From: Bacillus rhizoplanae
Lineage (GTDB): Bacteria; Bacillota; Bacilli; Bacillales; Bacillaceae_G
Length of the DNA: 64,000 nt
Reading direction: 5' to 3'
Assembly (NCBI RefSeq): GCF_917563915.1
Contig: NZ_CAKJTI010000011.1
Location: 1-64,000 of the forward strand
The stretch's first letter is position 1. Each line of letters begins with the position of its first letter. Position numbers and translations under genes: made by a program. The notes below the pieces were generated by a model. That model worked only from the letters and a program-made list of their open reading frames with translations, did no database searches and had not been told where the DNA came from. Positions 1-64,000 of the stretch are shown here, piece by piece.

Positions 1-30
1 TCTCAGTTCTATTGAATATTTATAAAGGTT

Positions 31-1824
31 GTGAATGCAATGATTGATTTTTCCTTTCTTCCCTTACATAAGGTTTGGAATTCCAGTTTTGATTGTATGA
101 TTCTCACTGATGAACAAGGAGAAATTCATTCTTTAAATCGATCTGCCGCACGTTTATTTTCATCAAGTCCAAGTAGCCTAATCGGAACTTCTATCCATGA
201 AATTTTCCCTTCAGAAGAATTTAAAAAAAGCTTTCAATTCAAAAAAGATAAGACAGGCATCTCACTTTCTCTTGGTACCCGACAGTTAATTGTAAATACT
301 TCAGTTATCCAAATCGATTCTGAAACTGTCTACTACCTTCTTAATCTTAAAGACAATACTCAGCTCCAACAATTGCAATATCAACTTCAACAAATGAATG
401 AAACCAGGCACTTATACGACGTAATATTAGATCAACTTGAAGAAGGAATCACTGCAATCGATCAACAAGGGAAAATTATATTTTACAATCGAAAAATGGG
501 GGAAATTGATACTGTTGAGCCTGCATCAGTACGAAATAAAAGAATAGTGGATACCTGGCCAATAGAGGAAAATTCCAGTACCCTTCTTACTGCTTTGAAC
601 ACAGGGAAGACACTCAGCCATCGAGAAAACCATTTTACTACCAATGGTAAATCGGTCACAACCCTTTCAAAAACTGTTCCGTTATTTCTAGGGAATAAAA
701 AGGTAGGAGCTTTAGAAATTGCAACAGATATTACAAAACAAAAACAATTAACTGAAACCATTTTTCAATTACAAAAACAAACAAAAGGAAATTCGGCTCC
801 TTCCAATTCTATGCTAGCTCGAAAAAACAATACAAGATTCCAATTTGATAACATTATATTTTCAAGCGAACAATTGAGACAGACAGTTGAACAAGCAAGG
901 AGAGCTGCGCGGTCTAATTCAAACGTCTTGATTTTCGGTGAGACTGGTACGGGAAAAGAATTATTTGCTCAAAGCATTCATAATGAAAGCCCGCGAAAAA
1001 ACAAGCCCTTTATAGCCCAAAATTGCGCAGCATTACCTGAATCTTTACTTGAAGGATTGTTATTCGGAACCAGTGTAGGGAGCTTTACTGGGGCGACAGA
1101 TAGAGCCGGACTATTTGAAGAAGCGCACGGAGGAACTTTATTGCTTGATGAGATTAATTCTATGGGAACAAACCTTCAAGCAAAGTTACTTCGTGTTTTA
1201 CAGGAAAGAAAACTTCAACGCTTAGGTTCATCTAAAGTTTTAGATATTGATGTACGAGTTATTACTACGATTAATGAAGATCCTCTTGAGGCTATTACCA
1301 ATGGAAAACTGCGAGAAGATCTTTATTATCGGTTAGGGGTAGTAAATATTGTAATTCCCCCCTTACGAAATAGAAAAGAAGATATCCCTACTTTAATAGA
1401 GTATTTCACTAACAAACATTCTACTGCCCTAGGTGTTAACGTCACAGGAGTTGATGAAGATGTTTATCAATTTTTCATGAACTATCAATGGCCAGGTAAT
1501 GTTAGACAATTGGAGCATTCGTTGGAGGGAGCTTTGAACTTGATTTACGATGAAAGTGCCATTTCATTTGAACATCTTTCTCCTACTTTTAAAAACAAAA
1601 TGATCCAGCAAGTCAATCAACCATATGCTCAAGAGCATTCGATTTTTTCCAAAAGCCTGCCGGAACAAATTGAGCATCTTGAACGAGTAATGATCGAACA
1701 AGCAATACATGAATCCAAAGGAAATATTACAAAAGCAAGTGAACAATTAGGAATTCCAAGACAAAATCTAAATTATAAAATCAAAAAATACAAAATTACC
1801 TATCTCAAAGGATCATTTCAATAA
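31..1824 (+). CDS. sigma-54-dependent transcriptional activator (PAS-AAA+-Fis)
   Basis: An enhancer-binding activator of the RocR/NtrC class that would open sigma-54 (SigL) promoters. It has two PAS-like sensor regions (about residues 15-110 and 128-240) and then the AAA+ core: Walker A GETGTGKE (303-310), sigma-54 contact loop GSFTGA (350-355, a normal variant of GAFTGA) and Walker B LLLDE (to 374). A Fis-type helix-turn-helix ends the protein (about 555-590, NITKASEQLGI). The first start is GTG at 31; ATG at 40 is better spaced from the AAAGG at 24-28. I see no -24/-12 promoter in the 130 bases downstream, so the target operon is probably upstream of the window. Such regulators in Bacillus usually control amino-acid or small-acid catabolism, but the ligand cannot be read from the sequence. 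Confidence 0.9.
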   Translation: MNAMIDFSFLPLHKVWNSSFDCMILTDEQGEIHSLNRSAARLFSSSPSSLIGTSIHEIFPSEEFKKSFQFKKDKTGISLSLGTRQLIVNTSVIQIDSETVYYLLNLKDNTQLQQLQYQLQQMNETRHLYDVILDQLEEGITAIDQQGKIIFYNRKMGEIDTVEPASVRNKRIVDTWPIEENSSTLLTALNTGKTLSHRENHFTTNGKSVTTLSKTVPLFLGNKKVGALEIATDITKQKQLTETIFQLQKQTKGNSAPSNSMLARKNNTRFQFDNIIFSSEQLRQTVEQARRAARSNSNVLIFGETGTGKELFAQSIHNESPRKNKPFIAQNCAALPESLLEGLLFGTSVGSFTGATDRAGLFEEAHGGTLLLDEINSMGTNLQAKLLRVLQERKLQRLGSSKVLDIDVRVITTINEDPLEAITNGKLREDLYYRLGVVNIVIPPLRNRKEDIPTLIEYFTNKHSTALGVNVTGVDEDVYQFFMNYQWPGNVRQLEHSLEGALNLIYDESAISFEHLSPTFKNKMIQQVNQPYAQEHSIFSKSLPEQIEHLERVMIEQAIHESKGNITKASEQLGIPRQNLNYKIKKYKITYLKGSFQ

Positions 1825-1956
1825 ATAGAAACCGTTTGCTTTCTATAAAAAATAAAGCAATAAAAAGGAAACTAGTATCCTTAATAGTTCATAATATAAA
1901 TAACAATGAATTTGTGTTAATATTATCAATATTCTTTATAAAAAAGGGGTATGAAA

Positions 1957-2475
1957 ATGAATGTTTCATTAGTAACACCTACACTTGCATTACAAAACGA
2001 ATACCTAAATTTCTATCAAGAATGGAAAGATAGCGGCGAAGATATGGTACCATGGGTCATTAGTAAAGACCCCTCAGACTTTCATGGAATGATTCAGTTT
2101 CTAGCAAGTTCAGAGAAAGGTGAAAATCTCCCTGAAGGTTGGGTACCTGATTCTACTTATTGGTTGGTTTCAGAAAATAAAAAAATTGTTGGTGCTGTGA
2201 ATATACGCCACCAATTAACAGAAAAATTATTGAATTGTGGTGGACATATTGGTTATGGCATTCGCCCTTCCGAAAGACAAAAAGGATACGCTACTACTCT
2301 GTTAGCTTTAGCATTAGAAAAAACGAAAGAATTAGGCGTTCGAAAAGCTCTTGTTGTCTGTGACGAAAGTAATGTCGGTTCTGAAAAAACCATTATCAAA
2401 AATGGCGGCATACCTGATTCAAACTATATTGAGGAAGATGGCAATGTTGTAAAAAGATTTTGGATTGAACTATAA
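1957..2475 (+). CDS. GNAT family N-acetyltransferase
   Basis: A 172-aa acetyltransferase of the Gcn5-related fold, moving an acetyl group from acetyl-CoA to an unknown amine. The central region GYGIRPSERQKGYAT carries the acetyl-CoA pyrophosphate loop (Q/R-x-x-G-x-A), followed by the usual helix and the VVCDESNVGS strand. An upstream ATG exists at 1951, but AAAGGGG at 1943-1949 is only one base from it and seven from ATG 1957, so 1957 is preferred. It stands alone between the sigma-54 regulator and a DinB-like gene on the same strand. The substrate is unknown. Confidence 0.85.
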   Translation: MNVSLVTPTLALQNEYLNFYQEWKDSGEDMVPWVISKDPSDFHGMIQFLASSEKGENLPEGWVPDSTYWLVSENKKIVGAVNIRHQLTEKLLNCGGHIGYGIRPSERQKGYATTLLALALEKTKELGVRKALVVCDESNVGSEKTIIKNGGIPDSNYIEEDGNVVKRFWIEL

Positions 2476-2532
2476 CACGCAAAGTAATAATACATTCCTT
2501 GTCTTACTAACTTGAAAAACGGAGGAACTAAC

Positions 2533-2976
2533 TTGTCTAAATTAGTATCTCAATTAGAAAGTATGATTTACGCTACATCAGAAAAAGTGCTCTCTCTTGT
2601 AAATATAGAACATAAACCTAATCCATCAAAATGGTCTAAAAAAGAAATATTAGGTCATCTATGTGATTCTGCAAGTGTGAACCATAAACGTTTTGTTGAT
2701 ATTCTCATTTCTAAAGAATCTATAACAATCCATGGCTATAATCAAGATTTATGGGTGAAAATACATAATTATCAGCATACATTTTCAACCGAAGAAATAC
2801 TAAATATATGGACTTCTTTAAACAAACGCATAGTCAATCTTCTCACCAATGTTACAGAAAAACAATGGAAGCTCCCATGTAAAACAGAAGATCAAAACAT
2901 AGTAACATTGGAGTGGCTAGTTACGGATTATATTGACCATATGAACCATCATTTCAAACAAATATTTGATGAATAA
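2533..2976 (+). CDS. DinB-like metal-binding four-helix protein
   Basis: A 147-aa protein of the DinB/DfsA-like superfamily, a four-helix bundle that binds a divalent metal through three histidines; many members are thiol transferases or have no known role. Visible signs are an early LGHLCDSA helix, which supplies the first histidine, and the C-terminal DYIDHMNHHFKQI motif that supplies the other two. The start is TTG at 2533, seven bases after GGAGG at 2521-2525; an in-frame TTG at 2512 has no ribosome site. A factor-independent terminator follows at about 3006-3039. Confidence 0.8.
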   Translation: MSKLVSQLESMIYATSEKVLSLVNIEHKPNPSKWSKKEILGHLCDSASVNHKRFVDILISKESITIHGYNQDLWVKIHNYQHTFSTEEILNIWTSLNKRIVNLLTNVTEKQWKLPCKTEDQNIVTLEWLVTDYIDHMNHHFKQIFDE

Positions 2977-3005
2977 CCCGAATAAAAAGATGAGTACGAA
3001 CAGAA

Positions 3006-3039
3006 AAAGATTTCAGCTTAGCACTGAAGTCTTTTTTTT
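3006..3039 (+). terminator. intrinsic terminator after DinB-like gene
   Basis: An 11-bp stem with G-T pairs (AAAGATTTCAG / CTGAAGTCTTT) is followed by eight T residues on the + strand. Confidence 0.7.
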
Positions 3040-3194
3040 CTTGCTTTATAAAATGTGTACAACTCATTTTCTACTTCAAACTGTACAGAAATCCTACTCG
3101 GATCAATGACTATAAACCCACCATCTACTGCTGTTAATTTATAATTTTTCACTACATCACATAGTACAACATAACTCAAATTAAATCGCCTTGA
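3018..3194 (-). pseudogene. C-terminal remnant of an unidentified protein
   Basis: On the minus strand an open frame of 58 codons runs from a TAG at 3195-3197 to a TAA at 3018-3020. It has no ATG and no ribosome site. The composition is protein-like (for example TAVDGGFIVIDPSRIS, then VQFEVENELYTFYKA), unlike the low-complexity frames around it. I read it as the tail of a gene whose 5' part has been lost. The family was not recognised. It overlaps the terminator of the gene on the other strand. Confidence 0.35.
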
Positions 3195-3252
3195 CTAGAA
3201 CTTATGTTCGATTATATAATTAAATTAATTCACTTGATAAAGGAGGGATGAT

Positions 3253-3708
3253 ATGAAAAGTTGGACAGAACAAATTATAATTCACACACCTATTGACCAT
3301 GTATTTTCGTATTTAAATGGTTCATTAACTCAAATGCAAAAATTAATGCCCCATGTCATAGAAAATACACCTGTAAAAGAAACAGAGGCAATTGTCGGAA
3401 GTATTTATCGCCAGAAATATAAAGAAGGCGACGAAATTCAAGGGTATGATGTTGAGACGCTTGACTATGTAAATACACCCGAACACAAAAAATTAAAAAT
3501 CGGATTTACTCTTGCTAATATGTTCGATATTACAGCTACATATGAATTAGAAAAAACAGATAAAGATCGAACATTATTTAAATATACTGCAACAAATAAA
3601 GCATTAACTGAACAAGCTGAGTTATTTATGAAATCTGCAACAAATCAAGTTGCTATTGACTTTGTCAACCGTGTAAAAAAGATTGCTGAATCTGAATACG
3701 ACGAGTAA
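3253..3708 (+). CDS. SRPBCC (START-like) domain protein
   Basis: A 151-aa protein with the helix-grip fold used to hold hydrophobic ligands (polyketide cyclase / AHSA1-like). It opens with the typical first strand (WTEQIIIHTPIDHVFSYL) and ends with a long C-terminal helix (QVAIDFVNRVKKIAES). AGGAGGG at 3241-3247 is well placed for ATG 3253. A VOC-family gene starts 43 bases downstream, so the two may be co-transcribed. The ligand cannot be predicted. Confidence 0.8.
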   Translation: MKSWTEQIIIHTPIDHVFSYLNGSLTQMQKLMPHVIENTPVKETEAIVGSIYRQKYKEGDEIQGYDVETLDYVNTPEHKKLKIGFTLANMFDITATYELEKTDKDRTLFKYTATNKALTEQAELFMKSATNQVAIDFVNRVKKIAESEYDE

Positions 3709-3751
3709 ACTAAGAACAATAATCAATAAAAAAATTAAAGGAGCGTTACAA

Positions 3752-4165
3752 ATGAAACAACAAGCCACTCCATACCTTACATTCAACGGCAATGCAAGAG
3801 AAGCATTAGAATACTATAAAGAAGTTTTTGAGGGAGAAATCGAAGGAATCCAAACGTTTGGCGATGCTGATTTTCCGACTCCACCAGAAGTTGATAACAG
3901 AATTATGCACGCTCGCTTTAGAAAAGACGGTTTATTCTTCATGGTTTCAGATGCATTTTTAGGTCAAACTATTGAAGCAGGAAATCATATTTCACTTGCT
4001 CTTGAATTAGATAACGAAGAAGAAATTCAAAAGGTTTACAATGCGCTAATCGGAAAAGGGACTATACTAATGGAACTACAAGATACATTCTGGGGAGCAA
4101 AATTCGCAAAAGTAAAAGATTGCTTCGGTGTAATTTGGGATCTGAACTATACAAAACCTCAATAA
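3752..4165 (+). CDS. VOC family protein, PhnB-like
   Basis: A 137-aa glyoxalase/dioxygenase-fold protein of the PhnB (3-demethylubiquinone-9 methyltransferase-like) subgroup. The N-terminus PYLTFNGNAREALEYYKEVF and the FFMVSDAF strand are typical, as is the end GVIWDLNY. The frame is open upstream to 3683, but AAAGGAG at 3737-3743 fixes the start at ATG 3752. Members of this family have diverse or unknown substrates. It closes the 3.2-4.2 kb gene pair and is followed by a strong terminator. Confidence 0.85.
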   Translation: MKQQATPYLTFNGNAREALEYYKEVFEGEIEGIQTFGDADFPTPPEVDNRIMHARFRKDGLFFMVSDAFLGQTIEAGNHISLALELDNEEEIQKVYNALIGKGTILMELQDTFWGAKFAKVKDCFGVIWDLNYTKPQ

Positions 4166-4175
4166 ATTTCATAAC

Positions 4176-4207
4176 AAAAAGGTGCTTGCATAAGAAGCAC
4201 CTTTTTT
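4176..4207 (+). terminator. intrinsic terminator after VOC gene
   Basis: A 12-bp stem AAAAAGGTGCTT / AAGCACCTTTTT with a 6-nt loop runs into a T run. Confidence 0.9.
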
Positions 4208-4284
4208 GTTATTTATTACAATCCGTTATTTTTCTTTATTCAAATTCCTTCGACTCAAACTTTTTAAAGGAATGACCTACTATA

Positions 4285-4380
4285 TTTATCCCGCATTAAC
4301 GGGCAGTAAAAGCCCAATTGGTTCAACTAACCATCAATGGGGAATAAAGACCCTCCCCACTGATGGAAGTTTCACTTTAT
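4285..4380 (+). mobile_element. bcr1 repeat, internally deleted copy (A)
   Basis: This 96-bp copy begins TTTATCCCGCATTAACGGGC and ends GGAAGTTTCACTTTAT, so both ends and the flanking TTTAT duplication are kept while about 55 bp of the middle are missing. The right TTTAT (4376-4380) contains, on the minus strand, the TAA stop of the VanW gene. bcr1 is a non-autonomous repeat of the B. cereus group. Confidence 0.85.
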
Positions 4381-5288
4381 CTTACAGCACGTACCTCTGC
4401 GATTAATTTCTGACCTTCTATGTACATCACAAGCTTAACTGGAGTATCATTTGGATTTTCAAATACTAAATCTAAATAAGGATACGCAATCGTTGCATCT
4501 CTACCTTTAGGTACATAGCCTACTTGTTTGGAATGTGTTGATCTCTCTACCATTGTTAACCCTGCTTGATCTGCAGCATTAAACAGTGTAGAAGAAGTTT
4601 GACATACACCACCGCCATATCCATCTACTAATTTACCATCTATAATCTCTTTTCCTAATTGGTACCCTTTATCAGGTGTTGTATCACCTATTAAAGCATT
4701 GAAGGAAAATCTATCTCCCTTTCCTAATACAACCCCATTGACAGTGCTTGCAGACAAACGAATATTTTCTATTCTACCACCAGTAGAACCTCCTAAATTC
4801 GTTTCATATCTTCCTAGAACTGCTCCATTGCCAGTTGCATCTTCTGGTTTTGCTACAGGCTTTTTCTCTACAATCGGCAGCTGATAAGAAGAATCCCACA
4901 ATCCTACATTCATCAATTGATCTATTAACTCTTTTTCCATTAATTCATAAGAAGGTTTCCCTTCTATCCATTTACCATCACTTGTCATACGAGAAGGAAC
5001 CATCTTTGTATCGATACTCTTTCCAAGTTCGCTAACAACCTTAGTAACTTCCTTTTTAAATTTCTTCTCATCTTCAAAATAACCTAAACTTGCTAAATCT
5101 AGTTTTTTTACTTCTTTTCCACTTCTTCCATCTACTAAACTTATACTTTTATTTACTTCTTCCTTCGCTTGTGCAACATTCTCACCTGCACCACTCACTA
5201 ATGTAACCTCACTAGCCTTCGGACTACATCCGCTAACTACGCCTATACATAGTGCCCCTAACATCAAACCTCGAACCTTATGTAACAA
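4377..5288 (-). CDS. VanW family lipoprotein
   Basis: A 303-aa exported lipoprotein. The signal peptide ends in lipobox VSGC (residues 18-21), so Cys21 would be lipidated and the protein held on the outer face of the membrane. The C-terminal half (about 150-300) is a VanW domain: NGVVLGKGDRFSFN, the conserved GYGGGVCQTSSTLFNAA block and the late strand pair DLVFENPNDTPVKL. VanW domains occur in cell-envelope proteins of Firmicutes; the biochemical role is not established. The start is TTG at 5288, preceded by AAAGGAGAG. The stop TAA lies inside the target-site duplication of bcr1 copy A. Confidence 0.88.
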   Translation of the reverse strand: MLHKVRGLMLGALCIGVVSGCSPKASEVTLVSGAGENVAQAKEEVNKSISLVDGRSGKEVKKLDLASLGYFEDEKKFKKEVTKVVSELGKSIDTKMVPSRMTSDGKWIEGKPSYELMEKELIDQLMNVGLWDSSYQLPIVEKKPVAKPEDATGNGAVLGRYETNLGGSTGGRIENIRLSASTVNGVVLGKGDRFSFNALIGDTTPDKGYQLGKEIIDGKLVDGYGGGVCQTSSTLFNAADQAGLTMVERSTHSKQVGYVPKGRDATIAYPYLDLVFENPNDTPVKLVMYIEGQKLIAEVRAVR

Positions 5289-5303
5289 TCTACTCTCTCC
5301 TTT

Positions 5304-5688
5304 TATTCTCTATCTATTTCTAACAAGTCTATGTATTATCACATTATTTCACAATATTACTTTTATTACATTATTACTACATTTCCGCCATATTTTAAAT
5401 TACTCTTTTCTTTCTTAAATGTCTATACATATTCCCTTAAAAAATTCTTAACTTTGTTAAAAATTTTATCCGCCCTTCTCTATCCAGTATATACCAACAG
5501 GTGCATTAGATACAATTTTTATCCATCAATATTTTACTATGTTGATAGTACGTATATTTGTAATGAATAACGACTCCTTTTAAGGATAGTTATAATAGCC
5601 ATACAGAAGGAAAAGGCAACCTATCATAATAGGTGTCCGCCGTGTCCGCCATCCACTCCCGCACATACAGTATGATGAATCCAACCAA
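5304..5688. other. intergenic region without a gene
   Basis: About 385 bases of AT-rich, T-biased sequence between the VanW gene and bcr1 copy B. A short direct repeat of GTGTCCGCC is present near 5632-5649. Open frames here have no ribosome site and no protein-like composition. It probably carries the VanW promoter, which I could not place with confidence. Confidence 0.5.
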
Positions 5689-5841
5689 TTTATCCCTCAT
5701 TAACGGGTGGTAAGACCCCACCTCAAGATTCAGAGAAAAACGAAGAAGATAGGTGGGAATAACTGTCCGTAAAAGCTCGATTAGTTCAACTAACCATCAG
5801 TGGGGGATGAAAAAACCCCACTGATGGAAATTTCACTTTAT
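5689..5841 (+). mobile_element. bcr1 repeat, full-length copy (B)
   Basis: A 153-bp copy flanked by TTTAT at 5689-5693 and 5837-5841. Internal hairpins are visible: CCATCAGTGGGG paired with CCCCACTGATGG, and the CACCTC...AGGTGG arm. The ribosome site of the next gene (CGGAGG, 5846-5851) starts five bases after the element ends. Confidence 0.9.
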
Positions 5842-5857
5842 AGAACGGAGGATGTCT

Positions 5858-6172
5858 ATGTATCCTTACAATCCATATAACCCTTATATCCCACAACAAT
5901 ACGATATACAACCACAATATGAACAATATATAGAACCTATGCAGCAATATGATCCATACGACCCAAATCGTCAATTTCAAATTCCCATCTCATTTCCAGG
6001 CAGTGGCAGCCGTGAGCTAGAACGCCGTGTAAATGAGCTAGAGAAAAGAGTAAACCAACTTCAACAAGTTGTAGAACGTCAATCACGCCGCTTAAATAGA
6101 CTAAATCAACGTCTACGCGTTGTTGAAAACAAATTAAACCTTTCATTTACACCATACGAAGATGGATTTTAA
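5858..6172 (+). CDS. Tyr/Pro-rich coiled-coil protein, unknown
   Basis: A 104-aa protein in two parts. Residues 1-45 are rich in Tyr, Pro, Gln and Asn with a repeated PYNPY/QYD pattern; residues about 52-95 form a clear heptad coiled coil (LERRVNELEKRVNQLQ and on). This layout resembles small spore-coat or exosporium-associated proteins of Bacillus, but that is inference. ATG 5858 is six bases after CGGAGG; the in-frame ATG at 5852 overlaps the ribosome site. bcr1 copy B ends just upstream, so any promoter must lie in or beyond the repeat. Confidence 0.75.
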   Translation: MYPYNPYNPYIPQQYDIQPQYEQYIEPMQQYDPYDPNRQFQIPISFPGSGSRELERRVNELEKRVNQLQQVVERQSRRLNRLNQRLRVVENKLNLSFTPYEDGF

Positions 6173-6190
6173 TATGTAAAACAAAAAAAA

Positions 6191-6222
6191 TAAGAAAGGA
6201 AGGGCCTCCCCTTCCTTTCTTA
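6191..6222. terminator. intrinsic terminator between coiled-coil and DUF3900 genes
   Basis: A 13-bp stem TAAGAAAGGAAGG / CCTTCCTTTCTTA with a short loop and A/T flanks; it could act in both directions. Confidence 0.8.
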
Positions 6223-6288
6223 AATTGACGAATGTTTTCTCCATCTCTATACTGAAAAGAGTTAATGAAACGAAACAAGGTGATAATC

Positions 6289-7380
6289 ATGGATTTTGAA
6301 ATCAATTTTCTTTCCTTTTACGTCGTACAAGTAGACGGACAAGGTGAACAAGCAGATAAACGTTATAAACATTTTCAAACGTTAGATACACAAGAATATG
6401 AAGACAGTTCACTAAAAGACTTTCTAGACGGCGAATTATTAAAAATCTCAAAACGAAAAGTAGACCGTCATCCCAAAAGTGAACAAGTCCCAACAAAAAT
6501 AGGCCGCTTTATCGTTGAAATTGGGCACGAATTAGATTCGAATCCGAACTACAACCTATTTAACCGCATTCGCTTTGCAGAAACGAAAGAAACATTCAAG
6601 GATGTAAATGAACCGCTCGTTTATACATATATTGATACAAGCGCTGTACGCGGCGGCGTATTTCTCGTTGCCCAAGCAAAGCTTCGCAAATACTTCGACG
6701 ATCCGTTCGTCTTTGTAATGAAATGTGACTTCGAACCAAAAGTCGCTTCTATTTCTGATGAAGCAACACTAATCCGAAACGTCGAAATGGCAATCACAAC
6801 CAAAAATATGAAGTCGATTCAATATCCATACATGCCAGAAGAAGGCATCGTAGAAGTAGGCGAATTAAAAATCCACCAAGCATCACATGCCCGCTACTTC
6901 GAAGACTTCTTGAAATTCGTAGAATACGAGCGTTCCATGCCAGAAATTATGAAAACACAAGTAATGGACATGGTATACGACCAAATTGAAGACGTTTTTG
7001 AAGAAGGTACAGAAGAACGAGAACAATTTGACCAAGCGATGGAAGTGTGGGCAGCGAGTCCACAGCGTGAAATTATGGAGCATTTCACAACAGAAGAAGT
7101 CATGGAAGCTACTGCACAAATTGTGGAGCACACCCCTGAGATAGAATTAAAGCTAAAGGCAGACCATATTTCTGTGAAAGCTTTGCTTGCGGATTTTGGA
7201 GACCAAATTCATATTGCGAAAGTTAATGATAAATATGTACTGATGATTGAGGCGGATTCGCTTACGTTCGAAAAAGGCTTCTCCCCTATTGAGTTTTTGA
7301 AACCTGATGAGTTAGAGAAGGTAGTAGAGCGGATTGGGAAGAAGCAGCAATATGGGTATGGTGCAGGAGAAGATGAATAA
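6289..7380 (+). CDS. DUF3900 domain protein
   Basis: A 363-aa cytoplasmic protein that I assign to DUF3900, a family seen mainly in the B. cereus group, from its N-terminus (MDFEINFLSFYVVQV) and length. It has no signal peptide, membrane segment or catalytic motif that I recognise. The middle (about residues 205-290) is strongly acidic and helical (QIEDVFEEGTEEREQFDQ). AAGGTGAT precedes ATG 6289; the frame is open to 6265 but without a ribosome site. Monocistronic by position. Function unknown. Confidence 0.75.
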   Translation: MDFEINFLSFYVVQVDGQGEQADKRYKHFQTLDTQEYEDSSLKDFLDGELLKISKRKVDRHPKSEQVPTKIGRFIVEIGHELDSNPNYNLFNRIRFAETKETFKDVNEPLVYTYIDTSAVRGGVFLVAQAKLRKYFDDPFVFVMKCDFEPKVASISDEATLIRNVEMAITTKNMKSIQYPYMPEEGIVEVGELKIHQASHARYFEDFLKFVEYERSMPEIMKTQVMDMVYDQIEDVFEEGTEEREQFDQAMEVWAASPQREIMEHFTTEEVMEATAQIVEHTPEIELKLKADHISVKALLADFGDQIHIAKVNDKYVLMIEADSLTFEKGFSPIEFLKPDELEKVVERIGKKQQYGYGAGEDE

Positions 7381-7452
7381 GTACCCTCAAGGAGATTTTA
7401 CCCATTAGTGACCAAAATATGCTCTTGAAGCTGTAGAAGGTTTCTTTATTAA

Positions 7453-7488
7453 TAAAAAAGAGTGCCTGTCATAAATACACGCACTCTC
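7453..7488 (-). terminator. intrinsic terminator, minus strand
   Basis: Stem AGAGTGC / GCACTCT with a 15-nt loop and a T-rich tail when read leftward. It would end transcripts from the decayed immunity region to its right. Confidence 0.55.
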
Positions 7489-7535
7489 TCCTCTTATAAT
7501 GTTTCTATTTCCAAATCAACTTCCTTTCCTATACC

Positions 7536-7742
7536 TTACATGTTCAACTCCGAATCCCATACTTCGACAAATTCAAAACCTTGCAAACCAATTTTTAAAA
7601 CTGTATTTCTAAATGCATCTGATACAAAAACAGCAGTAGGATGATTAATTTTGTTTATATATATTTTAAAAATTGTTTGATTTTGAACAATACTAGGAAT
7701 AAATGAAAATTTTTCACAACCTATTATTAAACCACTTGTCAA
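7536..7742 (-). pseudogene. C-terminal fragment of an Imm43/DUF1629-like immunity protein
   Basis: An open frame of 68 codons on the minus strand ends FRNTVLKIGLQGFEFVEVWDSEL. That closing pattern (a terminal hydrophobic helix, then GxEFxEVWDS) resembles the end of the DUF1629/Imm43-type immunity proteins. There is no usable start or ribosome site, and the frame begins inside the preceding immunity-gene remnant. I read it as the 3' end of a gene whose front is lost. The family call is tentative. Confidence 0.35.
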
Positions 7743-7886
7743 AATACAAACTCTTCATTAACATTAAATATTGGGTACCCCACCCTTCAGGCTCTGTATG
7801 ATATGATATTGTTGAAAAAAACTATGTAAAAAATCAGGATGTCCTGTTTCATAGAAAAATATATCTACTTTAAATCCTACTGCCAT
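7714..7886 (-). pseudogene. frameshifted, truncated Imm70-like immunity gene
   Basis: From ATG 7886 the minus strand reads MAVGFKVDIFFYETGHPDFLHSF, then hits a run of seven T at about 7813-7819. In the shifted frame the protein continues STISYHTEPEGWGTQY and stops at 7714-7716. The start and the SYH-EP-GWGTQY block match the immunity protein 70 family as I remember it (roughly 130 aa). The gene is therefore broken by a slip in the T run and has lost its C-terminal half. Such genes guard against LXG/WXG-type toxins. Confidence 0.45.
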
Positions 7887-7891
7887 TAATA

Positions 7892-8023
7892 TCAATCCTC
7901 TCGATTACATATTACCTCTGGTATTTCTTTAGACTTTTCTCTTATATTTCTTACAATATCAAATAAAGCGTCTTCAGGAACAATTTGTTCTGCCGTTTGA
8001 GAGTTACTTTGAAATTGTCCCAT
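7892..8023 (-). CDS. small ORF upstream of the Imm70-like remnant
   Basis: ATG 8023 on the minus strand opens a 43-codon frame (MGQFQSNSQTAEQIVPEDAL...) ending TGA at 7892, five bases before the Imm70-like start. AGAGGGG lies upstream. Other frames immediately upstream also look protein-like (for example KTFEQNLKDWIENYRG), so this may be the end of a longer decayed gene rather than a true small protein. Function unknown. Confidence 0.3.
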   Translation of the reverse strand: MGQFQSNSQTAEQIVPEDALFDIVRNIREKSKEIPEVICNRED

Positions 8024-8242
8024 CACTTGAATCCCCTCTATAGTTTTCTATCCAGTCTTTCAGATTTTGTTCGAAAGTTTTTGGACTTCTGCATAACTTG
8101 ATAAACTATGAAAATTATACCATATTAAAAATCGAGGATTTCATGCGAAATTTCTAATTATTGTATATTTCTTTTTTATACCGTCTTAAAGTCCTTAACT
8201 GCGCTGAATATGATAATCTCATTTCTAATTCAGAATAATTCT

Positions 8243-8277
8243 CCTTCATAGATTGAGTCATCATCTTTCTATGAAGG
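8243..8277 (-). terminator. inverted repeat after the glycosyltransferase operon
   Basis: A 10-bp perfect inverted repeat CCTTCATAGA / TCTATGAAGG with a 15-nt loop, 16 bases past the last operon gene. It lacks a clear T run, so termination is likely but not certain. Confidence 0.45.
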
Positions 8278-8292
8278 CATTAAATACAGATT

Positions 8293-9549
8293 CTACATAT
8301 CGCTCATAAAAGAGTGATAGATTCTTTCTATCTTTGAGACCATCACATCTTGAGTTAAATGTTGTTGTGAATAGGTCTGAGCCTCTCTTCCTAATCGTTC
8401 ACGAAGACTCTTATTGCTTAAAAGCAATTTAAGAGCATCGGAAAGTTGTTGCACATTGCCTGGGTCACAAATGATCCCTGTTTTTCCGTTTTGAATCATT
8501 TCTGGTATACCACCGCAACTTGTTGTAATAATAGCTTGACGAGACAACATAGCTTCAATAACTGAAATTGGAAAATTATCGTTAATGGTAGGTAAAACAT
8601 AGATTTCAGAAGAAGAAAGAATTTCTGGTATATCTGCTCTTCTGCCAAAGAACTTGATATTGTCGAGACCAAGTTGTAGCACTTGGTTTTCTAATCTTTC
8701 TCTCATAACACCATCACCAACAATCCACACCTCTACATTAGACAAATCTTGTCGAATTCGCGAGAGCGCTTTTAAAAAAATATCATGACCTTTTCTAGGA
8801 GAAAGACGGGAAACACAGGAAATTACAACATTATCATTACACTTCTCTTTAGATATAGAAGGTGGATGAAAATGTATACCTGTATGAACAGTAATCAATT
8901 GTTCTGTCTTTGCCCCGTATTCTTCTAAAGGAGAATGAAAGGAATTACTGATCGTTATAATTTGATCAGATGCTCTTATTCCCTGTTTTTCAATTTCACT
9001 AAAATACACTTCTTCAATTGATCCTTTTTTTATTTTATCGAACTTTAATCGACTTTTTGTAAAATGCCCATGTGGTGTAAAAAAAAGAGGTTTTTTATAT
9101 TCTAGATTTAGTTGTCCTAATAAAAAGACAGCGAATAAATCTTGTGCATGAAACACATCATATTGTTCTAGACTTCTTTCTCTTAAAAAAGACTTAAACA
9201 CGTTCAAAAAGCTCGTGTTTTTTATAATTTTTTCATTAACTGTACCATATCGTTGTAGCATAAAATCTCTTGCATGCTCAGCAGCTTGCGGAATATCTTG
9301 TTCTAGATGAACTGATGTCATTTGAGTAGGAGAGATAACATCTACGTCATGATCATACTTCTCAAAACCTGTTTTTAAGGAAGTAATATAGTTTGATAAT
9401 CCCCCCGTATTGGGATATTTAAAAAATGTTACATAAAGGATTTTTAATTTTTTTGTTTTACTTGGCATACTATTTTTTTTGATTCCAAACGTCTGAAACG
9501 GTTTGATTACATAATTCTTTTTACTCTCTATTTGATAAAATTCATCCAT
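8293..9549 (-). CDS. GT4-family glycosyltransferase (second copy)
   Basis: A 418-aa GT-B glycosyltransferase of family 4. After a 30-residue N-terminal extension, the acceptor domain starts KILYVTFFKYPNTGGLSNYI. The C-terminal nucleotide-sugar domain shows SRLSPRKGHDIFLKAL, VWIVGDGVMRERLE and the E-x7-E motif region SVIEAMLSRQAIITT..GGIPEMI. It is a clear paralog of the gene at 11.9-13.2 kb, including the extension. It is the last gene of the operon, 109 bases after the kinase-like gene. ATG 9549 has no ribosome site of its own; an 11-codon frame (9555-9590) with one ends just upstream. Donor sugar and acceptor are unknown. Confidence 0.88.
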   Translation of the reverse strand: MDEFYQIESKKNYVIKPFQTFGIKKNSMPSKTKKLKILYVTFFKYPNTGGLSNYITSLKTGFEKYDHDVDVISPTQMTSVHLEQDIPQAAEHARDFMLQRYGTVNEKIIKNTSFLNVFKSFLRERSLEQYDVFHAQDLFAVFLLGQLNLEYKKPLFFTPHGHFTKSRLKFDKIKKGSIEEVYFSEIEKQGIRASDQIITISNSFHSPLEEYGAKTEQLITVHTGIHFHPPSISKEKCNDNVVISCVSRLSPRKGHDIFLKALSRIRQDLSNVEVWIVGDGVMRERLENQVLQLGLDNIKFFGRRADIPEILSSSEIYVLPTINDNFPISVIEAMLSRQAIITTSCGGIPEMIQNGKTGIICDPGNVQQLSDALKLLLSNKSLRERLGREAQTYSQQHLTQDVMVSKIERIYHSFMSDM

Positions 9550-9554
9550 AATTT

Positions 9555-9590
9555 TTAGTAGGCTCGCATGGAAGGGACAAATACATTCAT
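9555..9590 (-). CDS. possible 11-codon leader ORF before the second GT4 gene
   Basis: On the minus strand AGGAAGAG is followed by ATG and codons for MNVFVPSMRAY and a TAA, five bases before the ATG of the glycosyltransferase, which lacks a Shine-Dalgarno sequence. The arrangement would allow coupled translation. It is short, so chance is a real alternative. Confidence 0.3.
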   Translation of the reverse strand: MNVFVPSMRAY

Positions 9591-9658
9591 TTTGCTCTTC
9601 CTGTGTTGTATTCAGAAGTATCTCCCCCTAACTCGGCTAATGATGAAAGTTATATATG

Positions 9659-10714
9659 TTATAAACCTAATTCTTTTCCCCAAGTAGAAATTTTTTCAAG
9701 GTGATACGGCAATAACTCACCGCCGCGGTTATCGAATATTCTTCGCAACTGGGTATGCAGTCCCTTTTCTAACGTTCTCTGCAAATACGCCATTTTATAA
9801 AGGTCAATTGGAGCATTTTTAAATGTAATGCCATTCTTTTTCATTTCGTTTGCATAGAATTCCACACAATGTGTGCGAATTTCTTCCGCACGAATCTGCC
9901 AATCTTTTCTGAATCCTAGTAATATTTCAACTAAAACAACCATGTCAAACCAGACCGGAGCATATTTCGTTGACTCCCAATCGATAAACTGAATATTCCA
10001 GTGTGCATTTAATGTCATATTGTTGCTGCATATATTTTGCATATGAAGATCGCCATGCGTTATCGATGAACCATTTTCAAATAGTTCCGGAAAAAAATCC
10101 GGTCCCTTATTACATATTTTTACTAGAGATGTATAATAGGGTTTAATAATCTCCCTTAACCGGTCGTCTTTCATCGCATCATCGAGAAAATCAATTGTCT
10201 TTCTAATATATTTAACTCGATCACTTCTCATGCGACTCGATTCATAAATAGGGAGCCAAGATTTCCAAACATCTTTATGTTTTTTCATATTGTCTTCAAA
10301 TGTGTGTGCGTGAAGTTTAGCAACAGTGGGGATAATGTAGTCAAAATGTTTCGGAGAAAAGGTAATCTGGCCGCGTACTTGGCGTACAAATTCCATGAAT
10401 ATCCAAGTTTCAGTTCCATTTTGTTCAATATGATATATTTCAGGAAGAAATTCTTTCAATATAGGATAGGCTCTATCATATATATTAATCTCTACTTCAT
10501 TTTTGTAATCTGCTGAATTATATATTTTTAAAATGATAGGATAGTAACCAACTTTTGTTTGAAGAGATAATTTGTATATACTGCTTCTTCTTGTTGATTT
10601 TAGACACTCTATTTTATCGGGATCGATTACAACTCTCTTATCCATTGAATAAGAGAGTTTTTCTGCAATTTTCATTTTTTCAAAATGATAGGATAATGTT
10701 TTTGCCTCGTACAA
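9659..10714 (-). CDS. APH/CotS-like phosphotransferase-fold protein
   Basis: A 351-aa protein of the aminoglycoside phosphotransferase/choline kinase fold. The catalytic loop is intact (HGDLHMQNI), and the metal-binding Asp follows in FIDWEST. An N-lobe lysine (PIILKIYNS) and a Glu helix are present, so it may be an active small-molecule or sugar kinase. The same fold includes the spore-coat proteins CotS and CotI of B. subtilis, and cotS there lies beside the GT4 gene cotSA, as here beside two GT4 genes. Start TTG 10714 follows AAAGGA, six bases after the stop of the ATP-grasp gene, so the two are co-translated. The substrate is unknown. Confidence 0.82.
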   Translation of the reverse strand: MYEAKTLSYHFEKMKIAEKLSYSMDKRVVIDPDKIECLKSTRRSSIYKLSLQTKVGYYPIILKIYNSADYKNEVEINIYDRAYPILKEFLPEIYHIEQNGTETWIFMEFVRQVRGQITFSPKHFDYIIPTVAKLHAHTFEDNMKKHKDVWKSWLPIYESSRMRSDRVKYIRKTIDFLDDAMKDDRLREIIKPYYTSLVKICNKGPDFFPELFENGSSITHGDLHMQNICSNNMTLNAHWNIQFIDWESTKYAPVWFDMVVLVEILLGFRKDWQIRAEEIRTHCVEFYANEMKKNGITFKNAPIDLYKMAYLQRTLEKGLHTQLRRIFDNRGGELLPYHLEKISTWGKELGL

Positions 10715-10720
10715 ATGTTT

Positions 10721-11896
10721 TCATTCCTTTCGCTTTCGTTTCCAGGCGTTTTTCAAATGTGACCATGTGCTTCTAATAAATGGCATTGGATCATCCCATG
10801 CAAACAAAGCAAATTCCTTTTTTCCTCGTAACCCTTCATAAAAATCTCTCAACGTCATTTCAGCTCTTTTTTTCTTATGGCGGAATGTTAAATAATACCG
10901 AACAAGATAGATCCATTTGATACCGTCTATTTGTTTCAGTCTTGGCGCTGGATTTTGCTTAGTTAAATATAAATAATACATGTAAACAAAATCAATACCA
11001 GCAGGCCCTGTCAAACTATGTGTTAACCAAAAACGAGGGTTTATTTCAATAAACTTATAAACACCATCTCTAGGGTCCTTTTTAAATTCTGCCATAGCAA
11101 TACCTTTAAGGTTTATCTTTTTAAAAAAAGGTAAGCATATGTCCACCAATTCTGGAATTTGTTTACTAACGATGTGAGCTCCTGTTCCAAATTCAGCAGG
11201 AAATTGATGATTCTTTTGTAAAGAAAATAACGCTAGTAACTCCATGTTGTCGTCATAAAATGTGGCAACTTTATAAAAACATTGATTATCGCCAGGAATA
11301 ATTTCCTGCAGGATGAGTTTTCCATGCTGTCGATACAGTTTATACTCATTTCTAAGTTGGTCTGGATTCTGTATGAGAATAGCCTTTTGGTTTATCTTTT
11401 TTCGAAATTCATGTCCTAAAACTGGCTTTAATATACAAGGAAAATCAAGGGTCAATATCGCTTCTTCCAGTTGCTCTTGCTCCTTAATCACATACGTTTT
11501 AGGACATGGAATATTATGTTTGACCGCTAGTTCATACATTTTATATTTATTTAGCGTTTCGTCAATCAATGAATGCTCAGGAAACAAAAATAAATAATAG
11601 TTAGACAGCTCCATTCGATATTTTGAAATAAATACCACATAATCATCCGCACCTGTATACAAAACAGGTTTCAGTTTAAATTCTTTGGCCAAGTTAATTA
11701 AAAAAGTAAGTAATTTCTTTTCTTCAGATAAAGGGCTTGGGCATACTCCACATGAAGCTAGGCGTGATTTTCCTATTTTATAAGGCTTCTCTACATCAAA
11801 CGCATAAACCTTGATTCCTTTTCTTGCTAAGCTTCTAATAATTCCAATTCCATTAGCACTTAGATCCAGTACAACCGCTGCATGTTCATGATTCAT
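10721..11896 (-). CDS. ATP-grasp ligase (COG3919-like)
   Basis: A 391-aa ATP-grasp enzyme that would join a carboxylate to an amine or similar nucleophile through an acyl phosphate. The N-terminal Rossmann-like part reads VVLDLSANGIGIIRSLARKG. The ATP-grasp lysine strand is PCILKPVLGH, and the metal site is in YKFIEINPRFWLTHSL (Glu and Asn). It resembles the predicted ATP-grasp ligases of COG3919, commonly found in polysaccharide or envelope clusters. AAGGAAGAG precedes ATG 11896, and the gene overlaps the end of the upstream GT4 gene by 11 bases. The basic tail (KNAWKRKRKE) is unusual. Substrates are not known. Confidence 0.82.
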   Translation of the reverse strand: MNHEHAAVVLDLSANGIGIIRSLARKGIKVYAFDVEKPYKIGKSRLASCGVCPSPLSEEKKLLTFLINLAKEFKLKPVLYTGADDYVVFISKYRMELSNYYLFLFPEHSLIDETLNKYKMYELAVKHNIPCPKTYVIKEQEQLEEAILTLDFPCILKPVLGHEFRKKINQKAILIQNPDQLRNEYKLYRQHGKLILQEIIPGDNQCFYKVATFYDDNMELLALFSLQKNHQFPAEFGTGAHIVSKQIPELVDICLPFFKKINLKGIAMAEFKKDPRDGVYKFIEINPRFWLTHSLTGPAGIDFVYMYYLYLTKQNPAPRLKQIDGIKWIYLVRYYLTFRHKKKRAEMTLRDFYEGLRGKKEFALFAWDDPMPFIRSTWSHLKNAWKRKRKE

Positions 11897-13214
11897 AGAG
11901 CTCTTCCTTACTAAAATAGTTTTTGTAGATTTTTTCGATATTTGCTACCATGATTTCTCTAGTTAAATGCTTCTTTGCAAACTTTCTTGCATTTTTACCC
12001 AATTGCTCTCGCGCTTGCTCATTTTCAATAACGAACTTTAATGCGCGTGCCAATTTTTTTGCATCTCCTGCATCGACAAGGATGCCTGTCTTAGAATGAT
12101 TAACCAGTTCAGGTATACCTCCCGATGGCGTCGAAATGACACAAACTCCACTATGCATGGCCTCAATAATAGAAATAGGTAGGCTATCATTTAAAGTTGG
12201 AAGTACAAAAATATCGCTTTTACTTAAAATGTCTGACACATCATCTCTTTGCCCTAAAAACTCCACCATGGAAAGATTCAAATCATCAACTTTCTCTTCT
12301 AACTTGTCTCTCATCTCACCATCTCCGACAATGAGCAATTTAACGTTATCAGTATATTTACTTCCCATCTGCGAAAGGGCGTCAAGTAATACATCATGGC
12401 CTTTTCTTGGACCTAATCTAGCCACACATGTAATAACAAGTTTCTTATGCACTGATGTATTTTTTGTACTATACTTATCAGGATAATCAATACCTGTCAA
12501 CACAGTTGTCATGTTCTCTTGTTTTGCCCCCAACTGCATTAATGGTTCACGAAATGAATCACTGAGAATAATAAGATGATTAGCAAATTCAATCGCCTTT
12601 CTTTCTAATACTGTATGATAGGCTTCTTCTATCGAACCTTTTTGAAACATGCCAAATCTCACCCGATTAAAAGTAAACATCCCATGAGGTGTAAATAGTA
12701 ATCTTTTTCCGTAATATTCATTAATTCTTCCTAATATATTAGCTGTAAACAAGTCTTGTGCATGGAGGATATCATATTTTTTAAATTTAATATTTTCAAG
12801 AAGCATTTTTTCGAAGGTATACATATTTTTGAGGTTCCTGACAATTGTACTATTATAGCTTTCATAACGTGCTTTTAAAAAATTTTTTAATTGTGGAACA
12901 ACTGCTTCACGTATGTCTTCTACTCGACTTTGAGAAAATCGGTTAGGTGAGACAATCTCGACGTGATGACCCTGTTGTCTTAAACCTTCACTAAGTGCTG
13001 TAATATAATTAGATAATCCACCAGTATGAGGATAATCCCAAAACGTAGCAATTAATATAGAGAGATTTTTCTTTTTAGACATCTTTGCTTCTGTATTTTT
13101 ATAACGTTCTTGCTTTGTACTCTTCTTTTTTTGTGATGAGTATGAACGAATCCCAAAATATTCATCCATTGTTTTGACTACATATGGATATGGAAACTCA
13201 AGCTTCATTTTCAT
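11886..13214 (-). CDS. GT4-family glycosyltransferase (first copy)
   Basis: A 442-aa GT-B enzyme. An N-terminal extension of about 50 residues, partly Lys/Ser-rich (QKKKSTKQERYKN), precedes the first domain, SILIATFWDYPHTGGLSNYI. The second domain has ARLGPRKGHDVLLDAL, LLIVGDGEMRDKLE and SIIEAMHSGVCVISTPSGGIPELV, the expected nucleotide-sugar site. It is paralogous to the 8.3-9.5 kb gene. ATG 13214 overlaps the stop of the deacetylase gene (ATGA) and follows AAGGAGGG, which rules out the in-frame TTG at 13220. GT4 next to a PIG-L deacetylase recalls BshA/BshB or GPI-type GlcNAc chemistry, but the operon has no bshC. Confidence 0.88.
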   Translation of the reverse strand: MKMKLEFPYPYVVKTMDEYFGIRSYSSQKKKSTKQERYKNTEAKMSKKKNLSILIATFWDYPHTGGLSNYITALSEGLRQQGHHVEIVSPNRFSQSRVEDIREAVVPQLKNFLKARYESYNSTIVRNLKNMYTFEKMLLENIKFKKYDILHAQDLFTANILGRINEYYGKRLLFTPHGMFTFNRVRFGMFQKGSIEEAYHTVLERKAIEFANHLIILSDSFREPLMQLGAKQENMTTVLTGIDYPDKYSTKNTSVHKKLVITCVARLGPRKGHDVLLDALSQMGSKYTDNVKLLIVGDGEMRDKLEEKVDDLNLSMVEFLGQRDDVSDILSKSDIFVLPTLNDSLPISIIEAMHSGVCVISTPSGGIPELVNHSKTGILVDAGDAKKLARALKFVIENEQAREQLGKNARKFAKKHLTREIMVANIEKIYKNYFSKEELYES

Positions 13215-13867
13215 TTCCAAACCCTCCTTATCACTTCGAATGCTTCGGCGTATGGTACACCAATTGTCATTCCCCTAACTCTTCCTAAATATTGAATTCC
13301 TTCGTATGAACGGGGATGAGGAAAATCTCTCATTTCTACATCATAGTGTTTAAGCGCAGCAATCTTTGAATCTATTTGATCTGTAATGTTAACAAAATAA
13401 TTAGGCTTGAAAGATTTATCATTCGTGTGGATATTCCACTCACTAGAGGAAACGGTTTCAAATGTAATCAATTCTATCGGTTGTTGGTTTGGTAAAGGTC
13501 GAGTCGCAGTCAAAACCGCTTGAAAAGTAATATGATGATCAATATTGAGGTCTCCATAATGATGGGTGAAGATTTTGTTTGGTTTATAAACCTGTATTAG
13601 TTTTTCTATTTCTTTCGTTAATTGATGTAGTGGAATTAACTCCAATTCTAAATTAGCATTCTGGAGAAATATCACTTCTTCAATACCTATCGCCTTATTT
13701 GCACATCGGCCTAGTTGCCGTATGTGATGAGCTTCCTCTTTTCTTCCTAGAGCAGTAATAATTGAAACTACCTGATGTCCTTCATCTACTAATCTTTTTA
13801 AAGTTCCGCCAGATCCTAATAACTCATCATCAGGATGTGCGCCAATGACTAAAATACACTCTTTCAT
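13211..13867 (-). CDS. PIG-L family deacetylase (BshB/LmbE-like)
   Basis: A 218-aa zinc-dependent N-acetylglucosaminyl deacetylase of the PIG-L/LmbE family. The metal motif AHPDDE comes at residues 10-15, and the second histidine cluster is THHYGDLNIDHH. These enzymes remove acetyl from GlcNAc conjugates, as BshB does in bacillithiol synthesis. ATG 13867 follows AAGGAG at about 11 bases; an in-frame GTG at 13879 overlaps that ribosome site and is rejected. It is the first gene of the five-gene operon and is translationally coupled to the GT4 gene through an ATGA overlap. CATAAATTA at 13901-13893 matches the sigma-K -10 pattern CATANNNTA, but no good -35 is visible. Confidence 0.88.
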   Translation of the reverse strand: MKECILVIGAHPDDELLGSGGTLKRLVDEGHQVVSIITALGRKEEAHHIRQLGRCANKAIGIEEVIFLQNANLELELIPLHQLTKEIEKLIQVYKPNKIFTHHYGDLNIDHHITFQAVLTATRPLPNQQPIELITFETVSSSEWNIHTNDKSFKPNYFVNITDQIDSKIAALKHYDVEMRDFPHPRSYEGIQYLGRVRGMTIGVPYAEAFEVIRRVWK

Positions 13868-14035
13868 TAGTATTCTCACTCCTTGTACTTCTTAATTTAT
13901 GATTGATACCGCAAAAAGAAACCGTCATTAGCGGAAAACCCGCTTTTATTTATTACTAATAATAAATACTCCAGCTGTATAATCTATTGAGGTTTACATG
14001 TATATTTCAGTCTTACATGATATAGAAAACCTGCC

Positions 14036-14150
14036 ATTACTGAAAGTTCTCTTTCCCCTTCAACAATGGAAATATCTTACCAATTAAGCACATACCAGTA
14101 GTTATCCTTCCATTTCCCTCTCGATCTTGAGGGAAGAAGTCTTATCGCCT
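14036..14150 (-). mobile_element. strongly decayed bcr1-like copy (K)
   Basis: Read on the minus orientation of the repeat, segments such as ACCAATTAAGCACATACCAG, AGTTATCC and ATCTTGAGGGAAGAAGTCTTA line up in order with the bcr1 consensus, but many bases differ and no clean TTTAT ends remain. This fills most of the gap between the operon and the small kinase-like gene. Confidence 0.4.
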
Positions 14151-14229
14151 ACAAATTCTGAAAAACAAGCGTTCAGTGGTTTTAACGTTAAAAAGTATTA
14201 CTTCCAAGACGCCTCGTTTTTTATCGATA

Positions 14230-14772
14230 TTACATCCATTTATTATAAAGAGAAGGCTGTATATTCTTCACATGGTTCAAAAAATCCTGTGCTAGTCCAA
14301 ATTTTTCAAGCCCCTTTAATAACTTAACTGGAACCTGAATATTTGAAGTAAAAGCTCTTTTATGGTCAATGACTTTTAGTTGACCCTTTTCATTTATTAA
14401 AACATGTCTCACCTCTGCATCCCATCTAGTAAATCCTATCTTTTTTAATTCATTCAGCATCATTAATATTTTCTTAGTTAACTCTTCTGTCAGTTTTTGT
14501 TCTCTTTTCAAGTAACCGGCAAGAGAAGTACCATGTATATACTCAATAACAATATAGTTTTCTCCATACCCATAAAGCCGTGGAATAATAGGTGATGATT
14601 GTCCAATTATCAAAGCTTTCAACTCTTTTTTTTGAGTTTCTTCCTGATAAAATATTTTCACGCATTTATCATAGGCTAATTGATATACTTCTCCATCCTT
14701 ACCATTTCCAATGAGCTTACATTTTTCCACATCTCCTCTACTTATTCTTCTTTTTCTAAAGTATGATTTCAT
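14230..14772 (-). CDS. small kinase-like protein (RIO/YrzF-like)
   Basis: A 180-aa minimal protein-kinase fold. The glycine loop is IGNGKDGEVYQL, the ATP lysine is in CVKIFYQ, and the hinge is YIVIEYIHG. The catalytic loop TRWDAEVRHVLIN keeps an Asp but has His where Asn is usual, and the metal-binding Asp is in KVIDHKRAF in place of DFG. It is shorter than eukaryote-like kinases and closer to YrzF-type proteins of Bacillus. AAGGGG precedes ATG 14772. It lies on the same strand, 360 bases upstream of the glycosyltransferase operon, so a shared role is possible but unproved. Confidence 0.75.
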   Translation of the reverse strand: MKSYFRKRRISRGDVEKCKLIGNGKDGEVYQLAYDKCVKIFYQEETQKKELKALIIGQSSPIIPRLYGYGENYIVIEYIHGTSLAGYLKREQKLTEELTKKILMMLNELKKIGFTRWDAEVRHVLINEKGQLKVIDHKRAFTSNIQVPVKLLKGLEKFGLAQDFLNHVKNIQPSLYNKWM

Positions 14773-15401
14773 TTTATTGCCCCTTCATTAAGATTTCGTA
14801 AATTTATATATCATTTCATATTCTATGATTCATTACTTACATATGTAACCTAGACCAATATATTATTTTTATAAATTGATTCAATTCATATATTCTTTTA
14901 GTAGATATTATTTTAAAATCTTAAAATACATGAAAAAATAATATAGCAAAAATTAAAAAAGTCATTCATTTTAAATAAATAGGAAGATTTCTTTGCTTTC
15001 ACTCCATTCATTTATTTACTGAGCTATTTTCGTTATTTATTCAATTGCTACGTTCATTGAATGGAGATTCTCTACAGTTCATAGTATGAATGAGTATTTT
15101 ACAGCTTATCATTTGTGGGTTATTCTTAGATTCAAAAAGGAGCAACTTTTCATTATTGAAGATAACAATAGGAGTTGTTATGTTATCTTCACAAATTTAC
15201 ATTTCTATTCTTTTGTATCGATATGAAAAATCTGTATGGTGGGGATGTATTAGGTTTTTCTTGTCCTTTGGTCTTAATGTGCATGTTTATCTCGCATTAA
15301 CGGGGGAAAAAATTCCTTCTATAGCAAATCATAATGCCATTTCTTTTTACTGTTGCCTTCACGGGAATACTATCCCAGAATTCCCGCTCTTCTTATAGAT
15401 T
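14773..15401. other. intergenic region, mostly featureless
   Basis: 630 bases of AT-rich sequence. It contains a 9-bp inverted repeat with a long loop (CTCCATTCA 15002-15010 / TGAATGGAG 15058-15066) and a bcr1 left-end fragment at 15286-15306. A 102-codon frame on the plus strand runs through that fragment and has no ribosome site, so I do not call it a gene. Confidence 0.5.
15286..15306 (+). mobile_element. bcr1 left-end fragment (I)
   Basis: TTTATCTCGCATTAACGGG matches the bcr1 left end with one change, then the similarity stops. No right end was found nearby. Confidence 0.45.
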
Positions 15402-16256
15402 CTATTGCGTTTTATTCCCTTGATTATTATTATTCATTGCAGCCAATACTTGAAGTTGCTGTTTAGCTTTCTTCAAAGCAGTATTGAAGTAATTTTGTAA
15501 CAATAGTAAGGTCGTACGATCGAAATGATATTGATCAGATACATTCTCCCATGTCTTACTATTTATGAATGTATCCCATGTCAAGTGAGAATATCCGTTT
15601 TTCTTTACCTCTTTAAATACCCATCTCTTCATTTTCTTTTTACCCTTATCAGTTAAAGAGCCATTTTTTACGAGTATGAGTTCCACATTTCTCTTGTATC
15701 GTTTATGAATATCCTTTTGCTTAGCCGCTGTGAGAAATATATTCGCGGTGTTCTTGGCATCGGAGAAGGCGCGGTGTTGTCTTCCTTCCCATTCTAAAGC
15801 CAATTGTGCCACTGCAAGTTTCAAACTTGGTGGATTTAGAAATAATTCTTCATATGCATGAAATACAAATCTCTGTAAATCAAATCTTCTTTCCTTCCCA
15901 AGATCAAGGCATTCCACATTGTATCGTACACAATCTTCCGTTAGAAATCCGTAATCTTCTTTCCCCCACGTTACAAACATATAATCTTCTCCAACAAACT
16001 CACGAAATCGCTCAATTACCTTAGGAAATTTTTCTACACCTTTTACATCTTGCTTTGTAATTCCTGTTAATCTTGTTGTATGACGAGATATAGATGCCGA
16101 TGGTTTCACTAACGAAGAGAACAACTCGATAATGCTCATTGTACTTGCTTCAATCTTGATAGCTCCAATATCAACAATTTCCGTTGGAGCATCTGATTGG
16201 TAAGGTCTAAAATTCCGCTCAATATCAAATACAATATAATATTTTGGTTCATACAT
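15402..16256 (-). CDS. DEDDh 3'-5' exonuclease domain protein (KapD-like)
   Basis: A 284-aa protein with an RNase T/DNA polymerase III epsilon-type exonuclease domain (about residues 1-185). ExoI motif IVFDIERNF supplies Asp and Glu, ExoII lies around VTWGKEDYGFL, and ExoIII is HRAFSDAKNTA (His and Asp), so the DEDDh residues are present. The C-terminal 95 residues are basic and helical, with a Gln/Asn-rich tail. It resembles the inhibitor-of-KinA-pathway proteins (KapD) of Bacillus, but KapD is shorter. AAGGAAGAGG precedes ATG 16256; the frame is open upstream without a better site. Substrate (RNA or DNA) unknown. Confidence 0.78.
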   Translation of the reverse strand: MYEPKYYIVFDIERNFRPYQSDAPTEIVDIGAIKIEASTMSIIELFSSLVKPSASISRHTTRLTGITKQDVKGVEKFPKVIERFREFVGEDYMFVTWGKEDYGFLTEDCVRYNVECLDLGKERRFDLQRFVFHAYEELFLNPPSLKLAVAQLALEWEGRQHRAFSDAKNTANIFLTAAKQKDIHKRYKRNVELILVKNGSLTDKGKKKMKRWVFKEVKKNGYSHLTWDTFINSKTWENVSDQYHFDRTTLLLLQNYFNTALKKAKQQLQVLAAMNNNNQGNKTQ

Positions 16257-16350
16257 ACTACATACCTCTTCCTTATCTCTTCTTAACATTATATCCCCAA
16301 CCTCTAATATGTATTAAAAAACAATATTGCAGCTGTTCTATTTTAAGATA

Positions 16351-16383
16351 CAAAAAAAAGAGAAGGGAGTTCCCTTCTCTTTC
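16351..16383 (-). terminator. intrinsic terminator of cold shock gene
   Basis: A 10-bp stem AGAGAAGGGA / TCCCTTCTCT with a 2-nt centre and, read leftward, a run of eight T. Confidence 0.85.
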
Positions 16384-16390
16384 ATTTCAA

Positions 16391-16591
16391 TTACTTTTTC
16401 GTTACGTTAGTAGCTTGTGGTCCACGGTTACCTTGTTCAACTTCGAAAGTAACTTCTTGACCTTCTTCTAAAGTCTTGAAGCCGTCACCTTGGATAGCTG
16501 AGAAGTGAACGAATACGTCTTCTCCACCTTCAACTTCGATGAAACCGAAACCTTTGTCAGCGTTAAACCATTTTACTTTACCGTTTTGCAT
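16391..16591 (-). CDS. cold shock protein (CspA family)
   Basis: A 66-aa OB-fold RNA chaperone. RNP1 is KGFGFIEV (13-20) and RNP2 is VFVHF (26-30), with the opening [10 protein letters not shown] and the usual end NRGPQATNV. It binds single-stranded RNA and prevents structure at low temperature. AGGAGGA lies upstream of ATG 16591. It is monocistronic with its own terminator. Bacillus cereus carries several csp paralogs; I cannot say which this is. The first 15 residues also match the decayed copy at 36.4 kb. Confidence 0.95.
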
Positions 16592-16800
16592 GAAAAAATC
16601 CTCCTAAAGTATGTACCTTCATGTACATGTCCATTTTCAACCACTTTACAAATAATAAATTAGACATTAAAAAACTGCAACCCAGAGAAGATTTAACATT
16701 GCTATCCCCTCTTAAGTTACAGCTTATTTAAATCTCTATGGTATTAAAAGTAAAATGGTTTAATATCACTATACACCTTTATTATAATAAAAGCAAATTT
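16592..16800 (-). promoter_or_regulatory. long csp leader with probable -10 box
   Basis: Read leftward, TATAAT occurs at 16796-16791 within an AT-rich stretch, about 200 bases before the csp start. This would give the long 5' leader typical of cold shock mRNAs. No convincing -35 is seen. From here to 17130 there is no other gene. Confidence 0.35.
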
Positions 16801-17130
16801 TATTTCATGTTTTTTTCGTAACTTCATCAATTGGCTGGTTTAATACCTTTCACTTCTTTATTTTTTCTATTGAATTATCTTACATGTCTTTGCTCCTGCC
16901 CTCCCACCACATAATGCTCATTCTTGTTTTTAATGTGCCAGCCGTTCACTATTTTTTCATTCAGTCGCTATTAATCTGACTGTTTTTATCGCAATTTAAC
17001 GATATACATTCATATTTACCTCTTGTCAAATTATTCATATCATTCTACTGTATATAAACAAATCAAATAAAAAAACGAATTTCTCATACAAAAAACTAAA
17101 GAATGAAATTATATAAGAGGAGTTTTCAGA

Positions 17131-18243
17131 ATGAAAAAACATCTAAAAAAAGTGATAAAAGTATCTTCCATTTTATTGCTTGTTTTCATTTTAATTGGTG
17201 CTGGTATTTTGTTTGGTACTCCGTATGGACATAAATTGCGTGTAATTGCTGCAGAAAGTATTCTAACTTCGCAACACCACGATTTAGCAAAATTTACCTT
17301 TTTGTCACAACAAGAACTGGATGATATTTCAAATTCCATTAGTAATCCAAAGTGGAAAGACAGCCAATCTCTTGGTTTTCAGAAACTTTCAAAACAGCAA
17401 TTAGAAGCGAAAAAGCATATGCCGCTTCATATAAAAATCGAGACCATCCAAAAAAAATATGCGGATCATTATTTTGAAGGCAAGCTCATGACAATTAGTA
17501 ATCCTCTTAATGTAAAACTTGTAACATAGCAAGGTACACAAGGTAGCGATGTTGGTGAAAAAATTTACGTGATGGCGAAGCGAAATCACGCAATTGCTAC
17601 AGTAAATGCAAGTGGATTTTCAGATGAAACGGGACATGGGGGCGGTAAAGAGGGGCTAGGCATTGTTATCGAGAACGGACAAGTTATCCATACACCAAAA
17701 GATATAAATTCACCGACTATTATTACCGGCTTAACAAAATATGGACAAATGGTAACAGGTGATTACTCTGCACAGCAATTGTTGAATAAAAATGTTGTTT
17801 CTGCAGCTGGTTTTATGCCCCAACTTATCGTAAATGGCGAAAAAATGCTTACGAATGATGGAGGATGGGGATATGGTCCACGAAGCATTATGGCTCAAAA
17901 GAAAGATGGCTCAATTATGTTTCTTATTGTAGATGGTAGACAACCTCACAGCATTGGTGCTTCTTTAAAAGATTGCCAGGATCTTTTATATGACGAGGGC
18001 GCTGTAAACGCGATGGCTATGGATGGTGGTTCTTCTGCAACTATGTATGCCTTAGGAGATATATTAAACATCCCTTCCACTTTATCTCATAAGTCTCGTT
18101 ATCTTCCGAACTGCTGGGTTGTAACTGCCAATAAAAATCAAAAAGTGGATGTAACAATTGATGGTCATGTAGCTGAAGATTCAAAGATTGCGGAAGTTAC
18201 AGGAACATTCGCTGTTGCTTCTAACGAAACAAAAAGCAGTTAA
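17131..18243 (+). pseudogene. phosphodiester glycosidase (NAGPA) gene with an in-frame TAG
   Basis: The frame from ATG 17131 encodes a membrane-anchored protein (TM at residues 9-30), then stops at TAG 17527-17529 after 132 codons. In the same frame, with no shift, the protein continues for 237 codons to 18243. The second part carries the phosphodiester glycosidase (NAGPA) domain: TVNASGFSDETG, PQLIVNGEK, the basic WGYGPRSIMAQ block, and the closing NAMAMDGGSSATMY. The joined length of 370 codons fits the family. The second part has a GTG/ATG at 17569/17572 but no good ribosome site, so a nonsense mutation is the simplest reading. The intact enzyme would act on the envelope side. Confidence 0.85.
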
Positions 18244-18272
18244 GTATCTTACAGATACTTAACTGCTTTTTT
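18231..18272 (+). terminator. intrinsic terminator overlapping the gene end
   Basis: An 18-bp near-perfect stem (AAAAAGCAGTTAAGTATC / GATACTTAACTGCTTTTT) includes the last codons and stop of the preceding gene. Confidence 0.92.
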
Positions 18273-18296
18273 CTGTTTCATTCATGCTGCTATGTT

Positions 18297-18914
18297 TTAT
18301 TTTTTGAAGATACCAAATGGCTTACCAACAGGTAATACAACTTTTCCGAAGTGCGTATTTAATACTGCAGCTGCTGATCCATAGAATGAAAGCAGTGAAA
18401 TAAGCATTTCAGAAATTGCTGCTAATTCATGCATCGCATGTGGCATAACACCTAAAGTACTAAATGAAAGACCAATAAATAAGAAATCAATAAGTACAAA
18501 AATCATAAATAATACTTTATGTGTTTCCATTGCGCCAATTGTCATAAATAAGCTGAAAATTAAGTAACCAACAAATGCTACTCCAAGTTGCTTTGGATCC
18601 ACAGTTGCTGCTAATTTTTCACCAAATACTCCAAGTTGAATTAACCATGAAGTCCCAACGCCAAACCAAAACAATGCAAATCCACCAAACGCTGTTGTCC
18701 CGAATGTATTATTATGCTTTGCATCGTTAATGCATGCAAATAATTGAGCAAAACCTCCTAAAAAGATTGCCCATGGCACTACAAATGAGACGCCACTTGT
18801 TAAGCCAAGTTTTTGTGAGGACGCAACAAGTGTAACCATTGCAAGTCCAAATAAGCCAAGTGCAGACGGATCTGCTGTTGTCATTTTCACATGATGTGTA
18901 GTTTGCTTTTCCAT
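18297..18914 (-). CDS. acetate/succinate transporter, GPR1/FUN34/YaaH (SatP) family
   Basis: A 205-aa inner-membrane protein with six hydrophobic segments. The family signature near the N-terminus, normally NPAPLGL, appears as ADPSALGLFGLAM. Family members such as E. coli SatP and yeast Ato1 move acetate, succinate or ammonium. GGAGGG lies just before ATG 18914; the frame is open to 18950 but without a ribosome site. It stands alone, downstream of and convergent with the broken glycosidase gene. Confidence 0.9.
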   Translation of the reverse strand: MEKQTTHHVKMTTADPSALGLFGLAMVTLVASSQKLGLTSGVSFVVPWAIFLGGFAQLFACINDAKHNNTFGTTAFGGFALFWFGVGTSWLIQLGVFGEKLAATVDPKQLGVAFVGYLIFSLFMTIGAMETHKVLFMIFVLIDFLFIGLSFSTLGVMPHAMHELAAISEMLISLLSFYGSAAAVLNTHFGKVVLPVGKPFGIFKK

Positions 18915-18998
18915 AAAACCCTCCTGATTTAAACACATACCCGAATACAATACTGAAATCAGAGGGCGCTGTCAATCTTTTTTATTGATACACATAAA

Positions 18999-19400
18999 TT
19001 ATGAATCTTCATATAGTTCATACACATATTTCCCTACTTCTAACGGTTTAATATTTATGTTTAATAAGTCCTTTACCGAGACCCATATCGGAATATATTC
19101 GCCTCGTTTCCTGTCATTTTGCACATATTCCTCACCTTGTCCGTTGCCAAGTGTACCGCCAACAATTATTGCTTCGTGAAAATATTGTGTTCCGTTGTAC
19201 TTAATTGTTGTTGCAGGTCTCTGAAGCTTTACATGTAAGCCAAGTTCTTCATACACTTCCCTAATTGTTGCTTCTTCAGGGGTTTCTCCTTCCTCAATTC
19301 CTCCGCTAGGAAAGACGTAGTATACCTCTTCATTCCAAATGCGTTTTATAAGAGCTAATTTTCCTTCTTCTACAATAATTGCTGCACTTCGGTCTCGCAT
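18999..19400 (-). CDS. Nudix hydrolase
   Basis: A 133-aa nucleoside-diphosphate-X hydrolase. The Nudix box is complete: GGIEEGETPEEATIREVYEE followed by LG fits GX5EX7REUXEEXGU, which binds Mg2+ and cleaves a diphosphate bond. ATG 19400 lies nine bases after GGAGGT (19415-19410). The frame continues upstream to 19460, but those 20 codons come from a bcr1 repeat and should not be counted as protein. The substrate cannot be told from the sequence. Confidence 0.9.
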   Translation of the reverse strand: MRDRSAAIIVEEGKLALIKRIWNEEVYYVFPSGGIEEGETPEEATIREVYEELGLHVKLQRPATTIKYNGTQYFHEAIIVGGTLGNGQGEEYVQNDRKRGEYIPIWVSVKDLLNINIKPLEVGKYVYELYEDS

Positions 19401-19415
19401 CCTGACAGCACCTCC

Positions 19416-19521
19416 ATAAAAAGTGAAACTTCCATTAATGGTGGGGGCTTCATCCCTCATCTTCTTCGCTTTCCTCTGACTCTTGAGATGGGGGTCTTAC
19501 TGCCCGCAAATAGCGAAATAA
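19416..19521 (-). mobile_element. bcr1 repeat, internally deleted copy (J)
   Basis: In reverse orientation: ATAAA at 19416, then AAGTGAAACTTCCATTAATG, and at the far side CTTGAGATGGGGGTCTTACT followed by GCCCG. About 50 bp of the middle are missing. It ends directly against the ribosome site of the Nudix gene. Confidence 0.8.
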
Positions 19522-19628
19522 CTTGCCCTTCAAGCATTTCTTACTAGATTGAATCGACTCAAACACTTGATTGTATAAGCACATTTTATGTATTTCTGTT
19601 TCTCTCGCCAACTTCATTCATTTCTCAT

Positions 19629-19654
19629 AAAAAAACTAGACAAAATTGTCTAGT
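19629..19654 (-). terminator. intrinsic terminator of ferritin-like gene
   Basis: An 18-base palindrome CTAGACAAAATTGTCTAG (19636-19653) runs leftward into seven T. Confidence 0.85.
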
Positions 19655-19663
19655 ATCCTTAAG

Positions 19664-20119
19664 TTATGATAAAGAAGATAATAAAAAACCAAAGCGCATT
19701 GCATGCTCTATTTCATCTGTCATCGCCCGAAAGAAAACATCTCGAACGGCTAAGTTTTGCGTTAATAAATAAGCATTTCGATAATCTTCATACGCTTCTA
19801 GTTCATCTTCATACGCACGTTCTAATCCTTCTTTATAAGAAGAATATTGAGTTTGCACCACTTGATACGTTGGCTGCTGTCCAGTTAGTGTTGTAAACAA
19901 TTGTATAAATTGTTGTAAATGTATTTTTTCGTCTTCTAATGCATGTAAAATATCTTTTTTATGTCTTGCATTTGGTGCTTCCTTTACAAGCCGACTATAA
20001 AAATCAATCGCAGCAGCTTCGCCTTTAATAGCTTCTAAAATAGCTTGTGACACTTGGTTATATGTTCCTTCATATACTCGATAAAACTGATTATACGAGC
20101 TAGGATTCACATAGTACAT
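19664..20119 (-). CDS. ferritin-like / rubrerythrin-type protein (YhjR-like)
   Basis: A 151-aa four-helix protein of the ferritin-like superfamily. Carboxylate ligands are visible in AIKGEAAAIDFY, the ExxH of LEDEKIHLQQF, EDELEAYEDYRN and DEIEHAMRFGF, which gives a likely di-iron site. The N-terminus (MYYVNPSSYNQFYRVYEG) resembles small spore-associated Bacillus proteins such as YhjR. GGGGAG precedes ATG 20119. It is alone, divergent from the benzil reductase gene. A peroxidase or iron-holding role is inferred. Confidence 0.78.
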   Translation of the reverse strand: MYYVNPSSYNQFYRVYEGTYNQVSQAILEAIKGEAAAIDFYSRLVKEAPNARHKKDILHALEDEKIHLQQFIQLFTTLTGQQPTYQVVQTQYSSYKEGLERAYEDELEAYEDYRNAYLLTQNLAVRDVFFRAMTDEIEHAMRFGFLLSSLS

Positions 20120-20254
20120 ACCTACTCCCCCTCGAAATAATGCATTACTTCATTGTATGTAGACGCATTCATTTCGTTCAGTTTAGTTTATCTTCACTAA
20201 TTAAAAAAGAATGCCTTATACTAGTACATATATAGTGAAAGGAGATTTAGATAT

Positions 20255-21007
20255 ATGCGTTATGTAATATTAACAGGAACTTCCCGAGGATTAGGTGAAG
20301 CAATTGCTACACAATTATTAGAACAAGAAACGAAACTCATTTCTATATCACGTAAACAAAACGAACAACTTATTGAACAAGCACAACATCTTAATATTCC
20401 GTTTGATTTTTATTCATTTGATCTACAAGAGATTCATCAAATTGAATCATTGATGGAAAATATCTTTTCGAACATTGATGTAAAAACTGTTTCTTCTATT
20501 CACCTTATTAATAACGCCGGTATGTTAGCACCAATGAAACCCATTGAACGGTCAGAAAGTGAGCAATTAATTGCAAATGTCCATGTAAATTTAGTAGCTC
20601 CCATGTTACTTTCTTCAGCCTTTATGAAACATACGAAAGACTGGAATGTAGACAAACGTATCATTAACATCTCTTCTGGTGCTGGACAAAAACCATACTT
20701 TGGCTGGGGAGCATACTGCACCGTCAAAGCTGGTATTAATATGTTCACAAAATGTATTGCAGCAGAAGAAACTGATAAAGGATATCCTGTAAAAATTATT
20801 TCTTTTGCGCCAGGTGTTGTAGATACAGAGATGCAAACAGAAATTAGACAAACATCAAAAGAAGACTTTATTAATGTAGACCGTTTCTTAGCCTTGAAAG
20901 AAGATGACCATTTACTTTCACCAAATTATGTAGCAAAAGCCGTTATTGATTTATTAGAAACAGATAACTTTCAGCAAGGTGGCATTGTACGCATTGATGA
21001 AAATTAA
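20255..21007 (+). CDS. yueD: short-chain dehydrogenase, benzil reductase ((S)-benzoin forming)
   Basis: A 250-aa NADPH-dependent SDR. The cofactor loop is TGTSRGLGEA (8-17), the NAG motif is LINNAGML, and the catalytic set is NISSG with YCTVK. It closely resembles the B. cereus benzil reductase and B. subtilis YueD, which reduce benzil to (S)-benzoin; the natural substrate is not known. AAAGGAGA lies upstream of ATG 20255. It converges with the GNAT gene on a shared terminator. Confidence 0.85.
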   Translation: MRYVILTGTSRGLGEAIATQLLEQETKLISISRKQNEQLIEQAQHLNIPFDFYSFDLQEIHQIESLMENIFSNIDVKTVSSIHLINNAGMLAPMKPIERSESEQLIANVHVNLVAPMLLSSAFMKHTKDWNVDKRIINISSGAGQKPYFGWGAYCTVKAGINMFTKCIAAEETDKGYPVKIISFAPGVVDTEMQTEIRQTSKEDFINVDRFLALKEDDHLLSPNYVAKAVIDLLETDNFQQGGIVRIDEN

Positions 21008-21031
21008 AAAACTCGCTAGTAGCGAGTTTTT
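21005..21031. terminator. bidirectional intrinsic terminator
   Basis: AAAAACTCGCT / AGCGAGTTTTT with a 3-nt loop sits between two convergent genes and has A/T runs on both sides. Confidence 0.88.
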
Positions 21032-21871
21032 CTATTGTTTAGATTTTAATAATAATAGAACTGACTCCATAATTAGTTCATAACCAATTTCTTGATAGAT
21101 TTTGTTAGATGTAGGATTAGCTAGATCAGTATATAATGAAGTCGTCGCATACCCATTGTCTAACATATATTGACTGAGTGCTGATACACAGTTTAAAGCA
21201 TAACCTTTTTTCCGTTCTATTTTCGGAGTATATACAAAATTAATTGTGACATTACGTTTCGTCGGTCTTGTAATAGCTGCCATTGAAACTAACTGTCCTT
21301 TCGTTTCCCATCCGAACAAGCGCTGACTTTCAATTAATTCGGCAGCAGTATGCACCGCTTCTTCCCTTGTAATTGCTAAATTTACTTCTTCACAAAAGCA
21401 ATATACCCAATCTTCAATCAAACCTTGTTCTTTTAATTCTATTCGACGGAAAACCCCATTATTTCCGGCTTTCTTCTTTACATACTTTAACCCATATACC
21501 CCTTGCTTCATTTTGATTTGAATCGATTTATTTTGAAAATCCGCAAGTTGTTCCGCTAAACACTCTACCACCTGTTTTTCTCCAATTAATCCGGGCACAT
21601 CAGGATATGCAATCGCTAGTTGCTGTGCAATTTCTCTTATATCATCCTTTTCTAAAGGCGCAGACTTTGCTACAATGGCTTGCCGATGATGTGTTTGAAG
21701 CATAACAAATACAAGTTCTCCCTCCTTTGTAGCCGTTGCCATAAATAAGGGCAGCTGTGAGGATCGTAACACACCTAATATTAAATTATTCTCTTGCTCA
21801 TACGTTTCTAAAAAAGGAAGACTATCATTTTTAAATTGTACAAAATTCGTATATACATTTAGTTGTATCAC
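21032..21871 (-). CDS. GNAT family N-acetyltransferase (COG3393-like)
   Basis: A 279-aa protein whose C-terminal half is a GNAT domain: ITRPTKRNVTINFVYTPKIE, then RKKGYALNCVSALSQYML (acetyl-CoA loop) and the late NPTSNKIYQEIGYELI. The N-terminal half is a second, degenerate domain. It resembles the predicted acetyltransferases of COG3393. The frame is open to 21997, but those codons overlap the ArgH-like gene; GTG 21871 after AAGAAGAG gives the family-like start. It lies 70 bases downstream of the argH-like gene on the same strand, so the two are probably one transcript and may act in one pathway. Confidence 0.82.
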   Translation of the reverse strand: MIQLNVYTNFVQFKNDSLPFLETYEQENNLILGVLRSSQLPLFMATATKEGELVFVMLQTHHRQAIVAKSAPLEKDDIREIAQQLAIAYPDVPGLIGEKQVVECLAEQLADFQNKSIQIKMKQGVYGLKYVKKKAGNNGVFRRIELKEQGLIEDWVYCFCEEVNLAITREEAVHTAAELIESQRLFGWETKGQLVSMAAITRPTKRNVTINFVYTPKIERKKGYALNCVSALSQYMLDNGYATTSLYTDLANPTSNKIYQEIGYELIMESVLLLLKSKQ

Positions 21872-21941
21872 TATAATCTCTTCTTTCTTTCGAAATATAT
21901 AGTGATATATTAGCGATTTACAAGTTAAATCCTTCTTTATT

Positions 21942-23450
21942 TCATGAATGAATGATAGTTGCAACAAGTTTATTGACTTGTTTTTCAGCTTCAGCAAGTT
22001 GTTCCTTCACATTCTCTAGCCGCTCTTCCTGCTTTGAAACAATTTCTTTTCTCTCTTTAATCATTCGCTGCATTTGCAGTAGGCTCGGTCCACCGTATAC
22101 ATTTCGCTTTGCAACAAACGAATGTGGTGAAATTATTTCATTCCACTCTTCTTTTGTTAATACAACCTGTAATTCCTTTTGTAAATACAGATTGATATCG
22201 ATAAAATTTAGTTCATGTAAATCTTTTTTCTGTTCTTCTGAAAGTTTAGCTATATGGCTTGCTGTATGATGAGCACAACGAAATGGAACATCATACTGCC
22301 GAGTTAGTGTATCAGCTAATTCAGTTATTGTAATTGCATGCTTTTTTGCACGACTTTGTAATATTTCCTTTTCAATTGTCATCGTGCGCACTACCGCATT
22401 CATTACACAAATAACTCGAAGCGCTTTCTCAAACCCTTCATATAAATGAGGCTGTAAATCATCTTCTGTATCGACAATATCTCCAAACGGGGTATTATGA
22501 ATCATTTGAAAGACAGTAAACGCTTCTCCCCAAGCACTACTTGCAAGAGATCTTGCATGCTCAATTGATACTGGATTGCGTTTTTGCGGCATAATACTAC
22601 TAATTTGTACATAGGGATTTGCAACTGTAATACCGTTATATTCTTTCGTGGCTAATAGTAAAAAATCTTGAAGCCATCTGCTTGTATTTGTCATCGTTAT
22701 CATAAGTGCGCTGCTTGTTTCCAATAAATAATCTGTACTTGCAATTGCGTCATATGAATTTTCAATTACCTTCGAAAAACCAAGAAGATCCGCAACGCGC
22801 TTTCGATTAATTGGAAAGCTTGTGGTCGCAAGCGCTGCCGCTCCTAAAGGAGATTGATTTACAGCATGATAAGCGTTCCATAAACGCTCCGTATCACGTT
22901 GCATCACATCATAAATAGCGAGCAGATAATGACCAAATGTTGTTGGCTGCGCTGGTTGTGTATGTGTATATGCCGGCATAATCGTTTCCATATGCTCCTC
23001 AGCTCGCTCTAGAATACTCTCTTGTAGTAGCATAAAATGCTCGATGTATTGTAGAAGATAACGTCGTAAGCTCATACGATACATCGCCACCCCCATATCA
23101 TTTCGACTTCGCCCAATGTGCATATTGCTAACCATATCACTGTCTGCTTCTTGTTGAATAAGATGCTCAACTAAAAAAAAGAGATCTTCATACTCTTTGC
23201 TGTATACTAGCTCGTCTAATGGGACAGTTTTTACTTTTTCTACCGCCGCTACAATCTGCTTAGCATTTTGTTTTTTTAGCAAACCTTCCTCTTGCAACAT
23301 AATGACATGTGCATGGTTAATACGAAACATGTCATCCAATAAATAATTCCGCTGAAAACAGAATATATGTTGTAATATATAATCAGCATATGTTCTCCCT
23401 GGAAAGACTACACCTTCTCGCTGTAAAAACTCTTCGCTTCCCTCCCGCAT
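21942..23450 (-). CDS. argininosuccinate lyase-like protein (stand-alone ArgH paralog)
   Basis: A 502-aa member of the fumarase/aspartase superfamily, closest to argininosuccinate lyase. The superfamily signature appears as SSIMPQKRNP (about residues 283-292). Earlier ArgH blocks are also present: DMVSNMHIGRSRNDM and YTHTQPAQPTTFGHYLL. True ArgH splits argininosuccinate to arginine and fumarate and normally sits beside argG. Here there is no argG; the partner is an acetyltransferase. The C-terminal 60 residues form a charged coiled coil. GGGGAG lies before ATG 23450. It may be a lyase of a different N-succinyl compound; this is inference. Confidence 0.85.
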   Translation of the reverse strand: MREGSEEFLQREGVVFPGRTYADYILQHIFCFQRNYLLDDMFRINHAHVIMLQEEGLLKKQNAKQIVAAVEKVKTVPLDELVYSKEYEDLFFLVEHLIQQEADSDMVSNMHIGRSRNDMGVAMYRMSLRRYLLQYIEHFMLLQESILERAEEHMETIMPAYTHTQPAQPTTFGHYLLAIYDVMQRDTERLWNAYHAVNQSPLGAAALATTSFPINRKRVADLLGFSKVIENSYDAIASTDYLLETSSALMITMTNTSRWLQDFLLLATKEYNGITVANPYVQISSIMPQKRNPVSIEHARSLASSAWGEAFTVFQMIHNTPFGDIVDTEDDLQPHLYEGFEKALRVICVMNAVVRTMTIEKEILQSRAKKHAITITELADTLTRQYDVPFRCAHHTASHIAKLSEEQKKDLHELNFIDINLYLQKELQVVLTKEEWNEIISPHSFVAKRNVYGGPSLLQMQRMIKERKEIVSKQEERLENVKEQLAEAEKQVNKLVATIIHS

Positions 23451-23523
23451 TTCAAATAGCTCCCCTCGCTTATTGATTATTAATCATCATACCCAGCTAC
23501 TAAAAAAATGTGTTTATCCAAAG

Positions 23524-23553
23524 AAAAAAACCGATGCATACACATCGGTTTTA
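23524..23553 (-). terminator. intrinsic terminator of serine hydrolase gene
   Basis: AAACCGATG / CATCGGTTT with a 6-nt loop; read leftward it ends in a T run. Confidence 0.85.
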
Positions 23554-24654
23554 CTTAATAACAGTTGCTTTATATTTATCACTTTGCAATATTTGAAAAT
23601 GCAAATTAAGTAAATGTTTACGTAATTCAGCACTGTCTTCCTCATTTACATTATTCGCCAAAAAGACAATTTCTGTGCAGTTTCCATGTTTGTCTGTTGC
23701 ATATACAGCTTTAGACAAAGACCATGGTGTATACCCATTTTTTTGACCTGCATGTCGAAAATGTTGACGATACTTTTTCCCTTGCATATCTGATTCCACA
23801 AGTTGTGACCATTCTTTTTCTTCCTCTTTTGTGAAACCTTTTTGATGGTTTGCTTTCTCTAATAAAATCATATAGTCATTTGCAGAAGCAGCCGGGAGTC
23901 TATCTGACCAAATTTTGTCGTACTTTTCTCCCAAGAAAAGCGGAATTTCATTTTGCAGCTGCGGACCTTTTTGTTTTAAACGCTCATGTATTAACATCGC
24001 ATAACGACAATATTCTTCTTGCGGCATCGTTCTTAACGTATGCGCTAATTGTTGCTTTGGAACATGTAATTCTTTGTATAAATAGCCTGGAATATATAAA
24101 GATGAAACAATTGGGAATAATGGCTGGTGTGATGGTAATCCTAATTTATTTATATTTTCATTAATATTCTCTATACCAAGGCGCTCCATTAAATACTCTG
24201 TATTTGCATTTGAGCTAAATTTCATCATTCCTCTTGCTACTTGTTCTAGCGTAACTGCATTTTCTTCTATAAGTCCTTTTTTCATTAAAACATTTTGCCA
24301 TCTCTCATGAGCACCGCCATCCGTCTTTGGAACGTAATAACGATTAATATCGTCCAGCGACACAAGCTCATTTGGATCAATTTTTCCTTCCCCTACTTGT
24401 TTTGTAAACTCCAACGCTACAATGAGCTTCATCGTACTCGCTACAGGTAATACAACATTAGGGTTTATAGAATATACCAATTTATCATTTCGTTTCACTA
24501 GCAATGCGCTGTTTTTTTGATCTTTATTTTCTTCTACAAATGACGCAACATATTGTGCATCATCATAGTTTGAACTCCATACTTTTTTCACAAAAAAATT
24601 ACCTGAGATAATAAATACGAATAAACAAAGTATTGCTATACATAATCTCCTCAA
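23551..24654 (-). CDS. exported serine hydrolase, class A beta-lactamase-like
   Basis: A 367-aa protein with an N-terminal hydrophobic signal/anchor (residues 3-20). The class A fold motifs are S-x-x-K as STMK (73-76) and SxN as SSN (147-149). The third motif is unusual: around HAGQKNGYTPW there is no clear KTG. It is longer than a secreted beta-lactamase (about 290 aa). Family members of COG2367 include inactive or envelope-acting enzymes, so resistance should not be assumed. The start is TTG 24654 after GGAGAGG. It has its own terminator. Confidence 0.8.
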   Translation of the reverse strand: MRRLCIAILCLFVFIISGNFFVKKVWSSNYDDAQYVASFVEENKDQKNSALLVKRNDKLVYSINPNVVLPVASTMKLIVALEFTKQVGEGKIDPNELVSLDDINRYYVPKTDGGAHERWQNVLMKKGLIEENAVTLEQVARGMMKFSSNANTEYLMERLGIENINENINKLGLPSHQPLFPIVSSLYIPGYLYKELHVPKQQLAHTLRTMPQEEYCRYAMLIHERLKQKGPQLQNEIPLFLGEKYDKIWSDRLPAASANDYMILLEKANHQKGFTKEEEKEWSQLVESDMQGKKYRQHFRHAGQKNGYTPWSLSKAVYATDKHGNCTEIVFLANNVNEEDSAELRKHLLNLHFQILQSDKYKATVIK

Positions 24655-24712
24655 ATGGAATTCCTCTCCTAAACTTTGTCTTGTAATCTATTATATATAA
24701 TTCATTCGCAAA

Positions 24713-24750
24713 ACAATAGAGGCGATCTCTAAAAAGATCGCCTCTATTGT
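24713..24750 (-). terminator. intrinsic terminator of nucleoside hydrolase gene
   Basis: Sixteen-base arms ACAATAGAGGCGATCT / AGATCGCCTCTATTGT around a 6-nt loop, just past the stop of the leftward gene. Confidence 0.85.
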
Positions 24751-24772
24751 AACTTGTAAACTTGCATACTGT

Positions 24773-25705
24773 CTACGTCATAACCCGAATAAAATCTTCA
24801 AGAAATTTTTTATAATGTAACTTCCAGCCAATCCTCACCCAATTTTTCATCGCTTCTGCACTTGGCTGCGGTCTAAAGTCAGCAATACTTTCTCCTTTTG
24901 CAAGACCATCAATATCAACTTGAACACGACGATATACATATTCTATCAATGAAGGATTAACAACAGCCATCATTGTTACAACATCATGAATCGGACTTCC
25001 GACTATGTTTGGATTTAATTTTTTATAAGCTTTATAGTAATAATTAAAAATTGGTTCGATTAATTTATTAAAATTTGTTTTTGTATTCTTTGTAATATAT
25101 GTAACAGTATCAGGAGCAATGACTGCTTTATTTGTTACGTTCAGCGGAATTAACGTAACGTTCTCAGCATATTGCATTACTAAATTTGAAGCAATCGCAT
25201 CTCCATGAAAATTCGCTTCTGCAACAGGGGTAACATTGCCAGGAACAAGAAATGCTCCACCCATTATGTAATACTCTTTTACACTTTTCATCAATTCTTT
25301 CTCTAAAATAAAAGCCGTTGCTAAACTTGTTGAACGACCCGCATCAACGATAATAAGTTCTCCTTTGTACCTTTTGATAATCTCGAATATTTCGCAAAAC
25401 GGTTCCACATTTGCTTTAATTGTTTCAGGTGGACGAATAGGTCCTAATCCTTCCTGCCCATGTATTTCTGGATAGTATGTTATAAATCCTCCCGATAAAG
25501 GAATTTTTGCCCCATTAATAATTGGAATATCTTCTCTTCCAGCTATTTGCAATAAATAAGCTGCATTATTCGTCGCCTGCTCCTGAGTAACATTTCCATA
25601 TCCTGTTACAACACCAACAATATCAATATCAGGATGTAATAACCCATACATGATTGCTAATGAATCATCAATACCAGGATCTCCGAGAAACAGCACTTTT
25701 TTCAA
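24773..25705 (-). CDS. nucleoside hydrolase (inosine-uridine preferring family)
   Basis: A hydrolase of about 310 aa that cleaves the N-glycosidic bond of ribonucleosides. The N-terminal calcium motif is normally DTDPGIDD; here it reads LGDPGIDD, so the first Asp is replaced while the DPG and DD residues are kept. Other family blocks are VVTGYGN, the MGGAF strand, EANFHGDA, and the C-terminal SPIHDVVTM with the metal Asp. The start is uncertain: GGAG lies nine bases before TTG 25705, while ATG 25720 has no ribosome site. It is monocistronic. The changed first Asp may weaken activity or alter specificity. Confidence 0.83.
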   Translation of the reverse strand: MKKVLFLGDPGIDDSLAIMYGLLHPDIDIVGVVTGYGNVTQEQATNNAAYLLQIAGREDIPIINGAKIPLSGGFITYYPEIHGQEGLGPIRPPETIKANVEPFCEIFEIIKRYKGELIIVDAGRSTSLATAFILEKELMKSVKEYYIMGGAFLVPGNVTPVAEANFHGDAIASNLVMQYAENVTLIPLNVTNKAVIAPDTVTYITKNTKTNFNKLIEPIFNYYYKAYKKLNPNIVGSPIHDVVTMMAVVNPSLIEYVYRRVQVDIDGLAKGESIADFRPQPSAEAMKNWVRIGWKLHYKKFLEDFIRVMT

Positions 25706-25839
25706 GGCGTTCAACTCCATCCTATCAATTGCTATTACTATATGACTGAAAAAAAGTGTACAGAAGTAAAATATAAACGATTTTTATCCCATACGAAAAA
25801 GAGCATGAACAAAATATGATTTTTTTAACAAAATTTATT

Positions 25840-26049
25840 TTAGTAGCAAGTTATAACGTTAGACATATTGTGTTAGACGATTATTTTTCCCAAAAACTAT
25901 TTCATGAAAAAGAACGTGAGATGGACGATAATAACAAAGATGCCATTATTGCTTCTTTACAACGTCACATTAAGATGTTTGAAGGCGAAAACAAGCAGTT
26001 GCGAGAGCAATTAAAGGTGGATTACGCAGACGTTTATAGGCACATATAA
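25840..26049 (+). pseudogene. remnant of a Tn554-type TnpC (DUF6262) protein
   Basis: The frame ending at 26049 closes with DAIIASLQRHIKMFEGENKQ and a short YADVYRHI tail. That matches the C-terminal coiled coil of the DUF6262/TnpC accessory proteins of Tn554-like elements. The N-terminal part of that family (about 80 residues) is missing, and the codons further upstream look random. No TnpA or TnpB recombinase gene is nearby, so I read this as debris from a lost integration. An internal ATG at 25921 could in principle start a 42-aa protein. Confidence 0.45.
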
Positions 26050-26116
26050 TATAAAGTGCCAAATGTTATTTTAGTGTTACTTCTTCAACTAACACATATT
26101 ATTTTATCAAGCGGAA

Positions 26117-26146
26117 AGGCTACCTGATGAAATAAGGAGGTAGCCT
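26117..26146 (+). promoter_or_regulatory. hairpin enclosing the ribosome site of the DUF3888 gene
   Basis: AGGCTACC (26117-26124) pairs perfectly with GGTAGCCT (26139-26146). The last two G of the ribosome site AAGGAGG (26134-26140) lie in the right arm, so the fold would partly mask it. Confidence 0.4.
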
Positions 26147-26152
26147 AATAGT

Positions 26153-26527
26153 ATGAAATACAGTTTCATCGCCTTTATGATAACATTGTCAGTTTTAGGA
26201 TTAATCTTACCGAATCGAGGAAGCACTGAAACCAAGAAAACCAGTGTCGGAGAAAAACATACTGATTTTTATGATGCTTTTTTAGTATTGTTAGACCCTT
26301 ATGCCAGAGAAGCGATTAATAAAAAATATCCAAATCGTAGTTATGGATTATGGAATGCAGAAATATTAGAGGTTACACGAATAACAGGTGGATTTTCTCA
26401 ATTTGATTTTATAGTGAAAGTTAAATATGACACTTATACAGGTCCACATAATCCACCAGAAGGTCCTGTTACTATAACTTTTGATATGAAAATTGAAGGA
26501 GTTACTGTAACTGAAATCAAAGGGTAA
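26153..26527 (+). CDS. exported DUF3888-like protein
   Basis: A 124-aa protein with a signal peptide (residues 1-25, hydrophobic core IAFMITLSVLGLIL). The mature part matches DUF3888 as I know it: DAFLVLLDPYAREAINKKY, the LWNAEILEV strand, and the conserved TGPHNPPEGPVTITF. Function is unknown; these proteins are small, exported and common in Bacillus. ATG 26153 is 12 bases after AAGGAGG, rather far, with a hairpin between. A strong terminator follows at 26570. Confidence 0.75.
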   Translation: MKYSFIAFMITLSVLGLILPNRGSTETKKTSVGEKHTDFYDAFLVLLDPYAREAINKKYPNRSYGLWNAEILEVTRITGGFSQFDFIVKVKYDTYTGPHNPPEGPVTITFDMKIEGVTVTEIKG

Positions 26528-26569
26528 TTTCTGAGTTTATTATTCAGCTAACGGATGTTTTAATTTAAT

Positions 26570-26616
26570 AAAGGACAATACATATTAGTTATATAAAATA
26601 TGTATTGTCCTTTATT
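26570..26616. terminator. intrinsic terminator, probably bidirectional
   Basis: A 16-bp perfect stem AAAGGACAATACATAT / ATATGTATTGTCCTTT with a 12-nt loop lies between the convergent DUF3888 and panF genes. Confidence 0.85.
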
Positions 26617-26677
26617 TATCGTTTTTTTAATTTAGGTCTTGATAGGACACAACTCTTGCTCTTTTTATATAAAATTT

Positions 26678-28123
26678 TTAAATTTGTTGCAGCTTACGTG
26701 AAAACAACGTGCTTCCTATAATATAGGCAATAAGTGCTAAACATACTGGAAATACGACTGTATGAACACCAAAAGGATTAGGGAGAAACAAATGAAATCC
26801 CATATAAGAGCCAACTCCAACAATAATAGAAGCGAGTGCCCCGGCAGCATTCCCCCTTCTCCAATACAACCCAAGCACAAGCGGCCAAATGAACGCTGCC
26901 TCTAAACCACCAAAGGAAAATAAATTTAACCAAATTAAAAAATCAGGCGGTTTAATCGCTGCAGCATAAACAAGTAATCCAACAATCGCTGTAATCCATA
27001 GCGTTGCTCTTTTTACTGTTTGAGCAGCAGCATTTTCGTTTATGTAATTTACATAAATATCTTTAATAATGGATGAACTCACAAGCAATAACAATGAATT
27101 TACTGTTGACATAATAGCTGCCATTGGAGCTGCTAAGAAAATTCCCGCAAGCCAAGGCGGTAATACTTTCATCGCAAGCAACGGCATTACTGTATCAGGT
27201 ACTTCCACTCCTGGTAAAACAACACGGGCAAATACACCGGTTAAATGCATACCAATCATAATAGTACCGACGACAATAGTACCAATAATTAAAGCTTGAT
27301 GCATCGCTTTTGAGTTTTTATAAGACATGGCACGCACACTAATTTGCGGCAAACCTACCACTCCAACGCCAATCAAAATCCAATATGAAGACACATATAC
27401 CTTTGTTAAACTACCATCTACTCCAAATGGCGTAATTAAATTGGGATCAATCTGTACAAGCTCGTGCATAATATTCGAAATACCGCCGCCCGCAATAATT
27501 GTACCAATTAAAATAATTGTTGTACCGAGCAGCATAATAAGACCCAGTATTGTATCTGAAAGCGCAACAGCACGAAATCCGCCAATCAAAACATAAACAA
27601 GTACAAAAAACGTAAAAAGAAATAAAGACGTTGTATAAGAAAGACCTGTTAACGATTCAATTAATCTTCCACCGCCAACCCACTGCGCAACAGTTGCCGA
27701 AAACAAGAAAATAATAATACATAATGCTGATAAAATAACAACAGCTTTATTGTTATATCTTCCTTTCAAGTAATCAATTAACGTAATAGCTTTCATTTTT
27801 CTTGCAATAATCGCAAATTTCTTTCCAAGTACAGTTAGTACAATGTAACCCGTTACAACTTGAATAGCCGATAATAATACCCAGCCAAGTCCCATGTTGT
27901 ATGCAATTCCAGGCCCACCGATAAAGCTACTTGCGCTACCATACGTCGCAATCATCGTCATTGCTAATAACAATCCACCAAGTTCGCGTCCGCCCAGAAA
28001 ATACTCTTGCAAAAAATTGTTATGCGCAGTCGTTCGAACACGTCTCGACGCATATACACCAATTAAAAACACAACCATAAAAGATAACATCATTGGAATA
28101 ATTACATACCAGTTCATTTTCAT
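26678..28123 (-). CDS. panF: sodium/pantothenate symporter
   Basis: A 481-aa sodium:solute symporter (SSS family) with about 13 membrane segments. The sodium-site region LAMTMIATYGSASSFIGGPG (helix 2) and the helix 8-9 stretch AAPMAAIMSTVNSLLLL are typical of PanF, which brings in pantothenate for coenzyme A synthesis. It overlaps the upstream yhdT-like gene in an ATGA (28120-28123), the usual YhdT-PanF pair. A second in-frame ATG at 28117 is also possible. Confidence 0.92.
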   Translation of the reverse strand: MKMNWYVIIPMMLSFMVVFLIGVYASRRVRTTAHNNFLQEYFLGGRELGGLLLAMTMIATYGSASSFIGGPGIAYNMGLGWVLLSAIQVVTGYIVLTVLGKKFAIIARKMKAITLIDYLKGRYNNKAVVILSALCIIIFLFSATVAQWVGGGRLIESLTGLSYTTSLFLFTFFVLVYVLIGGFRAVALSDTILGLIMLLGTTIILIGTIIAGGGISNIMHELVQIDPNLITPFGVDGSLTKVYVSSYWILIGVGVVGLPQISVRAMSYKNSKAMHQALIIGTIVVGTIMIGMHLTGVFARVVLPGVEVPDTVMPLLAMKVLPPWLAGIFLAAPMAAIMSTVNSLLLLVSSSIIKDIYVNYINENAAAQTVKRATLWITAIVGLLVYAAAIKPPDFLIWLNLFSFGGLEAAFIWPLVLGLYWRRGNAAGALASIIVGVGSYMGFHLFLPNPFGVHTVVFPVCLALIAYIIGSTLFSRKLQQI

Positions 28124-28398
28124 TCCTCACTCTTTTCTTCCTCATCAAACGAAACATCTTGAAATACGAAACGGACAACAAATACAATAAGTAAAACCAT
28201 TACAATAAACCCTACTATACAACTATAAAAGAACCAGGCTGGAAACCCTAGTACATATGTATATTCTTTTGGATTGCCGCTACCTAATCCATATGCGAAA
28301 CCGTACCATAATAAAAAGTTGATCACAGCAAGTCCAACTCCGATCCACGCTTCACGATGTGCGACGCGAAAACGCGGATCATCATGATGTTGATTCAT
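28120..28398 (-). CDS. yhdT: YhdT family small membrane protein
   Basis: A 92-aa protein with two membrane helices (about residues 14-35 and 48-75) and an acidic tail (FDEEEKSEE). YhdT (DUF997) proteins are encoded just upstream of panF in many bacteria and are thought to assist or accompany the pantothenate symporter; the role is not proved. GAAAGGAGGGG precedes ATG 28398. Its stop overlaps the panF start, so the two are translationally coupled. Confidence 0.88.
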   Translation of the reverse strand: MNQHHDDPRFRVAHREAWIGVGLAVINFLLWYGFAYGLGSGNPKEYTYVLGFPAWFFYSCIVGFIVMVLLIVFVVRFVFQDVSFDEEEKSEE

Positions 28399-28597
28399 TT
28401 CTTTCCCCTCCTTTCACGATGTATTATTGTACCATTGTTTGTATCGTTTTTCCTATAAAAAAAGCAAAATGAATATCTCTTGTGCATAATATTAGACCTA
28501 CATCACAAAATTACATATTTTTAACAATTGTAACATAAATAAGATTGAAATTTCTGATTTTTTAAGTTACGATTGAAATTGGATGTCCTTCACCTAG

Positions 28598-28755
28598 TTT
28601 ATCCTGCATTAACGGACAGTAAAACTCCCCTCTCAAGATTTTGAGAGAACAAAAAAGATAGATGGGAGATAACTGCTGGCATGTGCCCGATTGGTGAAAG
28701 CTTTCCAGCAGTGGGGAATAAAGAAAAACCTCTACTGATAGAAGCTGCGCTTTAT
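28598..28755 (+). mobile_element. bcr1 repeat, diverged full-length copy (C)
   Basis: 158 bp with TTTAT at 28598-28602 and 28751-28755. Many internal changes (for example CCTGCATTAACGGACAG) show it is old. It fills most of the gap between yhdT and the aldehyde dehydrogenase gene; the remaining bases on its left, to 28399, are AT-rich without a gene. Confidence 0.8.
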
Positions 28756-28785
28756 CCGGCAACTCCTCTTTTATTTGGAATAAAT

Positions 28786-28800
28786 GCAGTATTTTACTGC
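28786..28800 (+). promoter_or_regulatory. inverted repeat upstream of aldehyde dehydrogenase
   Basis: GCAGTA TTT TACTGC, extended by weaker AAA/TTT pairing, lies 34 bases before the dhaS start. It could be an operator or a chance repeat. Confidence 0.3.
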
Positions 28801-28833
28801 GTTTACATTATATATTTTTAAGGGGGTTATATA

Positions 28834-30318
28834 ATGAGTCAACTAGCTGTGAATCTCCATGAAAAAGTAGAGAAATTTTTACAAGGAACAAAGAAACTAT
28901 ATGTAAATGGGGCCTTTATTGAAAGCGCTTCCGGTAGAACATTTAAAACACCAAACCCAGCAACTGGCGATACGTTAGCTGTTGTATATGAAGGCGGACG
29001 TGAAGATATTCATAAAGCTGTCGTAGCAGCACGTCAAGCATTTGATGAGGGGCCATGGTCACGTATGAGCAGTGCTGATCGTAGCCGTTTCATGTACAAG
29101 CTTGCTGATTTAATGGAAAAACATAAAGATGAGCTTGCACAGCTTGAAACATTAGACAATGGAAAACCAATTCAAGAAACAACAACTGCAGATATTCCTC
29201 TTGCAATTGAACATATGCGTTATTATGCTGGATGGGCAACAAAATTAGTTGGCCAAACAATTCCTGTTTCAGGAGACTATTTTAATTATACACGCCATGA
29301 ACCCGTTGGTGTTGTTGGTCAAATTATCCCATGGAACTTCCCGCTTTTAATGGCGATGTGGAAGCTGGGAGCAGCACTAGCAACTGGATGTACCGTCGTA
29401 CTAAAACCAGCAGAACAAACTCCTCTTTCCGCACTATATTTAGCTGAACTGATGGAAGAAGCTGGATTCCCAAAAGGTGTGATTAACATTGTACCTGGAT
29501 ACGGTGAAACAGCTGGTCAAGCTCTTGTCAGTCATCCTCTCGTTGATAAAATTGCTTTCACAGGCTCAACTGAAGTTGGGAAACACATTATGAAAGAAGC
29601 ATCCCAATCATTAAAGCGCGTAACATTAGAGCTCGGTGGTAAATCACCAAATATTATTTTACCTGATGCTGATTTATCTCGTGCAATTCCAGCAGCACTT
29701 TCTGGTGTTATGTTTAACCAAGGACAAGTATGTTGTGCTGGATCTCGCTTGTTCATTCCAAAGAAAATGTATGATAATGTTGTTGCAGATCTTGCCTTAT
29801 ATTCAAAGAGCTTAACGCAAGGATCTGGATTAGATCCAAAAACAAACATTGGTCCCCTCGTATCACAAGAGCAGCAAAATCGAGTGATGGGCTATATTGA
29901 AAAAGGAAAAACTGAAGGAGCAGAAATATTAGTTGGCGGAAATAAACCTTACGAACACGGTTATTATGTTGCTCCAACAATTTTCGCAGCTGTACAAGAT
30001 GAAATGACAATTGCGAAAGAAGAAATTTTTGGTCCTGTCGTTGCTGCAATGCCATTTGATGACATTGATGAAGTTATTGAACGCGCTAACAAATCAGCAT
30101 ATGGATTAGCTGCTGGTTTGTGGACAGAAAACTTGAAGAATGCGCATTATGTTGCAAGTAAATTACGAGCTGGAACAGTGTGGGTAAACTGTTATAACGT
30201 CTTTGATGCAGCCTCTCCGTTTGGAGGTTATAAACAGTCAGGTCTTGGACGTGAAATGGGCTCTTACGCGTTAAATAACTATACAGAAGTAAAAAGCGTT
30301 TGGATTAACTTAAACTAA
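28834..30318 (+). CDS. dhaS: NAD(P)+-dependent aldehyde dehydrogenase, DhaS-like
   Basis: A 494-aa aldehyde dehydrogenase that oxidises aldehydes to carboxylates. The catalytic set is complete: VTLELGGKSPN (general-base Glu), FNQGQVCCAGS with nucleophile Cys300, the cofactor block IIPWNFPLLMAMWKL and the EEIFGPV motif. It is very similar along its length to B. subtilis DhaS. AAGGGGG precedes ATG 28834. A terminator follows at once, so it is monocistronic. The physiological aldehyde is not known. Confidence 0.93.
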   Translation: MSQLAVNLHEKVEKFLQGTKKLYVNGAFIESASGRTFKTPNPATGDTLAVVYEGGREDIHKAVVAARQAFDEGPWSRMSSADRSRFMYKLADLMEKHKDELAQLETLDNGKPIQETTTADIPLAIEHMRYYAGWATKLVGQTIPVSGDYFNYTRHEPVGVVGQIIPWNFPLLMAMWKLGAALATGCTVVLKPAEQTPLSALYLAELMEEAGFPKGVINIVPGYGETAGQALVSHPLVDKIAFTGSTEVGKHIMKEASQSLKRVTLELGGKSPNIILPDADLSRAIPAALSGVMFNQGQVCCAGSRLFIPKKMYDNVVADLALYSKSLTQGSGLDPKTNIGPLVSQEQQNRVMGYIEKGKTEGAEILVGGNKPYEHGYYVAPTIFAAVQDEMTIAKEEIFGPVVAAMPFDDIDEVIERANKSAYGLAAGLWTENLKNAHYVASKLRAGTVWVNCYNVFDAASPFGGYKQSGLGREMGSYALNNYTEVKSVWINLN

Positions 30319-30350
30319 AAAAAGGTCTTGCCAATTGGCAAGACCTTTTC
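30318..30350. terminator. intrinsic terminator after dhaS
   Basis: AAAAGGTCTTGCC / GGCAAGACCTTTT with a 4-nt loop lies between convergent genes. Confidence 0.9.
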
Positions 30351-30384
30351 CCTTCTCTAACAAACAGTCAGCTTTACTCCTTTT

Positions 30385-31125
30385 TTATACTTGTAACCCC
30401 CCGCTTACATTTAACACTTCTCCAGTAATATAAGAAGCAAAGTCTGATGCTAGAAAAGCAGCTGCATGTGCAATATCTTGCGGTGCTCCAATTCGCCCAG
30501 CTGGAATGGCTGCAATCATCTTTTCCTTTACTGTATCCGGTATGGCTTGCGTCATATCGGTATCCATAAATCCAGGACAAATTGCATTACATGTAACACC
30601 AAATCCAGCTGCTTCTTTTGACGCTGTTTTTGTAAGCCCAATTACACCCGCTTTCGCAGCTGCATAGTTTGCTTGACCGATATTCCCTTGCCAGCTAATT
30701 GAAGAAATATTAATAATGCGTCCATATTGTTGTTTACGCATATGCAAAAGCGCTGGTTGCATACAGTTAAATACACCCGTTACATTTACTTGTAACACTT
30801 GCTCCCATGCTGTTTTTTCCATTTTATGCAGCATTGCATCTCGTGTAATCCCAGCATTATTTACTAAAATATGCAATGCACCATATGTTTGAATTGCATA
30901 CTCAATTAGCGACTTTGCATCTGTATGACTGCTTACATCACAAACATATGCCCCTACATCATATCCTTCTTGCAATAACTGTGTTGTCGCACTGTTTAAA
31001 GCTTCTTGATTCATATCACTTAGTAATACTTTCGCTCCTAAAGCGCCAAATACACGTGCAATTTCTTTTCCAATCCCTTGTGCTGCACCTGTAACAACAG
31101 CTGTTTTCCCCTCTAAAAAGTTCAT
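30385..31125 (-). CDS. SDR, 3-oxoacyl-ACP/acetoacetyl-CoA reductase-like (FabG paralog)
   Basis: A 246-aa classical short-chain dehydrogenase. It has the cofactor motif TGAAQGIGKEIA, NNAG (ILVNNAGITRD), the catalytic Ser in NISSISWQGN and YAAAK, and the proton-relay Asn in VNVTGVF. The ITRDAMLHKM segment and the closing GEVLNVSGGLQV are FabG/PhaB-like, so the substrate is probably a 3-oxoacyl-ACP or -CoA. It is not in a fatty-acid operon here. The start ATG 31125 is close behind GGGAGAAGG. Confidence 0.88.
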   Translation of the reverse strand: MNFLEGKTAVVTGAAQGIGKEIARVFGALGAKVLLSDMNQEALNSATTQLLQEGYDVGAYVCDVSSHTDAKSLIEYAIQTYGALHILVNNAGITRDAMLHKMEKTAWEQVLQVNVTGVFNCMQPALLHMRKQQYGRIINISSISWQGNIGQANYAAAKAGVIGLTKTASKEAAGFGVTCNAICPGFMDTDMTQAIPDTVKEKMIAAIPAGRIGAPQDIAHAAAFLASDFASYITGEVLNVSGGLQV

Positions 31126-31259
31126 CCTTCTCCCTCGCTTTTTCTATGTATTTTCTATATATTTCGTCTTATACATTTCATTCTCCTTTTTTGCATAAAA
31201 AAGTCTATTTGTGTCACACTATAATCGAAACTTAACATAACACAAGGAGATTGTGTGAG

Positions 31260-31409
31260 ATGAAAAAAAAGAATTTACAACAAAACAAAGTGTCTGATGG
31301 CATTGATGTTGAGTTTTCTCAAGAACTCGCTGATCAAGATGATTTAGAAGCACAAGCACGTGCAGATGCTGCAGATGCACGTCAAAAACACCAACCAAAC
31401 AAAAAATAA
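31260..31409 (+). CDS. small YfhD-like protein
   Basis: A 49-aa hydrophilic protein beginning MKKKNLQQNKVSDGIDVEF with an Ala/Asp-rich middle and a Lys/Gln tail. It resembles the small YfhD family of Bacillus (function unknown, often sporulation-expressed). AAGGAG lies ten bases before ATG 31260 and a terminator follows the stop directly. Upstream GCATA and CACTATA blocks about 17 bases apart look loosely like a forespore (sigma-F/G) promoter, which is only a hint. Confidence 0.7.
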   Translation: MKKKNLQQNKVSDGIDVEFSQELADQDDLEAQARADAADARQKHQPNKK

Positions 31410-31437
31410 ACCGAGGACATATTCTCGGTTTATTTTT
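31408..31437. terminator. bidirectional intrinsic terminator
   Basis: AAACCGAG / CTCGGTTT with an 8-nt loop lies between the small gene and the cyclase gene, which converge. Confidence 0.8.
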
Positions 31438-33289
31438 TGTATTTTTTCACATAATGCGCAAAGGTAAGTAAGGGAAATAAGCGATGATAACTATGATAGC
31501 GAATATAAAACCCCCCAGGCAATCCTGTTCCAGTCGGATATTCAATATGCCCTAAAGAATGCTCTAACAAATAATTGATTCCCTTTTGAATACATGCTGT
31601 CTCCGTATCATGCACAGCGATTAGGGCATCTAAAGCCCATGCCGTTTGAGAAGGTGTACTAAAAGGTATTGAAATAAACCGCTTTTCTTTACTACTTCTA
31701 CACGATTCTCCCCATCCGCCATCATGATGTTGAATCATTTCTAACCACCGTGCTGCTTTTTCCAGTGCCGGGTGATTCCCTGACAGACCATTTGCTCGCA
31801 GGCCTGTTACAACAGCCCATGTACCATATATGTAACAAACTCCCCATTTTCCATACCAAGAACCATTTTGTTCTTGATTGCGTAGAAGCCACTGCATTGC
31901 ACGATGTAAATCATCAGTCCTTATTTCATTTGGCGCATTCGTTCCAAAAAATTCTAGTACCCTTCCCGTTATATCTGGTGTAGACGGATCAAGAATCATA
32001 TCTTCTGCATTATCGAGAGGAACATGCGTAAACATATGCTTATCAACATCCTTCTCAAATGCTCCCCATCCGCCATCTTTATTTTGCATCCCAAGAATCC
32101 AATGTATCCCGTTATTCCAAGCTTGTTTTACTTTCTTATCTTTCTTCGCAATGTAAGTAAGTGAGCGTAGTACTGCTGATGTATCATCACAATCTGGCAC
32201 AATTGTATTCATATCAGTAAATCCCCATCCGCCAGGAGACAAAGAAGGTGCATGAATATGCCAATCTCCATAAGAAGTATGCTGCTTCTTTAATAAATAA
32301 CGATTTGCTCGTTCAATCATCGCATCATCTTCTGACACATTTGCTTCTTGCAGAGCATAACTTAAAAGAGCAGTATCCCACACCGTTGAAGGTGAGTTTT
32401 GCAAATGGGCACCATTTTTTGTATTCCATATGTACGACTGTATCCCTGATACAGCTTTCTCAATAATAGGAGAATGTATAGAATGACCGAGAGCAAGGAG
32501 AGCGTAAATCATATAAAAAGTAGCGCTCGCATAAGTGTAAAGTGTTCCATTTCCTTCTATACGTTCTAGCATAAAACGTTCCGCTGCTTTATATCCTTTA
32601 TGATGAAGAGAATATGGATAAGAAATTAGCTTTTTTCCTTCTGATAAAATTGTTTGGAAAACAGAAGAGCGTTTATAATGAAACCAATTTGATTTATTCG
32701 CACCCACTATGTGACTAAGATTAGGAATAATATTTTCTTCTATTACAAATTTCTTATTCATACAAATGAGCGTTGGAACAAAATGAATACGTGCAGAATT
32801 ACTCACTTCATACATACTAAACGGGGAATGATCCGGTAGAAAGAAAAAAGGCATAGGAAAATAAAACAATGCAGGGTAATTGTATTGCCCATGTAAGGCT
32901 AACATAAACTTCGTCATAAAGTGAGCTTTTGTAATGCCACCTTGTTCACGAATAAATTGTTCTGCACGGCGCATCGTACGGTCTTCTTTCTTAAATTGCC
33001 TAGAAGCTAACAATGCAGTATACACTTGAATTGTAGCTGAAAGATTTCCATTCAGCTCATCTTCATACAATTTCCATGTCCCTTCATTTGCTTGTAAAGA
33101 AATAAGTCTTGTCACAAATGGCTCTATTTCTTTTTCTCTTCGTAACATACGTAATAATAGAATCATATGACAATCGGTTAATGGGGATCCTTCAAAACAA
33201 AAACGCCATGTTCCATCTCTTTGCTGCATCGTACGTAACGCTGTAATTTGTCTCTCCATCTCCTGTTTTACTTTGTCATACAGCAGCAT
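31430..33289 (-). CDS. shc: squalene-hopene / sporulenol-type terpene cyclase
   Basis: A 619-aa class II triterpene cyclase. The catalytic Asp motif DCDDTSA lies at about residues 363-369, and several QW repeats are visible (QQRDGTWRF, MQNKDGGWGAF, NQEQNGSWYG, IQHHDGGWGES). These enzymes cyclise squalene or a regular C35 polyprene; the B. subtilis homolog SqhC makes sporulenol in spores. GGGGGG precedes ATG 33289. It is monocistronic. No squalene or polyprene synthase gene is in the window, so the true substrate is open. Confidence 0.93.
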   Translation of the reverse strand: MLLYDKVKQEMERQITALRTMQQRDGTWRFCFEGSPLTDCHMILLLRMLRREKEIEPFVTRLISLQANEGTWKLYEDELNGNLSATIQVYTALLASRQFKKEDRTMRRAEQFIREQGGITKAHFMTKFMLALHGQYNYPALFYFPMPFFFLPDHSPFSMYEVSNSARIHFVPTLICMNKKFVIEENIIPNLSHIVGANKSNWFHYKRSSVFQTILSEGKKLISYPYSLHHKGYKAAERFMLERIEGNGTLYTYASATFYMIYALLALGHSIHSPIIEKAVSGIQSYIWNTKNGAHLQNSPSTVWDTALLSYALQEANVSEDDAMIERANRYLLKKQHTSYGDWHIHAPSLSPGGWGFTDMNTIVPDCDDTSAVLRSLTYIAKKDKKVKQAWNNGIHWILGMQNKDGGWGAFEKDVDKHMFTHVPLDNAEDMILDPSTPDITGRVLEFFGTNAPNEIRTDDLHRAMQWLLRNQEQNGSWYGKWGVCYIYGTWAVVTGLRANGLSGNHPALEKAARWLEMIQHHDGGWGESCRSSKEKRFISIPFSTPSQTAWALDALIAVHDTETACIQKGINYLLEHSLGHIEYPTGTGLPGGFYIRYHSYHRLFPLLTFAHYVKKYKK

Positions 33290-33354
33290 AGATGTCCCCC
33301 CTCTTCATTGAATCCATATACAATATTCAATAACATACGTAAATATGTGCAAAA

Positions 33355-33391
33355 CAAAAAAGCAAAGTGAAGTTGATTCCTCACTTTGCTT
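33355..33391 (-). terminator. intrinsic terminator of YuiD-like gene
   Basis: AGCAAAGTGA / TCACTTTGCT with a 10-nt loop and a leftward T run. Confidence 0.85.
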
Positions 33392-33815
33392 ACGAACAAT
33401 ACCAAATCGCAACAACAATTCCTAAAAGCGCCCCTATAACGACTTGATATGGCGTATGACCGACAAGTTCATTCAATTTTTTATACTCCGTTTGTCTCCC
33501 ATGGAAAAAATCATTTAAAATTTTCGCTTGTTTACTTACAGCAAGTCTCACTCCAGATGCGTCATACATGACAATAATCGCAAAAATCGTCGCAATAGCA
33601 AATACGGAGCTCGTAATTCCTTCTTCAATCCCGATTGCTATTGCTAATGCTGTGACAGTGGAAGAATGAGAACTCGGCATTCCGCCAGAAGCAAAAAACT
33701 GTGCAAAATCAAATTCTCTCTTTTTTATCAAAGTGATTATAACTTTTGTAAGCTGTGCTAAGAACCAAGCAATCACTGCAGACATTAATGGGTTGTTATG
33801 TAAAATTGTTTCCAT
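33390..33815 (-). CDS. divergent PAP2 family membrane protein (YuiD-like, DUF212)
   Basis: A 141-aa membrane protein with four to five hydrophobic segments. The acid phosphatase/PAP2-like core is GGMPSSHSSTVTALA, with the later MYDASGVRLAVSKQAKILN and HTPYQVVIGALLG blocks. The same family includes B. subtilis YuiD; a lipid phosphatase role is supposed but not shown. GAGGTG lies six bases before ATG 33815; a GTG at 33824 overlaps the ribosome site. Confidence 0.87.
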   Translation of the reverse strand: METILHNNPLMSAVIAWFLAQLTKVIITLIKKREFDFAQFFASGGMPSSHSSTVTALAIAIGIEEGITSSVFAIATIFAIIVMYDASGVRLAVSKQAKILNDFFHGRQTEYKKLNELVGHTPYQVVIGALLGIVVAIWYCS

Positions 33816-33868
33816 ACTTCGCACCTCACCGCTTATAATGGAATATCCTTCCTTACTTACATTATAAA

Positions 33869-33901
33869 GAAAACGGCATACATAATACTATGCCGTTTTA
33901 C
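33869..33901 (-). terminator. intrinsic terminator of RarD-like gene
   Basis: AAAACGGCAT / ATGCCGTTTT around a 10-nt loop, at the stop of the leftward gene. Confidence 0.8.
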
Positions 33902-34827
33902 GAAACTTTTGCAGATTTATTTTTTATAAATTTCGGCTGCTTATTTAACATAAATTTCGTTTTCGCTATCGAAAATGTAAATAATGCAATCCAAATAAAG
34001 AAAAATGCTATCATATGAGTCGCAGTAAAATGTTCATGAAAGACGAAAATTCCTAATACAAGACTGATTGTCGGTGCAATATATTGCAAAAATCCAACCA
34101 TTGATAACGGAATAAGCTTTGTACCTTTTGCAAAATATAAAAGTGGTAATGCAGTAACAATACCAGCACCCGCTAAAAGTAACGTCGACGTAATTGAAAC
34201 TGATCCAAACGAACCAATTCCTTGAACACCTAACATTCCTAAATATACAAGAGCAATTGGCATTACAAGCATCGTTTCCATCGTGAGCCCAATCATTGAA
34301 TCATAATCTAATAATTTCTTTGATAAACCATATAAACCAAATGTACATGCTAACGAAATCGCAATCCACGGAATGGATCCATAGTGAACTGTTAAAATTG
34401 CAACCCCAAATGCCGCTAACCCTACGGCAACATATTGCCAAAAATTGAGTTTTTCTTTTAAAACGAGCGTGCCAAGTAAAATACTAACAAGCGGATTAAT
34501 ATAATAACCTAGACTTGCTTCGATGACATGATTATGATTAACAGCCCATATGTACACAAACCAGTTCCCGCTAATTAATATAGAAGCAGCAGTTAATGAC
34601 ATGAATAATTTAGGACGTTTAAAAAGTTGCACAAGCTCATTCATAAATTGACCAAAACGTTTGCAAATCAATAAAACAAGTAACATAAAAGCGAATGCCC
34701 AAACGATGCGATGAGATAAAATTTCTTCTGCAGGAACTTCATCTATCAGTTTCCAATAAAGCGGCAGAACTCCCCACATCATATATGCACTTGCCGCATA
34801 TATAATCCCCTTTTTTTGCGCTTCCAT
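33898..34827 (-). CDS. rarD: RarD-type EamA/DMT permease
   Basis: A 309-aa permease with ten predicted membrane helices in two EamA halves. Typical RarD features are the N-terminal GIIYAASAYMMWGVLPLYWK, HRIVWAF, and EASLGYYINPLVSILLG. RarD proteins belong to the drug/metabolite transporter superfamily; the substrate is not established. It ends in a basic tail. AAGAGGGGAG precedes ATG 34827. Monocistronic. Confidence 0.9.
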   Translation of the reverse strand: MEAQKKGIIYAASAYMMWGVLPLYWKLIDEVPAEEILSHRIVWAFAFMLLVLLICKRFGQFMNELVQLFKRPKLFMSLTAASILISGNWFVYIWAVNHNHVIEASLGYYINPLVSILLGTLVLKEKLNFWQYVAVGLAAFGVAILTVHYGSIPWIAISLACTFGLYGLSKKLLDYDSMIGLTMETMLVMPIALVYLGMLGVQGIGSFGSVSITSTLLLAGAGIVTALPLLYFAKGTKLIPLSMVGFLQYIAPTISLVLGIFVFHEHFTATHMIAFFFIWIALFTFSIAKTKFMLNKQPKFIKNKSAKVS

Positions 34828-34917
34828 TTGACTCCCCTCTTTTCTTTTTCTTCATTATAAAGTGTCCATCTACCTTTTTACAATTTTCCACTACATAACT
34901 TTTTCACACGGACCTTT

Positions 34918-35169
34918 CTATAATATCCAAAAGATATATGTCTCCGCAGCCGCAAGAAATGGAATACCAAACACAAACTTATTTTTATGTGTCTTATGAT
35001 GAAACATATACATCCCAATCCAAGCTCCAATTCCTCCCCCTGCTGCCGCGACTAAAAACAGCGTACTCTCTGGCGTACGCCACTGTTTCTTCTTTGCTTT
35101 TCTTTTATCTAGTCCCATCATCATAAAAGCGAGAACATTGATAAGTACAAAATAACTCCATTTCAACAT
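34918..35169 (-). CDS. DUF1294 small membrane protein
   Basis: An 83-aa protein with three hydrophobic segments and the DUF1294 signature: MMGLDKRKAKKKQWRTPEST, then GGGIGAWIGMYMFHHKTHK. Function unknown. AGAGG lies 11 bases before ATG 35169. A second in-frame ATG at 35193 is less likely because the ribosome site lies after it. bcr1 copy D is 40 bases upstream. Confidence 0.85.
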   Translation of the reverse strand: MLKWSYFVLINVLAFMMMGLDKRKAKKKQWRTPESTLFLVAAAGGGIGAWIGMYMFHHKTHKNKFVFGIPFLAAAETYIFWIL

Positions 35170-35208
35170 ATTATTAAAACCTCTTTCATACATTTTTTCA
35201 ATCTATTA

Positions 35209-35261
35209 TTTATCCCGCACTAACGGGCAGTAAGACCCCACTGATGGAAGTTTCACTTTAT
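35209..35261 (+). mobile_element. bcr1 repeat, 53-bp deletion form (D)
   Basis: TTTATCCCGCACTAACGGGC joined almost directly to CCCCACTGATGGAAGTTTCA and CTTTAT. Only the two ends remain, with TTTAT on both sides. Confidence 0.85.
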
Positions 35262-35428
35262 TATACACTCATTTTATTTTTTAGTTTTATAAATATGTAA
35301 CAATGATTTTATCTAATCAAACAAAAAATATTGACTACGATAATTATTTTGTGATATTATAAATAATTTTACTTATCATCTTATATATGATAAACTTAGA
35401 AAGGTTACCATATATGGAGGTGGATTAT

Positions 35429-35905
35429 TTGTTTCAAATTGGCGATAAAATTGTTTATCCAATGCACGGAGCAGGTGTGATTGAAGCCATAGAAGAAAAA
35501 GAAATCCTAGGAGAAAAACAAAAATATTATGTAATAAGAATACCCATTAGTAATATGGAAGTAATGATTCCGATGAAAAAAATGATACAATCACGTATAC
35601 GATTAATTGCCGATATGCTTACATTAGAAAATGTATTACTTATTTTTCAGTACGGCGAATCAGATAATTCACTCTCATGGAAGCAAAGATATACCCAAAA
35701 CATGGAGAAAATGAAGACGGGTGAAATACAAGAAGGTGCTGAAGTAGTTCGCGACTTAATACGTAGGAATAAAGTAAGAGCGCTTAATACAAGTGAAAAA
35801 CAAATGTTAGACAACGCACAAAAAATTTTAATTAGTGAATTGAGTTTAATTAAAGGAATTACTGAAAATCAGGCAATTGATTTGTTAAATACGAAAGTCG
35901 GTTAG
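35429..35905 (+). CDS. CarD family transcription factor (YdeB-like)
   Basis: A 158-aa CarD/CdnL-type regulator that binds the RNA polymerase beta subunit and steadies open complexes. The N-terminal Tudor-like domain is FQIGDKIVYPMHGAGVIEA followed by EKEILGEKQKYYVIRIP; the helical C-terminal domain follows (ALNTSEKQMLDNAQKILISE). It is close to B. subtilis YdeB. The start is TTG 35429, eight bases after TGGAGG; the open frame upstream to 35387 has no ribosome site. Terminator at 35969. Confidence 0.9.
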   Translation: MFQIGDKIVYPMHGAGVIEAIEEKEILGEKQKYYVIRIPISNMEVMIPMKKMIQSRIRLIADMLTLENVLLIFQYGESDNSLSWKQRYTQNMEKMKTGEIQEGAEVVRDLIRRNKVRALNTSEKQMLDNAQKILISELSLIKGITENQAIDLLNTKVG

Positions 35906-35968
35906 GTAAAGAACCCCTTTTAAAACCGTTTTGAACTTGATTTTAAATTATATAAGATACCTAAAACG

Positions 35969-36003
35969 ACAAAATAGCCTAACATCTATTTTGTTTTTTT
36001 TTT
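35969..36003 (+). terminator. intrinsic terminator after CarD gene
   Basis: ACAAAATAG / CTATTTTGT with an 8-nt loop and about nine T. Confidence 0.85.
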
Positions 36004-36180
36004 GCTTTATGTACCTCAATATGATATGATTACAAATACGATTTGATTATAGGAACATTACCCTCTAAGAAAAAATTCTTTTTCCTCTAAATGAATTATT
36101 CTCACCACTTTTTATTCCCATACTTCTAAGTATACGATGAGGTTCATTTATCCAAGCATTGTTTTTGGATATCCCGATTC

Positions 36181-36240
36181 ATACTGGCACGGTCATCGGA
36201 GCCGTAAGGACGAAAGAGAGGTAGGGCTTTCGTTGTTTTG
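36181..36240 (+). ncRNA. possible structured RNA or csp leader element
   Basis: GC-richer than its surroundings, with two consecutive hairpins: ACGG / CCGT around TCATCGGAG, then ACGAAAG / CTTTCGT around AGAGGTAGGG. It lies about 145 bases before the decayed csp gene on the same strand and could be its old leader. It matches no riboswitch consensus that I know. Confidence 0.3.
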
Positions 36241-36385
36241 AGGTTTCAAAAACGATAATGAACATTTACTGTTCTTATCTTCCATTTTAACGTAAAAATG
36301 ATAATAGATTTAAATATATGCTTATATTTGCTCGGTTCATATAAATAGGAAACACATCTTTAGGAATATTTTAAAAGTTTTTTAT

Positions 36386-36516
36386 ATGAAAACAATCAGG
36401 ACAGTAAAATGGTTTAATAGCGAAAAAGGATTTGAATGTACGAAAGTAATGTTACAGTAAATTGCATTCAAACAAGTTAACAGAGGTCAAAACCTAAGAA
36501 TGTTGTAAAACTATAA
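36386..36516 (+). pseudogene. decayed cold shock protein gene
   Basis: ATG 36386 opens a frame reading RTVKWFNSEKGF (residues 5-16), the unmistakable Csp N-terminus, which then leaves the family sequence and stops at TAA 36458-36460. Further on, codons for N-R-G (about 36479-36487) and NVVKL plus TAA (to 36516) recall the normal Csp C-terminus. The whole remnant is 131 bp against about 200 bp for an intact gene, so roughly 70 bp, including RNP2, are lost. No ribosome site is visible at this ATG. Confidence 0.8.
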
Positions 36517-36525
36517 GAAAACGAA

Positions 36526-36558
36526 AAGAACATGCAACAGTTTGCTGCATGTTCTTTA
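36526..36558 (-). terminator. intrinsic terminator of vWA-tubulin operon
   Basis: AAGAACATGCA / TGCATGTTCTT around an 8-nt loop, with T-rich sequence when read leftward, directly after the 46-aa gene. Confidence 0.82.
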
Positions 36559-36699
36559 TTATTCTTCTACAGTTTCTCTTTCATCTCCACTGATACATTC
36601 ATGAATTGATTGACTCTCTTTCTCCTCCATACAAATCATCGCATGATAAATTTCTGAATATAATCCAAATACTTGGTACACACTTCCAAGAAACGGCAT
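36559..36699 (-). CDS. 46-aa protein, third gene after tubulin-like gene
   Basis: ATG 36699 opens a 46-codon frame (MPFLGSVYQVFGLYSEIYHA, then a CMEEKESQ stretch and an acidic end). AGAGGG lies six bases upstream, the upstream tubulin-like gene ends 56 bases before, and the operon terminator follows the stop directly. The position argues for a real small gene. The front half is amphipathic or hydrophobic and the end acidic. No family recognised. Confidence 0.55.
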   Translation of the reverse strand: MPFLGSVYQVFGLYSEIYHAMICMEEKESQSIHECISGDERETVEE

Positions 36700-36755
36700 A
36701 AGAATCCCTCTTTTCCAAATAATAAATTCCAAAGTTAAGGATTCCCTATCTTTTC

Positions 36756-39700
36756 TTAAACATTCGCATTTGTATCTTCCTCTTCTATTTGAACATTAAG
36801 AAGGTGTAACCATTTCTTATACGGTGCACTGTTTGGATCTACAAATTCTTTTGCATATGAGCGATTCCATAGTTGCTTTACAAATAAAGTCGCTTCTTTT
36901 TTTGCCGCTGCTTCCGCTCCAGTCCCGTAATAAGCTTTAAAATATTGTTCAATTTCATCAACAAGTAATCGTAATAACTCATCAGATGTTTCTTCTAACG
37001 TCGGATCATATTTCGCTTCCTTATCGTACATCAAGATAACATCTAAGATATTATGAACATGTTCTTTTCGCAGCCATCTTATATCTTGCGCACCTAATAC
37101 AAATGAATGTGTATATAAATGTCCTCCGTGCTGCAATGCTTTTCCCTGTTCTTCTTCAAAACGAGAAATGATATTTTCATATATAAATGGGTTATGAAGC
37201 AATGCACGGTGCAATTTATACCCTTCATTTGTTACATTTTTCCCCATCGATTGAATAAGAGAACTTCGGCCCACTCCGTTATATTGGTGAACGAACTGAC
37301 CATCCACAGCAGCAAGACTAATCCAACGATATATATATGCATACAATAAAGCACGATTACACTTATCATAATCAAGCTTCGTTTGTGTTACATTTAAATC
37401 TGGCATAAAAGCAGGTAAGTGCCAATACTTATCAAGATGCGGTGTTAAATTCGATTTACGAACGTTTAATTTATTTACGCGGCGATAATAGGATTGAAAG
37501 TAATCTCCCTTCTCGTTCACATAACCGTTTGCAATATGCCCAGACGATAATTTCGGAAAATCTTGCAGCGACAATCCATAATGCGCACGGTAACATACAA
37601 TTTCATACGGTGAAAAAGCTTCATCAACTGTTTCTTTTTCCTGGAACATCTCTTGTAACGTCTCTTCATTTAACTCTTGATGAATAAGCGGATGAATACC
37701 CCAATATTGTAATTCACGATGATGCGCAACTTTCGGTATAAATGGACTTGCAAGATGCAGCAAATCTTCAATTTTCTCACTTACATACTCTGTCATATCA
37801 CGCTTTTGAATAGCCGCTTCTTTTCGCAGTGCTTCAATAATATTTAATTCTAATTTATCTCGGTAGCGATCTTGCAATTCCTGCTCACAATACGTTAAAA
37901 TATGTTTCCGATAAAAATCTTCTACTTTTTGTGATTGTCCTTCCTCTACCTGCGCTCCCCTGCAATATTCACGATATAAACTCATATAAATTTCAGCAGA
38001 TATCTCTTTTGGCAGCACACCATTGTTTACATGGTGATGAATATCGTTCCACATTTCTTCCTGCATTCGCTCATCTGCTAATACGTATACATTTGTTGGA
38101 TTTGTTTTTCCCTCAAATTCTTTACTACGTTTTTGAATGTCTAATAATAAATTTTCACGAGTTTCTTGTAAATTATCAAAGAAACGCTCCCAATATTGAA
38201 TCATTTTATCTACAGCCTGATATAAAGATTGATAAACAAGCTCTAATAACATTTCTTTTCGATATTCATTTAATTTGTGTATATATTGAGTTATAATATC
38301 TTGAAATTCTTTTCGAAATGTCCGCTGTTCATTGTGAAACATTTTTCCAAACCAATTTTGTTGCTGCGTCAGTTCAACACGTCTAACAGCTGTTACCGTT
38401 CCTTCAATATTGCTCACATTAAATTTTTTATCATAATTTTGGATAAGACTGCGTTTCTGTTCATTATTTTCATGCAGACGATTCATTTTTTCGGTTAACA
38501 ATTTACGAATTTCATATAACATGTAACGTGCAGCGACAGGATGAACAGGATCTGTTTTCTTTAAAAACCATGTATTCAACTGATATGACTGTCCCTCTGA
38601 ACCGCTTGGTGTAAATCGATCAGTTTCAACCATATCATATATCAATGTAGTTACATGCTCATGTACACGGCTTGGTATCGCATACGCATATAAACGTACA
38701 GCGTGGTCCACCCGTGCCACTTCACCTTTCATTTGTTCAGTGATTTTCAGCTTTGCAGCTGAAATTTTACACTCTCGCTGCAAGCGATTTAACTCTTCAT
38801 CTTTTTGTACCGTACGCTGCACATAATTTTCTACCGCTTCTAAAAATAATTTTGATTTTGATATACCAATTTTTCCGCCTTCTGCTCCTTCGCGCGTTTC
38901 ATAATACATTTGCTTATAAAACACATGCGCCTGTTCTGGACGAGTCGCCAAATGTTCTAAATCTTCTAAGAAACTTTTTCCTCGCTCGGGTTTTTCACGC
39001 TGCATACCGCGGCGAACGTCTTGCTCATACCGGCTTTTCTTATCTTGAAAAAGTCGATCTAAATGAAGCCACGATTCATCTAGCCCTTGCACTGCCCATT
39101 TTAAAGCGCAGTAACGAAGAACATTTTCGTATGGATAAATAAGTTTTGCAGCTCCTGCTCCGCAATAACGAGCTTTACCATTTGAATCAGCAAGTTGTTG
39201 AATTTGATTATCTTCTTGCGCAAAATGACTCGTTGACATTGGACTAAATAATTGTAAATAAATTGTATTTGTCATTTGTTCCATATAATCAGACAAACTA
39301 TGCAAATGGTGACCATGTAAATTTTCATAATCATATAAGAAGCAATAATTATATGGTAAATGATGCTGCATAATGGTGTGATTTGTGCGTCCGTCTTCAT
39401 CTACTTGATCCGGACGATATTCTAACTCAATTGTAACGCCCCCGCGACGTGATAATTCTCCTGTAGATCCTAAAGTAATTGCGTGTAATTCTTTTAATGA
39501 TGCATACCCGTTTGCCTGCACCGTTTCAAATTCTTTTCCGCTAATTGTGCGTGTTTTGACGAGAACATCAGGAAGTAAAAAAGCACCGCGAATTAAAATG
39601 TTGTGATGTTGCAACTTTTTCCGAAGCATTTCTCGTAAATATAGAGCGATTTGCAAAAACATACCGGAACCTGTGCCACCAGCTAATGACGTAACAATAA

Positions 39701-40118
39701 TAACGCGCACACCGTATTCTGTTGTATCACTTGTTACCGGAAAAATCTTCTCAATTTCTTGCCAAAAAGCTGTTAATTTATCTTCCTTCATCGCTGCGCG
39801 AAGTGCTAGGCGAGAAATAACCCGAAGTTGACCCGCACCTTCTGTTAATGGTTTATCTAGTACAGTCGGGTCAATCGGAAACCAATCTGGAATCGTTGGA
39901 TCTTCCGCCATATATTCACGCGGTGTTTTACTAGAGCTCGTTTGTGTCACAAATTTACGAATATGCTGAAAGTGACTTAACGTATTAATATCTGTATCAA
40001 ATACGTGCATCGCTACTTTTTTACGCCGTTCTTTCGGAAGCTTTCGGTAAATATCATGCGTAACCGTACTTCCAATTCCCCCGAGTCCAATTAAAATTGT
40101 TGGCACTTGAAAATCCAT
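36756..40118 (-). CDS. large tubulin/FtsZ-superfamily protein
   Basis: A 1120-aa protein. The N-terminal about 350 residues form a tubulin-like GTPase domain: ILIGLGGIGS at residues 8-17 opens the Rossmann-like part, and the nucleotide signature LAGGTGSGM (145-153) corresponds to the tubulin GGGTGS(G) loop. This is the Tubulin_2-like domain of some bacterial proteins. The remaining about 770 residues are helical and charged with several coiled-coil stretches. ATG 40118 follows AAGGTGG; GTG at 40127 lies in the ribosome site. It is downstream of a vWA gene, with bcr1 copy E between. A related FtsZ-like/vWA system has been proposed to remodel membranes; the function here is untested. Confidence 0.85.
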   Translation of the reverse strand: MDFQVPTILIGLGGIGSTVTHDIYRKLPKERRKKVAMHVFDTDINTLSHFQHIRKFVTQTSSSKTPREYMAEDPTIPDWFPIDPTVLDKPLTEGAGQLRVISRLALRAAMKEDKLTAFWQEIEKIFPVTSDTTEYGVRVIIVTSLAGGTGSGMFLQIALYLREMLRKKLQHHNILIRGAFLLPDVLVKTRTISGKEFETVQANGYASLKELHAITLGSTGELSRRGGVTIELEYRPDQVDEDGRTNHTIMQHHLPYNYCFLYDYENLHGHHLHSLSDYMEQMTNTIYLQLFSPMSTSHFAQEDNQIQQLADSNGKARYCGAGAAKLIYPYENVLRYCALKWAVQGLDESWLHLDRLFQDKKSRYEQDVRRGMQREKPERGKSFLEDLEHLATRPEQAHVFYKQMYYETREGAEGGKIGISKSKLFLEAVENYVQRTVQKDEELNRLQRECKISAAKLKITEQMKGEVARVDHAVRLYAYAIPSRVHEHVTTLIYDMVETDRFTPSGSEGQSYQLNTWFLKKTDPVHPVAARYMLYEIRKLLTEKMNRLHENNEQKRSLIQNYDKKFNVSNIEGTVTAVRRVELTQQQNWFGKMFHNEQRTFRKEFQDIITQYIHKLNEYRKEMLLELVYQSLYQAVDKMIQYWERFFDNLQETRENLLLDIQKRSKEFEGKTNPTNVYVLADERMQEEMWNDIHHHVNNGVLPKEISAEIYMSLYREYCRGAQVEEGQSQKVEDFYRKHILTYCEQELQDRYRDKLELNIIEALRKEAAIQKRDMTEYVSEKIEDLLHLASPFIPKVAHHRELQYWGIHPLIHQELNEETLQEMFQEKETVDEAFSPYEIVCYRAHYGLSLQDFPKLSSGHIANGYVNEKGDYFQSYYRRVNKLNVRKSNLTPHLDKYWHLPAFMPDLNVTQTKLDYDKCNRALLYAYIYRWISLAAVDGQFVHQYNGVGRSSLIQSMGKNVTNEGYKLHRALLHNPFIYENIISRFEEEQGKALQHGGHLYTHSFVLGAQDIRWLRKEHVHNILDVILMYDKEAKYDPTLEETSDELLRLLVDEIEQYFKAYYGTGAEAAAKKEATLFVKQLWNRSYAKEFVDPNSAPYKKWLHLLNVQIEEEDTNANV

Positions 40119-40134
40119 GTGAACCACCTTCCTA

Positions 40135-40295
40135 TTTATCCCGTTATCCCGATATTTGCGGGCAGTAACACCCCCACCTCAAGATTCAGAGAGAAGCGAA
40201 GAAAATAGGTGACGGATAACTGCCCATAAAAGCCCGATTAGTGAGAGCTTTCCATCATCGGGAGATAACCCCCACTGATGGAAGTTTCACTTTAT
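40135..40295 (+). mobile_element. bcr1 repeat, full-length copy (E) inside an operon
   Basis: 161 bp with TTTAT at 40135-40139 and 40291-40295, between the vWA gene and the tubulin-like gene. The right TTTAT contains the TAA stop of the vWA gene. The left end carries a variant CCCGATATTTGCGGGCAG. Confidence 0.9.
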
Positions 40296-42394
40296 TCACA
40301 TTCATATCTATATACTTCTTTTCCATAGCCGCGATCAATAACAACCATTTCGTTCGGATATAACGTTTTATACTCGCGTCCTGCTTCTTCATCTGTTAGG
40401 ACCATACCATCAATCACCATGCCTGGTACTTGAGAATCTTTCGTAACAAATATAGATTTTGAGCCTTTTTTTGCAATAAACGTAACAGATTGCACTGTTT
40501 TCCGCTCCGCTCGAAATGGAATACCAAAATAATGATTCCACCATTTCGTTCGCAGTGGCTCTGGTTCAGATTTATATAACCAATCTTCCGCAATAGATTG
40601 ATCCCATTCATAATACATAAGCGCTTTCCTATGAAAACGCGGGCGAACTATCCATCCAACAACAAGAATCGTAATAATGAATAAGATTATACTAAATGGT
40701 AAAACGAACTGAAAAATGGTCGCATAACGCTCTAAAAAAGGAACGTCAATAATAGACAACGAAATTTGTTTACTAGCTTTTTGCGATTGTGAATCTCGTA
40801 ATGTGATGGTAGCTTCTATGATGCCAGTATCTGTAAAATTAAACGTGTTGGAGTAATAAGGACGAGGATATACATATATTTGTTTTCTATTTTGCTTTAG
40901 TTCATAGTTGATAGATTTATGAAATGTAATAGTAGCCGTTTTCAACAATTCCCTTACTTCTGCTTCTGACATTGATTCTTCATTTAGTAGTGGTTGTATA
41001 ATAAATGGTGCGCTATGCTCTAAATTTGTTACTTTTTCTTTATAATTCGTTGTAACAACTTTTAATGATAGTTTTGGTTTTGGAACGGATTGAATGTGGA
41101 ATTCTTTCGTTTGGCGATAAAACCCTTTTATATTCATGTGCACATTTCCATGCACCGCGTCTCTCCCTATTTTTGTTTCATAGTAGAAGACTTTTCGTTT
41201 CCCATCCCATTGCATCGAATGCATTTGATTATTTATTTCTATTTGAGCAGTAAAATATGAAGCATCTACCGGTACATTTGTTGGTTTTGCTTCTATAATT
41301 GCTGTTTGATTTTCATAGATTTGTTCTGTTTCTTTTTTCGGGTCCTTTCCTTTTTCATATATGGAAACGGTATAATCTAATGCTGGTTCTACTAGTACTT
41401 TCATATTTTCCTTTGTCACTGCTTGATCAATTTCTACCATATATGTTCCTGGTTCCATTACAGCATTGTTTTTAGGCATAATATGAGTAATTCCACCATA
41501 TAATCCCATTCCCGCCGGTGCTTGAATCGAAAATCTCGATTGTAAATTGAGTGATCCTTGTATATTTTGGACACGATACGGTATGTTCTGAGAAGATTGA
41601 CCAACAAGCGTAATTCGTTTTAACGGAAATGGTGTTGTAATTTCAATCTTGTTTCCTACTATATTTGTTTTTACCGCTTCTTCTACTGATGAAAATGGAT
41701 CACGATTCGCTATTAAAGCAGCAGCTTGGTTGACGCTGTGGATAACACCATCTTCTCCACTTGTGGGGAACACGATTCCATTTATCTGTTGTTTCCAAAT
41801 AACTTTAAAGACGTTCATTTGTGCTTGTTCTTGCGCCCCTAAATTTTCTTCCATTGTAATTAATACTGCATGTAAAGAAATATTTTTTTCTTCCATTTCT
41901 TTTTTAAAAGTACTGAGCGTTTCCGAAATCCTTTTTTTCCCACTATCATCTTGTTTTTCTAGCTCATTAAACGCTCCATCTGTTAGAATAATAAGCCAAA
42001 ATTCACGATTGGCATTTTCCTGAGCTTGCCTCTTAATAGATTGGATAGCTGTTTCCACCGATTGAAAAGGTGTGTTAACATGTTCATTCCATTTTTGAAT
42101 CTTTTCAATTTCCTCTTGCCGTTTGTTATTTGCTAGAGAAACTGTTATTTCTTGCGATGGATGACTCATTGGTACATAGGAAAACGTATCTTTTTCATCT
42201 AACAATGCAATCAAACTTTGCAATGCATAATTTGCATACTTCCAGCGATCATTATTACGCATACTACCAGAATCATCATACACAAGTGAAACAACACGCT
42301 GCCTCGCTTCTTCTCCTTTCGCTAAACTAGAAAAAGGACAAATACATATGAGTAGTAAAAACAAAATAGATGTGGCTATGATTCGAATATGCAT
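40292..42394 (-). CDS. exported von Willebrand A domain membrane protein
   Basis: A 700-aa protein with a signal peptide (residues 1-25), a vWA domain whose MIDAS motif DDSGS is at 40-44 with ILTDGAF later, a long extracytoplasmic beta-rich region, one membrane helix at about 563-585 (PFSIILFIITILVVGWIV) and a 115-residue cytoplasmic tail. The metal site suggests a protein-binding role outside the membrane. It is the first gene of the operon with the tubulin-like protein, so its tail could link that protein to the membrane. Its TAA stop lies inside the bcr1 target duplication. AAAGGTGG is 12 bases before ATG 42394. Confidence 0.88.
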   Translation of the reverse strand: MHIRIIATSILFLLLICICPFSSLAKGEEARQRVVSLVYDDSGSMRNNDRWKYANYALQSLIALLDEKDTFSYVPMSHPSQEITVSLANNKRQEEIEKIQKWNEHVNTPFQSVETAIQSIKRQAQENANREFWLIILTDGAFNELEKQDDSGKKRISETLSTFKKEMEEKNISLHAVLITMEENLGAQEQAQMNVFKVIWKQQINGIVFPTSGEDGVIHSVNQAAALIANRDPFSSVEEAVKTNIVGNKIEITTPFPLKRITLVGQSSQNIPYRVQNIQGSLNLQSRFSIQAPAGMGLYGGITHIMPKNNAVMEPGTYMVEIDQAVTKENMKVLVEPALDYTVSIYEKGKDPKKETEQIYENQTAIIEAKPTNVPVDASYFTAQIEINNQMHSMQWDGKRKVFYYETKIGRDAVHGNVHMNIKGFYRQTKEFHIQSVPKPKLSLKVVTTNYKEKVTNLEHSAPFIIQPLLNEESMSEAEVRELLKTATITFHKSINYELKQNRKQIYVYPRPYYSNTFNFTDTGIIEATITLRDSQSQKASKQISLSIIDVPFLERYATIFQFVLPFSIILFIITILVVGWIVRPRFHRKALMYYEWDQSIAEDWLYKSEPEPLRTKWWNHYFGIPFRAERKTVQSVTFIAKKGSKSIFVTKDSQVPGMVIDGMVLTDEEAGREYKTLYPNEMVVIDRGYGKEVYRYECE

Positions 42395-42518
42395 GTTGAA
42401 GCTTCGCCACCTTTGTAGACAAATTCCTATGTTTAAACTTATGAGAAGAAATACAAGATATGACTTGTATTTCGAAAAACGAATGAGAGTATAATATTAT
42501 TATGTAAACTATTATTTA

Positions 42519-42550
42519 ATAAAAAACTGCTCATTTGCAGTTTTTTATTT
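42519..42550. terminator. intrinsic terminator in the 42.4-42.8 kb gap
   Basis: AAAAAACTGC / GCAGTTTTTT with a 6-nt loop. The rest of this 370-base gap holds no gene that I can support. Confidence 0.75.
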
Positions 42551-42763
42551 TCTTCTAACTTTCATCACAATTTGCTTTCTCACCCAATATTTTTGCCACT
42601 TCTCATTAAAGTACATTTCAACTTCCTATGCCCTATATATCCGGTTTTAATTATATTCGTTTCTATAGAGTAATGAAAAACTGACATTTATACTTTAGAG
42701 TTTGTATGTAATAGTAATAACCAAAGCTCCGCTCTATAATTTATTGTAGTTTACATAATTAAA

Positions 42764-43801
42764 TTATTTTAACTTTAGTATATTTTTTAGATTTTCATAA
42801 GATATCGCCTCTAATTTTCTTTTTCCTCTACCTTCTATCGTTTCTGCCATACATAAAGCATTCCAAATCGCCTCTTCTACGGCTTCAATTGTCATTGCAA
42901 ATAAATGAGAAATTTCTTTCCCATCTTCACGCAAAAAGTGATACTGTAATGATTCTGTAGTCGGCGTATGAGAAATACGATGTGCTGTTGAAAAGGCAAT
43001 CACAATATCCCCGCTCCCATGCGCTCCGTAAGAACCCGCCTTTGCAAGTCCAAAAGTTGCTCGCTTTGCTATGCGATGTAATTGTCTATCACTTAACGGC
43101 GCATCGGTTGCTATAACAATCATGATAGAGCCATCTGGCAAAGTTTCTTCGTTCTCTTTTTGAATATATAAATCTTCTTTTCTCCCAAAATTCGTAACAA
43201 CTAGAACCCCCACTGTATACGTATCTTTTGTAAAAGTTATTATGCGTGAGCTTGTACCAATTCCGCCTTTATATCCAAAACACGCCATTCCCGTACCAGC
43301 TCCCACACATCCTTCTTCCACTGGGCCATTCTTTGCGTTTGTAATGGCCTCAATTGCATGCTGGGACCTTACATAAAGCGTTCGAATGTCATGTAAGTAT
43401 CCATCATTACATTCTCCAACAACAATGTTTACAGTTCCAGTTGTATCACCAATTTCCTCATTCCGCTCTAGCATATATCGTAATGTCCCTTCTAATACCG
43501 GAGCAACTGCAAATGTATTGGACAGCATAATCGGACTTTCAAGTACACCAAGTTCTTGTATTTGGATGGTTCCAATCGTTTTTCCAAAGCCATTAATAAT
43601 ATAAGAACTAGCGAATACTTTTTCACGAAACATATTTCCATCATGCGGTAAAATCACCGTGACACCAGTACGAATATGCATTTCTTCCTTCAAAGTAACA
43701 TGCCCTACTAAGACACCTTCTACATCAGTAATGGCATTCCATTTTCCAACATCATATCTTCCAACTTTGATTCCTAATTCACGTAACCGTACTCGCTTCA
43801 T
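42764..43801 (-). CDS. P1 family peptidase (DmpA-like aminopeptidase/esterase)
   Basis: A 345-aa N-terminal-nucleophile hydrolase of the DmpA/P1 (peptidase family S58) group, L-aminopeptidase/D-esterase-like. It begins RLRELGIKVGRYDVGKWNAI and carries VTVILPHDG, VVGECNDGYLHDIR and the self-cleavage region YGAHGSGDIVIAF (about residue 260), where the Gly-Ser bond would split to free the catalytic Ser. AAAAGGTG precedes ATG 43801. It is monocistronic. Its natural peptide substrate is unknown. Confidence 0.88.
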   Translation of the reverse strand: MKRVRLRELGIKVGRYDVGKWNAITDVEGVLVGHVTLKEEMHIRTGVTVILPHDGNMFREKVFASSYIINGFGKTIGTIQIQELGVLESPIMLSNTFAVAPVLEGTLRYMLERNEEIGDTTGTVNIVVGECNDGYLHDIRTLYVRSQHAIEAITNAKNGPVEEGCVGAGTGMACFGYKGGIGTSSRIITFTKDTYTVGVLVVTNFGRKEDLYIQKENEETLPDGSIMIVIATDAPLSDRQLHRIAKRATFGLAKAGSYGAHGSGDIVIAFSTAHRISHTPTTESLQYHFLREDGKEISHLFAMTIEAVEEAIWNALCMAETIEGRGKRKLEAISYENLKNILKLK

Positions 43802-43840
43802 ACTTTCACCTTTTTCTTAATTTTCTATCTTTTATTATAA

Positions 43841-43876
43841 CAAAAATGAGAGTGCTATCTGTATGCACTCTCATTG
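43841..43876 (-). terminator. intrinsic terminator before the peptidase gene
   Basis: AATGAGAGTGC / GCACTCTCATT with an 8-nt loop and T-rich tail, overlapping the end of the leftward 111-aa gene. Confidence 0.82.
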
Positions 43877-44206
43877 TTTTACGTATATTTCTACAACTGG
43901 ATTTTCTTTGTGATCAGCATGAAGACGAATGTTACTTTCTTTTACATTATAGATATCCGCCAATAGTAATACTGTTAATATGTTAGGAAATTTGCTATCT
44001 GTGCCATATTTTCGTTCAAGTGCTTCCTTATATTCGAACGCAAGATCTCCTTGGATATATGTATACACTTCAAATCCATCTTGTAAATCACAGACAATAC
44101 TATCAATAATATCTGCTCCAACTTGACGTGTCATTTCTTTTCGTAGTGCATCTGTCAATGCATCCCATGATATTTCGTACGTTTGAAATGTATCTGAATG
44201 ATTCAT
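43871..44206 (-). CDS. conserved hypothetical protein, 111 aa
   Basis: Not recognised. It is a soluble acidic protein beginning MNHSDTFQTYEISWDALTDA with a predicted helix (residues 15-45), a beta-rich middle (GFEVYTYIQGDLAFEYK) and a charged end (IRLHADHKENPVVEIYV). No cysteines except one at about 39. AAAAGGAGCG lies before ATG 44206 and a terminator follows the stop. bcr1-like left-end sequence begins just upstream at 44221. Confidence 0.7.
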   Translation of the reverse strand: MNHSDTFQTYEISWDALTDALRKEMTRQVGADIIDSIVCDLQDGFEVYTYIQGDLAFEYKEALERKYGTDSKFPNILTVLLLADIYNVKESNIRLHADHKENPVVEIYVKQ

Positions 44207-44220
44207 TTTTTTCGCTCCTT

Positions 44221-44250
44221 TTTATCTCACTCTAACAGGGAGTAGGATTT
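44221..44250 (+). mobile_element. bcr1-like left end (F, part 1)
   Basis: TTTATCTCACTCTAACAGGG and AGTAGGA match the bcr1 left end loosely. The matching right end appears only at 44840, beyond a gene. Confidence 0.4.
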
Positions 44251-44383
44251 TTCATTACTAGAAAACAGTCCTTCCCTATCATTCCCGTTTTTCACCGCAA
44301 TTATGATGGCATAGACAAACGTACAAGCCACTCTTGTCCCTTTATCATATCGTAATATTGGAAAGAGAAAGGAGCGAAATTAT

Positions 44384-44761
44384 ATGTATTCTCATCAGCA
44401 TTATCATACATGTCGGCGATATTATGGGCGAGTCGTACGTATTGAAGATTATGAAGGCAATATCCATATTGGAAAAATTGTTGATATAACGGATGAATCG
44501 GTATGGATTGAACCCGTTCATCGCAAGCGATTTGACCACGGGTTTGGCTATGGTGGCGGTGGCGGCTGTGATTTCTGCGGTGGTTTAGGTGAATGTAACA
44601 ATTGTGGATTTGGATTTGATGGACGTAGATCTGGTAGATCTGGTAGATGTGATAGATGTGGATTTGATGAATGTAGATGTGGATTTGGTGGATTTGGGGC
44701 CGTTGAACTTGGTTTTGGATTTATTTTCGGTATTGCATTAGCTGCTTTATTTTTCATTTAA
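44384..44761 (+). CDS. small protein: SH3-like barrel, Cys clusters, C-terminal TM helix
   Basis: A 125-aa protein. Residues about 14-45 (GRVVRIEDYEGNIHIGKIVD and on) look like a small beta barrel of the SH3/Sm type. Residues 55-102 are Gly-rich with CxxC pairs (CDFC, CNNC, CDRC, CRC) that could bind zinc in the DnaJ manner. The end is a membrane helix (FGFIFGIALAALFFI). The DNA of the Cys region contains tandem GGTAGATCT-like units, so it probably grew by slippage. AAAGGAGCG precedes ATG 44384; a terminator follows. Function unknown. Confidence 0.72.
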   Translation: MYSHQHYHTCRRYYGRVVRIEDYEGNIHIGKIVDITDESVWIEPVHRKRFDHGFGYGGGGGCDFCGGLGECNNCGFGFDGRRSGRSGRCDRCGFDECRCGFGGFGAVELGFGFIFGIALAALFFI

Positions 44762-44792
44762 AAAAAGCCAACATATTGTTGGCTTTTTTTAA
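44759..44792 (+). terminator. intrinsic terminator after Cys-rich gene
   Basis: AAAAAAGCCAACA / TGTTGGCTTTTTT with a 4-nt loop. Confidence 0.9.
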
Positions 44793-44796
44793 TAAA

Positions 44797-44840
44797 TTTA
44801 CGGGGAATGAAGTTCACCATTAATCAAAGTTTCACTTTAT
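44797..44840 (+). mobile_element. bcr1-like right end (F, part 2)
   Basis: GGGGAATGAAGTTCACCATT followed by AAAGTTTCACTTTAT. The final TTTAT (44836-44840) contains the TAA stop of the methyltransferase gene on the minus strand. Confidence 0.55.
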
Positions 44841-45556
44841 TTTTGACAAATAAAAATTCGGTGCCCTAATATATGCTTGTATTGATGTGAAATATGTTCA
44901 TGCGCAATCCATGCATTATACAAATCTTGTGAAATAATATCCGATATATCCCACTCTGGTTCTTCTACATGTGCAGAAATCGTTGCTGCAATGGTTCCGC
45001 CTCCAAGTACACGTACTGTTGTAAAATTTGCTTGTTTAAAGAGTACAATCCATTCTTGCGCTGTTAACAGCTGCTCCATTCCATATAAAGTTAATATATT
45101 TTTTTCCTCATGCAATGGTAAGTGTTGCTCGATTACCAATTCAATAACAAGCAGCATCCCATTACATTGTAATACACGATAACATTCATCTATCGATTTC
45201 CTTTTATTTGTAAATGCAAGAACGGACTCTCCTAATACAATATGAAACATTTCATCACGAAACGGTAGTGCCTCTACACTCCCTGCAATGAGCTCAATAT
45301 TTACTCCATCCTTATACCATCTTTTCTTTGCTTTTTCAATCATCGTTTCATTTATTTCAACTGCACTTACAATAGAGCCATACTGTTTTGCAATATAGGA
45401 AGCTGTCCTGCCTGTTCCACAACCAATCTCTAATAATTTTGTATGCTGTCCTAATGAAAGCTGCGCTAACAATTGCTTTGTTAACGTAAAACCTCCCGGA
45501 TGTGCACTGCCAATACCAAACGCTGCTAGGAAATCTAAATAAGAATATTGTTTCAT
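44837..45556 (-). CDS. class I SAM-dependent methyltransferase
   Basis: A 239-aa methyltransferase. Motif I is LLEIGCGTGRTASYIAKQYG (residues about 38-57), followed by the acidic end of strand 2 (VSAVEINE) and motif III-IV regions (VEALPFRDEMFHIVLGESVL). The C-terminal part contains a His-rich end (HEHISHQYKHILGHR). The substrate is unknown. AGAAGGAG is directly before an ATG at 45562, so ATG 45556, six bases further, is the likelier start. The stop lies inside a bcr1-like TTTAT. Confidence 0.87.
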   Translation of the reverse strand: MKQYSYLDFLAAFGIGSAHPGGFTLTKQLLAQLSLGQHTKLLEIGCGTGRTASYIAKQYGSIVSAVEINETMIEKAKKRWYKDGVNIELIAGSVEALPFRDEMFHIVLGESVLAFTNKRKSIDECYRVLQCNGMLLVIELVIEQHLPLHEEKNILTLYGMEQLLTAQEWIVLFKQANFTTVRVLGGGTIAATISAHVEEPEWDISDIISQDLYNAWIAHEHISHQYKHILGHRIFICQK

Positions 45557-45567
45557 ATCCATCTCCT

Positions 45568-45698
45568 TCTATCTCACATTTAACGGGCATATTCAGAAAA
45601 ACAAAGGATATAGATAGAAGATTTCTGCCCGGAAAAACTTAATTAGTAGGATTGACTATCATAAATGACAACATTCATTAATGATAGTTGTCATTTAT
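45568..45698 (+). mobile_element. decayed bcr1-like copy
   Basis: TCTATCTCACATTTAACGGG at the left and GTCATTTAT at the right, with CGGGCA / TGCCCG pairing and CTTAATTAGTAGGATTGACT in the middle, follow the bcr1 order but with many changes. Confidence 0.5.
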
Positions 45699-45746
45699 TG
45701 TAGTACTGCATATGTATTCATTACACTTCAAAATGTGCACATAGAG

Positions 45747-45778
45747 AAAGAGGATACGTTACCGCATCCTCTTTTTAA
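45747..45778 (-). terminator. intrinsic terminator of oppA-like gene
   Basis: AAAGAGGAT / ATCCTCTTT stem with a 10-nt loop just after the stop. Confidence 0.75.
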
Positions 45779-45782
45779 ATAA

Positions 45783-47489
45783 TTATTTATCTTCTTTTTC
45801 AGTGATATATGTCCACTTGTAGCTGAAATCACCACCAACATTATGCTTAATAATGTTGTGTACAGTTGGACGTTGTAAGTAAGAAGTTCCACGTTGGTAC
45901 AGCGGTGCAATTGCAGCATCATCAAGTAACATCTTCTCAGCTTTCGCAAGTTGTTCCCAACGAGTTTTCTCTTGTGTTAATAATTCTGTTTTACCTTTTT
46001 TAACAATGTCATCGTACTCTTTATTTGAGTAACTCATTTGGTTATGAGAGTTTGTTGTTTCAAACATATCGATGTATGTCATTGGATCTGCATAGTCAGG
46101 ACCCCAACCAGCGTAAGAGATATCAAAGTCTTGATCTGTTTCTAGTTTTAGTTTTTGCTTAAATGGTTGATTTTTCAAGTTAATTTTTAAGCCTGGTAAG
46201 TTTTTCTCTAATTGCTCTTTTAAGTACTCACCAATTTTCTTCGCATTATCAGTATCGTAGTTTAATAATTCAAGTGTTACTTCGTCTTTACCTAACTCTT
46301 TCTTCGCTTCATCCCAAAGTTTTTTCGCTTCTTTCGGATCATATGATACAGATTTTACATCTCCATTGATTTTACGGAAATCTTTATCATCTGGACCTTT
46401 TACGAAGTCAGCTGGTACAAGATAGTCAGCTGGTTTAGAACCATCATTTAAGATTACATTCGCCAACGCTTGCTTATCGTATGCTTTTGCGATTGCTTGA
46501 CGAAGTTTCTCATTTTTAAGCGGCGTGTCTTGTTGTTTCAGACGTTTTTCGTTTAATCGTAAGAAGAATGTAGATGGCTCTAAATAGGTTCCAAATTCAT
46601 CTTTCTTCGATTTATATTTATCAACATATTCAGCACTTAAAGCAACGCGATCAGCTTCGCCGCTTTCATATAAGTTAACACGAGTAGATAATTCTTTTAC
46701 AACGTTAAAGTTGATTTCGTCTAACTTAACTGTGTTCTTGTCCCAATATTGATCATTTTTCTTCAGCTTCCAACCTTGCTCGTGTTTCCACTCTGTCATA
46801 GCGAATGGACCATTGTATACTAGAGTGTCTGCTTCTAAACCGTATTTATCGCCTTTTTCTTTTACAACCTTTTCATTTAACGGATAGAAAGAACCGAATG
46901 TTGTTAATTCAATAAAATATGGCACTGGGTTGTCTAATTGCACTTCTAATGTATTGTCATCAACAGCTTTTACACCTAAAGAATCAACTGGTGCTTTGCC
47001 TTCGTTGATTGCCTGTGCATTTTTCACATCATACATAATAAATGCGTATTCAGCAGCTGTTTTTGGATCTAATAAACGTTGCCATGCAAATACGAAATCT
47101 TTCGCTGTTACAGGATCGCCATTTGACCATTTCGCATCTTTGCGAAGCTTAAACGTATATGTTTTGCCATCATCGCTCTTTTTATACGATTCCGCCATAC
47201 CTGGAGTTGGTTTTTGGTCTTTATCCAGGCGATATAATCCTTCCATTACGTTATTTAAAGCAAGGAAAGACACTGCATCTGTTGCTTTAGAAGAGTCCAT
47301 AGACGGAATCTCTTGCGTTTCTAGTAAGTTTAACACTTGTTTTGATGCTAACTTACCTTCTGTTTTTTTCTCTTCATTTTTTGGCTCTGTGCTTGCTTTT
47401 TTGTCCCCCGACCCTGAACATGCTGTTAAAGCCACGCTCATTGCCAACACTGGCGCTACTACAGCTGAGATTTTTTTAATCTTTTTCAT
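45783..47489 (-). CDS. oppA: oligopeptide ABC transporter substrate-binding lipoprotein
   Basis: A 568-aa SBP family 5 lipoprotein. The signal peptide ends in lipobox LTAC (21-24). Family signatures include the N-terminal LNLLETQEIPSMDSSKATD, the KWSNGDPVTAKDFVFAWQRL block and the YNGPFAMTEW motif. It would deliver oligopeptides to an Opp permease. No oppBCDF genes are next to it, so it is a stand-alone binding protein sharing a permease encoded elsewhere, common in the B. cereus group. AGGGAGGG lies before ATG 47489. Confidence 0.92.
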   Translation of the reverse strand: MKKIKKISAVVAPVLAMSVALTACSGSGDKKASTEPKNEEKKTEGKLASKQVLNLLETQEIPSMDSSKATDAVSFLALNNVMEGLYRLDKDQKPTPGMAESYKKSDDGKTYTFKLRKDAKWSNGDPVTAKDFVFAWQRLLDPKTAAEYAFIMYDVKNAQAINEGKAPVDSLGVKAVDDNTLEVQLDNPVPYFIELTTFGSFYPLNEKVVKEKGDKYGLEADTLVYNGPFAMTEWKHEQGWKLKKNDQYWDKNTVKLDEINFNVVKELSTRVNLYESGEADRVALSAEYVDKYKSKKDEFGTYLEPSTFFLRLNEKRLKQQDTPLKNEKLRQAIAKAYDKQALANVILNDGSKPADYLVPADFVKGPDDKDFRKINGDVKSVSYDPKEAKKLWDEAKKELGKDEVTLELLNYDTDNAKKIGEYLKEQLEKNLPGLKINLKNQPFKQKLKLETDQDFDISYAGWGPDYADPMTYIDMFETTNSHNQMSYSNKEYDDIVKKGKTELLTQEKTRWEQLAKAEKMLLDDAAIAPLYQRGTSYLQRPTVHNIIKHNVGGDFSYKWTYITEKEDK

Positions 47490-48275
47490 TTTGTACCCTC
47501 CCTAATTTTATGTACGATACTACTTGTGAGAAACTTTTTTTGATAACTTTATGTTTCTATATAGTTATCAGAAAATTTCTATTAATTAATATTCTACTAA
47601 TTTTTTTGATTTTGTAAAGTGTTATTATTAAAAAAATTTAAAAAATTATTTTATTACAGTAATATTTATAATCATTCTGTAAAATAACTCAAGAAAAAAG
47701 ACATCCCTTTACTATGTGGATGCTTAAATCCTTTTATTTATTACTATTTATTACTATTTTTCCAAAAAAACATATAAAACAATCATTTACAATATATTGC
47801 ATTCTTATACATATCCTCTTTATGATTCTTTCATTTTATTCTCTTGTATTTCCAGCAAAACTTTCTCATGTTTTGTCTGACAATTTTATTTTTACTCTTC
47901 GTAACAATAGCAACACTCTTATTATTTCTTACACTATATAATTACGGACTTCTAACATAAAGTGAAACTTCCATCAGTGGAGGTTTTCTTCATCCCCCAC
48001 TGATGGTTAGTTGAACCAATCGGGCTTTTACGGGATAAAGCGATCGATACTAACCAAAAACGCTAATCCTTTTTACAAAATAACTTCCAGTGTGGAAAAT
48101 CCATCGCCATTAACTGTTACTGCATCCTTTCATTATTCTTTATTAAAATTTTGACTTTGTTAAAGAACATTATTGATTTTTCTTATTGAACAAACGGAGC
48201 AGGATAGTTAGAAGAAGGATTAGGGCATTAAGTATGGAATAAATTTCTTAAATAACAAATAAAGGAGCGTATATA
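47490..48275. other. intergenic region with bcr1 copy G
   Basis: Very AT-rich. It holds the oppA promoter region, a CATCC / GGATG hairpin near 47702-47726 and bcr1 copy G. A 75-codon hydrophobic frame at 47714-47941 has no ribosome site and is not called. The last 230 bases lead to the DinB-like gene. Confidence 0.5.
47957..48039 (-). mobile_element. bcr1 repeat, truncated reverse copy (G)
   Basis: 83 bp in reverse orientation, ATAAAGTGAAACTTCCATCA at the left and CGGGCTTTTACGGGATAAA at the right. The 5' half of the element is missing, but the flanking ATAAA repeats are kept. Confidence 0.85.
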
Positions 48276-48764
48276 ATGCATAAAAACGAATATGAATGGG
48301 TCAAACAAACTCGAGCCGTACTTCTTGACTTTTGTAGAGAACTAGAACCAAATGACTTTACTCGCCAAATGGGGTTCGGTTGGCAAAGCGTGCGAGACAC
48401 ACTGGTACACATAGCAGACTGTTATAATGCTTGGCTTGGCTCATTTGTTTTATTAAAAACGAAGAAACCACTCACTTCAAAGGAAGACCTGAAACAACTC
48501 GGTTTGAACGAAATAAAAGTACGCTTTGAACATATAGATTCTCTTGTAAATGAGGTATTTGAAGTACTTGCCCATCACATGAATGAGCCGATTCAGAGGG
48601 AGATTCCTTGGAGAGAAGAAGGAGAAACGTTATCAATTACACCTGGTAAATTGCTAACGCATGCAATCACTCACGAATTCCATCACAAGGGACAGATTTC
48701 AGCTATGATACGCCAGATGGGGTATGAACCTCCAAACACAGATGTGTTAGGAACTAGTGATTAG
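48276..48764 (+). CDS. DinB family protein
   Basis: A 162-aa four-helix DinB-type protein. Metal ligands are in DTLVHIADCYNAWL and the pair in HAITHEFHHKGQISAM, the family hallmark. Some relatives are thiol-S-transferases; others are DNA-damage induced with no known activity. AAAGGAGCG is placed before ATG 48276. It is unrelated in sequence detail to the DinB-like gene at 2.5 kb beyond the fold. Terminator-like hairpin at 48831. Confidence 0.87.
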   Translation: MHKNEYEWVKQTRAVLLDFCRELEPNDFTRQMGFGWQSVRDTLVHIADCYNAWLGSFVLLKTKKPLTSKEDLKQLGLNEIKVRFEHIDSLVNEVFEVLAHHMNEPIQREIPWREEGETLSITPGKLLTHAITHEFHHKGQISAMIRQMGYEPPNTDVLGTSD

Positions 48765-48830
48765 GGAGAATACGTGTGGTGCTTCATTTGTTGAAAACAG
48801 AAAGTAAAAAGCATGGCACCAACATATGTG

Positions 48831-48857
48831 AGGCTGTTTTTAAGCAGCCTTTTTTGT
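48831..48857 (+). terminator. intrinsic terminator after DinB gene
   Basis: AGGCTG / CAGCCT stem and a T run. Confidence 0.7.
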
Positions 48858-49046
48858 TTGTAATACAACAGAGAGCGAATTCATTCGTCCCTCCCAGCGA
48901 ATCTGAAAGGTAATTTGAGGAACCAGAAGATGCAGTGTTTTTAGTTCTTCACATACGAAAAAGTTGATGAATCCGTCTATTTCTTTTTGTACCAAATCAA
49001 TACTAAAGTTTAACAGAGCTAAAATTTTAACAATAACATATTTTAT
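48840..49046 (-). pseudogene. 5'-truncated remnant of an unknown protein
   Basis: The minus strand holds an open frame with protein-like composition (VQKEIDGFINFFVCEELKTL and later QITFQIRWEGRM) ending TAA at 48840-48842. Stop codons cut it off at about 49046, and no ATG or ribosome site is present at the front. Probably the tail of a lost gene; family not recognised. The rest of the gap to 49274 shows nothing. Confidence 0.35.
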
Positions 49047-49274
49047 TTATCAGAAATAAATATTACTATTTTTAAAATACATAAATCATTACAATAATAA
49101 CTGATTCCAGAAAAAAACAAACAACCTTACCCTAATTGAATATCGTGGTAAGGTTGCTTAAATACTGTTTCATAATATTTACCTAAAAGGGCTGATACTA
49201 GTCCACCACATCAGATGAACTCTTTTTACTATCTACCTAAAAAAGCCAATTCACCTCTTCTTTTTATTAGATCA

Positions 49275-50081
49275 TCATAAAGGCAAATCTCTTCTCTTAA
49301 AAACAAGAACAGAAATTATAAAAAGAATAATCGCTACTATAAGTAAACCAATACTTGTCGGCCATATATTATAGGTTCCATCAACAATTTCTTGTGGGCG
49401 ATACAGGCTAAATATAGATAAATTTCTCATCCATTCCAATTTATCACTCAATTTCCCTAACATATCCAATCCATAAAACAATACTGTTATACCTGTAGAA
49501 ATACTTAATGCTTTCTTTTCATCATCAAATAAACAGGAAAAGAAAAATGAATATGCACAAATAACAAGAAATACAAGTCCGCCAAGAAAATTGAGTTTAA
49601 AAAATAATACTTTATCAAGGGATACTTTTTCAATTAGCCATTCTGCCCCAACTAAACCGCCAAGATAAGTAGCCATAACGATCGTAAATAACCCTATGAT
49701 TAAGACAGATGCTTGTGTCAAAATTACCTTTGTACGCGAAACAGATGTAGATAATAAATAAGCCATTGATCCTCTATCAACTAGATAAGCAACTAGTTTT
49801 GTCGATGCTAAAATACTATACACCATCAACAACAAAACAAAGATCAAACCATAATATTCTCCGGCTAAAAAATCATTCAATTGTTCAATCCCTTTTTCAA
49901 ATCCCACTGCTTTTAATACCCCTTGAGGCATCGCTTTCAGTATTTCATCTAATCCCTTTACAGATGAGAATGATGGAAAGATCCAAATTAGTAACCATAA
50001 ATAAAGAACTGAACCAATAGCATAGTTCAAAATCATTTTGGCATTCGCTTTTAAACTAGCAACAAATAACGCTTTACTCAT
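49275..50081 (-). CDS. ABC-2 type transporter permease
   Basis: A 268-aa membrane protein with six hydrophobic segments, including the long central pair (YLLSTSVSRTKVILTQ, then SVLIIGLFTIVMATYLGGL). It is the permease half of an exporter together with the ATP-binding gene just upstream, which it overlaps by four bases (ATGA at 50078-50081). Divergent TetR gene suggests efflux of a toxic or antibiotic-like compound. Substrate unknown. Confidence 0.87.
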   Translation of the reverse strand: MSKALFVASLKANAKMILNYAIGSVLYLWLLIWIFPSFSSVKGLDEILKAMPQGVLKAVGFEKGIEQLNDFLAGEYYGLIFVLLLMVYSILASTKLVAYLVDRGSMAYLLSTSVSRTKVILTQASVLIIGLFTIVMATYLGGLVGAEWLIEKVSLDKVLFFKLNFLGGLVFLVICAYSFFFSCLFDDEKKALSISTGITVLFYGLDMLGKLSDKLEWMRNLSIFSLYRPQEIVDGTYNIWPTSIGLLIVAIILFIISVLVFKRRDLPL

Positions 50082-50968
50082 AACCGATTTGCTCCTTCCT
50101 CATCATAGTAATGCATAAAGATATTTTCTAAATCCATTGTTCTCATCTGAAAACCAATTACATCGTGCTGCGCTAATGTTTGAAGAAGTTGATTATAATT
50201 TCCCTGTACAATAATCGAAGCTGTATTCCCTTGCACGCTATCAATTTGTAGTGCCGTTTTCTTTAATGCTTGCAATTGTTCTTGTGAGGATACTGTCACA
50301 TCAATAACTTGCCGTTGTTTTGCTCTCAAATCATGAATATTTTCTACTGTGAGTAACTTTCCATCTTTAATAATCCCTACACGATCACATGTCCGTTCAA
50401 TTTCTGTAAAAATATGAGACGACATAAAAATTGTTTTTCCTCTTTGTTTTTCTTCTAATATAAGATCAACAAATAACTGCTGCATAAGCGGATCTAAACC
50501 TGAAGTCGGTTCATCTAAAATGAGCACTTCCGGATCGTGCATAAAGGCTGCTACAATCCCTACTTTTTGCTTCATCCCTTTAGACATTTTTCGAATGGGC
50601 GTTTTCACATCAAACTGAAAGCGCTCAATTAATTCATCACGTCGACTATTACTTTTCATACCACGCATTCCTTGCATAAGTTGCAAAAATCCCAATCCAT
50701 TCATGCCTTCTATAAAAGAAATCTCTCCTGGTAAATATCCAACCCTTTTTTGAATATCAGCCGCATCCTTCCAGCAATCCAATCCGAACATTGTCGCTGT
50801 TCCAGAAGTAGGTTGTATAAATCCCATTAAATTACGAATTGTTGTTGATTTCCCTGCTCCGTTTGGTCCTAAATAACCAAATACTTCGCCTTCTTTTACT
50901 TGAAATGAAACATCAAATAAGCCTTTCCCGTTTGAAAATTTTTTCGTGACATTTTGAACGATTAACAT
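50078..50968 (-). CDS. ABC transporter ATP-binding protein
   Basis: A 296-aa nucleotide-binding subunit. Walker A is GPNGAGKST (34-42), the signature is MSKGMKQKV (a usual variant of LSGGQ in this drug-export subgroup), Walker B is [13 protein letters not shown], and the H-loop is MSSHIF. The C-terminal about 80 residues are the extra domain of the CcmA/NatA-like group. GAGGTGG lies before ATG 50968. It is first in a two-gene operon and divergent from tetR. Confidence 0.92.
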
Positions 50969-50983
50969 TATCCCACCTCATTT

Positions 50984-51014
50984 TTTGAAATATTATACAT
51001 TTTATATTTCAAAA
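50984..51014. promoter_or_regulatory. probable TetR operator 1
   Basis: TTTGAAATA and TATTTCAAA, perfect inverted halves 13 bases apart, 16 bases upstream of the ABC operon start. Confidence 0.55.
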
Positions 51015-51043
51015 TTATTATACTCCTCTGTTATAAGAGAATC

Positions 51044-51088
51044 AATATTTTTTGAAATTTATTAAAGCCCATATTTCAAAAATATTGT
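51044..51088. promoter_or_regulatory. probable TetR operator 2
   Basis: CAATATTTTTTGAAATT and ATATTTCAAAAATATTG form a longer inverted repeat with the same TTTGAAAT core, in front of the tetR gene. Confidence 0.55.
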
Positions 51089-51131
51089 TTCCTTTCTTAT
51101 CATCTTGTATATTTAAGTGGAGGTGATTCAT

Positions 51132-51722
51132 ATGAACGGTTTTGAAAAGGTGAAAAAGAAGAAAAAGCAGGCTATTAAAGCAGCTGCATTAGAATTGTTT
51201 TCTAAAAATGGATATAAAGATGTAAAAATAGAAGATATTGCAAAACAAGCAAACGTTTCACAAGTTACAATATATAATCATTTCGGAAGTAAAGATGCTT
51301 TATTTCGCGAACTCATTCAAGAGTTTACCATTCAAGAGGTTCATTATTATGAAGAACTATTAACGAGCGACTTATCTTTTCAGGAAAAAATACATCGTAT
51401 TATGACTCGAAAATTACAAAGTGTGAACCGTTTACATCCTGAAATGATTGAACAAGCAATGCAAACAGATGAAGAATTGCGTAATTTTCTATTTACATAT
51501 CAAAAAGATAAAGCGCTTCCCCTTTTTCTTCACTTTATAGAAGAAGCACAGCAGAAAAAAGAAATTAACCCCAATCTTTCAAAAGATATGATTTTGTTAT
51601 ATATCAATACGTTTTCTAAAATGAGTGATCAATTCGTTGCACACTTAGTTGGTGAACATCGTGAACAACAAACAAAAGAAATCCTCACAATGTTTTTCTA
51701 TGGACTTTCTAATCCAAACTAA
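51132..51722 (+). CDS. TetR family repressor
   Basis: A 196-aa regulator. The N-terminal helix-turn-helix (residues about 8-55) is AIKAAALELFSKNGYKDVKI, then EDIAKQANVSQVTIYNHFGS, a standard TetR domain; the ligand domain follows. GGAGGTGA precedes ATG 51132. It is transcribed away from the ABC exporter, with two like inverted repeats between them, so it probably represses both itself and the exporter until an inducing ligand binds. Confidence 0.9.
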   Translation: MNGFEKVKKKKKQAIKAAALELFSKNGYKDVKIEDIAKQANVSQVTIYNHFGSKDALFRELIQEFTIQEVHYYEELLTSDLSFQEKIHRIMTRKLQSVNRLHPEMIEQAMQTDEELRNFLFTYQKDKALPLFLHFIEEAQQKKEINPNLSKDMILLYINTFSKMSDQFVAHLVGEHREQQTKEILTMFFYGLSNPN

Positions 51723-51751
51723 AAAAACCCGGCCTCTGCCGGGTTTTTTTC
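51721..51751. terminator. bidirectional intrinsic terminator
   Basis: AAAAAACCCGGC / GCCGGGTTTTTT around a 5-nt loop, between convergent tetR and binding-protein genes. Confidence 0.92.
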
Positions 51752-51752
51752 A

Positions 51753-52940
51753 TTATTTACTTACTTCTCCGTCTTGTGTCCCTGGATATTTCGCACCCTC
51801 ATACTTATAAATATAAACTTTAGCAAATTTGTTATCACCTTTATCATCAAAAGCTACTTTCGTAATAACGCCATCATATTCTTTTATAGCACGAACTGCA
51901 TCGCGTACTTGTTCACGTGTTGGATATTTACCATCATTTTTCTTAATGGCATCTTTAATTCCTTGTAAAATAACACCAGCTGAGTCATATCCATATGCAG
52001 AGTATGCCTCCACATCTTTTTTGAACTTCTCTTTATATTCTGTCACAAATGCTTTCCCTTTCTCTGTTTCTGTTGGTGCTGTCGCTACTGTTGTATAATA
52101 CGTATCTTTTAATCCATCTTTTGCAACTTCTGCCATTGTTGGAGAATCGATACCGTCACCGCCCATAATTGGTGCTGTAACCCCTTTTTCACGTGCTTGT
52201 TTTACTAAAACGGATCCTTCTGAATACATACCACCAAAATAAACAAGATCTGGCTTTTTCGCGACAACTTGGTTTAACACACCACTAAAATCTTTCTCAC
52301 CAACTGTAATCCCCTCATAACCGACAATTTTTGCTCCTAGCTTTTCTGCTTCTTTTTTAAATGCATCAGCTAACCCTGTACCGTAAGCTGTTTTATCTTG
52401 AATTACAAAAATATTTTTTGCCTTTACTGTTTCAAGCGCATATTTCGCTGCCGCCGGACCTTGGAAATCATCTCTTGCAACAAGGCGTGCAACAGTCTTT
52501 AATCCACGTTCTGTTAATTCAACTGCCGTACTCGATGGCGATACCATAACAAGACTTGCTTTCTCATATGTTTCAGAAGCGGCAATAGATACACCTGACA
52601 TTAAATGTCCTACAACGCCCAATACTTCTTTATCAGCTGCGACAGACTGAGCATTAGCAACCCCTTTTTTCGGGTCACCTTGATCATCTTGCGGAACAAA
52701 TTGCAATTCAAAACCTAGTTTTTTAAACTCTTCTTTTTGTTTATCTACTGCAAGCTGCGTTCCAAGCTTAATGGCTTCTCCAAAAGCAGCTGATCCACCA
52801 GAAAGAGGGGATTCAGAAGCAATTTTAATTACTTTACTTTCCTTAGTTTCAGTTTTAGTAGAAGCTGAATTCGCATTACATCCCGCCATCATTCCTGCTA
52901 ATAAAACACCTGATAACAAAAGCGATATCTTTTTCTTCAC
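51753..52940 (-). CDS. branched-chain amino-acid ABC transporter binding protein (second copy)
   Basis: A 395-aa periplasmic-binding-type lipoprotein of the LivJ/K family. The signal ends in lipobox MAGC (18-21). The mature part opens VIKIASESPLSGGSAAFGEA and has GVVGHLMSGVSIAAS. It is closely similar throughout to the 58.3-59.5 kb gene that heads the liv operon, so it is a recent paralog. The start is GTG 52940 after GGGGGAG. It is not linked to permease genes and is flanked by terminators. An AT inverted repeat lies just upstream, as for its paralog. Confidence 0.9.
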   Translation of the reverse strand: MKKKISLLLSGVLLAGMMAGCNANSASTKTETKESKVIKIASESPLSGGSAAFGEAIKLGTQLAVDKQKEEFKKLGFELQFVPQDDQGDPKKGVANAQSVAADKEVLGVVGHLMSGVSIAASETYEKASLVMVSPSSTAVELTERGLKTVARLVARDDFQGPAAAKYALETVKAKNIFVIQDKTAYGTGLADAFKKEAEKLGAKIVGYEGITVGEKDFSGVLNQVVAKKPDLVYFGGMYSEGSVLVKQAREKGVTAPIMGGDGIDSPTMAEVAKDGLKDTYYTTVATAPTETEKGKAFVTEYKEKFKKDVEAYSAYGYDSAGVILQGIKDAIKKNDGKYPTREQVRDAVRAIKEYDGVITKVAFDDKGDNKFAKVYIYKYEGAKYPGTQDGEVSK

Positions 52941-52959
52941 AGTACTCCCCCTAAATTTA

Positions 52960-52985
52960 TAATATTTTTAATATTTAAAATATTA
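52960..52985. promoter_or_regulatory. AT-rich inverted repeat before binding-protein gene
   Basis: TAATATTTT / AAAATATTA, 8 bases apart, 20 bases upstream of the start. A longer palindrome lies in the same place at the paralogous gene. Confidence 0.35.
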
Positions 52986-53059
52986 ATCTATACATAAAGG
53001 TTGTACAATAAAAATCGTTAGCGTTTTCTCGTAAAATTCCGACATGATTTGCTAACATA

Positions 53060-53089
53060 CAAAAAGAGTCAGCGCATGCACTGACTCTA
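53060..53089 (-). terminator. intrinsic terminator of oxidoreductase gene
   Basis: AGAGTCAG / CTGACTCT with an 8-nt loop and leftward T run. Confidence 0.85.
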
Positions 53090-54115
53090 CCATTTTACTA
53101 TAATTCCTTGCTGACTACTTTGTAAACAAGCTGTAATAACACGAATCACATTTAGGGCTTCCTCAGCAGTAACAGGTGGCATTTCTTGTTTCATTATTGC
53201 ATCTCGGACACCTTTATAATAGTTCTCATAGCACCCTATTTCTGTTGGAACACGAATTTCTTGTTCCTCTGTGGAAAGAATAGCATACATATACATAGCA
53301 TCTTCTCCATAGCCTACATCACCAGGTTTCTTACCAGTCTTTAATTGCTCCTCTTGGGAATCCATTCCATGTTTAACAATCGAGCCTTTTTCACCGTGAA
53401 TGCTAAAATGAGGACCTGCATATTTAACGTGACTACTGCTATGAAGAATAACACGCATTTCTTCATAATGAAGAATAATATGAAAGTAATCATCTATTTG
53501 CGACCCTGGGCGCTGATTGATAACATCTGCATAAACTGCTTCCGGCATACCAAATAGATGTAACGCTTGATCAATAAGATGTGAGCCTAAATCAAATAAC
53601 ATCCCTGATCCTGGTAATTTATGTTCACGCCAGCGATCGCGAACATGCGGACGAAATCTATCAAAATGAGCTTCATACGTATAAACTTTACCAATTTTAT
53701 CATCTTGTAATAGTTTTTGAATCGTTCTGAAATCGTTATCCAAGCGGCGGTTATGATATACACTTAACACAACACCATACTGCTTCGCTAGCGCTATTAA
53801 CTCTTCCCCTTCTTCAACAGTAACAACAAAAGGCTTTTCAACAACAACATGTTTACCGTGAAGAATTGCTTTTTTTGCATATCCAAAGTGCGTTGTATTA
53901 GGAGATGTAATAATGATAAGATCTATGTTCTCTTGCATAACAAGCTCATCGATTGTTGTCACAACTTCTACATGTGGAAATGATGCTTTTACTTTCTCTT
54001 CTTGTGAAGAAACAACCGCACGAATTTCGTAGTCTTCAATTGTTTGTAGTAGTGGAATATGGAAGGTTGTACTAGAAAAGCCGTAACCTACAATACCAAC
54101 ACCTATTTTGTTCAT
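53087..54115 (-). CDS. Gfo/Idh/MocA family oxidoreductase (YvaA/IolW-like)
   Basis: A 342-aa NAD(P)-dependent dehydrogenase. The Rossmann motif is GIVGYGFSSTTFHIP, the EKP cofactor motif is HVVVEKPFVV, and the substrate-side lysine/His region is GSGMLFDLGSHLIDQAL. It resembles B. subtilis YvaA (IolW, scyllo-inositol 2-dehydrogenase) and E. coli YdgJ. GGGAGGGG lies before ATG 54115. It sits between two liv-related units but has its own terminator, and there is no sign of shared function with amino-acid transport. Confidence 0.88.
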   Translation of the reverse strand: MNKIGVGIVGYGFSSTTFHIPLLQTIEDYEIRAVVSSQEEKVKASFPHVEVVTTIDELVMQENIDLIIITSPNTTHFGYAKKAILHGKHVVVEKPFVVTVEEGEELIALAKQYGVVLSVYHNRRLDNDFRTIQKLLQDDKIGKVYTYEAHFDRFRPHVRDRWREHKLPGSGMLFDLGSHLIDQALHLFGMPEAVYADVINQRPGSQIDDYFHIILHYEEMRVILHSSSHVKYAGPHFSIHGEKGSIVKHGMDSQEEQLKTGKKPGDVGYGEDAMYMYAILSTEEQEIRVPTEIGCYENYYKGVRDAIMKQEMPPVTAEEALNVIRVITACLQSSQQGIIVKW

Positions 54116-54242
54116 AAAACCCCTCCCAATTATGTATAGAATATGATGAACTTTTATTATATCAACTTATCTTTTTTCTACATAATATTTTGCTTTTTTA
54201 TACATTACTCTTTAGTAATAACGGTAACATAGATTAACATAA

Positions 54243-54270
54243 CAAAGAGCCACCCTACTTAGGGTAGCCC
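54243..54270 (-). terminator. intrinsic terminator of liv operon
   Basis: GGGCTACCCTA / TAGGGTGGCTC stem (leftward reading), then TTTGTT, just after livF. Confidence 0.8.
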
Positions 54271-54275
54271 TCATA

Positions 54276-54977
54276 TTATGCTAAATACGCTTCTTTCACA
54301 AATTCATTATGCATCAATGATTTTCCTTCTCCTACCATTTTAATTTCCCCTGTCTGAATCACATATCCACGATGTGCAATTTGCAACGCTTGATACGCAT
54401 TTTGTTCAACAAGTAGAATCGTCATTCCTTCTTTATTAAGCTCTGAAATAATTTCAAAGATTTGCTCAACAATAATTGGCGCTAGTCCCATTGAAGGTTC
54501 ATCTAACATAAGTATATGAGGCTGGCTCATGAGCGCACGTCCAATTGCAAGCATTTGCTGTTCACCACCACTCATCGTACCGCCCTTTTGTTCTAGCCGT
54601 TCTTTTAACTTTGGAAAATAGTGAAAGGTACGTTCCATCCGTTCCTTCACTATTCTTTTATCCTTTACTGAAAATGCTCCCATCTCTAGGTTCTCTTTTA
54701 CTGTTAGACGTGAAAAAATACGTCTCCCCTCTGGTACATGAGCGATTCCAGATAAAGCTGTTACGTGCGGGGATTGTTTCGTAATTTGTTTCCCCTCAAA
54801 TGAAATTTCTCCTGACTTCGGTATAACAAGACCACTAATCGTCTTTAATGTCGTTGATTTTCCAGCTCCATTGCATCCAATAAGCGTTACAATTTCGCCT
54901 TTTCCTACAGAAATATTAATTTCTTTTAACGCGTGAATGCCGCCATAATACGCATTTATATTTGTAAGCTCTAGCAA
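54276..54977 (-). CDS. livF: branched-chain amino-acid ABC transporter ATP-binding protein LivF
   Basis: A 233-aa ABC ATPase, the usual LivF length. Walker A is GCNGAGKST, signature MSGGEQQML, Walker B ILMLDEPSMGLAP. The real start is TTG 54977, eight bases after AAGGAGG. The frame stays open to 55064, but the extra N-terminal codons run through bcr1 copy H (its reading gives GVLLPVNAGQ), so an automatic call would be too long. It is the last gene of the liv operon, about 205 bases after livG. Confidence 0.92.
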   Translation of the reverse strand: MLELTNINAYYGGIHALKEINISVGKGEIVTLIGCNGAGKSTTLKTISGLVIPKSGEISFEGKQITKQSPHVTALSGIAHVPEGRRIFSRLTVKENLEMGAFSVKDKRIVKERMERTFHYFPKLKERLEQKGGTMSGGEQQMLAIGRALMSQPHILMLDEPSMGLAPIIVEQIFEIISELNKEGMTILLVEQNAYQALQIAHRGYVIQTGEIKMVGEGKSLMHNEFVKEAYLA

Positions 54978-55030
54978 AATACTTCCCTCCTTTTTATTTT
55001 TTTCAAGCGATTTCGTAGCATGCTCTTTGC

Positions 55031-55175
55031 TTTGTCCCGCATTAACGGGCAGTAAGACCCCCACCTCAAGATTCAGAGAAAATCAAAGAAGATAGGCGTC
55101 CGTAAAAGCCCGATTGGTTCAACTAACCATCAGTGGGGGATGAAGAAAACCCCACTGATGGAAGTTTCACTTTAT
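55031..55175 (+). mobile_element. bcr1 repeat, full-length copy (H) inside the liv operon
   Basis: 145 bp; the left repeat is mutated to TTTGT (55031-55035), the right TTTAT is at 55171-55175. It is followed at once by CCCGCATTA, so the right end reads TTTATCCCGCATTA, a copy of the bcr1 left end. Confidence 0.9.
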
Positions 55176-55181
55176 CCCGCA

Positions 55182-55958
55182 TTACTTCTCTAACACTGCG
55201 CTTTTCCCTAAATACGCTTCAATAACTTTTGGATTGTTACGAATATCTTCCGGTCTTCCTTCTGCAATTTTTTCACCATGATCTAGCACAATGATATGCT
55301 CAGATATCTCCATGACAAGTTTCATATCGTGTTCAATTAATACAATTGTTACGTCCAGCTCTTCACGCATACGATAAATAAGTGCTGTTAACTCCTTCGT
55401 TTCCTTTGGATTCATCCCAGCTGCTGGCTCATCCAATAATAATACTTGCGGTTTTGCCGCGAGCGCCCTAGCAATTTCAAGGCGCCTCTGTGCCCCGTAC
55501 GATAAATTTTGCGCTTCTTCATTTAACAAATGAGCTAACCCAACATATTCTAAAAGCTCATACGCTTTTTGCTGCGCTTGTTCTTCTTCTCTCTTTACTC
55601 CTGGCAAATGTAACAAAATTCCCAAAAGATTACTTTTCAAATGATTGTGAAGTCCTACCATCACATTTTCAAGTACCGTCATATTTTTAAAAAGACGAAT
55701 ATTTTGAAACGTACGAGCAATACCATGCTTTGAAATATCATGCGGCTTCAAACCAGTTATCTTTTTTTCACCAAGTAGAATGTCCCCTTCATCTGGCTTA
55801 TACACACCTGTTACCATATTAAAGAACGTCGTTTTCCCTGCTCCGTTCGGTCCAATTACAGCTGTAATCGATCCTTTTTTTACTTTCATATCAACACTTT
55901 TCACTGCAACAAGCCCGTCAAACCGTTTTGTAATATTTCGAACTGTTAAAATCATCAT
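55182..55958 (-). CDS. livG: branched-chain amino-acid ABC transporter ATP-binding protein LivG
   Basis: A 258-aa ABC ATPase. Walker A is GPNGAGKTT, signature LSYGAQRRLE, Walker B LLLDEPAAGMNP. The start ATG 55958 follows GGGGTGAG; an in-frame ATG at 55979 would overlap livM. The stop TAA lies in a bcr1 left-end-like stretch (CCCGCATTA on the plus strand), six bases past copy H. Works with LivF as the motor of the LivHM channel. Confidence 0.93.
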   Translation of the reverse strand: MMILTVRNITKRFDGLVAVKSVDMKVKKGSITAVIGPNGAGKTTFFNMVTGVYKPDEGDILLGEKKITGLKPHDISKHGIARTFQNIRLFKNMTVLENVMVGLHNHLKSNLLGILLHLPGVKREEEQAQQKAYELLEYVGLAHLLNEEAQNLSYGAQRRLEIARALAAKPQVLLLDEPAAGMNPKETKELTALIYRMREELDVTIVLIEHDMKLVMEISEHIIVLDHGEKIAEGRPEDIRNNPKVIEAYLGKSAVLEK

Positions 55959-55968
55959 ATTCTCACCC

Positions 55969-57252
55969 CTAGGCTTCAAATACGTTCTCTTTTTGTGTTT
56001 GCGATTCGATTTGTTCTATCCTACCTTTTTTCAGCTGCTCTTCATTAAATTTCCGACTTTTTGCAGGTATGAGTCCTTGCGGGCGATACAAAGCAAATAA
56101 GATTAAAATTCCCCCAAAGATGAAGCGCTGCATCTTTGCTGGAGAAAGTGCATCTGGGATCGCAATCGTTCCACTTAAGTTCAATTGATTTAGCCAGTTT
56201 GTTAATTCAGTAAGTACTTGTAAATTTAAAATCGTCATAACTGCTGCCCCTAAAATAACTCCTGGCACACTCCCCATACCACCAAGTAATACCATAACAA
56301 GAATCGTAATCGACTCTAGTAACGTAAAACTTGTTGGATCGACGAAAGTTTGTTTTGCTGCAAAGACAACACCCATCATTCCAGAAAATGAAGCACCAAT
56401 TGCAAACGCTAGCAGCTTTGTTTTCACAAGCGGAATTCCCATCGCTTGAGCGGCAATTTCATTTTCACGAACTGCCTTCCACGAGCGGCCTATTTTCGAA
56501 AACTCTAACCGTTTTACAATAAAGATTACGAGTAGTAAAATACCAAGTACAATGTAGTACACTTGACTTGATTGCAAAAATGTAAATCCAAATAAAGAAG
56601 GTGGTTTTACAGAAGATAAACCCATTGCACCGTTTGTAATATTGATTGGTTTATCTAAATTATTAAAAATAATACGAATAATCTCCCCAAATCCAAGTGT
56701 CACAATCGCTAAATAATCGCCTTTCACACGTAAAACCGGGATACCAAGTAAGACTCCAAATACCGCTGCAATAAAACCGCCTAGTAAAATAAAAATCCAA
56801 AAGCTTTCTCCTGACAATGGATATTGACCAAATGGCATAAAGTTATTTGCTTGAGCTGTTGCAAAAATACCGTATGTGTAAGCTCCTATTGCAAAAAAAG
56901 CGACAAATCCTAAATCTAGTAATCCCGCAAAGCCGACAACAATATTTAATCCTAGCGCCATTGCTATATAAATCCCAACTAATGTCGACACTTCCATATA
57001 AGACTGATAGGCTGGCCCGCCGCTTGCTGTGGATGGAAGCAATATGACTAATACAAATAACCCTATCAACCATTTCCATTTACCGTGCAAATTTGTGTAA
57101 TACAATAATAAAAGAGACAATAATAATAGTAAAAATGCCGTTACTGACTTTTGTGCAAAATATATACTTGCAGCCGTTATACCAATGTAAAGGACTAATA
57201 ATATAAGTTGCAGCTTCGTATTTTCCCTTATCATTTCTAACCATTTTGTCAT
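55969..57252 (-). CDS. livM: branched-chain amino-acid ABC permease LivM
   Basis: A 427-aa permease, with about ten to eleven membrane helices. The family block GLNIVVGFAGLLDLGFVAFFAI and the EAA-like loop RENEIAAQAMGIPLVKTKLL are present, and the C-terminus has a charged tail (EEQLKKGRIEQIESQT). ATG 57252 follows AGGTGA. Ten bases separate it from livG. It pairs with LivH. Confidence 0.92.
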   Translation of the reverse strand: MTKWLEMIRENTKLQLILLVLYIGITAASIYFAQKSVTAFLLLLLSLLLLYYTNLHGKWKWLIGLFVLVILLPSTASGGPAYQSYMEVSTLVGIYIAMALGLNIVVGFAGLLDLGFVAFFAIGAYTYGIFATAQANNFMPFGQYPLSGESFWIFILLGGFIAAVFGVLLGIPVLRVKGDYLAIVTLGFGEIIRIIFNNLDKPINITNGAMGLSSVKPPSLFGFTFLQSSQVYYIVLGILLLVIFIVKRLEFSKIGRSWKAVRENEIAAQAMGIPLVKTKLLAFAIGASFSGMMGVVFAAKQTFVDPTSFTLLESITILVMVLLGGMGSVPGVILGAAVMTILNLQVLTELTNWLNQLNLSGTIAIPDALSPAKMQRFIFGGILILFALYRPQGLIPAKSRKFNEEQLKKGRIEQIESQTQKENVFEA

Positions 57253-57261
57253 TATGATCAC

Positions 57262-58248
57262 CTACACTTTCTCGGCAACTGCTTTGCCGAAAATGCCTTC
57301 TGGTTTAAAAATTAAAACGAGAATTAAAATTCCAAAAGCAAATACATCCTTATATTCAGCTCCCAATATTCCAGAAGATAAAATGGATAAATTTGTAGCC
57401 GCGAACATTTCTAGAAGTCCAAGCAATATACCGCCAACCATTGCACCTCGAATATTACCAATTCCACCTAAAACAGCTGCTGTAAAAGCTTTTAACCCTA
57501 AAATAAAGCCAATGTACGGATCTATTGTTCCATATTGTACAGCAAACAGTACACCTGTTGCTCCGCCAAGTGCGGAACCAATAAAAAACGTAAGGGAAAT
57601 CACCTTATTCACATTTACTGACATTAATGATGCAGTATCACGATCTTGCGCAACAGCACGCATCGCCATTCCCCACTTTGTTTTATTGACGAAAAAGTCT
57701 AAAGAGAGCATCATAATAACCGCAAGAACGAGTAGAATAAGTGAGGATGTTTTAAGTTGAGCGTTATTAAAAGAAGACATAATTGCCGAAGTCTGTACTG
57801 TAATTTGATCATTGAATAAGGTAGGACCTGTTATGATGTAATTTCCTTTTTTTAATTCAGCAATAAAACGAACGATATCTTGCAGCAGAAAAGAAACACC
57901 AATTGCTGTGATTAACGTAATAAGTTTCGGTGCTTTTCGAAGTGGTCGATACGCAACCCTCTCAATCCCCATCCCAAGAAAACCTGTTATAAGAGATGTT
58001 GCAACTAAAACAAGTAACAATGCTAGCAGAGCTGGCATAACCGTCAGCCAACCAAATCCCATAAAAACAAGAAAAATTGTTGTGCCAATGAAAGCACCTG
58101 TCATAAAAATTTCTCCATGAGCAAAATTGATAAGTTCTAATATCCCATATACCATCGTATATCCTAACGCAATAACTGCGTACACTGCACCAAGTGTTAA
58201 TCCATCAATTAGCACTTGAGGAAGTGTATGCATTATTTCACCGAACAT
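57262..58248 (-). CDS. livH: branched-chain amino-acid ABC permease LivH
   Basis: A 328-aa permease with about eight helices. It has YAVIALGYTMVYGILELINFAHG, a hallmark of LivH, and the EAA-type loop MRAVAQDRDTASLMSVN. GGGGAGGAA precedes ATG 58248. It begins 68 bases after the binding-protein gene, behind a terminator-like hairpin. Confidence 0.93.
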   Translation of the reverse strand: MFGEIMHTLPQVLIDGLTLGAVYAVIALGYTMVYGILELINFAHGEIFMTGAFIGTTIFLVFMGFGWLTVMPALLALLLVLVATSLITGFLGMGIERVAYRPLRKAPKLITLITAIGVSFLLQDIVRFIAELKKGNYIITGPTLFNDQITVQTSAIMSSFNNAQLKTSSLILLVLAVIMMLSLDFFVNKTKWGMAMRAVAQDRDTASLMSVNVNKVISLTFFIGSALGGATGVLFAVQYGTIDPYIGFILGLKAFTAAVLGGIGNIRGAMVGGILLGLLEMFAATNLSILSSGILGAEYKDVFAFGILILVLIFKPEGIFGKAVAEKV

Positions 58249-58276
58249 AGAAATTCCTCCCCTTTTATTTTTCTCT

Positions 58277-58308
58277 AAAAAAGGTACGGAACATAAGCAC
58301 CCGTACCC
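58277..58308 (-). terminator. attenuator-like terminator between livJ and livH
   Basis: Read leftward, GGTACGG / CCGTACC (58307-58301 and 58289-58283) with an 11-nt loop is followed by TTTTTT, inside the operon just after the binding-protein gene. Confidence 0.75.
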
Positions 58309-58316
58309 ATATCACC

Positions 58317-59525
58317 TTACTTTTTCTCTACTTCTCCTTCTTGTCTTCCTGGATATTTTTGCTCTGCAAATTTATAAATATATACTTTTGCAAATTTATT
58401 ATCACCCTTGCTATCAAACCCTACGTTTGTTACCGCTCCTTCAAAATTATTTGTTTTCCGAACAGTATCGCGTACTTGTTCTCGAGTTGGCATTTTGTTG
58501 TTATTTGCTTTAATCGCATCTTCCACTCCTTGCAGGAGTACACCCGCAGCATCATACCCATAAGCCGAATATCCTTCTACCTCTTTATTAAATTTGCTCT
58601 TATAATCATCCGCAAATTCCTTTCCTTTTTCCGTTGTTTTCGGGTCAGCAGCGATAGAAGTGTAATACGTGTTCTCAATAGAGTTACCTGCAATTTCTAC
58701 CATCGTTGCTGAATCCATACCATCACCGCCCATAAACGGGATTGTAAGGCCTTTTTCACGTGCTTGCTTCACTAACAGTCCACCTTCTGCATATAGACCA
58801 CCAAAGTAAATTAAATCAGGGTTTTTCGCGAGTACTTTATTTAACACACCGTTAAAATCTTTTTCTCCGACCGTAATAGATTCATAACCTGCAATTGTTC
58901 CACCTAATTTTTCAACTTCTGTTTTAAATGCTTTAGCTAAACCTGTTCCATAAGCTGTTTTATCATCAATAATAAAAACGTTTTTTGCCTTCAGTGTTTT
59001 CAATGCAAACTCTGCCCCGGCAGGGCCTTGAAAATCATCTCTTGTACATATACGATTTACTACTTTCAAATTACGATCCGTTACTTCAATAGCAGTATTT
59101 GTAGGTGATACCATAACAACATTGTTTTTCTCATACACTTCAGAAGATGGAATTGCAACTCCTGAATTCATATGTCCAACGACACCAAGTATTTCTTTAT
59201 CCGCACCAATAATCTGTGCGTTCGCAACACCTTTTTTCGGATCAGCTTGATCATCATATGGCACAAATTTTAGTTCGTATCCTAATTTTTTAAACTCTTC
59301 TTTTTGTTCTTCTATTTTCAGTTGTGCACCAAGTTTAATTGCTTCCCCTTGCGTTGCAGAACCACCAGAGAGCGGTGATTGAGTCGCAATTTTTATGACC
59401 TTTCCACCCCCACCTCCCGTACTTGCTGTATCAGCATTACCATTTGTTTTATCACTGCATCCTGCTAATAAACCAAACACACACACTGCAGAAAGAACAA
59501 AAGCAAAATTTTTCTTTTTTATCAC
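58317..59525 (-). CDS. livJ: branched-chain amino-acid ABC transporter binding lipoprotein
   Basis: A 402-aa LivJ-type lipoprotein, first gene of the liv operon. The lipobox is LAGC (20-23), and the mature protein opens VIKIATQSPLSGGSATQGEA; GVVGHMNSGVAIPS and YSAYGYDAAGVLLQGVEDA follow. The start is GTG 59525 after a GGGGG. A perfect 43-base palindrome lies 16 bases upstream. It binds leucine/isoleucine/valine-like solutes outside the cell and hands them to LivHM. Confidence 0.93.
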   Translation of the reverse strand: MIKKKNFAFVLSAVCVFGLLAGCSDKTNGNADTASTGGGGGKVIKIATQSPLSGGSATQGEAIKLGAQLKIEEQKEEFKKLGYELKFVPYDDQADPKKGVANAQIIGADKEILGVVGHMNSGVAIPSSEVYEKNNVVMVSPTNTAIEVTDRNLKVVNRICTRDDFQGPAGAEFALKTLKAKNVFIIDDKTAYGTGLAKAFKTEVEKLGGTIAGYESITVGEKDFNGVLNKVLAKNPDLIYFGGLYAEGGLLVKQAREKGLTIPFMGGDGMDSATMVEIAGNSIENTYYTSIAADPKTTEKGKEFADDYKSKFNKEVEGYSAYGYDAAGVLLQGVEDAIKANNNKMPTREQVRDTVRKTNNFEGAVTNVGFDSKGDNKFAKVYIYKFAEQKYPGRQEGEVEKK

Positions 59526-59540
59526 CCATATACCCCCATT

Positions 59541-59583
59541 TTATTATTTAACTAAATATTTTAAATATTTAGTTAAATAATAA
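59541..59583. promoter_or_regulatory. perfect 43-base palindrome upstream of liv operon
   Basis: Arms of 21 bases (TTATTATTTAACTAAATATTT and its exact complement) meet at one central base. It starts 16 bases before the GTG start and touches the ribosome site. It may be an operator or an mRNA hairpin. Confidence 0.6.
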
Positions 59584-59630
59584 TGGAAGTGTTTTATTTG
59601 TACAACTACTATTCTTCAGACAAATTTAGA

Positions 59631-59667
59631 CAAAAACGCCCGACTCATATAATGAGTCGGGCGTTTT
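59631..59667. terminator. intrinsic terminator of parC
   Basis: AAAACGCCCGACTCAT / ATGAGTCGGGCGTTTT around a 3-nt loop, with flanking T/A runs. Confidence 0.93.
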
Positions 59668-59668
59668 C

Positions 59669-62092
59669 TTACTGTTCTTTTTTCTGCGGCCACGTTTCCA
59701 CAACAAGACCAACATCACTTACATCTATTAATAAACTTCCGTTACTGTAACGATCTTTATTACGAAGTGTATTCGGATCAATTTCTTCTATTATTTGCTT
59801 TTCTGTTCGCATACAAACAACTTCATCTGCTCGAACAACTTCTACACCGACGATACGGTATGGATTCTTTTTCAATTCTTTAAAGATAACGAGTCCTCGT
59901 TTTGCTCTCGTCGATTTTTCAATTTCTGTTGCTTTTAATCGTTTTACTGCGCCTCGTTGCGTAACGAGAACGAGCTGATCTTTCGCAGAATTGATAGGAA
60001 GACCGCATACAACGTAGTCATCTTCCTTCACATTCATTCCTTTTACACCAGCTGCCCGCACGCCAACTGGACTCACTTCTTCTTCATTGAAAACAAGTGC
60101 ATATGCACCATGCGTTGCAAGAAGAATATCTTGCGTTCCATCTGTAACAAAAACATCGACGACTTCATCATCTTTCTTTAAATTAGTCGCGACAAAAGCA
60201 CGTGAATAACGCTGCACTTTATATTGACTTAATTCTGTTTTCTTAATCATTCCATTTCTAGTCACAAACGTAATAAATCGCTTCTCTTCTTCAAAATTCG
60301 GAACAACAGTTGCAAAGACGAGTGTTTCATCTCGGTCAAGTGAAACAATATTCGCAACATGCTGACCTAGATCTTTCCAACGAATATCTGGCATTTCGTA
60401 TACTGGAAGATAAATATAGTTTCCTTTACTTGTAAATAAAAGAATTGTCGCGGTTGTATTTGTATCGAAGCGTTCGAGTAAGATGTCGCCCTCTTTCATA
60501 CCGAAGTCTTTTCCGTTCGATGCATTATGTGAGCGCCAACCAGTTCGCTTTACATATCCTTCTTTCGTTACAGTAACGATGACATCTTCATGTGGAATCA
60601 TCACTTCCACATCAATTTTAATTTCTTCAATCTCTTCTTCAATTACAGCACGACGATTATCACTATACGTTTTCTTTACTCTCTTTAAGTCCGATTTAAT
60701 CACTTGAAGAAGTCTTTTTTCACTTTGTAAAATCGCTTGTAATTCTGTAATTTTCGTTTGTAGCTCTTCGGCCTCTTTTTCTAATGCTGTAATATCTGTA
60801 TTTGTTAAACGGTACAATTGCAGTGATACAATTGCTTCTGATTGTGCTTCTGTAAAGGAGAATCTTGCACATAAATTATTTTTCGCATCACGTTTATCTT
60901 TAGAAGCACGAATTGTTTCAATGACTTTATCTAAGATTGATAAAGCTTTCATCAAACCTTCCACGATATGCTGACGATTTTCCGCTTTTCGCAATTCATA
61001 TTGCGAACGACGTGTTACAACTTCTTTTTGATGCCCAATATATGCATCTAAAATCTTTGGTAATGTCATTAATGTAGGGCGGCGATTATGAATTGCTACC
61101 ATATTGAAGTTATATGGTATTTGTAAATCTGTATTTTTATATAAATAATTTAAAATACCTTCTGCATTTGCATCTTTTTTCAATTCGACAACAATACGAA
61201 GACCTGTACGATCCGTTTCATCACGAACTTCAGCAATTCCATCTAATTTTTTATCTAAACGTAGCTCATCCATTTTCTTTACAAGATTTGCTTTGTTTAC
61301 TTCGTAAGGAATTTCTGTAATTATGATTTGCTGCTTCCCACCACGAATCGTCTCAACTTCCGCTTTTCCGCGGATGATAATTTTTCCTTTTCCTGTTTCA
61401 TATGCCTTCTTAATCCCATCAAGCCCTTGGATAATCCCCCCTGTCGGGAAGTCCGGCCCTTTAATCAGCGTTAATAAATCGTCTACAGTACTGTTTGGTT
61501 TATCAATTCGCAGCATTGTTGCATCGATAACTTCTCCAAGATGATGTGGTGGAATTTCTGTTGCATAACCAGCTGAAATTCCCGTAGATCCGTTCACTAA
61601 AAGATTTGGAAACATAGCTGGTAATACAACTGGCTCTTCACTTGTATCATCAAAGTTTGAAACAAATTCCACTGTTTCTTTATCAATGTCACGTAATAAC
61701 TCAGAAGCAATTGGTGATAAACGAGCCTCTGTATAACGCATCGCCGCTGCCGGATCACCATCGACACTACCATTATTTCCATGCATTTCAACTAATACAT
61801 TTCGTACTTTCCAATCTTGACTTAAACGTACCATCGCTTCATACACGGACGAATCACCATGCGGATGATAGTTACCAATTACGTTACCAACTGTTTTGGC
61901 AGACTTACGAAACGGCTTATCATTTATATTTCCTTCTACATACATAGAATATAAAATACGACGTTGTACTGGTTTTAAACCGTCGCGTGCATCTGGAAGC
62001 GCACGGTCTTGAATAATATATTTACTATAACGTGCAAAGCGGTCACCAAGCACATCTTCAAGCGGGAGGTCATGAAACTTCTCTGCTTGCAT
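59669..62092 (-). CDS. parC: DNA topoisomerase IV subunit A
   Basis: An 807-aa type IIA topoisomerase subunit that cuts and rejoins DNA to separate daughter chromosomes. The catalytic Tyr is Y120 in [11 protein letters not shown]. The quinolone-determining segment [11 protein letters not shown] has the wild-type Ser81 and Glu85 (with the same spacing as GrlA Ser80/Glu84). The C-terminal beta-pinwheel shows GyrA-box-like repeats ([34 protein letters not shown]). GGAGGTGG lies in the end of parE, before ATG 62092. It is co-transcribed with parE, which ends one base upstream. Confidence 0.97.
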
Positions 62093-62093
62093 G

Positions 62094-64000
62094 TTATTCC
62101 ACCTCCGTTGCTATAATCATTTCATTTTCTAAAATATTTCCTTCTTCTTGCATACCAAATTGAACATTGCGCTCAATCCATTTACGGCGCGGTTCTACTT
62201 TATCCCCCATCAATGTAGCAACCCGACGATCTGCTCGTGAAGCATCATCAATTTTAACGCGAATTAACGTGCGCGTCTCTGGGTTCATCGTTGTTTCCCA
62301 TAATTGGTCCGCATTCATTTCACCAAGACCCTTATAACGCTGTAGAATATAACCTTTTCCGACCTTTTTCGTGACACCATCAAGCTCTTCATCAGACCAA
62401 GCGTATTCAATGACTTCACTTTTCCCCTTTCCTTTACTCACTTTATATAAAGGAGGAAGTGCAATAAATACTTTACCTGCCTCAATTAGCGGCTTCATAT
62501 AACGATAGAAAAATGTCAATAGCAGTACTTGAATATGCGCACCATCTGTATCGGCATCCGTCATAATAACAATTTTGTCATAATTGATATCTTCAACCGA
62601 AAATTCCGCTCCAACACCGCCACCAATTGCATAAATAATCGTGTTAATTTCTTCATTTTTAAAAATGTCAGCAAGCTTTGCCTTTTCTGTATTAATAACT
62701 TTACCACGCAGTGGAAGAACAGCCTGGAAGCGACGATCACGGCCTTGCTTTGCAGAACCGCCTGCAGAATCACCCTCTACTAAATATAGCTCGTTCTTTT
62801 GTGGATTACGTGATTGCGCTGGTGTCAGCTTTCCGCTCAATGTTCCTTCTGAACGTTTTTTCTTTTTGCCGCTGCGCGCTTCTTCACGCGCCTTTCGTGC
62901 TGCTTCGCGAGCTTGCGCTGCTTTAATTGCTTTTTTCACAAGAAGCGTTGCCACATCTGGATTTTCTTCTAAAAAATACGCTAAATGCTCTGATACAACA
63001 GCATCAACAGATGAACGCCCTTCACTTGTTCCAAGCTTGCCTTTCGTTTGTCCTTCAAACTGAAGCAATTCTTCTGGGACACGAATGGAAACAATTGCAG
63101 CTAATCCTTCACGAATATCCGTTCCTTCTAAGTTTTTATCTTTCTCTTTTAACAAAGAAACTTTGCGCGCGTACTCGTTAAATACGCGTGTCATTGCTGT
63201 TTTAAATCCAGCTTCGTGCGTACCGCCATCTTTCGTACGCACATTATTAACAAAGGAAAGAATGTTCTCAGAATACCCATCGTTAAATTGAAAAGCTAAT
63301 TCTGCTTCAATTCCGTTTTGCTCTCCAGTAAAATATACAACTGGGTGTAAAGAGTCTTTCTCTTCATTTAAATATGAAACAAACGCTTCAATTCCCGTTT
63401 CATAATGAAAAACATCTTCCAAATCGTTACGTTTATCCTGAAGTACAATTTTCATACCTTTTAATAAAAATGCTGATTCACGTAATCTCTCGCATAACGT
63501 TTCATAGTTATAATTCGTTGTGCTAAAAATTGTTCGATCTGGTTTAAAATGAATTGTTGTCCCTGTATCTTTCGCTTTTCCAATTTTCTCAAGCGTTGTA
63601 ACTGGAACACCGCCATTTTCAAAGCGTTGTTCATATACGTAACCATCTCGTTTAATTGTAACAATAAGCCATTCAGACAGTGCGTTTACAACTGAGGCAC
63701 CAACACCGTGCAAACCACCGCTCGTTTTATAACCGCCTTGTCCAAATTTACCGCCAGCATGAAGTACAGTTAAAATAACTTCTGGCGTTGGTTTTCCAAG
63801 CTTATGCATTCCTGTCGGCATACCGCGCCCTTTATCTACTACACTTATACTATTATCTTTATGTATTATAACTTTTATTTCATCGCCAAATCCCGCTAAC
63901 GCTTCATCAACGGAGTTATCTACGATCTCATATACTAAATGATGCAATCCGCGGCTATCCGTACTCCCGATATACATACCCGGGCGTTTCCGAACGGCTT
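62094..64000 (-). CDS. parE: DNA topoisomerase IV subunit B (5' end outside window)
   Basis: The ATPase subunit of topoisomerase IV, cut by the right edge of the window; at least 635 residues are visible. Before the internal MYIGSTD the frame continues AVRKRPG to the edge, so the true start lies beyond 64000. It shows the GHKL ATP site ([36 protein letters not shown]) and the TOPRIM domain ([16 protein letters not shown] and [12 protein letters not shown]). The C-terminal about 60 residues contain [20 protein letters not shown], typical of ParE/GyrB. Lack of the GyrB insert and the parC partner support ParE. Confidence 0.96.

Follow-up and report, generated by a model that had tools for sequence, protein, structure and literature searches.

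The minus strand of the window (the whole 64-kb stretch of DNA that was analysed) encodes a vWA protein and, behind it, a tubulin-like protein that we call TUB. Very likely, a four-gene system, vWA-TUB-X-Y, has been cut down to these two genes in the window's lineage. What is new here is the four-gene operon with X and Y, as compared with the main text of Makarova and Koonin (2010). The features around the pair are:

40292..42394, minus strand: vWA protein, 700 amino acids, with a signal-like N-terminus, vWA domain, beta-rich stalk, one membrane helix and cytosolic tail
42263..42277, minus strand: MIDAS motif DDSGS of the vWA protein (residues 40–44), invariant in 11 sequences including the window's
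40649..40705, minus strand: membrane helix of the vWA protein (residues 564–582), from a hydropathy scan
40295..40645, minus strand: cytosolic tail of the vWA protein (residues 584–700), sidedness predicted
40144..40295, minus strand: copy of a dispersed repeat, about 155 nt, which occupies most of the vWA-TUB spacer and reaches the vWA stop codon
36756..40118, minus strand: TUB, FtsZl1 (Tubulin_2) family, 1120 amino acids, ATG at 40118; PF13809, E = 1e-75
39084..40097, minus strand: Tubulin_2 domain of TUB (Pfam match 7–344, first Met removed)
39663..39680, minus strand: GGTGSG GTP-binding loop of TUB, invariant in 14 sequences including the window's
36559..36699, minus strand: 46-aa frame, truncated relic of a small protein of about 100 aa, with which the frame's N-terminal 34–40 residues align
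36525..36557, minus strand: terminator-like hairpin, 15 pairs and a T-rich tail, from a terminator scan

The vWA protein and TUB as a linked pair

The N-terminus of the vWA protein is hydrophobic and signal-like, one further membrane helix lies downstream, and Pfam's VWA_2 matches with E = 1.8e-6. Across 11 sequences, including the window's, D40-x-S42-x-S44, T108 and D139 are invariant; T108 and D139 are presumably the remaining residues that complete the MIDAS. In the predicted model (mean pLDDT 70), residues 33–230 form an alpha/beta domain, residues 242–549 form the beta-rich stalk, and a helix over residues 558–599 covers the membrane segment. (The stalk and tail are described from predicted secondary structure.) The tail is predicted to be cytosolic, as the protein starts with a signal-like stretch and basic residues follow the helix. 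The tail is 61–67% identical to those of three Ectobacillus orthologues, which makes it as conserved as the vWA domain; the stalk is 43–49% identical. In the predicted topology, the vWA domain lies outside and the conserved tail in the cytosol, where it could bind TUB. Searching solved structures by sequence with the vWA protein gave no match with E up to 0.01.

TUB is 66–81% identical to its homologs at loci L001–L004. The FtsZl1 signature GGGTG(S/T)G keeps its GGTGSG core in TUB, with the first G replaced by A. (TUB alignments begin at residue 2, so alignment numbering is one low.) Pfam's Tubulin/FtsZ GTPase model also matches, with E = 2.5e-5, but the match falls short of that model's curated cut-off. 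In profile-profile comparison, TUB's similarity to seven short tubulin-family proteins was positive but modest (E = 3.4e-5, probability 72; the controls X, vWA and Y gave E > 0.3), and in single comparisons, one of the seven (L028) aligned away from the GTP loop. Beyond the N-terminal domain there was no Pfam match, and TUB and X gave chance-level matches alone when solved structures were searched by sequence (E = 0.16 or worse). The predicted model of TUB is very poor (mean pLDDT 39), with long helices at very low confidence, and the coiled coil that the original prediction placed in its C-terminal part is putative.

Judging by these sequences, the pair is close to certain to belong to the FtsZl1/vWA family that Makarova and Koonin described (2010; PMC2875224). 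The original prediction had named this family correctly, but the new system that it suggested is not borne out. It had also described the two large proteins correctly: the exported vWA protein with an intact DxSxS and one membrane helix, and the 1120-aa tubulin-type protein with its GGTGSG loop, are both encoded here, and the loop is conserved in homologs as listed above. Its description of the large C-terminal region as undescribed does not stand, since Makarova and Koonin report a coiled coil and a helical C-terminal domain. The review printed with PMC2875224 names a vWA partner in Bacillus, BT9727_3336.

The two large genes were never found apart in the 299 genomes of Ectobacillus's order: the vWA family is in ten of these, which are the same ten that have window-type TUB. 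Similarly, among 19 genomes of the family, all five with full-length TUB have the vWA gene and none of the other 14 do. (The profiles were partly built from surveyed genomes, so presence in these counts is partly by construction and it is the absence elsewhere that is informative.) In a tree of the N-terminal parts of 31 TUB proteins, the window, L001–L004 and L043 form a two-gene clade with support of 100/100. In the window as in five relatives, the reading frames of both genes are uninterrupted. Synonymous sites are saturated or nearly so, and values of dN are 0.13–0.26 for TUB, 0.35–0.52 for vWA and 0.24–0.37 for rarD (a comparison gene); despite this saturation, TUB is about 80% identical to three Ectobacillus orthologues. 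These comparisons indicate that both genes are under purifying selection, and that vWA and TUB are a real, genetically linked pair is supported. Furthermore, L001–L004 and the window have genomic neighbours in common, which points to vertical inheritance, unlike a mobile defence island. We also considered a phage or plasmid origin and rejected both. IMG/VR scans gave no relative; the sole match in a phage collection is a bacterial-looking 9.8-kb record from faeces that is marked unverified; and plasmid matches stay at or below 3% of the 14.5 kb compared.

The vWA-TUB spacer is 173 nt in the window, versus 13–32 nt in the five relatives. Downstream of TUB, the predicted 46-aa frame and terminator are both present on the same strand. 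The frame is unlikely to encode a third component, as had been proposed. Its initial 34–40 residues align to proteins from L003, L043 and L004 (0 of 2,000 shuffles were as good in each case), and it is a truncated form of these proteins of about 100 aa. Their gene adjoins TUB in three of five relatives (two of them nearly identical) and is missing from the other two. Distant relatives of the ~100-aa protein occur in 4 of 14 genomes that lack the pair. On the other side, the small gene lies directly behind TUB in all three relatives with both genes, which speaks for a third component. For the 46-aa frame taken alone, homology would not exceed chance; for the large proteins, sequence similarity puts homology far beyond chance. 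As for the hairpin, the scan found four terminator-like sites versus 3.8 expected from shuffles, and it is convincing by its strength and place, not by the count of sites.

Four-gene loci with X and Y

The fuller loci are four-gene operons of vWA, TUB, X and Y. They occur in Ectobacillus's order and also in a second one from the same phylum (the order of G376). X has 650–800 amino acids and usually two membrane helices. Y has about 1250–1800 amino acids, membrane helices, a zinc ribbon and often a C-terminal HExxH motif. X was found in 8 of the 299 genomes of Ectobacillus's order, all of them among the ten with vWA and TUB, and Y adjoins X in all eight (in one, Y is in pieces). In the second order, 18 loci carry vWA, TUB and Y, and there are 12 matches to X, found with a profile that was itself built from these sequences. 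Seven of 17 Y proteins from the second order lack HExxH; five of those seven are cut sequences.

Neither X nor Y was found in the 64-kb window. In the genomes of the five relatives, X was sought with a profile that matches eight genomes of the order, and Y with a search that detected three of three positive controls; both were found in none of the five. (The original prediction missed these partner genes, which the window's lineage lacks.) We tried two other candidates for X. A protein of about 680 amino acids behind TUB in Thermaceae is alike only in size and place, and its sequence is unsupportive; the second large protein of the DO-GTPase loci gave no profile match. The window-type vWA profile does not reach the vWA proteins of Thermaceae.

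Proposed role and alternatives

The best explanation overall, to which we give a little under an even chance, is that a four-gene membrane system, in which a vWA receptor steers a tubulin-like GTPase, has here been reduced to the two genes of the pair. How the sensor would act on a polymer is a guess, and one that we think is more likely wrong than right. The outer vWA domain would bind a ligand of the wall, the surface or foreign origin via its metal site; the inner tail would recruit the tubulin-like GTPase to the membrane and control its assembly there, which would depend on GTP. In the full systems, TUB assembly would relay the signal to X and Y. In the window's lineage, the sensor and GTPase would act alone or with unlinked partners. 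Makarova and Koonin did not find the T6-H7 elements in the FtsZl1 family (PMC2875224), so TUB may not polymerise. A bolder version, which we consider improbable, is that vWA-TUB-X-Y is an outside-in signalling machine that runs from the ligand to a tubulin polymer on the receptor tails, then to X and to the HExxH peptidase of Y; the window's pair would be a minimal receptor-coupled tubulin.

Kaur et al. 2020 (PMC7159879) described tubulin-like proteins beside genes for DO-GTPase, GAP1 and vWA and proposed a role in conflict. On this reading, a main rival that we nevertheless consider doubtful, the pair would sense phage infection and use a multimeric tubulin-like assembly to contain the infection or kill the cell. 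Relatives in the family do lie beside DO-GTPase (L041) or GAP1-N2/GAP1-M (L092), a clostripain-family gene is near L097, and two caspase-family genes adjoin one copy in Azospirillum. All three plasmid loci from Thermaceae consist of vWA, TUB and a hypothetical gene, then BrxL (with a transposase gene between in one), and the one that was scanned with PADLOC has HmaC and PDC-S01 proteins upstream. Among the window-type genomes, G052 carries two matches to DO-GTPase2, which lie on another contig. However, the DO-GTPase-type TUB proteins are apart from the window type in the 31-protein tree (split 98/97, though long branches meet there). DO-GTPase2 was found in none of five Ectobacillus-type genomes, with 3 of the 15 genomes in that search positive. 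Pfam scans of vWA, TUB, the small frame and five neighbouring proteins gave no DO-GTPase or GAP1. Neither vWA nor TUB matches a PADLOC model with E up to 0.01, and ten flanking proteins gave one match, to a stretch that resembles a generic methyltransferase. The shared neighbours of L001–L004 and the window also argue against an anti-phage role, as they point to vertical inheritance.

The membrane-remodelling cytoskeleton of Makarova and Koonin (2010), in which a TUB polymer shapes membranes or vesicles and the vWA protein is a mere anchor, seems similarly doubtful to us. In its favour are the published argument from genome context (PMC2875224) and the operon products, three of which (out of four) are predicted membrane or exported proteins. 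But an intact MIDAS favours ligand binding over plain anchoring, and a reviewer of PMC2875224 pointed out that the vWA proteins checked bear a signal peptide, in contrast to an FtsZ-like protein that probably stays in the cytoplasm. We think it very unlikely that the pair is a functionless remnant, decaying after the loss of X and Y. Such decay would fit the absence of both genes, the shortened small gene behind TUB, the repeat that has invaded the spacer and the broken locus of the vWA-TUB family in G261. Yet the open frames in the window and five relatives, the conservation of TUB in Ectobacillus at saturated synonymous sites, and the invariant residues of the GTP loop and MIDAS all speak against decay.

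Comparison with known systems

This branch of tubulins was predicted by Makarova and Koonin (2010; PMC2875224), and among the open-access titles and abstract openings of the matches listed, we found no experiment on the Tubulin_2/FtsZl1 branch. A natural two-gene form that has cultured close relatives shows which parts can stand alone, and comparing it with the four-gene form names X and Y as partners. If the vWA tail does control tubulin assembly, this would be a receptor-operated bacterial cytoskeleton.

With the vWA-TUB-X-Y loci of Ectobacillus's order and the order of G376, the window shares the vWA and TUB clade and the gene order but, like its Ectobacillus-type relatives, it has neither X nor Y. 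Like FtsZl1 systems (PMC2875224), the window has an N-terminal FtsZ/tubulin-like domain with a GGTGSG core and a long C-terminal region, and an adjacent vWA gene with a signal-like start and intact MIDAS; it differs in having two genes only, and the flanking proteins that were scanned include no kinase, GTPase or OmpA. The GAP1-N2 DO-GTPase tubulin systems (PMC7159879) also combine a tubulin-like protein, a long C-terminal region and an adjoining vWA gene. FtsZ and the short tubulin-family proteins have profile similarity to TUB around the GAG and GGTGSG loops, but TUB is about three times longer and is coupled to a vWA gene.

Two adjacent genes and their predicted products

As originally predicted, the locus encodes an exported vWA protein, a 1120-aa tubulin-like protein (TUB), and a 46-aa frame, followed by a terminator-like hairpin, all on the minus strand:

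42394-40292, minus strand: vWA protein, 700 aa, the most 5' gene of the locus
between vWA and TUB, minus strand: spacer of 173 nt
40118-36756, minus strand: TUB, 1120 aa counted from the ATG
36699-36559, minus strand: 46-aa frame, 3' of TUB
36557-36525, minus strand: terminator-like hairpin, the last element of the locus

A BsrC small RNA (Rfam) lies just downstream (36159-36246, minus strand).

TUB matches the Pfam family Tubulin_2 (E = 1e-75). The general Tubulin/FtsZ model gives E = 2.5e-5, which is below its curated cut-off. A profile of 14 TUB proteins matched a small profile, built from seven short tubulin-family proteins of related genomes, with E = 3.4e-5 and a probability of 72, and the match is centred on the GAG and GGTGSG loops. 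Compared singly with the TUB profile, six of the seven align at this region and one (L028) aligns elsewhere. Control profiles for the vWA protein and for X and Y (two further genes found 3' of TUB in fuller loci) had E > 0.3 against the tubulin-family profile.

The vWA protein has a vWA domain (Pfam, E = 1.8e-6) whose MIDAS residues do not vary across 11 sequences. Because hydropathy indicates a signal-like N-terminal helix and a single membrane helix (564-582), the vWA domain should lie on the outer side of the membrane and the C-terminal 117 residues on the inner side. The predicted structure, with a mean pLDDT of 70, comprises an alpha/beta domain (33-230), a beta-rich stalk (242-549), a long helix (558-599), and then a weakly predicted beta tail. 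The model for TUB, from five close rows, was too poor for use (mean pLDDT 39). Sequence searches against solved structures gave no match for the vWA protein with E up to 0.01, and only chance-level ones for TUB and X (E of 0.16 or worse). We propose that an outer vWA sensor might act through its inner tail on a tubulin-family GTPase at the membrane. A reviewer's comment in PMC2875224 named a Bacillus vWA partner that has a signal peptide and asked how it could meet cytoplasmic FtsZl1.

Partners of TUB across two orders

Of the GTDB family, 19 genomes were searched: five encode full-length TUB, and the vWA protein is found in the same five and in none of the other 14. (A sixth Tubulin_2 match is a 355-aa protein.) At the level of the order, 299 genomes include 19 with any Tubulin_2 match, 13 with one above the cut-off, and 12 that encode full-length TUB. 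Of the last group, G174 and G183 are of the DO-GTPase type; the vWA family occurs in exactly the other ten. The profiles for vWA and X include members from those ten genomes, so the weight lies with the other 289, where both are absent.

In eight of the ten genomes with both vWA and TUB, X (about 720 aa) is directly 3' of TUB, and Y (about 1280 aa) adjoins X in all eight. In genome G261, X is split and Y is in two pieces; this locus (L045, L140) is decaying, with vWA truncated by a stop codon and TUB open. Of seven intact X proteins scanned, six have two membrane helices and one has a single helix above threshold. The seven intact Y proteins have at least five hydrophobic helices within the first ~220 residues. 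Y is a family of large membrane proteins (L146:925-4764 and others) with a CxxC pair and, in 8/8, a C-terminal HExxH motif; H1194, E1195, and H1198 (L146 numbering) are invariant in the eight aligned rows. Against Pfam, Y has weak matches to metallopeptidase families only, with no family above its curated cut-off.

A second order of the phylum, that of G376, has TUB matches in 25 of 295 genomes. We studied regions from 20 of these genomes and from G376, leaving out G756, G774, G916, and G974. vWA, TUB, and Y are present in 18 loci (17 and L098 of G376); L106 and L123 were too short to judge, and L138, a diverged copy, has neither vWA nor Y by profile. X was matched in 12 of the 18 by a profile built from those same sequences, and the other six have an unmatched frame of 678-788 aa at the same position. 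X proteins from the two orders are homologous (profile comparison, probability 97.9, E = 3.6e-13). HExxH is present in 10 of 17 Y proteins; five of the seven without it are cut off where the available sequence stops, and L131 and L136 are complete frames. An Azospirillum plasmid has another gene order: it encodes TUB and a 710-aa protein, together with a relative of Y that lacks HExxH (E = 2.8e-9) and a match to vWA (E = 2e-6). At L104 (7665-14629, Azospirillum plasmid), TUB has a C-terminal GYF_2 domain, two caspase-family genes adjoin its gene, and OmpA-family genes are close by.

X and Y are thus conserved partners in the fuller loci, invisible to the original prediction from the window. 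By profile search, neither is in the 64-kb window. X was found in none of five Ectobacillus-type genomes, although its profile does match in eight genomes of the order; Y was found in none of the five either, with a profile that matches 3/3 positive controls and neither DO-GTPase genome. In the TUB tree, the two-gene loci form one clade beside the longer loci (support 100/100), so a single loss of X and Y would be the simplest account.

The 46-aa frame and the spacer

The 46-aa frame had been put forward as a third component; instead, it is a relic. At its position, three close relatives (L003, L004, and L043; L003 and L043 are nearly identical) have a ~100-aa gene, which was not found anywhere in the genomes of L001 and L002. 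The first 34-40 residues of the frame align with each of the three ~100-aa proteins (none of 2000 shuffles was as good), and the remainder is missing. Relatives of the ~100-aa gene occur in 7 of 19 genomes: adjacent to TUB in three, and in four that lack TUB, where the match starts at residue 18 or 24 with 38-39% identity. Because of this patchy occurrence and the loss of the frame's remainder, the small gene is a neighbour that some genomes lack and that can decay. It could still have a loose functional link to the pair.

In five relatives, 13-32 nt separate vWA from TUB. In the window the spacer is 173 nt long, and most of it belongs to one copy of a ~155-nt repeat that is dispersed as follows:

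40144-40295, 5689-5841, 55031-55176, 28598-28756, 14019-14164: near-complete copies (five)
47957-48034, 4297-4381, 19420-19521: partial places (three)

None was found in the other loci compared. The repeat may resemble the bcr elements known from the Bacillus cereus group. A scan found no terminator-like site in the spacer, so cotranscription of vWA and TUB is possible. The window also has long direct repeats (52122-52805 and 58689-59372, 73-78% alike); the frames that hold them (51753-52940 and 58317-59525) are probable paralogues.

Inheritance and comparison with known systems

The closest relatives of TUB are from Ectobacillus panaciterrae (81% identity), E. funiculus (80%), E. antri (79%), and Bacillus sp. 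165 (66%). In all four, as in the window, rarD is downstream. Inspection of the translations by eye also places a ~140-aa membrane protein downstream in all four, and a separate DUF1294 protein in three. These common neighbours point to vertical inheritance. Even though synonymous sites are saturated or nearly so, TUB has a dN of 0.13-0.26 and vWA one of 0.35-0.52 (rarD, as a comparison, 0.24-0.37). Both are thus under purifying selection, and vWA evolves faster. Relative to the three Ectobacillus proteins, the stalk of the vWA protein is less conserved (43-49% identity) than the tail (61-67%) or the vWA domain (62-63%).

At all three Thermaceae plasmid loci examined (L090, L101, and L102), vWA, TUB, and a hypothetical protein of ~680 aa precede BrxL, separated from it at L090 by a transposase gene. 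This arrangement supports a defence role for this branch. L101, the sole Thermaceae locus scanned, also has HmaC and PDC-S01 proteins upstream. The trio with BrxL is possibly a tubulin-containing defence locus; no titles or abstract openings in the literature searched report this adjacency. A faecal contig labelled 'Bacteriophage sp.' in GenBank (L091) carries vWA and TUB of the same family; it looks like a mislabelled bacterial contig.

The pair had been proposed as a candidate new system; it is not one, but belongs to an already described kind. The main text of Makarova and Koonin 2010 (PMC2875224) describes FtsZl1 operons that include vWA genes, with MIDAS mostly intact. Nor is the C-terminal region undescribed: FtsZl1 was defined there as an FtsZ-like domain, a coiled coil, and a helical C-terminal domain. 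X and Y are not described in the passages of that text considered here, and its supplementary families may list them. In work on the FtsZ/tubulin family from 2023, a passage regards Tubulin_2 proteins as divergent. And in a passage of Kaur et al. 2020 (PMC7159879), other tubulin-like proteins belong to DO-GTPase/GAP1 conflict systems with vWA genes. We found parts of such systems at L041 and L092 (Pfam), a DO-GTPase2 match in G183 (L042), and, judged by eye, the same layout at L093-L096. DO-GTPase2 is present in 3 of 15 genomes: G174, G183, and the window-type G052, whose two matches (G052:C6:79632-84813) are on a different contig from its four-gene vWA-TUB-X-Y locus. The TUB proteins of the DO-GTPase/GAP1 loci form a clade separate from that of the window.
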